A stretch of DNA of 64,000 nucleotides, taken from assembly GCA_950295325.1 (NCBI GenBank), contig OX485809.1, positions 33,186,144 through 33,250,143 on the forward strand. Direction: 5' to 3'. Position numbers and translations under genes: made by a program. How positions within the stretch are numbered: the first letter of the stretch is position 1; each line of letters starts with the position of its first letter. Of the stretch, positions 1 through 64,000 are shown piece after piece. The notes below the pieces were generated by a model. That model saw only the letters and a program-made list of their open reading frames with translations, did no database searches and had not been told where the DNA came from. Source of the DNA: Polytrichum commune. Its lineage: Eukaryota > Streptophyta > Polytrichopsida > Polytrichales > Polytrichaceae.

Positions 1-454
1 CATAGTCCAACAAATTGCGTTACAAGACATACAACAATACCTCCCATTGGGTCTTTAAAAGGGATATTAAGTGGCCTCCGGTGAGATACTTGAAGAAGAA
101 ATAAATGTTATTAACAGATCAATTCTGTTTGTGCATTAGAAATGATTGTAAGCTTTTGTAAGTTTTGCAAGAATACTTTCGAAAATGATATAATAAGATA
201 TTACCGAGATTCAAATGATTTGCAATTGCTTGACCAGACAGTCTTAAAGATGATGAGGAGGAAAACATGTTTGTACACAGCTCTTCAGAGAAGCACAGAC
301 ACAAAACAGGTTGTCTCCCAATGCCTACTCTGGAATAAAACCAAGCCTGGGTCATGTAGTAAAGAGATATCCAATCATGTTAGGTATCAGCCTTACTGTA
401 TGAATACAAGGTTAAAGTCCTCATATAAACATGATGAGAAACCATAATAGTATC

Positions 455-860
455 TTCTGGTTGTTAGAGTTATCCTTTAATTCTATGAGATTTTGATCCG
501 GAGTTGGTTGTTTGCATACAACACCTCCATGTTCAGTAATTTATCAGTGCATGCTTGGAGTTGTTGTGGAAGTTTGAATGAAGGGCACTCTACATGAGTT
601 CATTGAGGGCCAAACTTATTCTGGCATGCCGAGAGGTGTTAAAATGAGTTTGGCCCTCGATGAACCGGAATAGGTGGCTCATCATTTAAATTCTAACACT
701 GCCTCTGAGCATGCACCACAAGTGGAAACATATTATTGATATTGTATGCAACACAACCAATGGAAAATCATAGGGGACCAACTCCCAACGAAAAGTCCCA
801 TTGAGTTAAAAGGATAACTCTATTGAGTTGCAAAGATATGTTTCACATGTAGGCTCCATA
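455..860. mobile_element. Foldback (long-hairpin) element, F8 copy 1, just downstream of D2HGDH exon 6
   Basis: The left arm, GAGTTATCCTTTAATTC with GTTTGCATACA and GTGCATGCT, recurs in inverted order in the right arm as AAAGGATAACTC, TGTATGCAAC and AGCATGCAC. The centre is a tight hairpin at 599-664 (TTCATTGAGGGCCAAAC against GTTTGGCCCTCGATGAA). It lies downstream of the last exon seen, presumably in an intron. No coding capacity is visible. Arm edges are approximate. Confidence 0.7.
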
Positions 861-945
861 TGCCTCAATAATGTTATAAATCATTTGCAGATATCACCAG
901 AATGAAAGAAAACCAACGGTTAACAGATGACAATAAGAAAAGCAC

Positions 946-3639
946 CAAGGACTGTGCCGTGCAGAGAGCCATATCGCAACAGCCGCAAGCCTCCTGCATT
1001 GGTTGATACATTTCCTCCAATTTGGCAACTACCTTTTGCACCCAAATCCAATGGCATGGCGTACCTTGATTCACAAGTGCAAATATTTTCTTTCAGTTTG
1101 GGCTGGTAGAATAGGCAAGAAATCCTTACCTTACAAAGTTCCAAAATTCTTTAAGGCAGGCAAAAGTACACAAACAAAGGAAATGCTACATAAATATTAT
1201 TCCCAGGAGGTTGAAGTAAACATATTCAGCCAATTGTTTCTTTTGAACAATAACAGCTTCGAACATTTAAAAGTGCAGTCTTGAAAGTCCACATTCACAA
1301 AAGCTGGAAAGCAGAAAATCTTATTATCGGAGGGAAAAAAAAAGAAAAAAAGAAGAAGAATGTGAAACCTACCCCTGACTCCCAACAAAGTTATCAAGAT
1401 TCTCCAAAATACAGCCGGCTTCACAAACGAGGATCCCACTGACCTGTATCATTTTTCATAGTGGTCATGTTCAACAACATTAGTATAAACCCCAGTTCTT
1501 GTCCAACTTTCAGAAACAGCAGTGAAACTCGAGGCAATTAGAACTAAGAGCTAGCAGATTCTTCCTAAACATACCTCATCGAAGGAAATAATATTGTTCA
1601 TTGCTCCAAGGTTTAAAATCACCTGCCAACCATTATAATCCAAAAATGAATGAATAATTTGTTGATGACTAAGGTGCATCATGAAGACATTTGTGATCCG
1701 GCAGTAAGCCCAAATTCCATCAATGATCCGAGAAAACTTCCACCTTGTTTCCATAATACCTTCTTCCTCACTATGAGAAGTTGGCAACAAATACTACTGC
1801 TATGATCATAGAGGGTAATCAAAATAAAATACTGCAAAGGAGTTGTAGTAATGTGGAAAATTGGCTGGAAATTCTAACCTCGTCGAATACTGGAACACTA
1901 CCTCCCACCAAGCCAGTGTTACCTCCTTGTGGTACAACTGCTAAAGATCTGGAGTTACAATACTGAAGAATATCAGAAACCTGCCAGCACAAATTCATTC
2001 TTTGTTAAAAACACTTAACTATATAATTGCAATTTGTGAGAGTAGTGGTCACACCAAGTGGCTACAAGGATTTAAGCCTCAAAGCTAAGTTTCCAGAAAA
2101 AGTTCCAGCCACAATGACCTATCACACTGACATGAAGATTACATGGAGGCCAATAATTCAACCCAGAAACCAGTAAACTGGGAACAAAGGAAGACCTTCT
2201 TAACGAAATTGTCAAGATCAAAGTACACATTCCTGCAAGGAAGCTCAAAATTTTCACGTATGAGCTCATCATTGAGTGTTACTGTTATAAGAGTTGTCCT
2301 TAAACTCAATGGACTTTTCATGAGGAGTTGGTCCCTTTATAATTTTTCAGTGGTAGTTTTGCAGAGGATATCCATAATTTCTTTCCACTCATGGAGGTAG
2401 TGATTAAATTTGAATGAAGAGCAACCTATTTTGGTTCATGGAGGGCCATACTCATTTTAGCACCCCTTGGCATGCCAAAATGAGTTTGATCCTCAATGAA
2501 GCTATATAGAATGTTTTTTGTTCAAACCTCCATATTACCTCCAAACATGCACCCAAAAACTTACCGAATATGGAAGGTCTGTATGCAAAACAATCAACTT
2601 CTGATCAAATCTACAGTTGAATTAAAGGATAATTCTATTATCCCAGTTCAATATTGCAATAAGTTGAAAGTTCCAAGAAGAGAAATTCTAACTTGTTGGG
2701 TGGTTTGTGGTTTGAGTAGCAGCTGGCTTTCGCCACGGTACTTGTGCATCCAATCAATGTTGGCCACTGCTAACTCATCTTTGTCCACAACAACGCCCCG
2801 CTCCCCTACAATGTCCTTAAACTTTTGCACATCCTTTTCCTCAAGCTTTGAATATCTGCTGTCTCTGGTGGCTTTTGCTGCTATGCCTGCAAAACCCCTG
2901 TGCCATTTCTTTGAATGCATCACTTGAGAGGATCCTCCATAAACATTTGCAGTCCATCTCTGGGTGCCAAATCCTGCATTCACTGAGGGAAGGAAAGATA
3001 ATGATCACTGAATGCATATTTCCAAAATTAGTTCATGTCCATCTCAATTCGACAAAATGCATTTGGAGGGGGAAAAAAAAAAGAAAAAAAAAAAGGAAAA
3101 AACTCTGCAACAGATCCACTACCTAATCTCCAACCTCAAAACAGTCACTGTCAATAGGCAAACCACTTCCAAAACACACATGCTTCCAAAAAATAATTTA
3201 TAACTCAGTGTTCATTTGGGCAACCTATAGGAAATGGCCAATGCCTTGGTGTCAAATCCTGCATTAACTCAGAAAGGAAAGATAATGATCACTGACTGCA
3301 AATTTCCAAAATTAGTTCATGTCCAGCTCAATTTGACAAAATGCATTCCGAGGGGGAAAAAAACGGTAACAACTCTGCAACGAATCAGCTACCTAATCTC
3401 CAACCTCAAAACAGTCGCTGTCAATGGGCAAACCTCTTCCAATACAAATAATTCTGAAGTTCATAAATCAGTATAATATTTTGGACATTAGAGGCTTCAC
3501 CTTGATGCAGGCCACGATGATTGCACACTTCTTCCTGCTGCGTGAAATTTTTCTCAAACTGAGGGCTTTGTGTCATCAACACTCCTCCCAAAATTCTTGC
3601 TTTCAGCAATTCACACGCGGCTCTCCTTGCTGACAACAT
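946..3639 (-). CDS. D2HGDH: D-2-hydroxyglutarate dehydrogenase, mitochondrial (5' half, six exons; continues past the left edge)
   Basis: FAD-linked enzyme that oxidises D-2-hydroxyglutarate to 2-oxoglutarate in mitochondria and, in plants, passes electrons to the ETF system. Exons by eye: 3501-3639, 2693-2982, 1879-1980, 1575-1622, 1373-1443, 946-1064; all introns are GT-AG and the phases join without a break, giving 256 codons plus one base. Residues 1-46 are Arg/Ala/Leu-rich and look like a mitochondrial presequence. KKWHRGFAG and DWMHKYRG follow. The FAD pyrophosphate-binding loop [12 protein letters not shown] is at about 160-171, and [20 protein letters not shown] followed by AGGLR at about 220-244. 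Full-length family members are about 550 residues, so roughly half is present; I found no further exon at 1-945. The start is the only ATG in the exon that splices in frame. Exon 1 is less certain than exons 2-6, because the same sequence recurs near 20.2 kb. Confidence 0.92.
2285..2655. mobile_element. Foldback (long-hairpin) element, F8 copy 2, in D2HGDH intron 2
   Basis: Second, diverged copy of the 455-860 element, with the same arms (AAAGGATAATTC, TGTATGCAAAAC) and the same central hairpin (2435-2500, TTCATGGAGGGCC against CCTCAATGAA). It ends about 40 bp downstream of the exon 2 donor. Confidence 0.7.
2958..3442. repeat. Tandem duplication spanning the D2HGDH exon 2 acceptor (copies 2958-3172 and 3243-3442)
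   Basis: Both copies share GATAATGATCACTGA, AAATTAGTTCATGTCC, GACAAAATGCATT and CTACCTAATCTCCAACCTC in order, with an offset of about 270-285 bp. Copy 1 contains the working exon 2 acceptor (CCCTCAG, minus strand). Copy 2 carries a degraded acceptor (TTTCTGAG) followed by the same start of exon 2. If copy 2 were used, the reading frame would hit a stop after about 16 codons. Confidence 0.85.
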
Positions 3640-4620
3640 CGCTAAAAACCAACAAAACTTCCTTTGGGCTGCTATTCACAGTCCCCGGGATGCTCATGTG
3701 GGTTAAATTTTCACCAGATTTGGAATTTCAATCAGACCTGCACACTTCTCCCATAATCTGATGTGTATGAAAAACCAGAAAACCACTCAATCCGAGACCT
3801 AAAACTCGCAAACCTGTCCGGAGTCTCAATTTTGAAGTCCAAAGTGGAAAAGCCCAAATGGACACATGTGCTTCAGCTTCTTGAGCCGAATTTCAATCAG
3901 GTCTGCACGCTTCTCCCAAACCCCTGAAGTGTATGAGGGACCAGAAAACCACTCAATATGAGACCTAAAAACTCTCAAACCTGTCCGGAGTCTCAATTGT
4001 TACGTCCTGAGTGGAAGAGCCCATACGGACACATGTCTCTGAACATAATTCTGCAAAATGAGAATATTCTTCCCTGAAGTTAAGCATTTCAATTCAGACC
4101 CATTGTAGCGAAAAGAATTTCAAAATCCAACTTTCCAATTGCCACACAAACCCATAAGGTGACACATCGCGTGCAAACGAAATCGATCGTGTCAAAGATT
4201 TTGTGGCAACAACAAAAAACAATCGATTGCCGAAAACCCAACAAATAAATTCGAAAGACACACAAACTGAGTGCCAGATCTCAAATTTATGCACACAGCA
4301 AGTGTAGAAGTGTCCTGTCAACCCCGAGCTCAATTTACAAAAGTCTCAACATAACCTAATCATCGCCATTAAGCTTAAAGCACTCTACACACATACATAC
4401 ATTCTTTAGGCCGACAAAAGTCCTAACAGGAATTCTTGTCAAATGGATGGCGAACTGGGAAGACCGAATTTGAATGTTTACTTGCACAAACTTATTGGTG
4501 TGCAACCAATCGACCGTAGCAGCTGAATTGCTGGACGAGATAGTGTCTTCAGAATCGATCTTCAAATTGCTTAAGCTCAGAACAAGTCCGAAACTGAGGG
4601 TCCTTGATTCAATTAGTCAT
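3640..4620. promoter_or_regulatory. D2HGDH upstream region with a 165-bp tandem duplication
   Basis: Presumed promoter and 5' UTR of D2HGDH (transcribed leftward). Two diverged copies start at 3724 and 3889 (AATTTCAATCAG, then ACCAGAAAACCACTCAAT and CTGTCCGGAGTCTCAATT), period 165 bp. Nothing coding is visible; weak ORFs on the minus strand lack homology I recognise. The part nearest exon 1 is homologous to 20273-20560. Confidence 0.55.
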
Positions 4621-5077
4621 TGAGGTTAACTTAAGCAACTTAATTAACTTAACCCAAAAGATTTTAGTAAATTGTTAAAGAATGTACTGTACGTAGATAT
4701 TGAAGTGCATTGTGAGTCCTCCTGGATAAGTTAGTGGCCAGCAATTGGCCTTTGAATCTGCTGGAATTGTGGTTAATGAATTTGTACGTAGTTAATCAAT
4801 GTAACATTCAGCCTAAAAAACTCTGGAGCCTGCAGAATAAAGGAGAAACTGGATCTTCCTGCTAGTTTTGATGCTGAGGTAGACATGCCTATAACGGTTA
4901 GCTTGCTGAACTTATTCGGACACTTATAATTGAGTGGTATGTGCTTAAGTGTGATTCACAAGAAATTGGACATGTGCTCAAACTATGATAATCGTTCTAG
5001 TTTAATGAGCTGAAGAAGCTTCACACCATCTCGTCCTAATTGCATGTTTCATATATCCTAGGAGAAGTGACTACACA
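4621..5077. other. No feature recognised
   Basis: AT-rich intergenic sequence. I see no ORF, repeat or RNA gene that I can support. Confidence 0.5.
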
Positions 5078-5483
5078 GATTATCCCAATTAGTGAGGGAG
5101 GGCAAATAGTGTGATATCAAATTTTGATTACACTATGAAATTAGTGCCACCAAAAGATCTAGGACGCACTATTCATCCCGGCATTGTTCATCTGACACTA
5201 TTCATTGATTCTTCATAGCAATATTATTCGCTAAAAATACCTACATTATTCATCCTAGCATTATTTGTTGACAAGCATGTATCTGCATATAATATTTTTT
5301 TATCACTCTACAAACACCTCAAAACACGCATTAATTTTTCTTGAAAATATATGGTAAATGAGGATGTATTCATTAAAATTAGTATCACTCAATAAAAATA
5401 AATTCAGTCCTCACTAATTTTTAGACTTGACAAGATAGTGCATGTTTCGGGAATTAGTGCCACATGCCTTAATTAGGATAACC
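5078..5483. mobile_element. TIR element, family F6 copy 1
   Basis: Ends are GATTATCCCAATTAGTGAGG and CCTTAATTAGGATAACC, imperfect inverted repeats. An inverted relative lies at 40038-40413, sharing the subterminal AGTGAGGGAGGG, the inner TTGAGTGATAC-type segment and the end motif. Non-autonomous; no ORF. Confidence 0.7.
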
Positions 5484-7593
5484 AGTATAGGTCAAACAAT
5501 TGTACCCAGTGACGTTTCTTTCCATTTGTTTTTCTGATATGTTCCTTCACCCTCAGTAAGCACACTTTATAATTGTCATTCTTGTATGGGGTCTCTATTG
5601 AGTTAGTTTTCGGAACTTTGAACACTCATCACATACATCCTTATGTCAAGTTCACATAAGGTCACAGTTGGTTTTTGGGTAGCCTGGTCTTTCTAGAACA
5701 CCGTATCCTAGAAAAGTGCACCAAAGCACGTGCACTAATTTTTCTACCAATTATATGTTTTATTTACACAATCGTGTGATATGAACAAGTCTGAACATTA
5801 ATGTATATCCTTAGCAACAACTTTCGGAACATCAACTAGTAACGTTGAAATCATTCAAAATTTTAAACGTAACATTGACAATACAATCGCATGTCATAAA
5901 AAATCATAAATGTTCACTTGGATTGAGTCCATTGAAACATTAAGTAAGCTCATGTCTTATGTTTCCTTGATTGATATATCATTTGTTTGTGAAGATCTAA
6001 CTTCGCAACTTTTTGTGGTTAGGTAGACGAGGTTCATTTGGCTAGCGTCCTTAATCGGATGCCTATTTTGGTATTTAATTGACGGTACAATCGTTTTAAT
6101 TCTATGGGTGAGTAATACATGGTGATTTACTCGCTACATTGATGATATTTGGGTTCAGGTTAGTTGTCATGCAGGTTGTTCACCCACCAAGTTTTAGAGA
6201 AAATGTAGATTCCACTTGATTGAATCTACATTTCCACTAGAATTTGATGCACGAGTGGCCTACATGGAACCTAACCCTTAGTCATCTTTGCAAAAGTCAA
6301 ACTGCACCCAACATGCTCCATAATGAGGAGTCCTATCCACCGAGCTATGACACACTTGATTTTTGAGACAAATTAGGAGGCAGCATGTGGTTGTGAGGTG
6401 CCAAACCAACTTGTATTGTGGGTATTCTATAATGAAAAACAATTCAACAACAAATTACCTTACATGTGACCACTTTAGAGACATGACACAACTAATATTG
6501 ACATTCAACTTGGGTTCATTGGCATCAAACCCATGTAGAATCTATTTTTATTTTGTCCACTTACACAACATTGAACAGTAAAAGAGTTCTCCCCTATAAC
6601 ACCACATTGGAAAATAGAGAATCTTTGATTTTGAAGCCTAGATCAACACCTTCCTCGACTTCGATTTCAAGTATTTCAAATTCTTTGGTCATGATTCGTA
6701 ATTGCTAACATGCTCAAGCTTCTAATGCTCAAATCCATCGACTGGATGATTCCACAGAGTTGGAGGTGTCCACATTAGCCTCATCTACCTTAGTTGGAAC
6801 GACCTCCAAAGATGCTAGAATATAGAAAACGTTCTCATTATTATCCACATCACGGGTATAGCGTTGCAGGTTTGTGCCATACCAATAGCCTTGCTTTTCA
6901 AGGGTGCCCATCTTTGTTATAACATCAACTAGGAATGATTAGGGTCATCATTGAATAAATCATAGGTCACAAGGCTGCTTAAAATGTGCAGAATGGAGGA
7001 GTCTCAAGAGAACATGCATGAATAATTTATGATTGGTAGTGGAAATTGAATGGGATGACTTGCACGTTTGATTTCCACCAACTAAAGATTAGAAGACACG
7101 ACTTCAAAGGATGGTCAAAACTTATACAACCTCTAAGGATGTTACAGTCCATATTTGCTGCATTTGGTTTTGAGAATAACTACAACCAATTCATTTGTAA
7201 CACTAGAGGAATGTTGACGCTCATGTGCTTGAGATTCACGCATTGAAACCGCCGTGGTTCCTTATGTGCAAACAATTTTTTTTGGAGTACCTTGCAGCTT
7301 ATCTTATGAGGGACTCGTTGGAAACCTATGGGATTTAGTTGTAGCATTTGGTACATCAATAAAAGGCTCAGTATTAAACATCTCGTCTTTAAGAACATGG
7401 TTGTTAACCTTGAACTTGTCCACTTGAACTGCATTCATTATGTGATCTTCCTCATCAACCCCTTCAGTGTCGTTGTCGAGGATGTTTAAGTTGTGTGTTC
7501 CTCCAACAACTTTTTTCTGGAAGCACCAACCTCATTGCCCAACATTATAGATGTATCATCATCCTCGGGCTATGAAATAATCGGGTGCAATGT
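5484..7593. other. Intergenic sequence without supportable genes
   Basis: Only short ORFs without recognisable domains occur. No RNA gene or clear repeat was seen; diverged transposon sequence is likely but not shown. Confidence 0.4.
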
Positions 7594-7944
7594 CTACCCA
7601 AGAATGCAATTTAACCCTCGAAATGTAGCGTTGTCCATGAAAATAATCCGCAAACCTCTGGAACCAGTATTCCACATCTCATGATTTGTTGCGGAAAGTC
7701 TTGCAAGTATCATCACCCGTCCTGGTGGAAGGTACGCTTCTACAAGCCTTGCCACGGCATCTAGAAACCTCGTTGATTCCTTGTGCCAATGTATAGCATA
7801 TATGGTTGGTGAATCGTTGAATACGGTAAGCACTAGTTTACCTCCCCCTCCAACAACATTTGTACTTGGAACCTTTTTGGAGGGGCAAATAACTCCAATA
7901 ATCACATCTCTGACTGATTCAAAATCACGTGCGTTCGAGCTCAA
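7594..7944 (-). other. Unrecognised coding-like ORF (116 codons)
   Basis: I do not recognise this ORF. It contains a composition-balanced stretch, SPTIYAIHWHKESTRFLDAV, followed by ARLVEAYLPPGRVMILARL, which looks more protein-like than the random ORFs around it. It has no recognisable start context, no partner exon and no family assignment. It could be a remnant exon, a transposon-borne gene fragment or chance. Confidence 0.22.
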
Positions 7945-8219
7945 TCATGAAATAAGAGGAAAGTTTGTGGCAGATGTTGATGAAAAATACTACGTTTTAC
8001 AAACACAGAACACAACCATAACACATCACTATGGTTCCAAAACTAAGAAAATCTGTGAAGGGGACCGAAAGCCGTAATGTGAAGACATATTTATGTAGAG
8101 GTGTTGGTACATGGACTTGTGGGTTGATTCACATCATGAGTGATCGATTATACATGTATTATGCATGTAAACCATATCTGTATCTGTGAGTACATACCTG
8201 GTGTCAAGGATTGAACCTT

Positions 8220-8505
8220 TGTGGACAATCTGAAGAAAAATTCGGAGCAGAATGAAGTGACTTCGTGCGTACAATGTTTCACGGGCTTCTTACAGAAAAT
8301 CTGAAGAAAAATTCAGAACAGAATGAAGTGACTTCATGTGTACAATGTCTCATGGGCTTCTTACAGAAAATCTAAAGAAAATTTTAGAGCAGAATGAAGT
8401 GACTTCATGTGTGTAATGTTTCGCGGGCTTCTTACAGAGAATCTGAAGAGAATTTTGGAGTAGAATGAAATGCCTTTCCTGCCTCCAATGTTTCCCATGC
8501 AGTAA
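8220..8505. repeat. 71-bp tandem repeat, four copies
   Basis: AATCTGAAGAAAA recurs at 8227, 8298, 8369 and 8440, exactly 71 bp apart, each followed by AGAATGAAGTGACTTC and GGGCTTCTTACAGA. The last unit decays after 8470. No ORF crosses the array. Confidence 0.9.
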
Positions 8506-8711
8506 GCTCTCAATTCCTTGTCAGATTCTAATGTGGTGCTATCTCTTTCAAAGATCGAGTATTGTGATTTCTTCTCAGTCTGATTCAACTCGATGCTATC
8601 TCATTGAAGAATTCAATCCTGACTCTTCCCAGAAACAAATTGAACCTTAGTGGTCATGATCTTACTCCTGTGTGTGCCCTGTATTGACTCACACAGTCGA
8701 CCACACTTGAG

Positions 8712-8882
8712 ATGTACACTGAATAAGATATTAACTGTCACTTACTATTTGGAATTACGCAATGGACATTCTAGAACATTAACATCTTTATTTAATAGAA
8801 ATTTATATTAATGATTTATATATATATAGGAATGTGTAACCCTGAATAGTAAGTGAAGTTAAATATCATATTTAGTGTAGTG
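8712..8882. mobile_element. Short TIR element, family F2 copy 1
   Basis: The ends form an inverted repeat: TACACTGAATAAGATATT then CACTTACTATTTGGA on the left; GAATAGTAAGTG then AATATCATATTTAGTGTAG on the right. It is related to 24348-24558 and 44703-44935. Confidence 0.65.
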
Positions 8883-11317
8883 CTCTGTATGTAATTACCA
8901 TATTGTAGATGGTCCTTAAACAACGGTCACTTTGAGCATTGAGCATAGATTTTACTATTACATTCAGCAATTTTACATGGTTGTCATTAACAATTGACAT
9001 AGGATTCCAATGCACCAGCAAAGGTCTTATGTGAATTCCGTATGTAAATATCGTTAACATTCAACATTTCATTGGTAAATGATCCAAAATGAACATTGAA
9101 ACATGGTTTTAAGGCGTTGGACCTTCTTAATTAGTATCGAGATATGCACTTAATATATAAGGTTTTAGTGTGCTCTACTTTACTTCAAAATGAACATGGT
9201 CATTCACCAATGTTAGTGTTACAACTTAATTTCCATGTGTGATGTGAATGGGTGCCAACTAATCTGATGACAACACATGGAAAATATATTATTAAATTAA
9301 TCCATGTCCAAAAACAAGCAAAAAAAGTGAGGTAATATACATGTCACGTAGTTGCTTTGCTTGACCCTAAGGCCTTTAACTATTAACACAATTTAACATT
9401 TTATAAGTACACATTGATTTCACATTCTGAAGTTGGCCCTCCGAATCTTGACCAAAAACCCCTTCAAATCATGGCAAGTATCTCTCCAAATCACAGATTG
9501 GTATTTCATAATGTAAGAGGCCCTGATTTTGTCACTTGTCTTAATCGGACACTATATTCAAGCGTTGTATGCTTAAGTGTGGATCTAAGAACAAACACCA
9601 AAAGACATGTATTCTGAAGAGATTGAGCTACATGCTCTAAATATGTTTAACCATTTTAGTCTCAATAGTCAACATAATTGATAATGTATATGATCATTTA
9701 ATAAGAATAAAGAATTTTGTATTTGATGATGAATATGTTTTTCATATGCCCTTCAAATATTATAAGCGAAATAAATACAACCTCAATTTGAGTTTGCTAA
9801 TCATCTCACACTACTCGTGTGTTTCAAATATTAAAAAAAGGAGGTGGAGTGGTAAAAGTGTCCATTTTAGGCACGCTTTACCGTAGACATCCTAGAAGAT
9901 TTTTGAAGCCAATTACAAAATGTTGTACAAGGGTTCACAAAAATTGATTCAGTTTGTTTGAGGTATGTGAGCCTAAATGGATACTTCCTTAACCACTTAC
10001 CTATCATGGACCTAGAATGAAGATCATGATGCATAATCTATCCATCTTAACAAAATTTGAAAAGATTCAAGGATATTAAGGATGAAATTTTCAAATGTGG
10101 GCAACTAATGAAAATTCTATTGATTTTTGAAACATTATGGGATGACTTGATGGAGGCCCGACCGCACTTGGATAAAGTAATGTTAGAATATATATACATA
10201 TCATAATACCTTTTGGTCCCAATACGCGAATCAACTCAACTTCACCTACACCCCCACCAATACATCTTCACCGGCAAAGGGAATGAGAATCATGCCTCAC
10301 ATAGTCTCGTACACCAATGCTATATTTGGAACCGTAACCCATTACTAATGTATACTAGCTACACCAACCTCGGCCTCACACATAACTAGGGTAGCTTCCT
10401 TGTACCACTCACCCTCCCTCCCCCATAGCATCCTCAACTCCACATACCAACCACTCCTCACATAATATCCCACTACCAAGATCATCAACCAACCAACAAC
10501 TCTTTAACAACCTCTTCACTCCGCTTTCTCATACCAATCTCCTTAAAACTCAACCCCCATCTGCGGAAAATCGAGAACCTATCATACACACAATGATCAA
10601 ATGCATTGACCAAACATGCACCACCCCTTTCACCAACCACCTCTACAACAAGGCAATTACTTATACTAGATTTTACGTATAGGTACATATCCAAAAGAAG
10701 ACCATAAGAAATCATCTATGACTTATGCTTCAAAAATCTAGATGATATTATTCACCCTAACTCTACAAAAACACCAAGCGCAACTCTCAAGTTCATCATT
10801 CGAATATGCTAACGTGTTGCTTTCATTTTAGTGTGTTGTCGAACCTCTGCATATGCTCCCAAGATAAAATCGTCACATATGTGAGTACACCACTCATTCG
10901 TCCAGCATAACAAACTTGATCTTGCATAGGTTTGTGGCCGATTCATCTCAAATGGCATTGTCAAGAGGAAGTCGAGGTTTTTGATACTATTTATGGTGTC
11001 AAATAAAGTTTACAAAAATCAAACTGAGACTAGCTACTATTTCAGAACATTTTATGTTGAACGAATGAGAGGTGCACTTGTATGCAATAATTCCCTCTTG
11101 CCACATATCCTAATATCTAAAGAGTAGGCTTTGAAAGTTCAACTGCTACATGTAGTAAACAATAATGGGTAGCACGTACATGTAGGTAGTAGGGTATTAA
11201 ACTCGTCGGACTTCATTGTTCTTAGTTACTTTATTATCCCGTGCTGCTTCTTACCAAGTGCAATGGCCTGCAAATTAAAGGTAGTCGTGTTATTTAGGGC
11301 ACAATTTGATCAATGAA
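8883..11317. other. AT-rich intergenic sequence, nothing supportable
   Basis: No ORF of convincing composition, no RNA gene and no clear repeat with visible boundaries. A 10.2-10.7 kb stretch is C-rich on the plus strand but shows no domain on either strand. Confidence 0.4.
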
Positions 11318-11614
11318 GGGGGCGAACTGACTGCCACTTACAGATGAACCAGTTGACTTTAAGAAGTAACCAATCCAAGTTCAAGCTATGATCCGGGAGA
11401 ACCGGCAATTAGTTACAAATGAACCAGTTGAAGTTCAAGACTGCAGGAAAAGTACCGATGCATTTTAGAGGAATCTATGAAAGAATATACCCCAATTTAA
11501 TAATGGAAAACCAAAGGATGTCAACATGTAACCGGTTGGACTTGCAAACACTAGGATCTCGACCGATTATGCCCTAAAATCTCCCCGATCATTGAGTTCA
11601 AGACTTCAGTAATG
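11318..11614. mobile_element. Foldback family F5, left arm
   Basis: Contains the F5 left-arm landmarks in order: ACAGATGAACCAGTTGA, GTTCAAGACTGCAGG, AAAATTACCGATG-type, GGAATCTATG, then AACCGGTTGGACTTG and GACCGATTATGCCC. The same order recurs near 25.1, 29.7, 37.7 and 42.9-44.1 kb, and inverted in right arms. Confidence 0.65.
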
Positions 11615-12028
11615 TCATCGATCCTTTTAGATGAATTTAAGGAATATACCTCCCAACTAATAAAGATTCATCGAAAGATCACAGCATGTATCCGGTTGGA
11701 CTTGGAAACAGTAACATCATCGATCCTTTTAGAGGAATTTAAGGAATATACCTCCCAACTAATAAAGATTCGTCGAAAGATCACAGCATGTATCCGGTTG
11801 GACCTGGAAACAGTAATATCATCGATCCTTTTAGAGGAATTTAAGGCATATACCTCTCAGCTAATAAAGATTCATCGAAAGATCACAGCATGTATCCGGT
11901 TGAACTTGGAAACAGTAACATCATCGATCCTTTTAGAGGAATTTAAGGAATATACCTCCCAACTAATAAAGATTCATCGAAAGATCACAGCATGTATCCG
12001 GTTGGACTTGGAGACAGTAGGGTTTTGA
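11615..12028. repeat. 102-bp tandem repeat, four copies, internal part of F5
   Basis: TCATCGATCCTTTTAGA begins units at 11615, 11717, 11819 and 11921, exactly 102 bp apart and nearly identical. Each contains ACCTCCCAACTAATAAAG-type and CACAGCATGTATCCGGTTG. Because 102 is 34 codons, the plus strand stays open across all four units (138 codons), but the unit is transposon-derived and the ORF is probably incidental. Confidence 0.92.
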
Positions 12029-12424
12029 CCGATTAGGCTCAGAAATCTCCCCCCGGACATTGACTTTGATACCCAATAATTCGTTTTGTTTGTTTGCACA
12101 GGACTCAACTGGACTCGACTCGACTCGAACAGGAACCCTCAAGTTTGATTTCACTTCAATTAAACAAATCGTCTAAAGCAGTGGGACCGTATGTATCGAT
12201 CGAGCAGATGGAGTGTTAACAGTATGGCGGCTAGCCCCATTCTTGAGTGGGAATTGAAAACTGCTTCTTCAGAAGACAAGAGTCAACAAGAAGGCACGTA
12301 AAACAAGGTATGATTGCCACAAAACAGTTGTATATACATACAGTTGGAACTACATCACGTGGATGTACTGTGGGCTGAAAGTTAGGGTGGGAAGGAAATA
12401 CTGTGGCCCGCTGCATTTTACTAC

Positions 12425-13127
12425 ACCAATTGTGATATTTAGTGTCGCTAATTCTGATTGTCTTGCTCAATAGTACACACAATATGATATTTAGTGTTTG
12501 ATACACTAAATACGAACGCATACACTAAATATCAATAGCCGTATGAAAGTAAGTAACATTAAATGTAAACTCAAACAGTAAATATCAACTATGGTAATAT
12601 GTGGAAGTTACATGTTTGAATTTAGTGTTAGTAAGGATATGGAAAAAGGGATATAATAAGGGAGGTGACAGTAGGAAAGGTAGCGGCACATTTATGGCTA
12701 ACACTAATTGTCAAAGAATTGAAAATTAGTGTTGAGCATGGTAGGGTGGTGACAACACTAAATATAATCAAACGCTAAATATCATATTTTGTGTAGTTGT
12801 CAACCATAGTATAGTATCACCAACAGTAAATGTCAACCCAACATTATTTGTCGTTCCTTGTAAATTTTGGGGGGGATTATAGATTTATAGTGTGTCGATT
12901 CCTATCACTTACCAAGTAATTTTTCATTCAAATTTCAATCATCCGTGACAATATTTCATCACAAGTTGCTGACAAGAGAGAGAAGGTAGCGTTTTGGCCA
13001 ATGGATGAACTCGTCCATCATCCATAACAATATTTGTTCACTTGGTCATAAGAAGTGTCATTCGAAAAGTTACAATATTGACATAAAATATCATACAACA
13101 CTAAATATCACATTTAGTGTCGTATGG
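12425..13127. mobile_element. TIR element, family F4, interrupted by an F1 element
   Basis: Outer ends are GTGATATTTAGTGTCGC and ACTAAATATCACATTTAGTG, an inverted repeat. Internal landmarks TCTTGCTCAATA, then CACCAACAGTAAATGTCAAC, ATTTTTCATTCAAATTTCAA and AAGAAGTGTCATTCGAAAAG match the uninterrupted copy at 57745-58075. The copy is split at about 12475 by the F1 element. Confidence 0.8.
12475..12800. mobile_element. TIR element, family F1, nested in F4
   Basis: Landmarks GATACACTAAATACGAACGC, AAAGTAAGTAACATTAAATG, GTGGAAGTTACATGTTTG and TTAGTGTTGAGCATGGTAGG match the copies at 28341, 28792 (inverted) and 30289 (inverted). Ends are CACTAAAT-type. It has no coding capacity, so it must depend on a transposase supplied elsewhere. 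Confidence 0.8.
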
Positions 13128-14325
13128 GCCCATGCCGCCCTAATCCTTTGCACCCCTACATAATAACACACCACTTTAACATGGTCCCCCCCCCCCTTGG
13201 TTCCATGTGGTCCCTTTGTCTTTCCAGAGCAATGGGGAACAACAAGGCTATGGCCTTACCACCATCACATTGTCCACTGTATATAAATGTGTGGGTTGAA
13301 AATTAGGGCGGCTCACAACAATTTTGAACTCTAGGTTAATGACATATCAAGGTCATGTGTTGTCTTCTTAGAACGATGTCACAGGGTGGGTTGCATTGAG
13401 GTGACGAAGCAAGTAGGTAGGTTTTGGAAGAGATAACCCTAAAATCTACTACTCCTACCATGATAGGTGAAATGAAAATCTCTTACATATAATAATGTTT
13501 GACATGCCACAGATTTTTTTGTGAGTGTAACTTTTTTCTTTATTCCAAGTTCCTATTCCTGAGCATATGATAATGTGCATAATGTGTGAACAAGACTATG
13601 ACAATTTTAACCAATGTGTGTTCGTTCATGTGGACCTTGAGAATATAATCATGGGATGCCCCAACCTAGTGTAAGGAGACCCATATTCAATCTAAATCTT
13701 CACTAGGTTGAGACATCCTATGGTTATATTCTCAGGACCCACATTAAGGAACATACACTACTTAATAATATTTATGTTCCCAGTGCTCAGCAAAGGCGTG
13801 GATCAAGAAAAGCGACATTCCCCAAAATTATCGCGCTATGTCAAAGTTATAGTGGGCCACAGCAATAGTGGTTGCTTTTGCCTATATCATTGGACCATGC
13901 AAATCAATAGTGCACGAGCTGAGGAGAAGGAGAGAGGGCTCAACAAAAAATGTTCAAAAGCATCCAATTATTGCATCAAACAAACCCACGATGACCAGGT
14001 GACAAGGGCACAAACTTTCATTCACCGGCATGGTAATCCTGTGGACTGATTCTCAAAATCAGAGAATACGTACTGAATTATGTCATACACACAAAGATTC
14101 ACAACACGTGACTGATGAGAGTCTTTCCAATTGGTTGCGGATCTCATCAACAATCGACATCCATCGAGAGGATTGTACAACGATTATACCCTAAACCCAA
14201 AGTCTCTTGCCTTGGGTGAACCAAACATTCAAACACATTCGCCTCATAATTCAGAAAGCTCTTTAATGATGTGCACAATTATCTCTTGCCAATGGAAATT
14301 ACGTCAGCGTGAGCATCTGAAGTAC
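13128..14325. other. Intergenic sequence with an 11-C tract and a short inverted repeat
   Basis: Holds a run of 11 C at 13186-13196 and an imperfect inverted repeat (GACCTTGAGAATATAATCATG near 13632 against ATGGTTATATTCTCAGGACC near 13720). No supportable gene. The right part may contain further exons of the 14.3-15.0 kb minus-strand locus. Confidence 0.4.
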
Positions 14326-14980
14326 CTGCTCAAGATCGTTCTCACTAAGTGAAAATGGAAGGTCACACTCTGAATGATGCACAAATGCAGGGGCATTTGG
14401 CCAGTTGAGGAATTCAGTCTTAGGTGCAGCCCAAGGAGAAGACCTTGTGAGAATGTCCGGTGTGCTATGAAATGTGAAGCATTAATTCGATAACAGCAAT
14501 GTAAACTCCTCTGCCACTAGCCTCCACACACAAAAGGCCAGCAAGTAATTCCATCAAACACATGGAACGATGGGCATTGAGAATGCTCAGAAACTGCTCT
14601 TCCATGGCAATTGATGATTCAAGAAATTTATAGAAAAGAGAATTGGGTGGAGATGCGTCCCACCCGAAACTTTATTGATATGATACATTGAGTCTCCACT
14701 CTATACAAATTCATGCAGATGGCAGCAACTGGTGACTCTAATAAGAATTAAGGAAAAACCTGAAAAATAAGCTCAGGCAAGTAATTAAGTGGAAGACAAA
14801 AGAAAACCACCTTCCTTCAATTTGTAATTTGGTGAAGTGATCAGGTGCAAAGCACACCTAATAATTAAGGCTCTCGTAAGAAGATGTGGGGTGCAAAGCG
14901 AGGCTTGTGCTTAACTTTGCTCACCTCCTGTGGTAAAGCTACCGAAATAGGTATGAGAGGTTCAGCCTCAAGTCTAACCT
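14326..14980 (-). other. Unrecognised minus-strand coding-like segments (possible multi-exon gene or remnant)
   Basis: Three adjacent segments read like real protein, but I cannot name them. (a) 14980-14875 is open after an acceptor-like TGCACAG, includes RLEAEPLIPISVALPQEVSK, and ends at TAA; an internal GAG|GTGAGC could be a donor. (b) 14670-14465 includes MEEQFLSILNAHRSMCLMEL and LLAGLLCVEASGRGVYIAVI, and ends at TAG. (c) In the next frame, down to 14326, it reads on as APKTEFLNWPNAPAFVHHSE then CDLPFSLSENDLEQ and stops at a good donor (CAG|GTACTTC). Segments b and c are joined only by a one-base frame change, so either a splice or a frameshift separates them. It lies just downstream of the DUF761 gene on the same strand. 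Confidence 0.35.
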
Positions 14981-15117
14981 CTGTGCAGTATTAATTTGAT
15001 CAGAGTTTCAAAGGCCAAGTATCAAAATCTCTCATACCTTGTTATCCATTCGTCAATGTATCTACAATCCGCATAAATGGCAATTAAACCTCCCTGTTTG
15101 TTTGGTGAGGACCACCT

Positions 15118-18100
15118 TCACATATCATCCTCATCATCATCTTCACCACTTCTTAACCTCTGTTCGGACTCGTTGTCCTGTAATCTCATCTGCTCTCGGA
15201 AATTCCTTAGAAATGCCTCCACCTTCTGATCGACATCCTTATCGCATTCTAAGTCCTTCAGATCCCGATCATCAAATTTATCGTCATCCAGAACCCTCAC
15301 TTCCCGAGCTTGAGCAGACATTTGTCTTCCCAAACCTGGTTGAACCAATGCCACAGTTTCCCGAGATGCCGGGAAAGAATTTAACCTATCGCAATTCACC
15401 TTCCGATCACAGCTATTTACAGATTCTTCTTCTTCTTCCTGATCTAAGCGTTTGGGAGATTGCACCTCAAGGGTTGGTGCTCCGTCCACAACTCCAGCAA
15501 TCATCGATTCAGTGGAAGTTGACAGAGGAGTACAAACAGGGTTTTCCTCAGCTATGTCAGATTTAGCCACAAAAGGTACAATTGCCAGCTCATTACACTC
15601 CACTTCCATCGGTGCAGCATCATCGGCAGCATCTGAATCTGCAGGAGGTGGAGGAGGTGGAGGAAGTAGTTCAAGTTGAACATCGGCAGCATCTTCATCG
15701 TCGTCTTCTTCTTGGAGTGGAGGAGGTGGAGGAGGAAGTGCAAGTGGAATATCGGCAGCATCTTCCTCTTCGGGAAGTGAAGGAGGTCGAGGAGGAAGTG
15801 TAAGTGAAATATCGGCAGCATCTTCCTCTTCGGGCAGTGAAGGAGGTGGAGGAGGAAGTGCAAGTGGAATATCGGCAGCATCTTCCTCTTCGGGAAGTGA
15901 AGGAGGTCGAGGAGGAAGTGTAAGTGGAATATCGGCAGCATCTTCCTCTTCGGGCAGTGAAGGAGGTGGAGGAGGAAGTGCAAGTGGAATATCGGCAGCA
16001 TCTTCCTCTTCGGGAAGTGAAGGAGGTCGAGGAGGAAGTGTAAGTGGAATATCGGCAGCATCTTCCTCTTCGGGCAGTGAAGGAGGTGGAGGAGGACATG
16101 CAAGTGGAATATCGGCAGCATCTTCATCTTCAGAAAGTGGAGGAGGTAGCGGAGGAAGTGCAAGTGGTGCAGAATTGGAAACCGACTTACTCACATCTAT
16201 TAATGCCGATTGAGGAGAGTCAGGAACAGATTCTAGAGTAGGAACGGTTGGAGGCTTTCGTGCAGAATGCCTCACCTTTAAATTTGACTCAGGAACAGGG
16301 GATACAGGTTCCTCGACAGAAGAAAAGTCAAGGGAAATGCTTAGACTCTTCATCAACCTTTGAGGAGAGAATTGTGTAACTTGAAGAGGGGAGGACTTGA
16401 CTGGACTGGGAACAATGGTTGCAGGTTCTTTGACAGAAGAATCAAAGAGGTTGCTAAGACTCTTCCTCAACCTTTGAGGAGACGGGGACTGCACAATTTG
16501 ACGTGGAGAGGATTGTGCGACCTGAAGAGGAATTGACTTAATTGGACTGGAAGAATTGGCTGCAGGTTCTTTGACAGACGAAGAATCGAAGATTTTGCTA
16601 AGGCTCTTCATTAACCTTTGAGGAGGCGGGGACTGCACAGCTTGACGAGGAGAGGATTGCGCAAGCTGATGAGGGGATGATGACTTGACTGGACTGGAAA
16701 CAATGGTTGCAGACTCTTTACCAGAGGAAGAATGAAAGAGATTGCTGATGCTCTTCATCAACCTCTGAGGTGGTGGAGACTGCAGTATAACCTGACGAGG
16801 GGAAAACTTCACTGGACTGGAAACAACGGCTGCATGTTCTTTGACAACAGAAGACTTGTAGTAGTTGCCAACGTTCTTCACCAAGCTCTGAGGAGAAGGA
16901 GCCTGGACAACTTGACGTGGAGAGGATTGCGCAACCTGAAGAGGTGATGACTTCACTGGACTAGGAACAATGACTGCAGGTTCTTTGACAGAAGGAGAAT
17001 TGGAGAAGTTGCTAACACTCTTCGTCGAGCTTTCAGGAGGGGTAGACTGCACAACCTGACGTGGAGAGGATTGCGCGACTTGAAGAGGGGATGACTTCAC
17101 TGGAATGGCAGCAATGGTTGCAGTTTCTTTGACAGAAGTATAGAGATTGCTGGAGCTCTTGATCGGGCTCTGAGGAGGTGGAGTCTCCACAGACTGACAT
17201 GAAGAAGACCTCACTGAACTTGAAACAACGGTCGCAGGCTCCTCAATGGAAGAAGAATTGGAAATGTTGCTAAGGCTCCTCGACGAGCTCTGAGGAGGGG
17301 TAGACTGCACAACCTGATTGGAAGAGGATGACTTGACTGGGCTGGAATCAATGTTTGCAGGTTCCTTGACGGACGAAGAATTGGAGAGATTGCTGGCGCT
17401 CTTGATCGGGCTCTGAGGAGGGGGAATCTGGACAAGCGGACGTGGAGTGGATTGCGTGACCGGAAGAAGGGATGACTTAGCTGGAGTGGGAACAATAACT
17501 GCAGGTTCTTTGACGGAAGAAGAATTGGAGAGGTTGCTATGGCTCTGAGGAGGGGGAGTCTGGACAACCTGACGTGGAGTGGATTGTGCGACCTGAAGAG
17601 GGGAAGACTTAGCTGGAGTGGGAACAATAACTGCAGGTTCTTTGACGGAAGAAGAATTGGAGAGGTTGCTATGGCTCTGAGGAGGGGGAGTCTGGACAAC
17701 CTGACGTGGAGTGGATTGTGCGACCTGAAGAGGGGAAGACTTAGCTGGACTGGGAACAATAACTGCAGGTTCTTTGACGGAAGAAGAATTGGGGAGGTTG
17801 CTAACGCTCTTCTTCGAGCTCTGAGGAGGTGGAGTTTGCACACTCTGACGTGGAGAAGATTGCGCAACCCGAAGAGGGGCTAACTTTACTGGACTGGAAA
17901 CTACGGTTGCAGGTTCTTTCACGGAAGAAGAATTGGAGAGGTTGCTATGGCTCTGAGGAGGGGGAGTCTGGACAACCTGACGTGGAGTGGATTGCGCGAC
18001 CTGAAGAGGGGATGATTTAGCTGGACTGGGAACAATAACTGCAGGCTCTTTGACGGAAGAAGAATTGGGGAGGTTGCTAATGCTCTTCTTCGAGCTCTGA

Positions 18101-19872
18101 GGAGGTGGAGTTTGCACATCCTGACGTGGAGAGGATTGCGCAACCTGAAGAGGGGATGACTTCACTGGACTGGAAACAACGGTTGCAGGTTCTTTGACGG
18201 AAGAAGAATTGGAGAGATTGCTGTGGCTTTTGATCGGGCTCTGAGGAGGGGGAGTCTGGACAACCTGACGTGGAGTGGATTGCACGACCTGAAGAGGGAA
18301 TGACTTAGCTGGACTAGGAACAATAACTGCAGGTTCTTTGACGGAAGAAGAATTGGGGAGGTTGCTAATGCTCTTCTTCGAGCTCTGAGGAGGTGGAGTT
18401 TGAACATCCTGACGTGGAGAGGATTGCGCAACCTGAAGAGGGGCTGACTTCACTGGACTGGAAACAACGGTTGCAGGTTCTTTGACGGAAGCAGAATTGG
18501 AGAGGTTGCTAAGGCTCTTGATAGGGCTCTGAGGAGGGGGTGTCTGGACAACCTGACGTGGAGAGGATTTTGCCACCTGAAGAGGAGAAGACTGCAGATG
18601 AGGAGTAGGAGACTGCACAACCGCCCGAGCGGGGGACTCAACTACTCGAGGAGGAGCAGGAGATTGCACAACTTGCTTAGGAGTCTGAACAACCTGACGG
18701 GAAGGAGTATCCTCGACCACCTTCGGACCGGAAGATTGAACAGATCGTGGAGGAGAGGACTGCACTATCTTAGGATGAGATTTCATAACCTGACGAGGGG
18801 GGGAATGCACGACCTTGCGAGGTGAGGATTGGATGGATTTTCGAGGAGAGAGTTGGCGTCTGCGAGGAGGAGATTTGACAAGCTCCCGAGAGGGAGGATT
18901 GACAAGCTGGCGAGGGGAGGAATGCATAAAAGGAGGAGAGGAATGACCCACTGGAAATGACAAGGGCTGCTCATAGCTGGGACCATCATCTACCCTGGAT
19001 GCAAAAAGAGGCATCGGGCGGAGTGACGACCTTTCTGTAGGGAGAGGATGTTTAATCGGAGTATATGGAAGTGAGCCATGATTTCGAGATGAAGTATCCA
19101 GAGGAAGAGGATGAAGACCATCCAGAGGAAAAGCCCGCCCAATCTGCGCATATGAAAGTGGCACTTGTTGCAGGGATGATGATAAAGTCTTCATGTGGTG
19201 AGGATGCAATTCACGTGCAAACCTTGCTTCATCTTCACGTTTGTATCTCTCTTCTACGCTGTCCTCAAACTTTCGCGAATAGGGTATAGTGTGAGAAGAA
19301 ACGACGGTGGGATAGTAAGGAGGAAGAGTTACCGAGATCGGTTGGGCAACCCGAACAGACATGGGACTAGCGGTCGCAGCAGCGGCACTTCCCCTCGCAG
19401 ATTCTGATGGTGAGTAGAACAGATCAGACATGCTTAACCGATCCGTCTGCGATTCCGTTGCAGGCGGCGCCGGAATAGAATAAGTGTCCGTAACTTGAGT
19501 GATTTGCTCCTGCGAGCTTCCTTCCTTGGATCCAGAGAGCATACCAGATGTGGCAATCATGATTCCTACAATCATGAAGATGAAACAAAGCGAGGGCGTA
19601 CACCAATCCGCCATCACCTCCTTCAACCACATCACCGACTCCGGGGGAGGTATGATAGCCATGAGCACCAGAAGGAGTACAAACATGATTGTGAAGAACC
19701 TCGTCACGACAATCTCACAGAGTTTTCGGAGAGTTGTGTGCCGTGGTTCTTCATTTCGCTTCATTTGGTTCCCAGCTGCGTCACCCTGGAATCCCTCAAA
19801 ACCTCGTTGATTCATGCTCTCCAACTGTGCAGATATATCATACGATAACATGCGGGAAGCTCCAGTAGCCAT
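15118..19872 (-). CDS. Giant DUF4408/DUF761-like plant membrane protein with proline-rich repeats
   Basis: Single-exon ORF of 1,584 codons from MATGASRM. The frame is open 12 codons further, but that stretch follows an acceptor-like TTTCCTAG and is probably intron, so I start at 19872. Residues about 53-74 and 93-112 are two hydrophobic membrane segments in the place of the DUF4408 N-terminus. The end, VDQKVEAFLRNFREQMRLQ (about 1547-1565), matches the DUF761 signature, followed by an acidic tail. Family members are usually a few hundred residues and of unknown biochemical role. Here the middle is swollen: about 17 units of 44-48 residues (roughly 440-1180; motifs PLQVAQSSPRQ, TPPPQS, SSSVKEPA) and about eight 20-residue units, SLPEEEDAADIPL plus Pro-rich (roughly 1230-1395). 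Extensin-like composition with repeated SPR/PPP suggests an extended region. Family assignment is by motif recognition only. Confidence 0.82.
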   Translation of the reverse strand: MATGASRMLSYDISAQLESMNQRGFEGFQGDAAGNQMKRNEEPRHTTLRKLCEIVVTRFFTIMFVLLLVLMAIIPPPESVMWLKEVMADWCTPSLCFIFMIVGIMIATSGMLSGSKEGSSQEQITQVTDTYSIPAPPATESQTDRLSMSDLFYSPSESARGSAAAATASPMSVRVAQPISVTLPPYYPTVVSSHTIPYSRKFEDSVEERYKREDEARFARELHPHHMKTLSSSLQQVPLSYAQIGRAFPLDGLHPLPLDTSSRNHGSLPYTPIKHPLPTERSSLRPMPLFASRVDDGPSYEQPLSFPVGHSSPPFMHSSPRQLVNPPSRELVKSPPRRRQLSPRKSIQSSPRKVVHSPPRQVMKSHPKIVQSSPPRSVQSSGPKVVEDTPSRQVVQTPKQVVQSPAPPRVVESPARAVVQSPTPHLQSSPLQVAKSSPRQVVQTPPPQSPIKSLSNLSNSASVKEPATVVSSPVKSAPLQVAQSSPRQDVQTPPPQSSKKSISNLPNSSSVKEPAVIVPSPAKSFPLQVVQSTPRQVVQTPPPQSPIKSHSNLSNSSSVKEPATVVSSPVKSSPLQVAQSSPRQDVQTPPPQSSKKSISNLPNSSSVKEPAVIVPSPAKSSPLQVAQSTPRQVVQTPPPQSHSNLSNSSSVKEPATVVSSPVKLAPLRVAQSSPRQSVQTPPPQSSKKSVSNLPNSSSVKEPAVIVPSPAKSSPLQVAQSTPRQVVQTPPPQSHSNLSNSSSVKEPAVIVPTPAKSSPLQVAQSTPRQVVQTPPPQSHSNLSNSSSVKEPAVIVPTPAKSSLLPVTQSTPRPLVQIPPPQSPIKSASNLSNSSSVKEPANIDSSPVKSSSSNQVVQSTPPQSSSRSLSNISNSSSIEEPATVVSSSVRSSSCQSVETPPPQSPIKSSSNLYTSVKETATIAAIPVKSSPLQVAQSSPRQVVQSTPPESSTKSVSNFSNSPSVKEPAVIVPSPVKSSPLQVAQSSPRQVVQAPSPQSLVKNVGNYYKSSVVKEHAAVVSSPVKFSPRQVILQSPPPQRLMKSISNLFHSSSGKESATIVSSPVKSSSPHQLAQSSPRQAVQSPPPQRLMKSLSKIFDSSSVKEPAANSSSPIKSIPLQVAQSSPRQIVQSPSPQRLRKSLSNLFDSSVKEPATIVPSPVKSSPLQVTQFSPQRLMKSLSISLDFSSVEEPVSPVPESNLKVRHSARKPPTVPTLESVPDSPQSALIDVSKSVSNSAPLALPPLPPPLSEDEDAADIPLACPPPPPSLPEEEDAADIPLTLPPRPPSLPEEEDAADIPLALPPPPPSLPEEEDAADIPLTLPPRPPSLPEEEDAADIPLALPPPPPSLPEEEDAADISLTLPPRPPSLPEEEDAADIPLALPPPPPPLQEEDDDEDAADVQLELLPPPPPPPADSDAADDAAPMEVECNELAIVPFVAKSDIAEENPVCTPLSTSTESMIAGVVDGAPTLEVQSPKRLDQEEEEESVNSCDRKVNCDRLNSFPASRETVALVQPGLGRQMSAQAREVRVLDDDKFDDRDLKDLECDKDVDQKVEAFLRNFREQMRLQDNESEQRLRSGEDDDEDDM
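15690..16190 (-). repeat. 60-bp coding minisatellite in the DUF761-type gene (about eight units, 120-bp higher order)
   Basis: Each 60-bp unit encodes a Pro-rich block followed by LPEEEDAADIPL. Units alternate between a PPPPPS and a PPRPPS form and between CGGGAAGTGAAGG and CGGGCAGTGAAGG, so the true homogenised unit is 120 bp. The near identity indicates recent expansion or gene conversion. Confidence 0.93.
16340..18590 (-). repeat. 132/144-bp coding repeats in the DUF761-type gene (about 17 units)
   Basis: Units are 144 bp (48 codons), or 132 bp when four codons (SPIK/SSKK position) are missing; for example CTCTGAGG recurs at 17543, 17675 and 17819. All length changes are multiples of three, so the frame is kept. 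Units near the C-terminal end are more diverged than those near the N-terminus. Confidence 0.9.
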
Positions 19873-20133
19873 GATCCTTACTTGCACAACGCACCTAGGA
19901 AACACCATGATTTCAGGTTAGATAGGCCGACCAATTCCACTCGGAGCTCTGCAAATTAGAAAATGTCTTCTTCTAGGTTAAGCAATAATTACTATGCGCA
20001 CCACTCCAGAAACACATACTACTACTGACAGCATATACAATGCTTTCGGGGACTGATAGGAAATGGCCAATCTCTGTTTTGTGAACACAAAATAAGATGC
20101 TTCAATATTGCGAGAAGACAGAGGCTGAATCAC

Positions 20134-20272
20134 CTTGATTGGTGTGCAGGTCACAACAGCACGTTCCTTCCTGCTCCGTGATTTTTTCCTCAAACGGAGG
20201 TGTTCGTATCAAAACTCCTCCCAAAAGTCTTGCATTCGACGATTCACCCCCGGTTCTCCTTGTTTTCAACAT
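20134..20272 (-). other. Candidate leader exon homologous to D2HGDH exon 1
   Basis: Minus-strand ORF from ATG at 20272, 46 codons plus one base, ending at donor AATCAAG|GTGATT. This is exactly the length and phase of D2HGDH exon 1 (CATCAAG|GTGAAG). Ungapped hand alignment gives 18 of 46 identical residues, with ARLLGGVL and TEQE matching ARILGGVL and TQQE. Spliced to the acceptor at about 19893 it would read five codons and stop a few bases before the DUF761-type ATG, making it an upstream ORF. Confidence 0.55.
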
Positions 20273-20570
20273 TGCTGAAAATCAACGCAATTTTCCTTGT
20301 GCCTTTCACAATCCTCATCTGTGTCGCTTTTGCACGAAATTTGAACTTCAATCAGACCATCGCTCAAAGAGTGTGTTGAAGGCCTGCATACTTCACCAAA
20401 ACCCTGGTGCGTACGAGCGACCAGAAAACAGTCAATCTATTACTCTCAGCACTGTAAATCAATGCAGTCGCTCTCTTCCGCTTGAAGATCCTGACTTCAC
20501 CAAAACACGTGTGCACAAGTCTGATACTTGGTGTCAGACTTTCATACTTTACATCACACAAGATTTGGAC
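20273..20570 (-). promoter_or_regulatory. Probable promoter region of the DUF761-type gene, homologous to the D2HGDH promoter
   Basis: Continues the homology upstream of the leader exon: TTTGAACTTCAATCAGACC and ACCAGAAAACAGTCAATC here match GGAATTTCAATCAGACC and ACCAGAAAACCACTCAATC upstream of D2HGDH. Both copies are in the same orientation. No TATA box is clear enough to call. Confidence 0.5.
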
Positions 20571-21600
20571 TGATCTCCCACAACTTAGTTAAGCTCATCC
20601 TTTGATAAGCAATTTTCGACGACAGATGGAAAGAAATAATTGACCTCCTTGTGCCGCAGGTAGTACTCTTAGTGAGTTTCTAATGAAGAGACCGATACCA
20701 ATCCATACGTCAATTCTAACACCCTCCTCCTCTCAGAATTGAAAAGAAGATGACACAATTGTTGGCCTGTACTCAAATAATACTCGTGAAGCAATCGATC
20801 GAGAAAGTCTTGCAAAAAGTGCAATCACAATAATTAACTCATTTACTGTAGATCTTGTGTGCACGTTTCGCTACGTAGGGTAGGCCAGCCAAAGGAAACG
20901 GCGACTCTACTCCACTTGCAAAAGATTCACACGGAAGAGCATGGAACCAGGCGCACAAGCCACAACAAAACGACCAGTAAGGCTTGCAATATTGAAGGAA
21001 GGAAATGCTTGACTTGGGGGTCTGATCTGTAAATGCGAAGCACAGACAAGGAGAGCATACTCAAGAAATCTTAGAATTCGATTTACCTATACTAGGACAG
21101 CGCGCATCACCGTCAACAGCGGAAGTCTTGCTGTCTCTCAGCACACAAACGAAGACAACGAAACAATGAGAATCTTCTTCTCCATCAAGAACGACGAGAA
21201 TCCACATAATGTCAACTCCCACATACACTTGAAGTGAACAAAAACAACAAAGAAAACCATAGCCAAAACTCACCTCACTTCCAGATGCTGAAATACCAAA
21301 CCGACAACTCCTTTAATGGAGTTGAAATCGCCAAAATCCAAAGGTGACACCGCGCCATACAACAGTCTCACGCCTCCTCCTCCCGCTACTTCAGAACTTC
21401 GAAGCACTTTCCATGAAACGCAACGCCCTCCCCCGCCCCCCTCCTCCTCAGCGAGCACTAAGGCAATTACAAATCGAAGACTGAGATCATAGGCTTCATC
21501 ACAAAGGGGAATGGAATCGCCGTTTCTTCAGGACAATTATGAACCCGAGTTTGCTCGACAATAGACTCGCAATGCAGGCTCTCCGAGTCTTGACAGCGAA
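20571..21600. other. Upstream intergenic sequence
   Basis: May contain further 5' exons or regulatory DNA of the DUF761-type gene. Small ORFs of this stretch carry no recognisable domain. Confidence 0.35.
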
Positions 21601-21604
21601 TACA

Positions 21605-21885
21605 GGAATCAACCACCGGATGAGATTCACCAAACGTAATGGTCAACCTGGTGATGCTAAGATGACGAGAGAGTGAAATCTTGTTCTGTGTGAGAGCGCG
21701 ACACAAGAACCGAAGAAGGCTCCCAAGGATTGACACCGAAAACGAGAATGATCTACCGGATGAGATTCAACACAGCCGGGTGACGCTCAGATGATGAGAA
21801 AGTGAAATCCTAGTCTGTTTGAGACTGGAACACAAGAATGAAGAATGCTCCAAGGATTGCCACCGGAAACAGGGATGATCTACTG
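21605..21885. repeat. Tandem duplication of about 130 bp (two copies)
   Basis: CCGGATGAGATTCA, GAGAAAGTGAAATC-type, ACACAAGAA and CAAGGATTG(A/C)CACCG recur in order in 21617-21755 and 21757-21880. Confidence 0.8.
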
Positions 21886-21939
21886 GACAATTGGCTCACC
21901 TGCAGATACAACGCAATGCAACGGAAGGCGAGGACAGGC

Positions 21940-22130
21940 CGAGAAGGGAGAGGAGAAGAAGAAGAAAAAGGAACACCGGAAGCTGGAGAAGCTTGAAGGC
22001 AAGGGAGGGGAAGAAGGGAAGCTCGGTGGAGGGGGTGGCCCGGTGGAAAGCCGGGCTGCCCGGCGCCGATATCCACCACGTGGACGTCGGAAACCCCCGG
22101 GTGGCCCGGGGTTCCCGAGGGGTATGATCC
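21940..22130. other. GC-rich, purine-rich island
   Basis: A purine-rich stretch (GAGAAGAAGAAG type) leads into GGTGGCCCGGTGGAAAGCC and GGTGGCCCGGGGTTC. The CCCGGTGGAAnGCCGGG motif is also the unit of the minisatellite at 32117-32372. It is much more GC-rich than its surroundings. ORFs on both strands are composition artefacts. Confidence 0.5.
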
Positions 22131-24347
22131 TAGTGACAGCGTGTCTTCTGGTGTACGTTAACATTTCGGTTGAGAAGAGGCTTTTTTAAGAGGGATTTCT
22201 GATCTATGTATGACCACTATTTGCCATGCCAGACCTAATTCACTTGCTCTCATTAGCCCTGCCTACTTCCATGCTATCCTAATAATTAAGGAGGCATTGG
22301 AAGCTTGTAGGCTTACTTACTACGAAGTCGAGTTAGCACTTTTGAGATGGCTTTCGAATGCCGCTTCGTTCGGCCTACCCTTGGGCTTCCTTTCATTTTG
22401 TAGATAGATATGAAAATGGTTACTTTTTTAAGGGGTTCCCTATGAAATTCACAACTACGATTTGTGAAGTCTCGATTTTGGGTGATTTGTGAATGTGTAT
22501 GGAGTAAGGTGTTCGTTTTCCATGTTTTCCAACATTTGTCGGTTGGATTTCCACAACAAAACTCTCGTGTTGCATTGGCAAATTTATGACGAAACATCTG
22601 CAAAAACCGGATTGAAAATCTGGTCTCCCTTCATTTAGTTATGATTACCGGAATTGCATGTTAGTTGACTCCTTAACTGGATACATAGGTCCTCCCAATT
22701 TGCATTCCACTATTGAGTGTAGCGTAGTTATTAATATTTGAAGATGTAATCTAATCTTTCTAAACATGTGTGTTTATGATATTTGCTCTTTGATCCTCGC
22801 CGAACCACATACCAATCAAATACAAGGGTTTGGTTAGGAAAACAAGCCACTTAAGACCCGTCTACCTTAGCCATGTTCAATCACAAAAATATTTGGAGTC
22901 CGTTCAAAATTGATGTTAACTCTCAAAGATGATAACTATGGTGTCGTAACTCGGTCATGTAGCTTCTATTCCTTCCCTTACACCCTAGACTATGTTGACG
23001 GGGAGCCATAACTCCCCGTCCCGTAACTCAAATTACGTTGTCAATTAAAGTCTAGAATGCTTCAAACAAATTATGCAAAATTAATATAATATTTTATAAA
23101 CAAGTGTATTTTTTGGCGTCCATTCTTAGATCCAAACTTATCACACACCACTCAAATATATAGGTATCCATTTAAGATAAGTGATTGAATTAGGTATGCT
23201 TGTCTTAGTCTAAGATCGTTTCCATGCACACTACGATGTCTCGTATGCAAAGTTTTTGAAGGCAAAACGCTTATTTGTTTGAAAGTGGCAACAATTTCCC
23301 TAAAACACCATGTGACGCTTGAGTTGACAAACATAAATACCATTCTAAGTACACGTGAACCTTGGAAACCCCTCGCCACCCACATGCACTCTCACACACA
23401 CACCTAGAAAACCACTTTACAAATCATGGAATCTGCACTTTTGTTTGACCTCCCATAAGCATATGACTCTTCAATTGCAAAACGCTCACCGACATTCTTC
23501 ATCGTTTATAAACCGTCATCTAGCCTAATGAAATTTTCAACTCATGGAGACATTGGTTGTATAGGCATGACGTGGACATGGAAGTGCCTACAATTGGCAT
23601 ACCTACTTTGCGTGGTATTAGTGATATTTTGCACAAGCCCACAACAAGTCTTAAGGCCGGATATGAACTTGGTCTATGAGATTGAATATGTATTCTATAT
23701 AGTTCTTACGACAAGGAGATGAAATACAACTACCCATGATTCAACAATGGTTGTTCAAACTAGTGTTGGACTCATATAGTCTTTTATTGAAACCAATCAA
23801 TATATATAATGAGGAATTCACATTATTTGCTACCAATAGGGTATGGACATTCAATGATATTTTGTTGTTGATACCATACATGTCTATATATCATGAAAGC
23901 ATCTTCATACCCAAGCATAATCGCCCATTGTGAATGTGGTGTAGCATGGCATCAACCCAAACAATAACTCATTTATACAAAGGTTTTTTTTACTTGTGAT
24001 ATACCCACCACGTGTCAATATTTGATTGGCATTACAAGTTTGATACCTATGGGTAGGTCCAATTCACCTATATACCACACCAACGATGATTCAAACATTC
24101 ATGAGTAGATATAAATATAGTCATTTGTATGAGTCCGTGTCTTTTCATGTTGACTTTGACTCTATTCTATAGATTCACCTTGAAATATTAGGTGAATTTC
24201 TAAAAAGTCTTGAGCTTCAACCAGTTATTCCTCAAACTCAACCGGTTCATATGTAATTAGCGGTTGGTTCTCCCCATTCATTGGTGCGTTCTAACCAAAA
24301 TAACCATGTGGCATATTTTAGGGGTTCCTCAAAGATAAGCTACCCCA
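22131..24347. other. Intergenic sequence, one dispersed repeat copy
   Basis: At about 23115-23200 there is a GTCCATTCTTA ... ACCACTCAAATATATAGGT segment that recurs near 31590, 51025 and 52085 (family F9). No gene supported. Confidence 0.4.
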
Positions 24348-24558
24348 AATATGATATTTAGTGTGACTATTTGGATTTACACGGTGCTATGTCTTTTTTA
24401 TTATTGAAATAATTTTTTACCAAGTAAAGTTGTCAATGTCCAAACTACCAATTTAACATTTGTTGGTAAAATATGAGATGTACAGTAAATAGATATAGCA
24501 TTGGGTAATATAAGGTAGTAAGTCACACTAAATATCATATTTAGTGTAGTAGTCCTAT
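24348..24558. mobile_element. Short TIR element, family F2 copy 2
   Basis: Left end ATATGATATTTAGTGTGACT with ATTTGGATTTACACGGTGC. Right end GCATTGGGTAATATAAGG, GTAAGTCACACTAAATATC, GTGTAG. The two arms are inverted repeats of about 50 bp. Confidence 0.75.
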
Positions 24559-24639
24559 GGGTCTCCATATTACTAACATAATGGCCAACTTTCAAATAGA
24601 GAAGTCCTACCAAATAATATATAGTAGAGAGTTTTTTGT

Positions 24640-25104
24640 TTTTTTTTTGGGGGGGGGTTTGCCCTCCCGAGAATATGATTAGCCACCTTTTTAATAAAGG
24701 AGTGTATAAACGTGAGATCCTACCGCTAATTACAATAACCTGTCATAGTAGTGTGGTTGGAAAGTTAGCGTGGAAATTATTAGCATGGGCCGCATTAATT
24801 TTATAGTCAAGGTGGAATTAACGTGGTTCAAGACCACAGGTCTCTCCCTAAGCCGTCATGAAGATGTTTGACCAACATGTTGTTATTAGTTATAAGACAC
24901 ATAAGTAGCGCAAAATAAAACAATCACCCGCATTAATTAAAATTTTAAACAATTAACGTGGCCCACGCTAATTCTCTACTGTAAATTTGGTGTGGATTGA
25001 AAATTGAGATGGCCCACATTAATTCGCATCATGAGAACCAACATGGGCTCTAGAAAATTATTGTGTCCCACACTAATGGGATTATGTTAGTGTAGTTGCA
25101 AACG
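24640..25104. other. Repeat-rich spacer with a T-run/G-run junction
   Basis: A run of Ts followed by nine Gs (24649-24657) resembles an inverted LINE tail (C-run then A-run on the minus strand). The rest repeats short TGGCCCACGCTAATT-like segments without clear limits. Confidence 0.4.
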
Positions 25105-25690
25105 AGTTGGTTGAATTTTTAGAGAGTATCAATCCAAGTTCAAGACTTCAAGCAACCGTCGATCATTATAGAGGAATTTAAAGAACATACCTCAAAAGAA
25201 TACACAAAAAACCCAACAAATTATCAACATGTAATGGGTTGGACTTGGAATACTTAGATGTTGACCAATCTCTAGCGGGGGGGGGGGAAGATTTTTGGGC
25301 ATCATCAGTCAAGACACTAGTGTTTCCAAGTCCAACCACATGTCTTGTAGTGACCCGGAGTAACTTAATTGCCATTTGGAAAGTTAGGCCACATATGGGC
25401 ATTATTTCTTGATCTCCACTCGGGTTGCGTTGGTTCGCCTGTGTTTGGTTGTATTATGGTTACTCTCTTGCAATTAAATTTTCAAATTGTGCCCAAAAAA
25501 AATTAAAAAAATCCAACCAGTTACTTGTTGACATCTCTTGGTTCTTCTTTATTATAATGGAGCATATTCTCTATATTCCTCTAACACGACATGTGATTCT
25601 CCTAAAACCTTGACTTCAACAAGTTATTTCTGAAACTCAACCGGTTCATGTGTAACTAGCGAGTGGTTGGTTCTCCCCGTTCAGGTATCT
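25105..25690. mobile_element. Foldback family F5, split by a LINE tail
   Basis: The left arm (GTTCAAGACTTCAAGC ... AACATGTAATGGGTTGGACT ... GATGTTGACCAATC) and the right arm (CAAGTCCAACCACATG ... GGTTCTTCTTTATTA ... CTCAACCGGTTCATGTG) flank an 11-G run. The right arm is interrupted at about 25340 by LINE 3' sequence, after which CCAACCAGTTACTTG resumes the arm. Confidence 0.7.
25344..25513 (+). mobile_element. 5'-truncated LINE 3' end
   Basis: Shares GGGCATTATTTCTTGATCTC, CACTCGGGTTGCGTTGGT, TTTTCAAATTGTGCCC and an A-rich tail with the 3' end of the LINE at 43002-43850. Flanking TCCAACCA on both sides fits a target-site duplication. Confidence 0.75.
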
Positions 25691-26114
25691 ATACCAATTT
25701 TACCTCAACCCACCACGGACACGGAAACGAGTAAGCGCTCATAGAATCTCATGACCAAAAGGACGTTTAGTAAAAACCGGTTTTCGGGTGCTCTTTCAAC
25801 ATGTTCTTTCGGATCACACCATGAATAGAGGAGCTTTTAATAGACAAGGGAGAAGACGCCGGCTCACCAACACACACACCACATTCTCACAAAAGGCATA
25901 AAACAAGGAGCTTCCTTATCCCAAACTCCTATATCCTACTCCCTTGTGGGCTACTAATTAAGAGTCAACTAATCTTTCATGCGTGTAGAGAGAGAGAGAA
26001 GTCTTTCACACACAACATTCACACATTCCAAACACGTTGAATCAAGAGGTTCTTCTAAATTATTGAACACAACAACGGGTTCGGTTCTTGTGAGTCTCGC
26101 ATACAAGAGGCCAA

Positions 26115-26345
26115 GACTACACTAATTCATCTAATTAGTGTGGGTCATCGTTCGGAGTTACACATCGCTGTAACATTTTAATGAGAGTATTTTTTATTTT
26201 TTATTTTACTCAAATAACATATTAAGGTATTCACATTGAAGAACATGATATGACTTAGTTGGTAAAACATCAATATTGTCGGTAAAGAGTTATAGCAACA
26301 CGTAACACCAGATGGTAACCCACACTAATTAGACAATGTAATGTG
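26115..26345. mobile_element. TIR element, family F3 copy 1
   Basis: ATTAGTGTGGGTCATCG and GGAGTTACACATCGCTGTAA on the left mirror TTATAGCAACACGTAAC and GGTAACCCACACTAAT on the right. Non-coding. Confidence 0.8.
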
Positions 26346-26474
26346 GATGTCTTGGTCCTTGTCTTTGAATTGGGCCCACATTAATTGTACCAATATTATA
26401 AAAAAAACCTAGTGTACAGTATGAACATGTTCCGCATAAGTTTGTGGTTGATTCATCCCTGTTAGGTTCACGAG

Positions 26475-27085
26475 ACTACACTAAATTGTTCCATTAGTGC
26501 GGATTACCATTTAGAGTTACGTGTTGCTATAACCTTTTTACCGACATTATCATTATTTACCTACTACGTTATATCGTATTCTTCGGTTTGCATACTAACT
26601 TCGCTGAATATGATAGTTAGTGTCACCAATTCTAATCGTCTTGCTCAGTACTAATTGTAAATTGCGGTATAGGGTCACCAACACTAAATGTTAACCCAAT
26701 ATTATTTGACATTCCTTGTAATTTTTTTGGGTGGGGGTTAGAGATGTATAGTGTTGCAATTACTGTCACTTTCCAAGTGGTTTTTCATCCAGATTTCAAT
26801 CGTCCGTGACAATATTTCATCACAAGTTGTTGACAAAAGAAAGAAGGTAGGGTTCATGGCCGATGGATGAACTCATCCATCATCCATGACAGTACTTGTT
26901 CACGTATTCATGAGAAGCGTCATCCGAAACGTTAGCATAGTGACATAAAATACCATTACGACACCAAATATCATATTTAGTGTGCTTATGTGATTCGGGT
27001 GAAAAGTGATACTCTCCGTAAATTCTCATAGTGATGGGTAACTCAGAATGGTAACCCACACTAATATCGGACAATTTAGTGTAGT
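26475..27085. mobile_element. TIR element, family F3 copy 2, interrupted by F4
   Basis: Left end CCATTAGTGCGGATTACC and GAGTTACGTGTTGCTATAAC. Right end CTCATAGTGATGGGTAACTC and GGTAACCCACACTAAT. The middle is displaced by an F4 element at 26605-26983. Confidence 0.8.
26605..26983. mobile_element. TIR element, family F4, nested in F3
   Basis: GAATATGATAGTTAGTGTC and ACACCAAATATCATATTTAG are the ends. The interior (CACCAACACTAAATGTTAAC, GGTTTTTCATCCAGATTTCA, AAGCGTCATCCGAAACG) follows the F4 copies at 12.4 and 57.7 kb. Confidence 0.8.
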
Positions 27086-27655
27086 TGTGATTCTTTGATG
27101 CCAATAACATCGCTGAGATTTCAACTGGGGGCTCTTGCATACAATGACCTACTTTTGGTTTGCCCTTAATAAATGACCCTAAGACAAGTCACCAAACCCA
27201 TTGACCTAGCAAATGTACTAACATGAGCTACCGTGTGATGAGAGGGGGGGGGGGGGGCGTCACCGGGTCCCACACTCGAGACCCAATTGTAGACATTGAA
27301 GTTATATGAAGGTCTCAAAAGACCCGAATTCCATAATCTTTCTATGACACAATACCCTCCAATGAGCGCTCGACATACACGCATTCGCCTCATAAACACC
27401 ATTTAAGGTATACGGGGTGTCATCCGGTTACTTGTCTTTAGTAGGATCCTTGTGTTCGGTGTCCGGTTTGGTGAGGATCAAAGAACACACAAAAGACCGT
27501 GATAAGGCATGTTTAAGAAGAGATTGGGCTACATCTTTAGAATCCAGTAACGATTCCCCACACTCAATAGTGACCACAACTGGGAGGACGTCTAGAACTC
27601 GTTCAAGCAATCAACTAACACATGCACTTCCGATACCTGTAACTAAATCAAGAGA
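27086..27655. other. Spacer with a 14-G run
   Basis: G-run at 27244-27257. No supportable gene. Confidence 0.4.
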
Positions 27656-27900
27656 GGTTCGATTCCCAAGCTGAAATGTCAGTTGATTCTTTATTGTAGA
27701 TTTCCAAATGCAACACAAACGCCATCATGTAAAAATACTCGACAAAAGTTGGAGAACACCCTAAAAACGAACCACGTAGGTTCGATTCCCACTATGAAAT
27801 GTCAGTTGATGCTTCATCGTAGATTTCCTAATGCAACACAAACGCCATCATGTAAACTCTACTCAACAAAAATTAGAGAACACCCTAAAAACAAACCACA
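27656..27900. repeat. 123-bp tandem repeat (two copies) with tRNA-like B-box
   Basis: GGTTCGATTCCCA recurs at 27656 and 27779, each followed by GAAATGTCAGTTGAT, AGATTTCC and AATGCAACACAAACGCCATC. A diverged third copy lies near 34850. The GGTTCGATTCC core equals an RNA polymerase III B-box, so a SINE-like origin is possible, but I see no A-box. Confidence 0.7.
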
Positions 27901-28340
27901 TACACACACACAAAACACCTTAAAAGAGGTTGAAACAAAACCGGGCACCTCTTTGCAAGACTTTACAAACGGGGTAACCCTATTATCTTTGATAGCGTTT
28001 TCACCTTAGGCCAAGACGATTGGTGGGGGGGGTCCAAGCCCCGAGAGAGCGAGAGTGGGTCCAAGCACTAAGACAAATTGGGTGTACAGCTTTTGACAAC
28101 ATGGATTCTAAGTACACACAACATGGGCTCCCGAGAAACCAACTCATGGCCCAATTTTTTCGGGTGGGCTGCCCGCCCGCCCGCCCACCCGAGAAGGAAC
28201 AGTCCACGCGCCCGGCTCTCCACACCAACTGTATACTTTAAACTAAGGGCCCGGACTGAATGATTGCTTGCTTGCTAGCCACCTATGATGATGATGGAAT
28301 ACACAATACGCACCGGCAATGCACCGGGAGAGCCGCCCGC
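27901..28340. other. Spacer with (GCCC)n
   Basis: Contains an 8-G run (28025-28032) and a (GCCC)4 tract near 28171-28188. No gene supported. Confidence 0.4.
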
Positions 28341-28659
28341 TACACTAAATAGGGTGGTGTTTAGTGTTTGATACACTAAATATGAACGCATACACTAAAC
28401 ATCAATAACCCTATGAAAGTAAGTAACGGTTTATGTAGACTCAAACACTAAATATCAACTATGGTAATATGTGGAAGTTACATGCTTGAATTTAGTGTTA
28501 GTAAGGATATGAAAAAAATAAAAATAACAATGATAAAAGGAGGATTCTAGCATATCTTCTAGTATATCTTCTAGCACTAATTGTCAAATTAGTGTTGAGC
28601 AAGGTAGGGTGGTAACAACATTAAATGTAATCAAACATTACATATCTTATTTAGTGTGG
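28341..28659. mobile_element. TIR element, family F1 (plus orientation)
   Basis: Starts TACACTAAATAGGG, ends ATCTTATTTAGTGTGG. Interior as in 12475-12800. With the next copy in opposite orientation it forms a large inverted repeat separated by about 130 bp. Confidence 0.82.
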
Positions 28660-28791
28660 TTGCGGATGAACCAGCAGTCGAGGGCCGGTTTACACCATGG
28701 ACCATGAAGTCGGACCATGGAAGTTGGCCTTTCTCCATGGTCCGGTTTCTTGAAAAAAAATATCAGCTTACAAAGCATTTGGGCCCCTCGC

Positions 28792-29124
28792 TATACTAAA
28801 TAGGATATTTAGTGTTTGATTGTATTTAATGTTGTTACCACCCTATCTTGCTCAACACTAATTTTCAAAATTTTGACAATTAGGGTTGGACGATATGCTA
28901 GAAGATATGCTAGAAGATATGTTGGAATTCTCCTTTTATCATTGTTATTCTTTTTCATATTCTTACTAACACTAAGTTCAAACATGTAACTTCCACATAC
29001 GACTGTAGTTGATATTTAGTGTTTGATTTTACATTTAGTGTTACTTACTTTCATAGGGTTATTGACATTTAGTGTATGTGTTCGTATTTAGTGTATCACA
29101 CACTAAATATTCTATTTAGTGTGG
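28792..29124. mobile_element. TIR element, family F1 (inverted orientation)
   Basis: Reverse complement of the 28341 copy, with landmarks TTGCTCAACACTAATTTTC, AACATGTAACTTCCACATA and GTGTATGTGTTCGTATTTAG. Confidence 0.82.
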
Positions 29125-29306
29125 GTGTAAACCAAATGTGGATCGAGAGGAATGACCAGGCACCCAAATAGTGAATGTGCATATTTTTTAAAATAATGTC
29201 CCAAAAGGCAGTTTTGAAAAATAAAAATCAAGGTTGACCATTCTCTTGTCTACTCTTGTTTTCATCTTCTCTCTCCCCCCCCCCAAAAAAAAAAAACTCA
29301 TTAAAA

Positions 29307-29505
29307 GTTTATTATAACAACAATTCTTTGCCATGGGCCTTTGCCTTTCTCTACTAGAACACCTCTTTTGCCTCTCCCACCTCAATACCCATTGGACCAT
29401 TCAAAGTTTATTATAACAACATTTCTTTGCCATGGGCCCTTGCCTTTCTCTACTACAACACATTTGTTGCCTCTCCCACCTCAGTACCCATCGGACCACG
29501 TCAGT
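29307..29505. repeat. 99-bp tandem duplication
   Basis: GTTTATTATAACAACA starts units at 29307 and 29406, each followed by CTTTGCCATGGGCC and CTCTCCCACCTCA. Confidence 0.88.
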
Positions 29506-29672
29506 GGATAACGTAGGCCTTAAAATATGTCTTTTGGGGACCTCGAACTTCATGGTCAACGTGACATGTTTTTTCCTTAGTGTAATCGGAAGTCTCGTGA
29601 CGAGCTCAACAACCAATCGCATATTTTAGGGGGCCTTGAGACGACTTCATGATCCATGGTGTAAACAACCCC

Positions 29673-30288
29673 TGAGTTTGAGAAATGACCGGTTGAAGTT
29701 CATTAAGACTTTAGAAAAATAACCCGTGCTTCTAGAAGAATCTAATATAGAATATACCTCAATTCAATGAAGAAACCCCTACTTTCTTGCACGAATTGTA
29801 TACTATAAGGGCAAGTACTGAGTGGTTTGATTACTTGCCACCAATGATGGAATACACAACATGCACCTGCAATGAATGAGGAGAACCGAACGCTAGTTCC
29901 AGATGAACCGGTTGATCAAGTTTGAGAAAAATTGGTTGAAGTTCATCAAGACTTGAGGAAAATTACCCAATGTTTTAAAGGAACATATGGAATATATATA
30001 CATATATAAAAACCGGAAGGATCACAACATGTTATCGGATGGATTTGGAAACACTATAATTTTTTACCAATCATGTTCAAAAATCTCCCTGGACATTGTG
30101 CACTAGTAGGCGTGATTGGTCAAGATCCTAGTGCTTTCAAGTCCAACTAGTTTACATGTTGTGATCTTTTGGTTTTTATTGTATTGATTTGAGGAATATT
30201 TTGTATACTCCTCCCAAATGATCAGTGATTTTTGTTGAATTCTTGATGACTTTCAACCAATTGTTTTTTCAAACTCAACTACACTAAA
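29673..30288. mobile_element. Foldback family F5, near-complete arms
   Basis: The left arm (GAACCGGTTGATCAAGTTTG ... CACAACATGTTATCGG ... AATCATGTTCAAAAATCTCC) is followed by an inverted right arm (GTGATTGGTCAAGATCC ... CAAGTCCAACTAGTTTACAT ... CAAACTCAAC). An F1 element follows directly at 30289, and F5-like CAGTTGGTTCATTG resumes after it. Confidence 0.68.
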
Positions 30289-30557
30289 TAGGATATTTAG
30301 TGTTTGATTACATTTAATGTTGTTACCACTGTACCTTGCTCAACACTAACTTTCGATTCTTTGATTATTAGTGTTAGAAGATATGTTGGAATACTCCTTT
30401 TATCATTGGTATTTTTATGTTCTTTCGTATCCTTACTAATAAACATGTAACTTCCACATAGTACCATAGTTGATATTTAGTGTTTGAGTTTACATTTAAT
30501 GCTAATTACTATCATAGGGTTATTGATATTTGGTGTATGTGTTCGTATTTAGTGTAT
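30289..30557. mobile_element. TIR element, family F1 (inverted), in the right end of F5
   Basis: CTACACTAAATAGGATATT, CCTTGCTCAACACTAAC, AACATGTAACTTCCACATA and TTCGTATTTAGTGTATC match the other F1 copies. Confidence 0.78.
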
Positions 30558-30889
30558 CATGAGCAGTTGGTTCATTGATATGATGCACGTTGGAGGCTGT
30601 TGGGAACCCTAAATCCACGTCCATGGCCACACACCACATTGTGTATTCTCGTTCATTGCCAAGATTTTTTTTTCATTTTTTCATTTCCTGGGGCAGGCAC
30701 AGTGAAATGGATGATTGAATGGCAATAGGACATTGGTGGTTTCCTTAAAAGGTGAAGAAACCCACGTCTAAATAGTGTCAAATCGTGGTTTTTTTTAATT
30801 TGTTTATATGAATATTTGCGTGTTGGTTGCACAATGCACAATGAAGAATGCCATTGGGTTCCTTGTTTGTTTTATCCTTTCTTTTTCTT

Positions 30890-31060
30890 TTTCTTTTTTT
30901 TTGGGGGGGGGGCATAAATTGAAACATAACCAATTGCATGAGAAGAAGACTACAACCACCTTGGGAGAGAACCGGAAACCAAGGGGACATAAGGAATTAT
31001 TGCCGATTTGGAGATCCGAATTTGAAGTTGGCAATAAGATGTAAAGACTTTTCCTAAAAA
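30890..31060 (-). mobile_element. 5'-truncated LINE 3' end (minus strand)
   Basis: Read on the minus strand, GGTGGTTGTAGTCTTC and GTTTCAATTTATGCC end in ten Cs and then As, matching the tail at 48290-48414. Confidence 0.6.
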
Positions 31061-32116
31061 CATGAGTCATGTCACAAGGGGTGATGGCCCGCCAAAACCA
31101 TGTTCCTACATTGGTTGTAGAGGAAAGTAAGTCACCTTATTCTCTTTGATGCGATTTGACCTCATGAAGCCAAAAACATGAAGGGAAAAAAAAGAGAACA
31201 CCACTTTGTCGAAATGGTTTTGTTTATATTCTAAAAGGTGTGTTGCCATGTTGTGAGAACTTCCATCTCCACGTGTGATTTTGACCATTGGATCGAATTA
31301 AGAATTGTCCTATGAACACGGTCAACAATTGTGGTGTGTGTGTGTGTATTTATTTACTTTATTTTATTTTTTGCACAAATTGAAAATCACAGTCAACAGT
31401 TGTGAATCGCATGGACTTTCAAGTTCCCTAAACGGAGTTGAGATAAATAGGTTGTACGGGGTCAGAACAAAGATTGTTGTTCTTATGAAGTGATCACAAA
31501 TGCCTTGAACTTGGACTTGGACTAAGAACATTTATTACATTTTGAGTATATGGTCTAGTGGGAGTCCAATCTCATTGTAGCCCATGTCTTTAGGGTGTCC
31601 ATTATTAACCACAAGCCTTGCCATCTACCACTTAAATATAGCTTGTGTTCAACTAACCGTTAAATGCCCAAGAAACACCACTTGAACGCTCCTTAATCAT
31701 ACTTCATAACTTGTCGTGAGCGAGGCCTTTTCAAAGTCATCTTGGAGGAGAACTCTAATATATACATGTATATCTATGCACCAAGAAGTTTCTTGGAATT
31801 TTTTGGGAGTGACCGTAGTCAAAGGCCCACATGTTGCCTCACATGCATCCATCCACCCCTCGGGGTTGCCGAAAAGTGCCTCTTGATTGCGGGGAACCCG
31901 AGGGAGCTCAATCCGGCTGCGGATTTGTTTACAATAGCGGCGGGCGGGCGGGCGGGCAGGCAAGGGAGCTCAAACACTAGTGCTCTAGCTAGCTAGTTTA
32001 CTCATGCTTTTATTGGGCATGTTTCGGGCACACCCGGAATCCAAAGGGGCCTCTCTAACTTCGGCCCAGGTGATGGAATCCAGGGTCCACCCTCGCGAAC
32101 CCCGGTCACCTGGCGG
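31061..32116. other. Intergenic sequence with F9 copy and (GGGC)n
   Basis: An F9 copy is at about 31590-31670 (GTCCATTATTAACCACAAGC). A (GGGC)n tract is at about 31940-31960, and GC-rich sequence leads into the minisatellite. No gene supported. Confidence 0.4.
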
Positions 32117-32372
32117 CCAGCGGAAGGGTCACCCGGTGAAAGGCCGGGCGGAAGGGGCGACCCGGTGGAAGGCCGGGCGGAAGGGGTCACCCGGTGAAAA
32201 GCCCGGTGGAAGGGTGACCTGGTGAAATGCCGGGCGGAAGGTCAGGCGGAGGGGTGACCCGGTGAAAGGCCGGGCGGGAGGGGTGACCCGGTGGAAGGTC
32301 GGGCGGAGGGGTGACCCGGTGAAAGGCTGGGCGGGAGGGGTGACCCGATGGAAGGTCGGGCGGAAGGCACAA
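32117..32372. repeat. GC-rich 28-29-bp minisatellite (about nine units)
   Basis: GTGACCC recurs at 32254, 32283, 32311 and 32340. The unit is GGTGACCCGGTGGAAGG followed by CCGGGCGGAGG, with GGTGAAAGG and GGTGGAAGG forms alternating. It sits in AT-rich surroundings. Confidence 0.88.
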
Positions 32373-35300
32373 GTACGTATAGGTAGAAGAGTGCTAAAAC
32401 CAATCCAATATCAAAACCATGAAGTCTTGCATAATCGGTGCATATTGATTTTGAGAATGTTCATCATGTGAACATTAGGTTCCCCTAAAAAATTTGGTGA
32501 CCACATTTGTATTTATTTCAATATTTGAGGGAGGGGGGGTATTGTAGTATACACAGTTTCTTTCTCTTTTTCTCTACATGAGAATAATATTTGTATGTTC
32601 ACACAACTACCACATGTATGCCAAATACCTTGACTTCTCAATTGAAGGTGTTGTTGCCTTATATGGCCACTTAGGTGAGGTGATCCCATCCAACTAGGAC
32701 ACATGTGAGCCGTGCCCCTATGTCCGCCCAAGTTTAAATGCCCCTCATAAATGCCTAAGAAACCCAACATTGGTTGCGACTATAGTACATTTTTCTCAAG
32801 GTCATTTTCTAATGTATAAGTTATTATTGTTTGTTTTTTGTTTTTTTTGCACTTGAGACTACATTTTAATTATGACATTTAGTGTCATCACGCGAATAGT
32901 GTCACTTGGGAGGGGACGGCACCCACTTCTAGTGTTGACGTGAACGAGGGATGGTTCACCTTGACCATATGCCGCGAGCTCATATGTGGAGCTGGGATGT
33001 GAGACAAGTGCTATTACCTCCTATCGGGAATATATCCACATGTATACTACTTGCCAACAATATGCTCAATACATCTACCTTCCTCTTGCATACTAAAACA
33101 TAGAACTATCTTCTCAAGACTCGAATGTACTATGCTAAGTCTCTCATACCCTAAACAATCAACCACTATAAAAACTACTTCATTGACAAATAGTATCATG
33201 TTGACAATCAACAACTGAGACATATCTAGACCTCTACGCAATTTGGCGTAACCTTTCCCAAATAGTGTATGTGACAATAGATAATGTAAAATACTATGAT
33301 AGAGTTCTCCAAACAACCAAATATAGATTGTCTATCAAGAATTGTTTTAAGTTATCTTGAAGTGGTTGGAATCCTCCAAGTTTCTCTTTGTTACAAACCT
33401 TACCATTTTAGGGTACCAACGAAGCTAGTAGCATGTTCCAAAGTACATGTATTACAAAATAATCAAGATATTAGATATTTGGCTTGAGAATATGCTAGTG
33501 TGCTTAAGTGTAAAAATGTACATCTACTATACAAAATCTCCCATGCATATATGTAAATTATTTTATAACCCCCTCCCCTTAAAAATATCCCCCTTATCTC
33601 CAAGGATTTGTATCTCTACAAGGGAGTGAACCCCTTGTGAGTTAAAGAATGATGTGGTTGAGATCAAGTACAACTTTCAAATTGTTCCAATTCTATGGGT
33701 GTAGTAATAAATGCAACTCTCTACCTCCCCCCCCAAAAAAAAATTAAAAAAAAAATCTTCGTATGTCACCTTGCAACAAGGACTCCAAGTCATATTCAAT
33801 GAACATCTTTGATTTGAGCTTGACTATTTAGGATGTAAGGGTAAACCTCTTCGATTTTCTTAAGGCACCGCTTATTTTAGGTGTTTTGGAGCACACCAAT
33901 TCCAAGCATTCACATTTAAAGTCAATGCGGACCACAATAGTTAGACATTCAACATTTGTTTTGCTCACAAAAATAGAGGTATGTATCATGGGAGATGTTT
34001 GGTGTTGAAAATGTGTTGCGTTGTGAAGTTAGCCAATGTGAATTTTTTTGTGTATGTGTTATGTGGCACCGTAATTTCTCCTTTGTATGCATCATACTAG
34101 AGCGCTTGGACTGAGACGTTTGACAAGTGCTCTAGGATGCAATATTGCGAAATCAATTGATGTACATGTCTTGGTTTGAGGTGTAGCTTGCTATATCAAT
34201 AGGTAAGGTAGCCAACCCATTCCCAACAAATTAAGCAATGTAGCATATCCCGACCAGAGGAAAATTTCCCCATGTAAGAGAAATTATAAATAAGAAACAA
34301 TTCATAAATTTTCATAACGTCTTTCTTAATAAGCAAATAACTATGAATTTTCTAAGTGGATGTTTTGGTTGACCTATACTCGTGATATCGGCTACTCTTT
34401 ATGATCACTGATCGGTTACAAAACCGAGAACGTTCGATTTATGTTATCAATACTCGTGGCACCTAAATATGCTTGCAATCTAAACATGGCTACCAACTCA
34501 ACCACTGGAATTTGGCTAAGTTGGATCTTGATCATGACATGCCAACACTGATCAAAGATTGATATTGTGGTGCTCAAATATAGGTTGGCCTATGTTGCAA
34601 AAACGAAGTGGTGGTTGGGAACGGATCGGCTACCTTGTGCTTGTTATTCATATATTTTTCTTAATTTTATACTTATGTTTGGTGGTTCAATGAAGATCAT
34701 GTACAAACACCACGAAGACACATGTTCAAAAGAGATTGGACTATCGACTACTCCACACAATGGCGGGGGACCATGGGAGGACATAGTATGTATTCAATAA
34801 GAAGTCAATATACATGCACTTGCAATAACCTTAACTACATCAAGGAAAGTCCGATTTCCAATGAGGTTTTTGTTAATACTTCACTAAAGATTTGCTAATG
34901 CAACACAAGTTTCATTGTGTAATTTGAAGCGGTTGAAGTTGGAGAATATTAGCAACAAGCTGGATAACACCCATATACCTTACATGTCAACGATCTAAAT
35001 ATAAATAATTCGCATGGTATATCATAGTGAGTGTGTGTCGTGCTATGCCTACCCAAAACAAAAGCATTATAGTTCCTATGTAGGGGATGCATTTGTTGTG
35101 AAAAAGGCTAAGATTGGAATGGGGTTGGAATGTTTTGATATTCATCACTTTCTGCACTTAACTTATCCCCACTTGCTTATCGGCTCTCGATTTGCACGAG
35201 AATTGAATGGCGGTCATGATGAGGATAAGCCTCGGCGTGACCTTATGAGACAAATTCCACTTGTTTGTCTCCTCGCCACGAGAAGCACTCATTGTTGTTC

Positions 35301-37364
35301 CATGATAAAGGAAAACGATTTGTAGTGATAACCTTTCCACTACTCTCACATCGAACAAGCACCGACTAATCGAGTCCACTTCACACTAGAGTCCAAGTCG
35401 AGAGCTTGAACGTTGCAATTTTGGGAGTTTGATGCCATGGATTCACATAAAGCTTGAACTATTGAAAGCTTGACGAATTCTCAAGCTCTCACTAGTTTGA
35501 CCAAGTGTGAAGTAGGTCTTGGTCGCATCATTGGTAGAGTTATGTATATCAAGTTAACTATCCATAAACTAGAATTTTGTGATTGTAATTTTGTCCGTGA
35601 GACAAGGAGTTATACTTAAACTAGACTAATAACGTGCTTAGACTAGTTAAACTTAACTGGTAGTGTGACCCATAGATAAAAGTTGACATTAGTTAAGCTA
35701 ACATTGTCCCTAGCATTGCTTAACAATGATTAAAAGTGATCGACGGTGTAGCTAGGAAGATATAAGATGGGCCACGGTACTACTAACTAAACAAGAAAAC
35801 AGTAGAACCGTGAGGCTCTGTCCTTTATTATGAAAGACTACAATTGTAGTTGTCCACTTTACTCATGCCAATCCATAGCTATTCACTATACCAAACCTTT
35901 CTTGGATTTTGTGCACCTTCTTCTCAAATACAGGTCAAGGATTGAAGCTACTAATTCATCACCCGAAAATTTTAAAATAAATAATCAAGAACTACCAAAA
36001 TAACTATAGTTAACTAGATTTCTTTCAATGCATTTTAGGGAGCACTTATATATATAAAAACTATAGTTAACATCCACATTACATAAAGTAGACCAAAAAT
36101 AACAAGAACAAGTAACGTCCAAGTGTGAACACAAAGTGGTTAGGAAATTTGCTCTTGAAACGAAGAAGTTGATGCATAGTCTCTGTCCTACAGACAGAGC
36201 CAACAAAAGAGAATTCATGGCAACTCAAAGAATGCGCAAATGCCCATGGGGTTGGGACCCACAAAACGAGAGCTTAAACTCTTGACATTCCTAATCAACC
36301 TTTCACGAGGTGCTTAGTTTATGATGTTGACCGAGAGATTTCATAGTCATCCCACGTACACGGGCTCCACCAAGGCAACTTCTAAACATTGTAAGCTACC
36401 GACATGTGAATACGATTTGTCCACGGACAAGTATGGATCAAAGATTCCCAAGCAAGTTAATGACTAGATCTTTCATAAGCTTCAGAACGGAAGATGGTTG
36501 TTAAGTAGGCTAATTTGTCGGGACACTCAAATGCTTAAGGAACGGAAGACAAACGCGTACACACATATATATAAGAGAACACCATTTTCCAATAACACTT
36601 CTCAGCTATGCTATATTGCAAATCACAAGTTCACACTCAAACCATGTGATAACCGAGGACAACTATTTACTACATTTTGTCACGCCGCATGGATCTCATA
36701 CGAACATCTTGTTCACTACCACAACGAAGATTCTCGCGCTCATTACATGATCACATACGCCCCCCCCCCCCTTCTTGCCCACCACCCCGATTATACCGAT
36801 TTTCGAACCTAGAGAGGTTATCTCTTTTAAACACACGTCTTTTTGGGTGCCGATTATCGGAGCCACACTAAGAAAAAAAAGTAACCGAGTAACGGTTGCC
36901 CGCCTTAGTGCTAATGAACCGACCTCCGCTAGGGGGCCCAACATACATAGCTACACCTATCGAGATTACAAGGGCACGTCATCTAAAAGATCTTACATTG
37001 CACGGCGTAGAAGGGAGGCTTGGAAGCCGGCCGGGACCAATGATTTTGGTGTGGTGCCCCAAAAACTGAGCCCAGAGACATCAAGCGAATGTGTGGCCAA
37101 CAACACAAAGGCTGTGAGGGAGCCTAACCTTTTTCCCTTTTCTTTTGAATCACAGGCACTCTCTTTCTCTCTCCCTCTCTCTCTCTCTCTCTCTCAAGGA
37201 CCGACTTCCTTCTTACTTAGCTGCTGGTGGCCCAAACCCCAAAGCCTCGTGAGTCACCGCTCCAAAAGCTGCTTCCTCTTTAGCTCCCCGTGGCCTCCAC
37301 GGCTGCTTGCTTGTTTTTTTCAACCAGATTTTTTGGGCCTGGGCGGGCTACCGTTTTTTGTGTG
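32373..37364. other. Gene-poor AT-rich stretch with simple repeats
   Basis: Holds a C8/A9 junction at 33727-33743 (LINE-tail-like), a diverged relative of the 27.7-kb repeat near 34850-34920, a 12-C run at 36760-36771 and a (CT)n tract at about 37160-37196. No ORF has a recognisable domain. An ORF at 36775-37365 is low-complexity Ser/Leu sequence from the (CT)n tract. Confidence 0.4.
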
Positions 37365-37680
37365 ATTAGTGTGGGTTACCGTTTGGAGTTACGCGTTGCT
37401 ATGATATTTGATTGGGAGTATCGTTTTTTTATTACCTATATAACGTAAGTAGTTAGTATGCAAATCATGGCGAACCAACCCATACACTCGTTGCTTGTGG
37501 GATGCCTAAACCCCTTGCTTCCAAGGAATTGGTGTACGGTTGGTTCACGACAACCTTAGTATGCATGCCAAAGAATATGATGTAACTTGGTTGGTAGAGA
37601 ATGATAATGTTGGTAAAAAGTCATAGCAACATGTGACTCTGAATGGTAACATGTACTAATAGTTTGGCAAAATAGTGTAG
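37365..37680. mobile_element. TIR element, family F3 copy 3, carrying F7
   Basis: Ends ATTAGTGTGGGTTACCG and GGAGTTACGCGTTGCTATGA against TCATAGCAACATGTGACTC and GAATGGTAAC ... ACTAAT. The middle holds a 94-bp insertion at 37462-37555. Confidence 0.85.
37462..37555. mobile_element. 94-bp mini TIR element (family F7) with 10-bp target-site duplication
   Basis: Flanked by exact TTAGTATGCA at 37452-37461 and 37556-37565. The interior has inverted GAACCAACCCATACAC and GGTGTACGGTTGGTTC. A second copy is at 43991-44082. The 10-bp duplication fits a Mutator-like mechanism. Confidence 0.85.
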
Positions 37681-37689
37681 ACACCCACC

Positions 37690-37925
37690 TCAGTGAAGGG
37701 GAGAATTGACTGCTAGTTACAAATGAATTGGTTGAGTTTGAGAGGTAACTGGTTGAAGCTCAAAACGTTTGGAAAATTACCGATGGCTTTAGACGAATCT
37801 ATGGAATGTACTTCGAATGATATAGAAAAACCGAAAGATCACAACATGTAACCAGTTGAACTTGGAAACGCTAGGAATTTGACCAATAATGCCCAAAGAT
37901 CTTCTCGGAGACCGACCCGCCTATT
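37690..37925. mobile_element. Foldback family F5, left arm
   Basis: GGGGAGAATTGACTGC, ACAAATGAATTGGTTGAG, CACAACATGTAACCAG and GACCAATAATGCCC are in the usual F5 order. The right arm is missing. Confidence 0.62.
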
Positions 37926-38816
37926 TGAGTTGGGCCCCCCCATCAACATTACCCAAGGTGAAAACGCAGTTGATTATATTGTAATTTGTGTTTGTATTTT
38001 TTAAAAGATACTTTGACTCTGGAATCAACATCAAAGAGCCCAAATCAGTACGAAGAGTCTATAGGGAGATGAATTATAGCATGCCCACACGAGGACCAAC
38101 GATTGGCCCGAAGTGGTGGGAGAGTTTCCATCTTGATCGGAGGTTTTGGTCTTGTGTGCAATGCTATGAACAGGCAAACTTGCAGCACGTTACGTCTAAT
38201 GAGGTTACTATGAGTAGGACTAAAAACCCGTACTGATAGCAATAAATTTTGGAAAGAGCTGAACTTTGCCTATCAAGAGGGACCCCTCATGCTACCAAAG
38301 AACAACAACTGATCCTAGAATGGGCACGGTCTCTATCCACAAATCTAGGGGGTTTCAAAGTTTTACTAAAAACCCCTTTTACCTCAATATTGTTGGTTGG
38401 GACCAAGCTCAAAGCGGTGGGTGGGGTGTCTAGCCCTGGCTGTTGTTTTTTTGGGTTTGTGTGTTTAGCTGGCCCGCGAGCCAAAACCTGGCTAACTTCC
38501 AAAGCCACAAAAAAACACTTAGCTCAGACCTTGCAAAAACTATACACTAATAACTGAGCTGGGTGGGAGACTTGTCAATTGTTTATTCTGCACCATACAA
38601 TTAGTGTCTGCACTATATTTAGCCTACTCATGCACAACCTCTAAGTATGTTATGTGCTTTGAAATAGTTTGGACTAGGCTAGGTGTGGAGGTGATGGGGA
38701 GTTGAGCCTCCCTCCCTAGCTAGCCTCCCTCTGCATTATTTCCACTTGGTTGAGGCCTTTGAATGGAATATTATAATGAGCTAGAACCCTATTCCATAAG
38801 GAGCAAATGATGATCC
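37926..38816. other. Intergenic sequence, no supportable gene
   Basis: Short ORFs only; no repeat boundary seen. Confidence 0.4.
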
Positions 38817-39569
38817 GGGCATGTTTGGTTTGCACTAAAGGCATTAGGCGATGGCTCTTAAATGACCATGGTATCTAGCTATCCCGCTTGTTGGATGAGA
38901 AGTCCATGGATTGTACTATAAAGGTTTCTTGGAGGTCCCAAGCCCTTATTAGTGTATACCCAAACGGGACCAATAAAAAGATCTCACAATATTTAACTTG
39001 ATATGAGGATACATCATGGAGGAGAGAAGAATGAAAACGCCTATAGCTTTGATTATGTACATGTGTTTGAATATGTTAGATTCAACAAGTTTTGAGCATT
39101 CAAATTTAACTTATAGGGTATGAATTGGAAGAGTAAGCTTTCTTTATTGAACAACAAAGAAATGTTGTAAAATAAAATATTGCATAATAGAAAGTTATTG
39201 CACAATAGTTACACAAAAGCAACCTTCTACAGTAGTTTCAACATCCCACATTCTAAATTAAGCATGCATAGCATTAGAATATGTGTTTGTGAAAAGCTTT
39301 CTTGAGTTGTATCCTTGAGGCCCGTCACACATTCCACCCAGTCTACCTTCATGAGCCGTACCGATAAAATACCCAACGATCCCGGCCAACATTATCCATA
39401 CTTGCCATGTGAGATTCCATGTAGATTTTCCATCCATTGAGAACTTTATGAAATGTAGACAAATATGCCCTTGTGTAAACCTAAAGCGGGGAGCCATGAC
39501 ACTCTTAACTGATGAGAATTGAAGGATCCTCAAGAGCCATGGCCTAATGGCTTTCGTTTGAACACGCCC
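38817..39569. mobile_element. Harbinger/Tourist-like TIR element (about 750 bp)
   Basis: Left end GGGCATGTTTGGTTTGC then GGCATTAGGCGATGGCTC. Right end GAGCCATGGCCTAATGGC then GTTTGAACACGCCC. TTA follows the right end, but the left flank is TCC, so the duplication is not conserved. Related to 47653-48048. No transposase ORF. Confidence 0.7.
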
Positions 39570-40037
39570 TTAGGTCACATAAAATTGCATAACATTGCTA
39601 AGGTTCATGCTCCCTCACCCTTTTGAAAATTAAATAAATGCCATGTTTTCACAAGGTCTTTCCTACGACACTAAGACTAGGTCACCGTTTTTTTTAAAGA
39701 ATCATTATATGTTTTTTTCCAAGACATTAGTCGTTTTATTCTCCTACGTAGGGTGAAGAAGCACGAGGCTTGGCATTGTTATGGGGGAAAACACACAACT
39801 TTAGATAAGTCATAAGCCTCTAAGAATGATTCAATGAAACATGCCAACACAAATCTTAGTATGTCTAAGAGCATCTTCACGTTGAATGACTTAGAACGAG
39901 GCATATTATTCCTACCGGATTGGGAGCTCTAAGTTAGATGCCATTGGACATGGGCGGAAGAAGTTGTTGCTAACTTACTTTGGCCTTGCAACCGGGCTAG
40001 TCCTCCGAGTTGCGCTTATCTACCACACAAGTATACC

Positions 40038-40413
40038 GATTATCCAAATTAGTGTGTGTGGTACTAATTCCCGGAACACACACCCCTATTTTTCCAAGTC
40101 TCAAAATTAGTGAGGGCTAACTTTTTTCCATTGAGTGATACTAAATTAACGAATACATGCTCATTTACCATGCATTTTAAGAATGTAGTGCGTGCTCGAA
40201 GGTGCTTGTAGAGTAATAATTCTTTTATATGAAAATCTATGCTTGTTGGTGAATAGTGCCACTATGAATAGTATCTTGAAATTATAATGTTGGGATGGAC
40301 AATGCTTCCTAGATCTATTGGTGACACTATTTTCATAGCGTAAAGAAATCTAGTATCCCCTTCACTAATTTCCCACATGCACTACTAGCCCTCCCTCACT
40401 AATTGGGATAATC
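40038..40413. mobile_element. TIR element, family F6 copy 2 (inverted)
   Basis: Starts GATTATCCAAATTAGTG and ends CCCTCCCTCACTAATTGGG then ATAATC. It mirrors 5078-5483. Confidence 0.72.
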
Positions 40414-41841
40414 AATTCAGTTAATGTCGTGAAATCTCAACCCCACTAAGGGTCACTTCACACACGAGCCAAGGGCCAAGACCATGTAATTTTGAGGGGC
40501 CTTGACTCTCGTCCAAAGGCCGTGCCCATTGTTTAACTAACAAGGTATGCCGGAATTTACGTCAAGCCTACCTCTCGGAGATGGGCCCAATACAAATTAT
40601 GGCATACCATGAAAACCACCCAAAGCTTGCCATGTAAGAATCCATGTAGACTTTTCATCCATAATAATTTATTTGGACCTTTAGGCCTCCACCTTCTAGT
40701 GTGAACTGAACTTGGACAGTCTTGGCCTTTTCAACCAATGAGAGATCTTAGATTGCACGGGTTATGGGCCTTCAACCTTGTGTGTGATGTGGCCCTAAGT
40801 TGCAAAATGATATGGCATACCACTTGTGGTGAGAATAGTACGTAAAGAGACTTGAATATTCTTGCACTAAGAATTTAGTTAGATTGGTAAGAGGTGTCAA
40901 TGAGGTAGGTCTCCTCAACACTTCATCATGGAGGGGCGGTTATTGTACGAAGAGGAGAGGAGCCGTTGTGTGATATGAGCTTTTACCTTAGCCATTCTTG
41001 AAGCCACCTCGACATGTTCTTTCCGGCTCATGCCAATGAAAGGCCCGTGGTCACCTTTGTGCCCTAATAAGAAGCCTCTTGCAAGGCTTGCATCATGAGC
41101 TACGTCATGGCTAATTTTCATTCACGCGTTGGTTAGCATGGCCTTGTTGGATCACCAAGTCCGATTTCGAGGCTTTAATAAAGTTGGGTAACGAGGCCAC
41201 TATGTAGCAAGTGAAGATGAGGCACGGTGATGGTCGGCGAGCCCCATGCAAATCGGCGAGATTGGAACCAAAAGTGAGATAAATGGACTAGGTAGGTAGA
41301 CACATGGCCCACCCGTTTTTCTTACCAAAACTTTTGGTCCCGAGGTCCATCTTGGAAGCAAAATAAGTGTCGTGTACGGTTGGGGAGGGCCATCTTTTTG
41401 GCGGGAGGTAAGTTACATACTAGGCCAAAGGAAGTCACTTGGAAGTTGGGAGGAGTCAAAAGCATGGGTGTTTTGGCACCATTATCATCCCAAGTCTTGG
41501 TCTCAACCCCAATCGCATAATAAGTAACATAAAGTGGAAATTCTTGCCTCAGAATATCCCTTCCCCATTCATTGCATTGTGGGTTCCTGCCGTCTTGCCC
41601 TGCACACCGAACAATTAATTCCGATGTCGATGATGCCGCATGGGCATGGATGAGACTTGTCTAATCAACATGGGTCAACACCCGCCTTACTTTATCACTT
41701 TCTTCGCTCTTGCTTTTGTTTTTGTATTCTTTGCAAATTAAAGGAGAGATGATTAAACCAACCAGCACAACCGGGGCCTATGACACTTCTTAGTAGGTAG
41801 CTGGATAACAACCCCATCTTGGGAGTCAACACGCTCCAAGT
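40414..41841. other. Intergenic sequence, no supportable gene
   Basis: The small minus-strand ORF near 40915-41121 has no recognisable family. Confidence 0.4.
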
Positions 41842-42535
41842 TAGGGTGGATTTACACTAGGGTGCAAGCCAAGTCCCCGGCACCTACCGAAACAAGCCAT
41901 TGGTCATTGACTATGTATGGACGGTTTAGGTCTTTTCTTCCACACTTACTGGTGGCCATAGCCAGTGGATGGTTGGCACCATTACGGGACGTCTTTCTGT
42001 TGTTTTTAGCCATCGATTGGAGGCGTTAATGTGGCATCGCTTTCCCGTCAAACCCTGAAAGTCCTCACTCAATAATTCTTCCAAGTATGAGAACCCAATC
42101 TTTAAGCTTGGATCCAATCTTGAGTCTAAAAGTAAGCTCCATTAAGGGGATGTGTTTTGGACCCGGACCCTAATGTAACCCCACCTTAGTGTGTTTCCTT
42201 GTGATTCTTACTCATGACACATGTCACCTTATAAGATAGCACCTCAAGTGCTATCATACTTAGGGTGGGTGTACATCAAAGTTTGGGTCTAAGAAACTTG
42301 AGGTCCAAAACACCCATAGACTTGACTTTCGAACCGAAGATTAGGCCCAAACTTAAAAATTGGACTCTCAAATTAAGGTGAATGTTTCCTTGAGTTTGTA
42401 CAAAGAATAAATGGGGGGGGGGGGGGGGGGGTGCCACGTTAACGCTATTTCGTTCTTTATACTTTGGACTCAAACCATGTATGATTGCTAGATTTTGAAG
42501 CTTCTTTGGTCTTGGACCCTAGTGTGAACCCGTCC
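41842..42535. mobile_element. Probable TIR element with a 19-G run
   Basis: AGGGTGGATTTACACTAGGG then TGCAAGCCAAG on the left is mirrored by CTTGGACCCTAGTGTGAACC then CGTCCT on the right. The interior holds a second pair of the same motif (about 42157 and 42265) and the longest homopolymer of the window (19 G, 42413-42431). Limits are tentative. Confidence 0.5.
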
Positions 42536-43001
42536 TCATTGGACATATGTATTCTATTGTGTTTGCAAGTATGCTCGTAAGCCTTGAGAGTTTTATGCCA
42601 TTACTCTTCACAAGTTCCACAAAAATGTGATCAAGCTTCGACTCCACCCACTATACATCCACTCCTTAATTCTATACATCCATTGATTCCTTTAATCTAC
42701 AACTGATATAAGTTAAGAAATTTCTCATTATGAGAGAAAGATTTCATCCTCAATCAAAGTGACCGGGTTTATGGAGCATGGATGAGGGAATAGGTCTATT
42801 TCTTTATGTTGGAGGTCATCCTATCATATATAATTCCTAGTTGACTAAAGCTAATAGGAAGACTCTTATTATATATAACATCTACCCATGAAAGGGCAGA
42901 ACCAACCACTAGTCACAAATGAACCACTTGAGTTTGAGAAATAATTGGTAAATGTTCATGTTCTTTGAAAAACTTGATCCATTGTTCTTTGACCATACTC
43001 G

Positions 43002-43850
43002 ATGGTGGTGGTTGGAGGTGACTCCCTTTTTCGCTTACTCGACCAAGGAGGGGAGGATATGATCACTAAGCAAGAGGCATTCAAAAAATTGATTCCTCAT
43101 AAGTGGCGAAATGATATTCTCCCGTCCATTTCACCTAAGTGGAATATCATTCGCACAAAGCAAAGGCACAAAAAGAGGTTGTTTTTTTTGTGGTCGGTTA
43201 TTCATAAGGTTGTGGCAGCTAATAAGTGGTGTGGGAAAATCTCCGTGGAGATTGACAAAAGTTGTCCCCGTTGCGGCTCGCAATTGGTGGAATCGATGGA
43301 GCATAGGTCCTTCAGTTGTCCACTCGCTCAACAAGGGTGGTGGTACGCTGCTAACATCATGTGGCAACTCTTTGCGAAAAGAGGGGGCATTGGCCCGTGC
43401 AAATCCTTTTATTGTGATGCAATGTCTCTTTGATCAACTTTGTGTAAGGCATTGAAACAACTCAGCCACATCTGGTTCTTCTTGAGGAGTGGTCGTATGT
43501 AGATTATTTGGCGCCAACAAAATGATTTGGTGTTTAACGATACGCAATGGCCCATTGAGAAAAACACCTTGCATGATTATGGTAGGATTGAGTGGAAACG
43601 AACCCTCTCATATTTGGAAAAGGCCCCGGATGTTGCCTACAAAGACGTTCTTAATAAATTCGATTCAACTTGGGGGTCAAAGGCCTTATCGTGACCCTGA
43701 GCAACTTAGTTGTCACCTGGGAGGTTAGACATCATATGGACATTATTTCTTGATTTCCACTCGGGTTGTGTTGGTCTCCCATGTTGGTTATATTTTAGTT
43801 CCTCTCTTGTGATCGAATTTTCAATTTGTGCCCAATTTTTTTTTAAAAAA
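43002..43850 (+). pseudogene. LINE 3' fragment: zf-RVT zinc-binding domain of a reverse transcriptase, degenerate
   Basis: The first frame (43002-43433) carries the plant zf-RVT domain: IPHKWRNDILPSISPKWNII leads to CPRCGSQLVESMEHRSFSCP, with a CxxC ... H ... C zinc pattern. The C-terminal part continues in another frame (IIWRQQNDLVFNDTQWPIEK, 43503-43562) after a stop at about 43500, so at least one frameshift and one stop are present. The sequence ends in TTTTCAATTTGTGCCC and a T/A-rich tail. Endonuclease and reverse transcriptase core are missing, as in 5'-truncated insertions. Confidence 0.8.
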
Positions 43851-43990
43851 ATAATTGATTAATATTCAAGACTTCGTAAAAATTACCAATCATTCTCGAG
43901 GAATCTACAAAACGTACCTATAATTTAATAAAGAAAAAACTGGAAGATCACAAAATGTGATTATTGAACTTGAAAACACTAGGATCTTGA

Positions 43991-44082
43991 GATTTGGACA
44001 AACCAGCCCATACCCTTGTTCCTTATTGAATGCCTAAACCCTTGCCTCCAAGGAACCAATGTATAAGTTGGTTCGCCCCAAC
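43991..44082. mobile_element. Mini TIR element, family F7 copy 2
   Basis: Flanks AGGATCTTGA (43981-43990) and AGGACCTAGA (44083-44092) match at 8 of 10 positions. The interior has AAACCAGCCCATAC and GTATAAGTTGGTTC as inverted ends, and TGCCTAAACCCTTGCCTCC as in copy 1. Confidence 0.75.
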
Positions 44083-44130
44083 TAGGACCTAGATTGATTA
44101 TGCCCAAAAATCATCCCGGACACTGACATC

Positions 44131-44702
44131 TACCCTTAGAGAAAACATGCCAAGGCACATGGCAATTAACATGTGTCAAAAACCAATGCATGATATTTGT
44201 ACCCAAACGCCACACCATGTAGTAAGCAAGGGGATGTGACTCTATCCATTTTTAATGCACGAATTTCGTCATCTCCATTCATCGTTGGTTGTTCACAAGA
44301 TTTTCACTTAAGGTAAGCGGGCTTGATCTGGCTACTTCTCTAGCTTGAACACCTTTACATGAGTGGTGGTGATTAGGTGCATTTATGATATTTTGTGTCA
44401 CCAATTCTAATTGTCTTGCTCAATACTAATTTGGGTTTCTTGAAAAGGTACTAATTCTACTAAAGTTTTCATGATTCCTTGTTTGGAAATAGGTCAACCT
44501 ATATTATGAACATGGGTTGGGAGAGAATCTTGCCTTCGATAGTTTACAACAATTCAAACCTTGGAAATAAGTTGTGATTTGTTGTGATATCAATTTTCAG
44601 ACTTGTGAAAAACCACTTCAATACCACACATGTCTTGTACTTACAAGAAATTGCTTAAGTTAATGGAAATGGGTTTGTTTGCTTTGAGGCACATCTACCT
44701 GA
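44131..44702. other. Spacer with an F4 end fragment
   Basis: At 44390-44440, TTTTGTGTCACCAATTCTAA and TTGTCTTGCTCAATACTAAT match the F4 left part only. Confidence 0.45.
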
Positions 44703-44935
44703 CTACACTAAGTATCATATTTAGTATCACTTACTATTTGGAGTCACACAATGCTATACATTTTTACAACGGATGTAATGCTTTACCAAGTACAAATATT
44801 AACATTATATAATGTTAAAACAACCAATCTGAACTTAGTTGGCAAAAATGAGATGTGCAGTAAATAATTATAGCATCATTGCATAATTCCAAATAATAAA
44901 TGCCACTAAATACAATATTTGGTCTACATTTGTAG
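44703..44935. mobile_element. Short TIR element, family F2 copy 3
   Basis: CTACACTAAGTATCATATTT, CACTTACTATTTGGAGTCAC and ACAATGCTATAC on the left mirror TATAGCATCATTGC, CCAAATAATAAATGCCACTA and AATACAATATTTGGTC on the right. Confidence 0.75.
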
Positions 44936-47652
44936 AACTACATTGATTTAGAGGTTAATAAGTGTCAACTACATCACCACGATTGGTTGCTAAACGAAAA
45001 GCTACTATAAAAACAATACGAGTGGTGTTTGTTGTGTGTATGTCGTTGTTCAACACAAGTGTCACGAGTATCCAATGGCCGAAAGAACGTGACCCGAGGC
45101 TCTCATTGTCTAAATTCCGATCGATTCTTTGACCCGGAATGATTATAGGTGCACACCTAGGGGCTCCTTGTGTCACCGAGGGTTTTGCCATCAAAATTAT
45201 TGAGGTGTTGTCCAACCTTTTGTGAAATGCAACGGTGACTTTAGTCGCTCCTCCCCAACACACACATGCAATGATGAGAGGGTGAAAGCAAGTGAAACGC
45301 TCTCGTGTGTTCAAACTCGGCTTCTTGTTTGTTTCTTTTGAAAGAAGCCGACAAAAATCTATTGCCTACAAAGCGAAGCGAGCGGTTGATGGGGTTGCCA
45401 CATACAACTTTGAGGTCAAGCTCAAGTTGGCGAGTGTGGTGGTGGGCCAAGGGTTAGGAATTTGGAGGTTATACTCCGAGGTTGAGTCGCCTAGGGTCAC
45501 AATGGTACTCGGAGTTTGCACCAAAATAGTAGTTTACATTATGAGTTGCAAAATTGAGTATGAATAGTTGTTATGTAAGGTAGGAGCACACACTAGATTC
45601 AACATGCTTACTAAAGTGATAATAATGTTTCCTCTCCTATGTAGCATGCCTATTCAATGTAGAATCCAACTCTACGAAAATGGCATATTAGTACCCGCTT
45701 TGGGAAGGGTGTCCATAATATGCCTCTCCACCTTTGGATGATGCAGATGTCTATAACTTTCCTTTCGCATGCAAGTAACTCGTAAGTACATGTGTTCAAA
45801 TAATAGTGCATCATGTGGGAAAGAATGTTGCATAGTGCCTCACAATGTTTCTCATAGTCCATTATGTTATAAGTTATAGTTACATAACATGAGGAGAGTG
45901 TTATGTCTTTCTATTATGAGCTTAACTTCCAAGTGGATAGTGAACTATGCTAAGGAAAAACCTATAGATCTCGAACATTGAATCTAAACAAGACATATAA
46001 TTGTATAGGTCCCTCATTATTCGTCATCGACCCACATTGGTTGTATTACGATGCATGGGTGGCAAACTTTACAGGATGACATGTAGCACTTCGTGCTACA
46101 TAACAAGTCATGAGAACCACTCTAATTAACACGGCTTACCAATTTGAATGTCATGCCAAATCATGTTGTTAGTGCACTAGTGCTAGTAGGAATCATAAGA
46201 AATCACATGGACACGAATATTTAGGCTGGCATAGCCTCGTAGGATGGGTGAAGTATGTTGTAAGCTTGAAAAATCTCCAAATGATTCAACTTTTGATAAT
46301 GTTCATATGATTTCACAATATGATATTTTCAACAATTAAGTTCATGGGTTTGAATTCATAACACCTATCTAGGGTCTTGTAGTAGAAACTTATAGGTTGG
46401 TTGCTTATGTATCCCAATTCAAACTCACTAGACCCCAATTTAGGGATTAACTTGTCTTTAATGATAATCCCCGGCTCTACAATGATAATCATTGTTTTCA
46501 CCCTCCCCTCCCCCTCAACGGGTGTTATGAACATTCACCCTCATTTGAGAGAGTATTATTTCACATATGTACACGAAGCTTTTAGACCTTTTTCAAGTGC
46601 TTGATTTCTTACAACGTCATGGATATACGTAAGGAAATGTAAGAAACATTATGCAAGGATCTTGTTGATGGAGTGAGAGGACCCTATCATCTCACACCAA
46701 TGACTTTACTCGGTTGAAACTGCATTGAAAGTACAAAGCTACATCTTCTCTTTACAATAGACCCGTAATGATGTTTTGGGATTATATATAGACTTAGACT
46801 AACTAAAAAAACGAAACAACACCATAATTCATGTTGGTGGCAACATCGGAGTCATCTTTCTTTCTCGTTACTACATGGGGGTTCCAATAGGCAAGAGAGA
46901 ACTATTGCACAAGAGAGTACCTTTCATTCATCCAATATTAAGAATCTACATGGCACCAAGTGGATAAATATTTCATGATCTACCGTATATTGTGATAGGC
47001 CTATTAAAAAGAAGTGGGTCTAATGCAAAACTAAGGGTTGTGGCAAGCAATTAACCTGCCATTGGCTCTTGGAAATATTATATCATCATGGTGGGTGCCA
47101 AATTACTTATTTTTTTGGATTCTCCATAAAATATGTAGTAGTCCCTCAACACGGTCCAATTTAATTCAACACTAAGCTTGAGGACCCATCAATTGCAAAC
47201 GTGGCTTTCTATTCCCATGGCATGGCCTTTGGATGATTTTCAAGAGCCCCTAGATTTCGAGGTCACGGATTTTGCTCTGTGTGTAAAGCAACCCTTATTT
47301 GGGTTCAAGGAATAAATGCTAAAGAGTTGAGGCCCCCAATTCTAAGAATGAATGCCAACCATAACCTAGTGCCAAACTCCTCTTTGTTCTCATCATATTG
47401 TTGCTTATCACTAAATTCAACCTAAGACAAATGCATTGCTTAATAATTTTGTGTGTGTTCCTATATATATTATATGATCACTTACAATGTTAATTATTAC
47501 AATGCACATGATTTCTTCAAAATAAAACATTGAGTCAGGTTGGGAGGGCTTTCAGAAGAGACCACGGAGGAAAAATGAATAACGTAATTTTTTAAAGGCT
47601 TGTGAGAAGGATTAATTATTGTTGCCGCTATATGTGCCATTGCATCTACTTA
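44936..47652. other. Intergenic sequence, no supportable gene
   Basis: Overlapping opposite-strand ORFs at 44955-45567 have no recognisable domain. Confidence 0.4.
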
Positions 47653-48048
47653 GGGCATGTTTACATGAAAGCCATTAGGCCATGGCTCTTGAGAATCTTT
47701 GAATCCTCATTTTTTGAAAGTGTCATGGGCCTCAACTTTAGGTTTATATGAGGATAGTCTTGGACAACAACCCATAATATCTTCAATGAATGAAAAATCT
47801 ATATGGGATCCCACACGGCAAGTATAAATAACGTTGGTCAGGATATTGGACAATTTTTTTCCGAACAGTCCTTGAAGGTAGGCTTAACGTAATTTACAAT
47901 GAGAATTTGGGTTTACACTAAGAGCTTGTGACCTTCAAAAAAATTTGGACTATAGTCCATGGACTTCTCTATGGTCTCATCCAAAAAGCAGGGTCCCATG
48001 ATCATTTAAAAGCCATGGCCCAATTGTGCCTTTGGTGTAAACATGCCC
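47653..48048. mobile_element. Tourist-like (PIF/Harbinger) MITE with TTA target-site duplication
   Basis: Ends GGGCATGTTTACA and TGTAAACATGCCC are perfect over 13 bp, and AAGCCATTAGGCCATGG is mirrored by AAAGCCATGGCCCAATTG at the other end. TTA lies at 47650-47652 and 48049-48051. The decayed transposase at 62-63 kb belongs to the same superfamily, but a direct link is not shown. Confidence 0.88.
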
Positions 48049-48289
48049 TTATTACTTCACATGGACTCGACAAACATAAGGTTCAACACAATGACTTGTA
48101 TTGACCTACTAAGTTGTACAAGTTGGGGTTGACATTTCAAAGTGAAGTCCTCATCACATTCTATGAAAGTGGTTACCATGGTTGACACAATTTGAAAGAA
48201 GGATATTTTTTGGAAGGCTTGAGAGAAAGAGCTAAGTCTATTGCTCAAAAAGTTGTCCACTTTCGTTTTTTTTTCATGGGTATGGGATA

Positions 48290-48414
48290 ACGTTTCAATC
48301 GCTCACCAAGTCAAAACTATCCACAAATGGTTCTCCCGAGGTGGTTGTGTTTTGGTTCCTTTCTTGCAAATGATTTTTCAATTTATGCCCCCCCCCCCCC
48401 CCAAAAAAAAAAAA
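48290..48414 (+). mobile_element. 5'-truncated LINE 3' end with C15/A12 tail
   Basis: GAGGTGGTTGTGTTTTGG and GATTTTTCAATTTATG lead into 15 Cs (48388-48402) and 12 As. Compare TTTTCAATTTGTGCCC plus tail at 43.8 kb: the CCC has grown into a long C-run here. Confidence 0.7.
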
Positions 48415-51249
48415 GGATCCAAAAACAATTTTGACTAGAGCACTCATAGTTTACACATATGTGAAGAGGTATCTAATTTTGAGTTGGGGATTACATAGCC
48501 TCAGGGTATTGCATATGTGATTTGCATCTCCTTCAAGATTGACCAATCAATTTAGGGCAACATGTACATGCTTATTTCTTCAATTCACAATTATACTTTC
48601 TCACTAACAATAATCACCATAACATGAATACTTTTCATTATGCACCCACTACTTGTAGGATATTAGACATGCCATTTGTCCCCCATAAGTAGTGCAATTT
48701 GATTAGCAAATTCAAATTGTGCCCGTAGTCATAATTGTGTTGGATTTAGACACGTCTATCTTAATTAGCTTAATGCCCTTATAGTATGTTATGTCATATA
48801 CATCATTTACAATTTGTTATACTGAATCGTTTGCAACTTTAGAAATGCTAGGTTCAATATTCAAACCATCATACCATAGTGTTTGGAAAACAATTAGTTT
48901 TCATTTTTGTAATTTTAGTGTAAGGAGTGAGAAACAAAGAGTGATATGACTTAGAGTGAGGTGACGACTTAGAGTCGATCCACTACATGTTGGAAAGCTC
49001 TCCATGTTTACCATTTGTATTGAAATAGTTAAATTATTATTTAGGACAATGGATATAGATAATATTGTACTCACCATGTCCTCCACCGAAAGGTGGTAGT
49101 AGTCCATGGGCAAAGATGTTCTTTGTTCAACCTTGCTTCTTCATGAGGTCATGTTTTAACAATACATGTGATAATAAAATTTTCCCTTAAGATAATTAAT
49201 ATATTTAAAATCAACATCAATGTAATATTTCTATTATAGTAATAACCAAGACTTGGTTTTTACTAGTGTTTCCGTTGATACAAATTTTGAAGTCATTTTA
49301 GTCCAAATTTTACTTTAAAATATTTTGTAACATCAATTGGAAACATCTTGACAATTGCATGACCTTTGCATTGGCTTCAATACAAGGTAAGGGACACTAT
49401 TGGGCATGTGGCACTAAGTACCATAAACAATGTGGTTAAAATGGAAAGTTACTTATGTAGTGAGTTTAAGGTGATTGTGAACATATATGATTGTGGGTAT
49501 TATGGTTGCTTGGTTGCCCTTGATTTTTTTTATTTTATAGAATTTACACTTAATAATGTAGTCTAGTAAGCAATGCAGACAAAATTCCATTGGGTGAAAT
49601 GGGGCAAAGCCAACAACCCCCAAGGGATGGACTCTTCATTGAAAACCTAAATGACGAGCGTGGGTCCCTATGAAATAAAACCCTTTATATACAAGAAGTT
49701 TATAAAGAGAAGCAAATGTATAGGTACTAATGGCTTGCTAGAAAATGAACTCATATATTCATACTAAGCATTTCAATTAATATGATAAATGCCTCCACTA
49801 CTTACACGAATTAAATTCATGAATCAAATAGGCCTTCATTACATGTAAAATTCACTTTCACTTTCCAATGAGAAAATCATTGGACATTTTCTCATCCATA
49901 ATATGTAACTCAATGATTGCATCAAACAAACAATGACAAAAGCACAATAACTTAGCCATAGTTTGGAGGAAAAAACTCAAGGGAGCTCATGAGCATTTCA
50001 AGTGCCTCCAGTTTATAAAAACTTAGAGATCAAGTGCAAATCATAACAAGAATGGATATGGTAGTCATTGAGGACTATTAGCAAATGACAAGAATGGATG
50101 AAAACATGAACTAGATGAAACCCACACATCTATTGTCAGCTTATTTTCTCTAAAGCTTAGGGCCCCTTTTTGTACATCTATCTCTACTTCAAAATTCTTA
50201 AGCATTTTTAAATGTACACATTGGAGAAAAATAATACCTCTCCGTTATGTATACTATGTACGCTAATGCCTCAAATAATACCCCTTCTTACACTCACATT
50301 AGTTTGTACGTGGTGTGATGAGTCAACCCTCTGGGCAACAACCCAACACAAATTACGGACTATTCCATCATGGGCATCTCTAATTGTTGCCTTAAACAAC
50401 TAGCCTTCAAGGCCCTTCCAAGAGTGTGAATAATTGAACCTAGAATAATTCCTATATTACGAGCACAAAGTCCGATTTCATCGTAACACACGTCTTTTTG
50501 GGTATTCATTCTTGCCTACGAGCGTTGCCAAAAGGTATCGCACACGCCTATGATAGACACTTTCAACTCGACATAGACTTTTGGCAATCGGATGGGATCG
50601 CGAATTGTCTCATCCGGTCAACAATTATGAATCATGAAGATCGTCGTTTCAAATGCCAAACATCCAAATCGAGCTGCCAAAAAGTTATAAGTTAAAAGCC
50701 GCGAATATTCTCCATTCCTCGTAAAGCAATCACACAACCCTTTTTAACTTGTTGAACCTAAAATGATACACCCAACCTTGTTGTTACACGTGTCTTTTTG
50801 GATGTCTCCACTTAACCCTTAAAGGACAATGCTGCCCCACGGGCTTGGTATTATTTTGGGAGAATCTTGCTCAAAACTTCTACTCCATTGCACCAAATGC
50901 CAAATCGAGCACCTTAGCAAGATCTATACTTCTTTAGAATAGAGCCTATGTAAATTAATTGGTTAATCATGCTTAAAATGAATTTTAAAAGATATTTTGG
51001 GTGTGGTATCGGGAAAGCATATGTCCTTTAAGGGTTAACCACAAGCCTTGCCATGCACCACTCAAATATAGGCATCTGCATAAGACTAGACTAGCATTCA
51101 ATTAAGGCACGCACACTGTATACCACTCAAAGTATGTATATACCTCATGAGGTGTCCGATCGAGAAGAGAGGCTTAAGTCGGTGTGAACTCCAACCCCGT
51201 GCCACCCTTGTTGCTCGTTGTCGGAGCTTGACATTATACGTGTCATTTG
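48415..51249. other. AT-rich intergenic sequence, no supportable gene
   Basis: Segments ACACGTCTTTTTGGGT at 36835 and 50488 (and a variant near 50790), and an F9 copy at about 51025, are the only repeats noted. Confidence 0.4.
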
Positions 51250-51876
51250 ACATCACTCGATTGCATGAATAATAATATCATTCCCACACCTGCATGTGAA
51301 CCTACCAATGTCGAAGTACCTTTCCACTTTTACTCCCGCAATTTTGCAGGATGATTGTACTCTCGCTGTTCCTTCTGCAATCAAAGATATTCTTGTCAAA
51401 ACCCATTGCTGGGGCATTGCAAGTCGGCCAAGTGTCATGCGCTAAGGCTCCCCTGCGACGATTTACTTTGGCTCCGTATGTAGCAACCTTAATGAACTCT
51501 TTCCCGGGTTCGCCCCAAGAAGTTTGGGACCACCCATCAATTGCGGTACCTACCTTATGAATGGTCCTCCAATGCACGGGCACCCCTTTTCACAGGTTCC
51601 ACAGTTTTCAACCCTCAGTGCGTGCTTACTGGCAGAAAAGGTGTGTGTGTTGAAAATCTTGAAATAAATGGGAAGTTTAAGTTCTGCAATCTTCTGAGCT
51701 TCAGGGGCTTCTGTATTCATGGCTGTCGAAAGATCCACGGTACTTGAGTCTGCCATGCAGTGAGTCAGTGAGTCAGTGAGTAACGGAAGGCACGTGGCCC
51801 TAGTGTGGGCACTTGCAAGTTCCAACTCCACATAACAAAAATCCTGGCTACTGGATTGGCTAGGGAATTGCCTCAT
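51250..51876 (-). other. Unrecognised coding-like ORFs
   Basis: Two overlapping minus-strand ORFs look more protein-like than their surroundings: 51876-51550 includes MADSSTVDLSTAMNTEAPEA, and 51583-51302 includes EPGKEFIKVATYGAKVNRRR and AHDTWPTCNAPAMGFDKN. I cannot place either in a family and see no convincing splice between them. Confidence 0.22.
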
Positions 51877-54419
51877 ACAGTTAGCGACTGCGATGAATCA
51901 TGGAGTTTGTAATTTCCAAGTTTCAGGATCGGAGTTGAGACGCAGAAGTTATGAGAGTTCAAAGTGGAGATCCTTTCTTTTAAGTGATCACGTAGGTCCT
52001 CCCAATTGTGTTGACTGTTAAATTTGGAAGGATGATGTCTATTATTGTGAGCGTACAGTATACTCGCATTGCAACACGTGTCCTGTAGTGTCCATTCTTA
52101 ACCACGAGGCTTTGCCATATACCACTCGAATATAGGTGTCCGATTAAGGAGAGTGATCACGGAAGGGCCACATACCTTAGACGAAGTACAGAAACATGAA
52201 CATTGGCAAAGATGAGGGAGTCGATCAGTTGAATTGAGAAAAGCTGGAATGTGATGGGTTGTGTGTCAGAAGATGAATGTGAGCTCATTGAAAGAAAGAA
52301 AAATAAACATTGCTGGAAATGTACACCAACGTGAATGTGAGCCTGTTCTCCCTATAATGTGTGCAGGTTCATCAAAAGACTAGTGCAGATGGGCAAGGAA
52401 ATGTCGGGGAGTTTAACAAACTTTTGAAGAGCAGTCGCCTAGTAGAAAGGATGATTAGAGGTTGCAAAATCCCAAATGAATTCAAGCACTGGCTTGTTTG
52501 GTCTTTGCTATCCTTTGGATGCATACGGGGCCTTTTGCAATTCAAGTTTCCCAGGATATCAAAGAGAATATAGGAAAAGGAAACATCTCACGTGCATTCT
52601 GATACTGGGGGTAGTACCATCTGTAACGCTTGCATCTTTTGGTCGTAACACAAGTCACAGCAGCTAGTAGAAAACAGAATTGTGTAGTTCATTGGCAAAT
52701 TGGATCAAGTCGTTGATGGCCTACAAAAGGATCTGGTGAATAAAGTATTTTCTTCAAAAAAAATTTCACCATGAAGACTGCTTGTGATGAGATTTTATGA
52801 CCAATATGGTGAACTGTGCCATTCCTAACTCATTTGGAATAGCACTATTTTGGAAGCGTCACCACGCACTCCAACAATTGACTTGCAACAACAGCCACTG
52901 AATGTCAAACTTATGGAGGCCATGTGAAGTGCGGCCCCTTTGTTCACTTTGCTGAAAGACGTAAAGCTAAGTGAAGGGAGAGTGAAAATGATGTGAAACG
53001 CACTTTCAAGTTTTAGCTTTATTGCTGAATTCCATATGCACTGAGCAGCAATTTCAAAGAGATATGAGCAGCTGCCCTCTCATGAGTTTTTTCACTTGGT
53101 TATGTAGGAAGTTTAGAAATGTGGAGGATGTTTCTCCTGACAATGCATGTACCGTGATGCAGTGTACCGATTCTCAGAAGAACTATCAGAAACCCTGAAG
53201 CTTCTGAGCCAGAAACACTTTCAGATTTCCTTACGTACACATGGATATTATTCTGGTTAGGTAAGGTGTGTGTGTGCCTATTGTGGTTCCAACTCTGTGG
53301 CCCTACTGGACCATTGGATTTTCGTGCTAACAGTGTCAACATGTCAGCAAATATAACCCCACAAGAATGCCACCAAAAACTTTACGATCGGAACTCACCG
53401 TCAATAGTTTCGAAAGGTCAAACCTGAGATTTCATGATTCATTGAATGGCACTATAGGGGGTCTCATTGCAGTTTCTAATTTTGCTCCTTGATTATACTC
53501 AAAACTATCTATTTGAACATCAGATTGCAATTCAAACAACACATTACCCTCTCACTTAATTCTCCTCATAACCCCACAAACAAGACTGCTCATCAAACTC
53601 CTGAAGCTATACCCTAAACCCTGACTGGTGTGTCTTTCCAACGACTCTGTAAGCCCCCTCAAGAGTCACATTGAACACAGCAGGTTTGACTCAACAGTAT
53701 AACATAGAACTTATGATTAAGTACATGCATGTTGGATGATGACAAACTCCACAAGCATTTGCTGCAAACAAAGAAGTATAATCTTCCAATTTCCCTTTCC
53801 ACTCTCAATTTAGACTCATCAGCCTATAGATTCCTACAATTGACACAAGATCTTGATTAGAATGTACCTCACCTCCTTTTGGATATATATACGAAATCCT
53901 AAAGGACTCTTAACCCCTAACCACTCTTGGAGCCCAATTTGGGCCTCTGCATACAGTACTTTGAAATTGTACATTGTGAATGTAGATTGTGATGTGGCTT
54001 TTTGGTATATACTGAGAGCTTGTTGTCATGCAAGATTCTTCTTCTTGACACCTAGACACAAAGTAACTTGAAAGGAGTTTGATGAAGATTTCATAACATC
54101 CAAGATAAAGAAAGAATACATAAATTAGTATAAACATGTTCAAAGCGTTTAGGGTTTAACCATCTCATAACCTTCAAAAGCATGTTACCCCACAAACCTG
54201 ATACCGATTGCCTCTATCTCTCTGAAAATTATGCGAGAACAACAACTAGCAAAGGGTATACTGTCCTTTGTGAGATTCACAAATCTAAGGCAAATGGTTA
54301 TATGCCCACAGGATGACATACTGAAGGATCCCTTGACTCAAACATAAAGTTTGAGCCATTTATGAAAACATTAGAAGCAGAGTAAGTAGGTTCACATGGT
54401 CTCCTATAATGTCACATGA
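51877..54419. other. Single-copy-like sequence, no gene assigned
   Basis: An F9 copy is at about 52085-52165. Small ORFs (52361-52573 plus, 53100-53342 minus) lack recognisable domains; exons of unknown genes may be present. Confidence 0.35.
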
Positions 54420-55600
54420 GCCTTCACCTTCATTTGCTCAACTACCCAGAAATACCTTGTCAGCTATATACTCAAATCCCCATCAGCTCAAATAGTCAAT
54501 TAAATTAATTAAGAGGATCCTATCCTAGAAGCCGGATGCAGTGGTGCAACACCTGGTGCCTGGTTGTCGGTCTGTACATAGTAGAGGTTCTTCACAGTCG
54601 ACTTAACGATATACACTTTCTAAGTCAAATTCCTTGGAACAGTTGCCAACTATTAAGGGTCAGTGATGAAATTGTAAAAATCTGGGATTGATCATAAGCC
54701 TTTCAGCTTCATTTGCTCAACTACCTCCCCAGGAATACCTTGTCAGTTGATATCCTCACTCACTGAAAGTTCGACCAAAGTAAGAGGATCCTGTCCTGGA
54801 AGCCAGATGCAGCGTCGTAAGTTAAAACCTGATGCCGTGTAGGTGATGCAACTATATGATGGAATTGGAGAAATCTGGAACTCATGGTTCATGAAAGTAT
54901 GTTGTTCAGCAAGTCGTTTACAGAATATGCAATAGCCCTCAAATAATAAGTGCATATATATATATGCACACAGGAGAAGCTTTTCTGAAATTGCTATCCT
55001 ATAGAATGTAAGGATTTTCATGCATGATGACTCTGCACATGTGTGGACTCGCCAGTTATGGCCACATGAGTATGATGAAATTTAACCAATTACTGGACTA
55101 AGTTAGAGCATACACATAATCGGGTGGTTGTATGTCAATCTATTGAGGACAGGCTTAAATGCATCGAATAAGGGCAAGAAAACCCCTTCCTAACCTTCCT
55201 GCGAGATTCCAGTTTCTGCAAGAGGAATGTATCACTTTCCTTTCCTCAATTCCCTTGAAACTCAAGAGAAGCACCTCAATGATGAAATTGTAAAAATCTG
55301 AGATTCATCACTCAAGTATGTTGTTCAGCGAGTCAATTTGCAGAATATGCAAAAGCCCTCAAATACCTAACAGGTGCCTATATCTCAAAATGCGAGAAGG
55401 TTTTCCTGAATTATTTATGGCCACATGAGTCTAATAAAATCTGAGCAAATAGACTATTGCGCACACATTCTGGTGGGTGAATGTCTGTCAATCGATAACA
55501 GGTTTAAATGCATCGAAGGAGGGCAAGAAAACCTCTTCCTGGCCTCCGGACCTGCGAAATTCCAATTTCTGCAAGAGGAATGCATCACGAGCCTGGATAC
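54420..55600. repeat. Two local tandem duplications downstream of a small membrane-protein ORF
   Basis: First pair: CTTCATTTGCTCAACTACC and AGAGGATCCT(A/G)TCCT at about 54425-54545 and 54705-54815. Second pair: GTATGTTGTTCAGC, CAGAATATGCAA, TTATGGCCACATGAGT and GGTTTAAATGCATCGAA-type at about 54897-55240 and 55316-55590, ending within the ORF at 55488-55727. Confidence 0.8.
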
Positions 55601-55727
55601 GGGCAGCTTGTGGGCCGATGTTCTCCCATGTCAGCCGTCCCCCTGCTTCGATGCAAAACCCAGCTGCTGCCAACCACACGATTGATACTCCAATTGCAAC
55701 AGGTGCACGCGGCCAGCAGTTCACCAT
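55488..55727 (-). CDS. Small one-transmembrane protein, unrecognised
   Basis: 79-codon ORF. It contains a hydrophobic segment, APVAIGVSIVWLAAAGF (about residues 8-24), followed by CIEAGGRLTWENIGPQAARI and QARDAFLLQKLEF, a composition typical of a small organellar or endomembrane subunit. The last 20 or so residues may be intron read-through. The frame is open upstream to about 55816, so the start at 55727 is a choice. Telobox-like motifs lie upstream, a context common for housekeeping plant genes. The 3' part is duplicated at 55150-55240. I cannot assign a family. Confidence 0.4.
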   Translation of the reverse strand: MVNCWPRAPVAIGVSIVWLAAAGFCIEAGGRLTWENIGPQAARIQARDAFLLQKLEFRRSGGQEEVFLPSFDAFKPVID

Positions 55728-55929
55728 GTCGACCTTCTTCGGTGGTGCAACTCTGTTTTTGAGTCTGGAATTTTCTTTGCACTCAAGAGCAAGTAAACTC
55801 GGGGGCCGGAATGGCTAAGACTGCAACAAACAAGTTTGGCAGAGTTTATCTTTCTGTGACAGTATCTATAGGGCTGGCAGAATTGACATGATTCTCACTG
55901 TCCTCGAACAACATATCAAACTCACCCCA

Positions 55930-56510
55930 AAAACTCCAGCCTAAAATGCCAAACAATTCCCATCACCGCACATCACAAATGGGAACACACAAAACTCGAA
56001 ACCCTAATGGCAGCTCAAAACACTGGTGCAGGGCATTGCAGCTCTTCTTGAAGCAAATGAAACCCTCCTATCCTACGTTCGATTCTCATCTCTCTACGGT
56101 CTGCCTTGCATCATTGAAGCTTAAAGAATGATGATGCAAGCTAATATGGGTGGTTTTTGGAAAATTGACAAGATTCATTCACTGTCGTCGAGCAACACAT
56201 CAAATAACCACCAAAGCAGGAAAGGGATAATAAGATATGCAACTTACAGCCTAAAAACGCCAAACTTCATCAGCTGCCATCCTCATCGGCCTCCACTCGT
56301 TCAAATCTCTTCTCTGTGGAAGCACAAATGGAAATTTCGGAACCCTAATAATGGCAGCTCAATACTCTAGTGCAGGGCGATGCATTGCAGCTCCGCCTGA
56401 AGAAAATGAAACCCTTCTAGATTATATTACTTTCGATTCTGATCGCCCTACGGATTCTCTTGAAACATTGAAGCTCTAAGAATGATGAGGTAATTTTGGT
56501 AATTTTGGAT
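55930..56510. promoter_or_regulatory. Duplicated telobox-bearing region (possible bidirectional promoter)
   Basis: Two diverged copies at about 55940-56135 and 56250-56490 share GCCAAAC, GAAACCCTAATGGCAGCTC (56002) or GGAACCCTAATAATGGCAGC (56339), GTGCAGGGC, GCATTGCAGCTC and AATGAAACCC. AACCCTAA equals the plant telobox. A TTTAGGGTTTAGGG double motif lies just outside at 56549. It sits between a minus-strand ORF (55.7 kb) and plus-strand MAM33-like exons (57.1 kb). Confidence 0.55.
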
Positions 56511-56734
56511 ACCGACCCAACCGTGTGAACGGGGAATAGCATCCGAGAGTTTAGGGTTTAGGGCCTATGTATGTATGTATGTGCTTCAGTTGTCCCGTTG
56601 TGTCTGCTGCCATGTTTTATGTTCTTGACACTCTTCTGTCCTCTCCCCCGACATCCTTTTTTGCTGCTCATAACTTATATCTCAAACATTTGTGATTGTA
56701 ATTTGTGATCGACTGAATTGACAAGATATATGCA

Positions 56735-56990
56735 GGTTGAGGTATACTTCAGTTTAAAACAATATGTAACATTGCTGTATATTTACAGATTTCTGATGCT
56801 TCAGTATTTGCAGATTGCTCTGTACTTGAGTAGACAACAATGTGCAACATTGCAGTATATTTACAGATTGCTGTATACTTCAGTATACAACAGTATGCAA
56901 TGTTGCTGTATATTCTCAAAATTGATGTATATTTGGAGATTTTTGATACTTCAGTATTTGCAGATTGTTGTACATTTCAAATATATGCCT
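56735..56990. repeat. Degenerate AT-rich repeat
   Basis: GTATATTTACAGAT, CTTCAGTATTTGCAGATTG (56799 and 56952) and variants of AACAATATGTAACATTGC recur three times. The ORF across it is incidental. Confidence 0.65.
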
Positions 56991-57125
56991 CTCGTAAGGG
57001 ATCTGTGCACAGTGATCTTGAGATCATCTTTTTTCTCACAGCAAAGATGGGAAAACTGGACTAGGTGACAAATTCCTCCCTTACTCTCAAGTACAGAGCC
57101 TGTAAAAATTAGGTCTTCCCTGAGT

Positions 57126-57334
57126 GTGCAACTAGAGTCTCTAGATTTATTTCATGTGGGTAGCATGTGGATCAGGCAACTGGATGAACGTCTCCAGAAA
57201 GAGTTCAAGAAGTACCTCAATGTACGAGGGGTCAATGAGGAACTTTCAGATTACATGTTGGATATTTGGAAGTCAAGGAACGCCGTGAGTACCAACGGTG
57301 GTTGCAAAGTGTTGACGAGTTCATAAGAAAGTGA
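57126..57334 (+). pseudogene. MAM33/p32-like (mitochondrial glycoprotein family) terminal exon, frameshifted
   Basis: QLDERLQKEFKKYLNVRGV, then LSDYMLDIW, matches the C-terminal part of MAM33/p32 (C1QBP) family proteins, acidic mitochondrial-matrix trimers. After WKS (about 57273) the family reading continues one frame over as KERREYQRWLQSVDEFIRK and then stops (57332-57334), so one base is missing. The open frame instead runs to TAA at 57324-57326. A possible acceptor (GTGGGTAG) lies just before CATGTGGATCAGG. Upstream exons were not found. Confidence 0.65.
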
Positions 57335-57750
57335 TCCACGAGCATGAGGAGTTCTTAGTATCCCAGCTTCTACACAGATTCACCCATGATACATCTTGCA
57401 AAGTAGCCCCGAAAATGGAAGGTTACATTACTTGCTCTCAAACAGAAGATTGTCATTGACCTTCCACAAAATTCTATGGGAGTACCTCAATGTACGAGGG
57501 GTCAATGAGGAACTTTCAGATTACATGTTGGATATTTGGAAGTCAAGGAACGCCGTGAGTACCAACGGTGGTTGCAAAGTGTTGACGAGTTCATAAGAAA
57601 GTGATCCACGAGCATGAGGAGTTCTTAGTATCCCAGCTTCTACACAGATTCACCCATGGTACATCTTGCAAAGTAGCCCCGAAAATGGAAGGTTACATTA
57701 CTTGCTCTCAAACAGAAGATTGTCAATGACCTTCCACAAAATTCTAGTTG
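57211..57750. repeat. 270-bp direct tandem duplication (two nearly identical copies)
   Basis: AGTACCTCAATGTACGAGGG begins copies at 57211 and 57481. They differ at only a few bases (for example ACCCATGATACA against ACCCATGGTACA, and TGTCATTGACC against TGTCAATGACC). Each copy includes the last part of the MAM33-like exon and its 3' flank. Confidence 0.95.
57481..57604 (+). pseudogene. Second copy of the MAM33-like terminal exon
   Basis: Starts within the exon (YLNVRG) because the duplication breakpoint is internal; the preceding LQKEFKK codons are replaced by unrelated sequence. It carries the same one-base frameshift and the same stops as copy 1. Confidence 0.6.
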
Positions 57751-58075
57751 TCCTGCTCAATACTAATCGTAAACTGCCCGTCTAGTGTCACCAACACTAA
57801 ATGTAGACCTAACTTATTTGTCATTCCTTGTGATTAAATTTGGGCACTATAGATTTACGATGTTGCAAGTTGTCACTTACTAAATGATTTTTCATTCAAA
57901 TTTCAATCATCGATGTCAATATATGTTAGGATGCAGAACATACCAAAACTTTTTATTATTTCATGTAACTTGGAATGACAGTATTTGTAAACTTATTCAT
58001 AAGAAGTGTCATTAGAAAAGTTACCTTGGTGACATTAAATACCATAAGATACTAAATACAATATTCAGTTCTTGT
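57745..58075. mobile_element. TIR element, family F4, uninterrupted copy
   Basis: GTCCTGCTCAATACTAATCG, CACCAACACTAAATGTAGAC, GATTTTTCATTCAAATTTCA and AAGAAGTGTCATTAGAAAAG. It abuts the end of the 270-bp duplication and is the best reference for the split F4 copies. Confidence 0.78.
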
Positions 58076-59179
58076 CATTGCATTGTCCCTTGTTCTCATT
58101 GGTTGGGGTTATTTAATTTTTAATGTTTATGGGGAATCTCAAACTACTGAATGATCCCAAGTGGAACATGGCCCACAAATTTAGGGGTCTCTTTTAAATT
58201 AGATGTAAGTTGACCAGTGGCTTGGGAGTATGGAGCTTTGTGGTGACTTGTGTGGGTCAATGATTGATAGTGTGGGCCACACAAATGTTTAAACTAAATA
58301 TATTTGGATGCATTTGGACATATGCCCATGTAGAGGTTTGAGAACAAAATAGAAATTATATGAACTCATGAGCAAATTTGTGTAGTTAGGCTTTCGAGGG
58401 TTCAAGACTAAGGTGGACAATCCTTATTTGATTACTTTTCTTACTAGGAAACTTATGTTTGAATGGTGTGTTGTTTGGTGTGGCTCTGATAACAAATACC
58501 AAGAAGACATGTGTAAGGTTGGACTGCTCTAAAGATGATATCTTAGGGCCGGTTCACACTATGGCCAAACTTCGAGAGGAGAACCGTTTGGACCAATGAA
58601 AATGCAGAAATGTCCAAAGGCCGTCCTCTCGGCCTTCACACTAGAGGCCAAAGTCCAAAGGACGTCGCCTCCAAAAGAGCCTAGGTGGCTATGAGCCCAA
58701 AATGAGTGCTCATATTTGTTTTATGTTTAGAATCTACTTAGAATTGCATTTGGAGTGTTATTGAAACAATCAAAAGTATAAAAAGAGTGAGGCTTGGTGT
58801 GGATTTATGTTTAGGCTTTAAGCCATTTTGTGTGGTTAAGTAGAAGCTTAGTGATATTAGGGAGTGTTGTGATTAAGTGAGTAGTGGTTGATGAAGCACG
58901 AGAAAGGTCCTTGGATTTAAATGTTTGAATTAGAACATGCTCTTGTTGGGTTTAAGGGTGAAGGTTTAGTGGATAGGATAAGGTCCTACTAAGTAGGAGA
59001 AGGTTAAGGGGCTTGTGGTCTTGGGTGCCCTCTCCCCCTCCTCCTCTTCTCTCTTCATTCTCTCCTCTCCCTCTCCTCTCTCTCTCTCCTTCCCCTTAGG
59101 AATGTGAGCTCTTAGATCTAGGATATATGTGGGAATTAGGTAGGGGACTTAGTGGGATTAATGGAATTAGGTAGGGGAA
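58076..59179. other. Intergenic sequence with a TIR-like motif and a pyrimidine tract
   Basis: GGGCCGGTTCACACTATGG at 58549 resembles the left end of the 28.7-kb element. A 70-bp C/T tract ends in CCTTAGG near 59098. No gene seen. Confidence 0.4.
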
Positions 59180-59930
59180 TTAAATAGGGAATCTAGTGTA
59201 ATTAGTTTCTGGTTGCAAGGAGGCTGCCGGACTAATTAGCTTTCTGGTTGCAAGGGACTGCTGGATAATTAGCTTTCTGGTTACAAGGAGGTTGTTGGAC
59301 TGATTAGTTTCTGGTTGCAAGGGACTGCTGGACTAATTAGTTTCTGGTTGCAAGGAGGCTGCTGGATAATTAGCTGCGGCTTACCAAGGAGGACTGCTGG
59401 ATAATTAGTTTATGGTTGCAAGGGACTGCTGGACTAATTAGTTTATGGTTGCAAGGGACTGCTGGACTAATTAGTTTCTGGTTGCAAGGAGGCTGCCGGA
59501 CTAATTAGCTTTCTGGTTGCAAGGGACTGCTGGATAATTAGCTTTCTGGTTACAAGGAGGCTGCTGGACTGATTAGTTCCTGGTTGCAAGGGACTGCTGG
59601 ACTAATTAGTTTATGGTTGCAAGGAGGCTGCTGGACTAATTAGTTTCTGGTTGCAAGGAGGTTGCTGGATAATTAGCTTGCTCGTTGCAAGGAGGCTGCT
59701 GGATAATTAGTTGCGGCTTACCAAGGGGGACTGCTGGACTAATTAGTTTCCGGTTGCAAGGGACTGCTGGATTAATTAGCTGCGGCTTACCAAGGAGGAT
59801 GGCTGGACTAATTAGATTTTGGTTGCAAGGAGGATTGTTGGATTAATTAGTTGCGGTTGACTAGGAAGGCTGCTAGGCTAAGTAGCTTCTGGTGATTAAT
59901 GATGGACGCTGGATTAAGCCAGTTGCGGGT
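59180..59930. repeat. Degenerate minisatellite, about 20 units of 28-36 bp
   Basis: Units of the type CTAATTAGTTTCTGGTTGC then AAGGAGGCTGCTGGA repeat through the interval, with GCGGCTTACCAAGGAGG variants inserted irregularly. No frame is kept open. Confidence 0.9.
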
Positions 59931-60336
59931 AACATAAGGGAAGAAACTTGATAGTAGGCCAATAGGTTAGGTTATGAATAGTCCATAGAATCATGACATA
60001 ATATTAGTTAGATAATTAGTTCATTAGCAAGGAGACCACAAATCATTAGAATGTGGCATTAGGGGGGTGGACTTGTGGTTGAGTGTGTGGAGTGTAATTG
60101 AGTACGCTAACGACGCCATTATAGAGAAGAGTGTTTTTTAACACTTGTAATCTTGTTGTGGAATAAATTGGTGTGCCAAACATTGATGGGAAATGCAATG
60201 GAAGTTAACAACATGGGAATGGTTTAGCGAGGTTAGTATGAATGTGATCCCCACTCCCTCACTCGGACTAGGACGCTTAAGGGTGGGTGGTTTGGCCTCA
60301 CAGTGGCACCATTTTTAGGAAGTTTTGGCACCAAGA

Positions 60337-60405
60337 GTTCGGCCTCTCGAGCAAAGTTTGGGTCAAGCAAAATGCTCAACCCAAACTTCCGTTGAGAGGC
60401 TGAAC
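60337..60405. other. Short foldback hairpin (33-bp arms, 3-base loop)
   Basis: GTTCGGCCTCTCGAGC and AAAGTTTGGGTCAAGCA pair with TGCTCAACCCAAACTT and CCGTTGAGAGGCTGAAC with few mismatches. It lies about 200 bp upstream of the trihelix-like exon. It may be a transposon subterminal hairpin or a hairpin RNA source. Confidence 0.6.
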
Positions 60406-60600
60406 TTTTTTTTCATTAAAATATTCAAAATCTGACAAGATCCGGACCGTTAGATGGAAAATGCAAATTTTTTCAAGGAATAAAGTGGGTCGTCTCTTTC
60501 TCTTCTCGCCCTCTTTCTCTTGTGCCCTTGTTTTTGGTTCATTTGTTTTTTCCCTTGTTTTTGCTGGTTTGATTCAAAAAAAAATCGCAAATTTTTTTTT

Positions 60601-60888
60601 ATGGAGCAATTTTCTCAAAACGGAGAGTTCTGCCAAGAGAGGTGGATGGGGTTAGAGAATGTTTTGAGTGTGAACTCTTTTGGTGCATTTCGACCATATT
60701 CAGCACCTTCTAGAGAGGAAAGAGGAAAGAGGTGGAAGTTGAGAGGGTTGAGAGAGTTGAAGAGAGAAGTTGAAGTGAAGGTTGAAGGAGAGGAAGGAAA
60801 TCGGAATTGGCTAGATTCAGAGGTGTATCAACTCATTGCTTTGAAGGGGGAGATGGAGCCCGAGTTTGAAAGGAATGTAAAAAAAAAG
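60601..60888 (+). CDS. Trihelix/Myb-like DNA-binding protein, first exon (probable Harbinger ORF1)
   Basis: From ATG 60601 to donor AAG|GTGAGT at 60888, 96 codons, phase 0. NWLDSEVYQLIALKGEMEPE then FERNVKKK is the first part of a trihelix/SANT domain (W ... SEV..LI.L). Autonomous PIF/Harbinger elements encode such a Myb-like partner besides the transposase; the nearby transposase supports that role, but a host trihelix gene fragment is possible. The frame is open upstream to an ATG at 60520. An acceptor-like TTTGCAG at 60962-60968 leads straight into TAA, and no second exon is visible, so the gene appears truncated. Confidence 0.55.
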
Positions 60889-61239
60889 GTGAGTAAACCC
60901 TAAACCTAAATAGGTTTTTTTGCAAAGAAAATTTCAAATTTTAAGGATTTGTGAGGCTTATTTGCAGGCCTAAGAGCAAGCCCAGTCTTGCCTGCATCTG
61001 CATCCGGAAACAGAAATGGGCCTCTGTCCGGGATGCGATGGCAGATGCAGGGAAGGGCACCCACTCATCACCCTGCATCCCAACCATGTCGACGTAAAGT
61101 AGGTAATAATTACTCATTTACGGTACTTCTTCTTACTCTGCTCAACTCGACTAGGACAGGCTATCCTTCCTAGTCACTCATTTCATAAATTTATTATATT
61201 ATATCTATATCTATATTTATCGTATTTTTATATAACTAA
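60889..61239. other. Intron-like sequence with a GC-rich patch
   Basis: TGCATCTGCATCC and GCAGATGCA near 60992-61050 form a loose inverted repeat. No coding exon is recognised. Confidence 0.4.
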
Positions 61240-61705
61240 TCAGATAATTACAACAAAATCAGATAATTACATTATAATCAGATAATTACATTATATTCAG
61301 ATAATTACGTTATAATTAGATAATTACATTATAATAGATAATTACATTATAATCAGATGATTACATTATAGTCAGATGATTACATTATAATCAGATGATT
61401 ACATTATAATCAGATGATTACATTATAATCAGATAATTACATAATAATCAGTTAATTACATTATAACCAGATGATTACATTATAATTACATAATTACATA
61501 ATAATCAGATAATTACATTATAATCAGATAATTAAATTATAATTAGATGATTACATTATAATTAGATGATTACATTATAATCAGATAATTACATTATAAT
61601 CAGATAATTACATTATAATCAGATAATTACATTATAATCAGATAATTACATTATAATCAGATAATTACATTATTATCAGATAATTATATTATTATCAGAT
61701 AATTA
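61240..61705. repeat. 19-bp AT-rich tandem array (about 24 units)
   Basis: The unit ATCAGATAATTACATTATA repeats with 19-bp spacing (for example 61581 and 61600), with point variants such as CAGATGATTAC. It lies between the two Harbinger-type ORFs. Confidence 0.93.
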
Positions 61706-61754
61706 CATGAAAAAAAATTTAGATAATCATATATTACATCTATTTTATTATTTT

Positions 61755-61865
61755 AGGGTTTAGATTTTGGGCATTAAACATTCACAATGTTGCTATTACT
61801 GTTACTTACTAAGTGCTATTCAATCCACATTTCAATAATCCATGATTGAATTTTAGTATTTAACC
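61755..61865. mobile_element. F4 internal remnant
   Basis: GGGTTTAGATTTTGGGCATT, ACAATGTTGCTATTACTG and CCACATTTCAATAATCC match the middle of F4 only; both ends are missing. Confidence 0.55.
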
Positions 61866-62102
61866 ACCCACCACCATTATATATCTATTTGTATAAAACA
61901 AGATTCCAAAAACAAATAATTGCATTTTATTCAGTCCATCAAGAATAACCGCTATCACGGGATCCCTTATACACATGTCTCTACTATTCATATGAACGTA
62001 ATAAATGCAAGCACCTTATAATCCGATATTGAATGATGATTAAAATCTATTAAAATGAATCTAAATATAACATAATCTAATCACCCTCAACACACCTAAA
62101 AG

Positions 62103-63417
62103 TCATAAATTCCCCCTCAAACTCCATAAATGTTCTATGAGGTCGTTCCTTAATTGAAAATATTGCTCTCTGTTTAGAATTTCAACTTGTCCTTGGAGAT
62201 ACTCTTCAAAATTAAGATTTCGATGTGTATGTTCAACTTGCACAGGTTCTAGAATTGCTGATAGATTATGATCTATTTCATCCTCGATGATCATATTATG
62301 CATGATGCAACATGCAATTACCACATTCTCAATATCACACAGACCCCACAAACGACTTGGTTGTTGTATGTAGAATTGACCATCTCGCTTTCAGCACCCC
62401 AAAACACCTCTCCACATCTTTTCTGGCTGCTTCTTGTTTGTTGGCAAAATGTTTTCTTTTTTCACCTTGTGGATCTTTTATAGATTGCACAAAAATTGAC
62501 CACTTTTGATATATGCCATCTGCTAGAAGATAATATTTGGAATACCGTCGAGAGTTCACATCAAAGGATATATCGTCATACTCCCCAGATAAAAAATTTC
62601 TTACCAAGGGACTTCTTTGATGAACATTGATGTCGTTGTTGGATCCCGCGGTTCTAAAAAATGCATGCCAAATCCAAAGAGATTGATATGCTATTGCTTC
62701 CAAAATAATAGACATGTTGCCATCTTTGTCTAAATATTGTCCATTCCATACTATTGGACAATTCTTCCATTGGTAATGCATGCAATCTATTGAGCCAAAT
62801 ATATATGGCCAACCTCTTGCTTTGTTGATTGACATATTCTTTTCCAAATCTTCTCGTGTGGGTTGTCGTAAGTATTGTTTTTCATAAACAACACAAATAG
62901 CCCTCACAAACCGCTTCATGCTCTCCATGGCTGTACTTTTTGCTGCTCTTGTGTATTCATCTGTTGCATCAGAGGGCACACCATATCCTATCATGCGAAT
63001 AGCAGCTACGCATTTTTTGATACTTGACAAGCCAAGTATACCAGTTGCATCAATTTTTTGTACAAATTAAGAATCGTTCGCACATATTGCCTCGACCACT
63101 TTTAAAAATAATCGTTTTGACATCCTAAACCGAATGCGAAATTGGACATCATCATACACAAGATTGTCACAAAAATAATCTCTCATTATTATCTCATGAT
63201 GCACTAATCTGCCTCTCTTACGATATGCTAAACGACCAGGTACAGACCCTCCTCTTTTTTTGGGCAATGGTTGCACGTCAAACAGATCTTCCAACAAACT
63301 ATAATCCATTGTCAATTCATGGTCATCAACATCATCTTCTAAAATTCTTGTGAATCGTTCTCTTGATTGTCTATGAAATACATCAATTTTCAAAAAAATT
63401 AACATACAAACTGACAC
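62103..63417 (-). pseudogene. PIF/Harbinger (HARBI1-like) transposase with one stop and one frameshift
   Basis: Minus-strand reading in three blocks: 63417-63067, 63030-62335 and 62351-62103. Block 1 has the plant HARBI1 N-terminal signature HHEIIMRDYF and RFRMSKRLFLKVVEAI. It ends at a TAA (63067-63069), after which the same frame reads on into the 63030 block, so a single nonsense codon separates them. Block 2 holds the DDE_Tnp_4 nuclease: GSIDCMHYQWKNCP, GSNNDINVHQRSPL and ARKDVERCFGVLKARW, with the D, D and E at positions 82, 133 and 207 of that block all present. A one-base frame change near 62350 leads to block 3, VIACCIMHNMIIEDE, the usual C-terminus. It faces the trihelix-like exon (convergent). 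Terminal inverted repeats were not found. Confidence 0.9.
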
Positions 63418-64000
63418 ACAATTAACGAAAACATGTTTCTATATCAAGTATACATTGCAATAATTGAATAATTTTACATTTGTAAAAGTTGGTTGTTATT
63501 TTTTAATAAAATATAGTTATACAATCAAAAATAAAATAAAGTAAAGTAATATACTAAAGTAAAAATATATCTTTTGATTTTTTATCCAAATTTTGTATAC
63601 ATAGTGGACACGAGGAATTATGATATTCTTTGCCGCAAAATATCATTCTCAAATACATAAAATGGAAAGTGTACCTGGTTCTAGTGAAAATGTTGGCAAA
63701 TCGTTTCGATCCAAAAAAATTAGCCCATGTGAGGATGTTCAATTGTATAGGAGTCATGTGCATATTTCGTAAGATCCTATACAAGGCATCAACCAAACCT
63801 CGGCCACATTTTTGCAAAGGGTGGCCGATCATTTTAATTCATTAGAGGTCAATAATTGCAAGAGAACTCCAAAGTCCTTGGAGTCTAGGTGGGGCTTAAT
63901 ACAAAGAGAGTGCAGTATATATAATGGATACTATTTGAATATAAAAGCACTAAACGAATCAGGCACTACAGAGGAGGATGTACAACAGAAGGCGCAAGTG
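63418..64000. other. Right edge, nothing assigned
   Basis: AT-rich sequence upstream of the transposase. It may include the element's end or 5' UTR. A minus-strand ORF at 63554-63832 has no recognisable domain. Confidence 0.4.

What the first reader, a model, noticed from the sequence alone, without database searches (positions are those of the whole stretch)
20134..20570. A promoter-plus-leader module shared by D2HGDH and the DUF761-type gene
Sequence at 20134-20570 is homologous, in the same orientation, to 3501-3960. Each copy includes a minus-strand ORF of exactly 46 codons plus one base ending at a GTGA donor, with 18 of 46 residues identical, and then shared upstream DNA. Indels between copies compensate, so length and phase are kept. 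In D2HGDH the ORF is a plausible mitochondrial presequence; at 20.2 kb it precedes an unrelated gene. Either a promoter/first-exon cassette was duplicated about 16.5 kb apart and adopted by another gene, or both sit on a dispersed element that supplies first exons. If spliced to the acceptor at about 19893 the second copy is an upstream ORF; a weak in-frame alternative acceptor inside the first codons would instead fuse it to the protein.
Basis: partly seen in the sequence, partly recalled or inferred. Interest (0 to 1): 0.75.

Follow-up and report, generated by a model that had tools for sequence, protein, structure and literature searches.

The report
Copied first exon, probably a relic
In what looks like a moss genome, the start of a metabolic enzyme gene (D2HGDH) was copied long ago about 16.6 kb away, upstream of an unrelated gene; the copy is real and no third one was found, but nothing shows that the second gene uses it, so it is most likely a decaying local duplication.

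Summary
Two same-strand segments 16.6 kb apart (A, 3957 to about 3140; B, about 20437 to 19985) are homologous: 182 of 258 columns in the core. Each carries a 46-codon ORF plus one base before a GTGA donor. Genome searches found only these two copies, so a dispersed element is unlikely. The homology reaches into the intron past the donor; above 20437 it is not established.

"Promoter-plus-leader module adopted by the DUF761 gene" is only partly supported. The shared ORF shows no purifying selection in any of six frames. Of 20 AG sites tested, only 19880 and 19859 read on into the DUF761 frame; 19880 ranks 129 of 149, 19859 was not ranked. The best nearby acceptor, 19948, makes the leader an upstream ORF of 69 codons. 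A pyrimidine- and CpG-rich candidate 5' exon with the strongest donor (21274) lies 1 kb further up. The copy therefore probably sits inside a 5'-UTR intron, as a relic or at most an optional exon. A is the likelier donor, by phase and by absence at the DUF761 paralogues. No transcript data and no related species were available.

The parts
3501..3639 (-). Copy A: candidate first coding exon of D2HGDH, 46 codons plus one base, donor CAAG|GTGAAG
   Evidence: donor ranks 3 of 140 GT sites; in phase with the exon 2 acceptor at 2973
3140..3957 (-). Whole shared block in A: upstream DNA, exon, first part of intron 1 (3' edge approximate)
20134..20272 (-). Copy B: homologous ORF, 46 codons plus one base, donor CAAG|GTGATT
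   Evidence: donor ranks 3 of 178 GT sites
19985..20437 (-). Whole shared block in B (edges approximate); homology above 20437 not established
2648..3004 (-). Open frame holding D2HGDH exon 2 (acceptor first base 2973); D2HGDH continues to lower coordinates and beyond the window
   Evidence: exon 2 plus an exon 3 piece matches human D2HGDH 6lpn at 1.7e-23; further exon pieces hit FAD_binding_4 and FAD-oxidase_C; this frame alone has no Pfam hit
2960..3446 (-). Tandem duplication in A's intron 1 (3446-3245 ~ 3176-2960, 83%), doubling the acceptor and the start of exon 2
3723..4036 (-). Tandem duplication upstream of A's exon (4036-3888 ~ 3869-3723, 85%)
15118..19948 (-). Large exon of the DUF761 gene; open frame of 1599 codons from 19917, DUF761 at its C-end, candidate acceptor TTTGCAG|AGCTCC at 19948
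   Evidence: paralogues C1:11874239 and C7:3615117
19878..20272 (-). Inferred upstream ORF if B is spliced to 19948: 69 codons, TAA at 19880-19878, overlapping ATG 19908 and ending 5 nt before ATG 19872
   Evidence: with the sequence
21274..22100 (-). Candidate true 5' end of the DUF761 gene: CpG- and pyrimidine-rich start, candidate leader exon ending at donor TGAG|GTGAGT (21274)
   Evidence: inferred, no transcript

Best explanation
A roughly 0.5-0.8 kb piece of the 5' part of the D2HGDH gene (upstream DNA, candidate first coding exon, start of intron 1) was copied in the same orientation about 16.6 kb away, into DNA just upstream of the large exon of a DUF761 gene. Shown: homology, orientation, no third copy found, ORF and donor sequence in both. 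Inferred: A is the donor; the event is older than A's own tandem duplications; the copy lies within a 5'-UTR intron of the DUF761 gene whose own first exon is near 22.0-21.27 kb. There it is most likely a decaying relic. If it is included in transcripts, as an optional exon or an alternative first exon, it adds an upstream ORF of 69 codons that would be expected to lower translation of the main ORF, and not a targeting peptide.
For: Homology. Two copies: (2 of 2 candidates scored in each); two searches found only the query itself (1 of 1). A in phase with a conserved D2HGDH exon. No purifying selection: NG86: 2 synonymous and 27 nonsynonymous differences in 44 codons; 0 of 12 frame tests with a synonymous excess at 5%. 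In-frame fusion would need 19880 or 19859, 2 of 20 AG sites. Best nearby acceptor 19948, rank 3 of 149. In paralogue L010 the best-scoring acceptor of the scanned stretch lies directly upstream of its candidate start. Candidate 5' exon: donor 21274 ranks 1 of 178; 78% pyrimidine at 22000-21901; 10 CpG at 22100-22001. Order of events: A's repeats 83-85% identical against 71% for A/B; B about equally far from A's two upstream repeat copies.
Against: An open, phase-kept ORF in B is expected neutrally in only 2.5-7.0% of simulations, which hints at some use. B's donor 20134 ranks 3 of 178, and B also holds acceptors (20383, rank 2 of 149, higher than 19948; 20274, rank 9) that could define an exon. 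The splice weights are recalled and approximate. Paralogue L011 does not have its best acceptor next to its start. D2HGDH exon 1 itself is a prediction. No RNA data and no related species, so neither direction nor the upstream 5' exon is proven.
Confidence: 0.66

Rival explanations
1. Promoter and first-exon capture: the copied block works as a promoter or alternative first exon of the DUF761 gene, giving D2HGDH-like expression and an upstream ORF.
For: Upstream DNA is shared, the donor sequence is intact in both copies, a good acceptor lies about 186 nt downstream (19948), and the ORF is open and phase-kept.
Against: No start site is shown in either copy. The shared block lacks the pyrimidine- and CpG-rich composition seen at 22.1-21.9 kb. 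A stronger donor and candidate leader exon lie upstream. No sign of protein constraint.
Confidence: 0.22
2. Presequence capture: the leader is fused in frame and targets the DUF761 protein to mitochondria.
For: Both leaders are net positive in the first 20 residues (4 basic, 1 acidic), and an in-frame acceptor exists at 19880.
Against: That acceptor ranks 129 of 149. No amphipathic excess over shuffles (1644 and 1332 of 2000 shuffles as high). No purifying selection. The genome searches gave no leader match at the two paralogues.
Confidence: 0.03
3. Dispersed element that supplies first exons to several genes.
For: Two copies before two genes in one orientation.
Against: Only two copies found in 408 Mb at this sensitivity, against 43 matches from 1786 candidates (40 scored) for a neighbouring repeat. 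No convincing terminal repeats or target duplications (8-mers at about the rate I would expect by chance).
Confidence: 0.03
4. Opposite direction: the block belonged to the DUF761 gene and D2HGDH took it as its first exon.
For: No outgroup was available; the homology itself is symmetrical.
Against: The ORF is in phase with the following exon in D2HGDH but not, by the best acceptor, in the DUF761 gene, and the searches found it at neither DUF761 paralogue.
Confidence: 0.08

Closest known systems
Duplication of existing mitochondrial presequences in plants (rice rps11-1 from atp2, Arabidopsis sdh3 from hsp70, carrot rps10 from hsp22; as summarised in PMC2631504, passages seen)
   Same: A 5' coding segment of one gene found again before another gene, here from a gene for a probably mitochondrial enzyme.
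   Different: There, as summarised, the presequence serves the receiving protein; here the copy does not read into the receiving protein by any plausible splice, and presequence function is untested.
Acquisition of a 5'-UTR via a transposable element, rice OsRpl6-1 (PMC2631504, passages seen)
   Same: New 5'-UTR material and a 5'-UTR intron upstream of an existing coding exon.
   Different: There the source is a multicopy transposable element and a cDNA is shown; here only two copies were found and there is no transcript.
Exon shuffling by recombination within introns (general mechanism, recalled)
   Same: The shared block ends inside the intron, 3' of an intact donor sequence.
   Different: A chimaeric transcript is not shown.

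Membership tests
Presequence acquisition by duplication | Copied leader read in frame into the receiving protein | tested here: not met
   2 of 20 AG sites keep the frame, 19880 and 19859; 19880 ranks 129 of 149, 19859 not ranked; a prediction, not a transcript
Presequence acquisition by duplication | Leader targets mitochondria | not testable with these tools
   Only charge and hydrophobic moment computed; no amphipathic excess
Presequence acquisition by duplication | Leader under protein-level constraint | tested here: not met
   one pair of 44 codons
Promoter / first-exon capture | Transcripts of the receiving gene start in the copied block | not testable with these tools
   no RNA data
Promoter / first-exon capture | Shared DNA upstream of the exon | tested here: met
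   (to about 3957/20437)
Dispersed first-exon element | Many copies at gene starts | tested here: not met
   two copies; repeat control
Dispersed first-exon element | Terminal repeats or target-site duplications | tested here: inconclusive
   two 8-nt direct and one 8-nt inverted match near the edges, no shuffle control run
Upstream ORF in a 5' leader | ATG-led ORF before or overlapping the main start in the mature mRNA | tested here: inconclusive
   69 codons if 20134 is spliced to 19948; that splice is predicted, not observed

The most novel reading that the evidence does not exclude
The copied D2HGDH exon is an optional 5' exon (or alternative first exon) of the DUF761 gene: including it adds a 69-codon upstream ORF that holds down translation of the 1599-codon frame, and the shared upstream DNA would tie the gene's expression to that of an enzyme gene 16.6 kb away.
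Probability: 0.17. Interest if true: 0.5.

Novelty: new member of a known kind. Interest (0 to 1): 0.27.

Why it matters
If the copy is used, it would be a local example of a first exon being moved by duplication into an intron and turned from a coding leader into a regulatory upstream ORF. If it is not used, it shows how an open ORF and a splice-donor sequence can outlive a duplication without function, a caution for gene models and for reading 'conserved phase' as evidence of use.

Tried and rejected
Dispersed element: set aside on copy number (with the control). Larger segmental duplication: a comparison of the window and 8.9 kb beside it (pairs over 45 bits and more than 9 kb apart, left partner below 24.5 kb) listed no other same-orientation pair at the 16.6 kb offset. 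The same list holds several pairs as strong as or stronger than A/B at other offsets or inverted, so A/B is not the strongest dispersed pair here; one of them belongs to a high-copy repeat, the others were not searched. Antisense coding: the 144-codon plus-strand frame over B (20139-20573) has no Pfam match, is broken in A and has no synonymous excess. Positive selection on the leader: NG86 gives omega 4.5, and about 0.3% of 3000 neutral simulations are as extreme; a second counting gives 9.4% of 1000, so it was dropped. Target-site duplication of an insertion: only 8-mers of the kind chance gives (no shuffles). Shared 5' DNA with the DUF761 paralogues: one search listed only coding stretches and two short matches at 22.8 and 23.1 kb. 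A bacterial-type promoter scan was uninformative here. Literature: searches (exon shuffling with presequence, D2HGDH with moss, presequence acquisition, DUF761 with moss, exonization with uORF); judged by the titles and abstract starts that were listed, and only part of the holdings was listed, none treats this case. Only passages of PMC2631504 were read. The structure predictor, the RNA-family search and the viral, bacterial, phage and plasmid collections were not used.

Full report
What is there. On the minus strand, D2HGDH begins near 3.6 kb and runs off the low end of the window. Identity: an exon 2 plus exon 3 piece matches human D2HGDH 6lpn at 1.7e-23. Of seven further pieces scanned, five hit FAD_binding_4 or FAD-oxidase_C, two of these above the curated cut-off, and two hit nothing; the exon 2 frame alone hit nothing in Pfam. 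A genome search with exon 2 found only this locus. The second gene is a 1599-codon open frame, 19917-15118, with DUF761 at its C-end and two related loci elsewhere. The genome looks like a moss: the closest solved PsaB chains are 8htu, 6l35 and 7ksq, which I recall as Physcomitrium structures; the table gives no organism.

The homology. Segments 3738-3490 and 20358-20120 align over 258 columns with 182 identities; a second piece, 3957-3899 versus 20436-20380, matches at 78% of 59 columns (0 of 500 shuffles). Each carries ATG plus 46 codons plus one base and a GTGA donor. Identity is similar inside and outside the ORF: 27 differences in 132 aligned bases against 21 in 86 upstream, and none in the 12 columns 3501-3490. 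The match resumes further into the intron around an exact 16-mer at 3242/20071, so the duplicated block ends inside the intron and not at the exon. Above 20437 an alignment continues to 20584, but that stretch alone is weak: 17, 63 or 103 of 500 shuffles score as high, depending on the part of A offered.

Copy number. The genome-wide DNA searches with A and with B each returned the query and the other copy, 2 of 2 candidates scored. The leader peptide gave the same two places; A's further upstream DNA and its intron gave only themselves. For comparison, a repeat at 5078-5489 gave 43 matches from 1786 candidates, 40 of them scored. Copies well below 70% identity could be missed.

Order of events. 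A carries two tandem duplications of its own, 85% and 83% identical. B is about equally far from A's two upstream repeat copies (78% of 59 columns and 75% of 56), and A/B identity is lower (71%). So the A/B split is probably older, if gene conversion did not intervene. Direction A to B is inferred from phase and from the absence of a leader match at the paralogues; it is not proven.

Does the ORF matter? The NG86 count finds 2 synonymous and 27 nonsynonymous differences in 44 codons; about 0.3% of 3000 neutral simulations are as extreme on the nonsynonymous side. A simpler codon count finds 1 and 21, with 9.4% of 1000 simulations as low. Neither supports purifying selection, and 0 of 12 frame tests, both strands, show a synonymous excess at 5%. 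Against this, simulated neutral decay keeps an open, in-phase, ATG-led ORF in only 2.5-7.0% of runs. The leader peptides are net positive but show no amphipathic excess.

How B relates to the DUF761 gene. With recalled, approximate plant splice weights, the best acceptor near the large exon is 19948 (rank 3 of 149 AG sites between 22200 and 19860); 19894 ranks 12 and the fusion acceptor 19880 ranks 129. Rank 2 is 20383, inside B, so B could also be an internal exon. Spliced to 19948, B becomes an upstream ORF of 69 codons ending at 19880-19878, overlapping the ATG at 19908 and ending 5 nt before the ATG at 19872. Which ATG starts the protein is open: the three-paralogue alignment lines up the second one. 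Two strong donors, 21274 and 21900, rank 1 and 2 of 178, downstream of a stretch with up to 78% pyrimidine and 10 CpG per 100 nt. Paralogue L010 has its top acceptor directly before its candidate start and its top donor 1.1 kb upstream; paralogue L011 does not show this. I therefore place the copy inside a 5'-UTR intron as the likeliest, unproven, arrangement.

Verdict. A real, local duplication of a gene's 5' part with no third copy found; interesting if transcribed, ordinary if not. Known counterparts exist for both presequence copying and 5'-UTR acquisition in plants (passages of PMC2631504).

Noticed in passing
window 21346-21718 (and 21717-21845): One other copy was found in the genome, C5:20948080-20948446, 82% identical over 377 columns; several open frames of 120 codons or more lie around it, which I suspect, from memory only, to be transposon-like. 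The window stretch also holds an internal tandem repeat.
   Followed up: partly
window 2960-3446: Tandem duplication doubles the intron 1 acceptor of D2HGDH and the start of exon 2; the upstream acceptor (3258) scores higher than the one in phase (2973), so a cryptic exon or mis-splicing is possible.
   Followed up: partly
window 15118-19917: The DUF761 frame holds long repeats with spacings mostly of 132-147 nt (44-49 residues) and a second array of 60-nt (20-residue) repeats.
   Followed up: no
window 5078-5489: High-copy dispersed repeat, 43 matches from 1786 candidates (40 scored), 1.1 kb upstream of the D2HGDH block.
   Followed up: yes
window 20139-20573: Plus-strand frame of 144 codons open over copy B, broken in A, no Pfam match.
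   Followed up: yes
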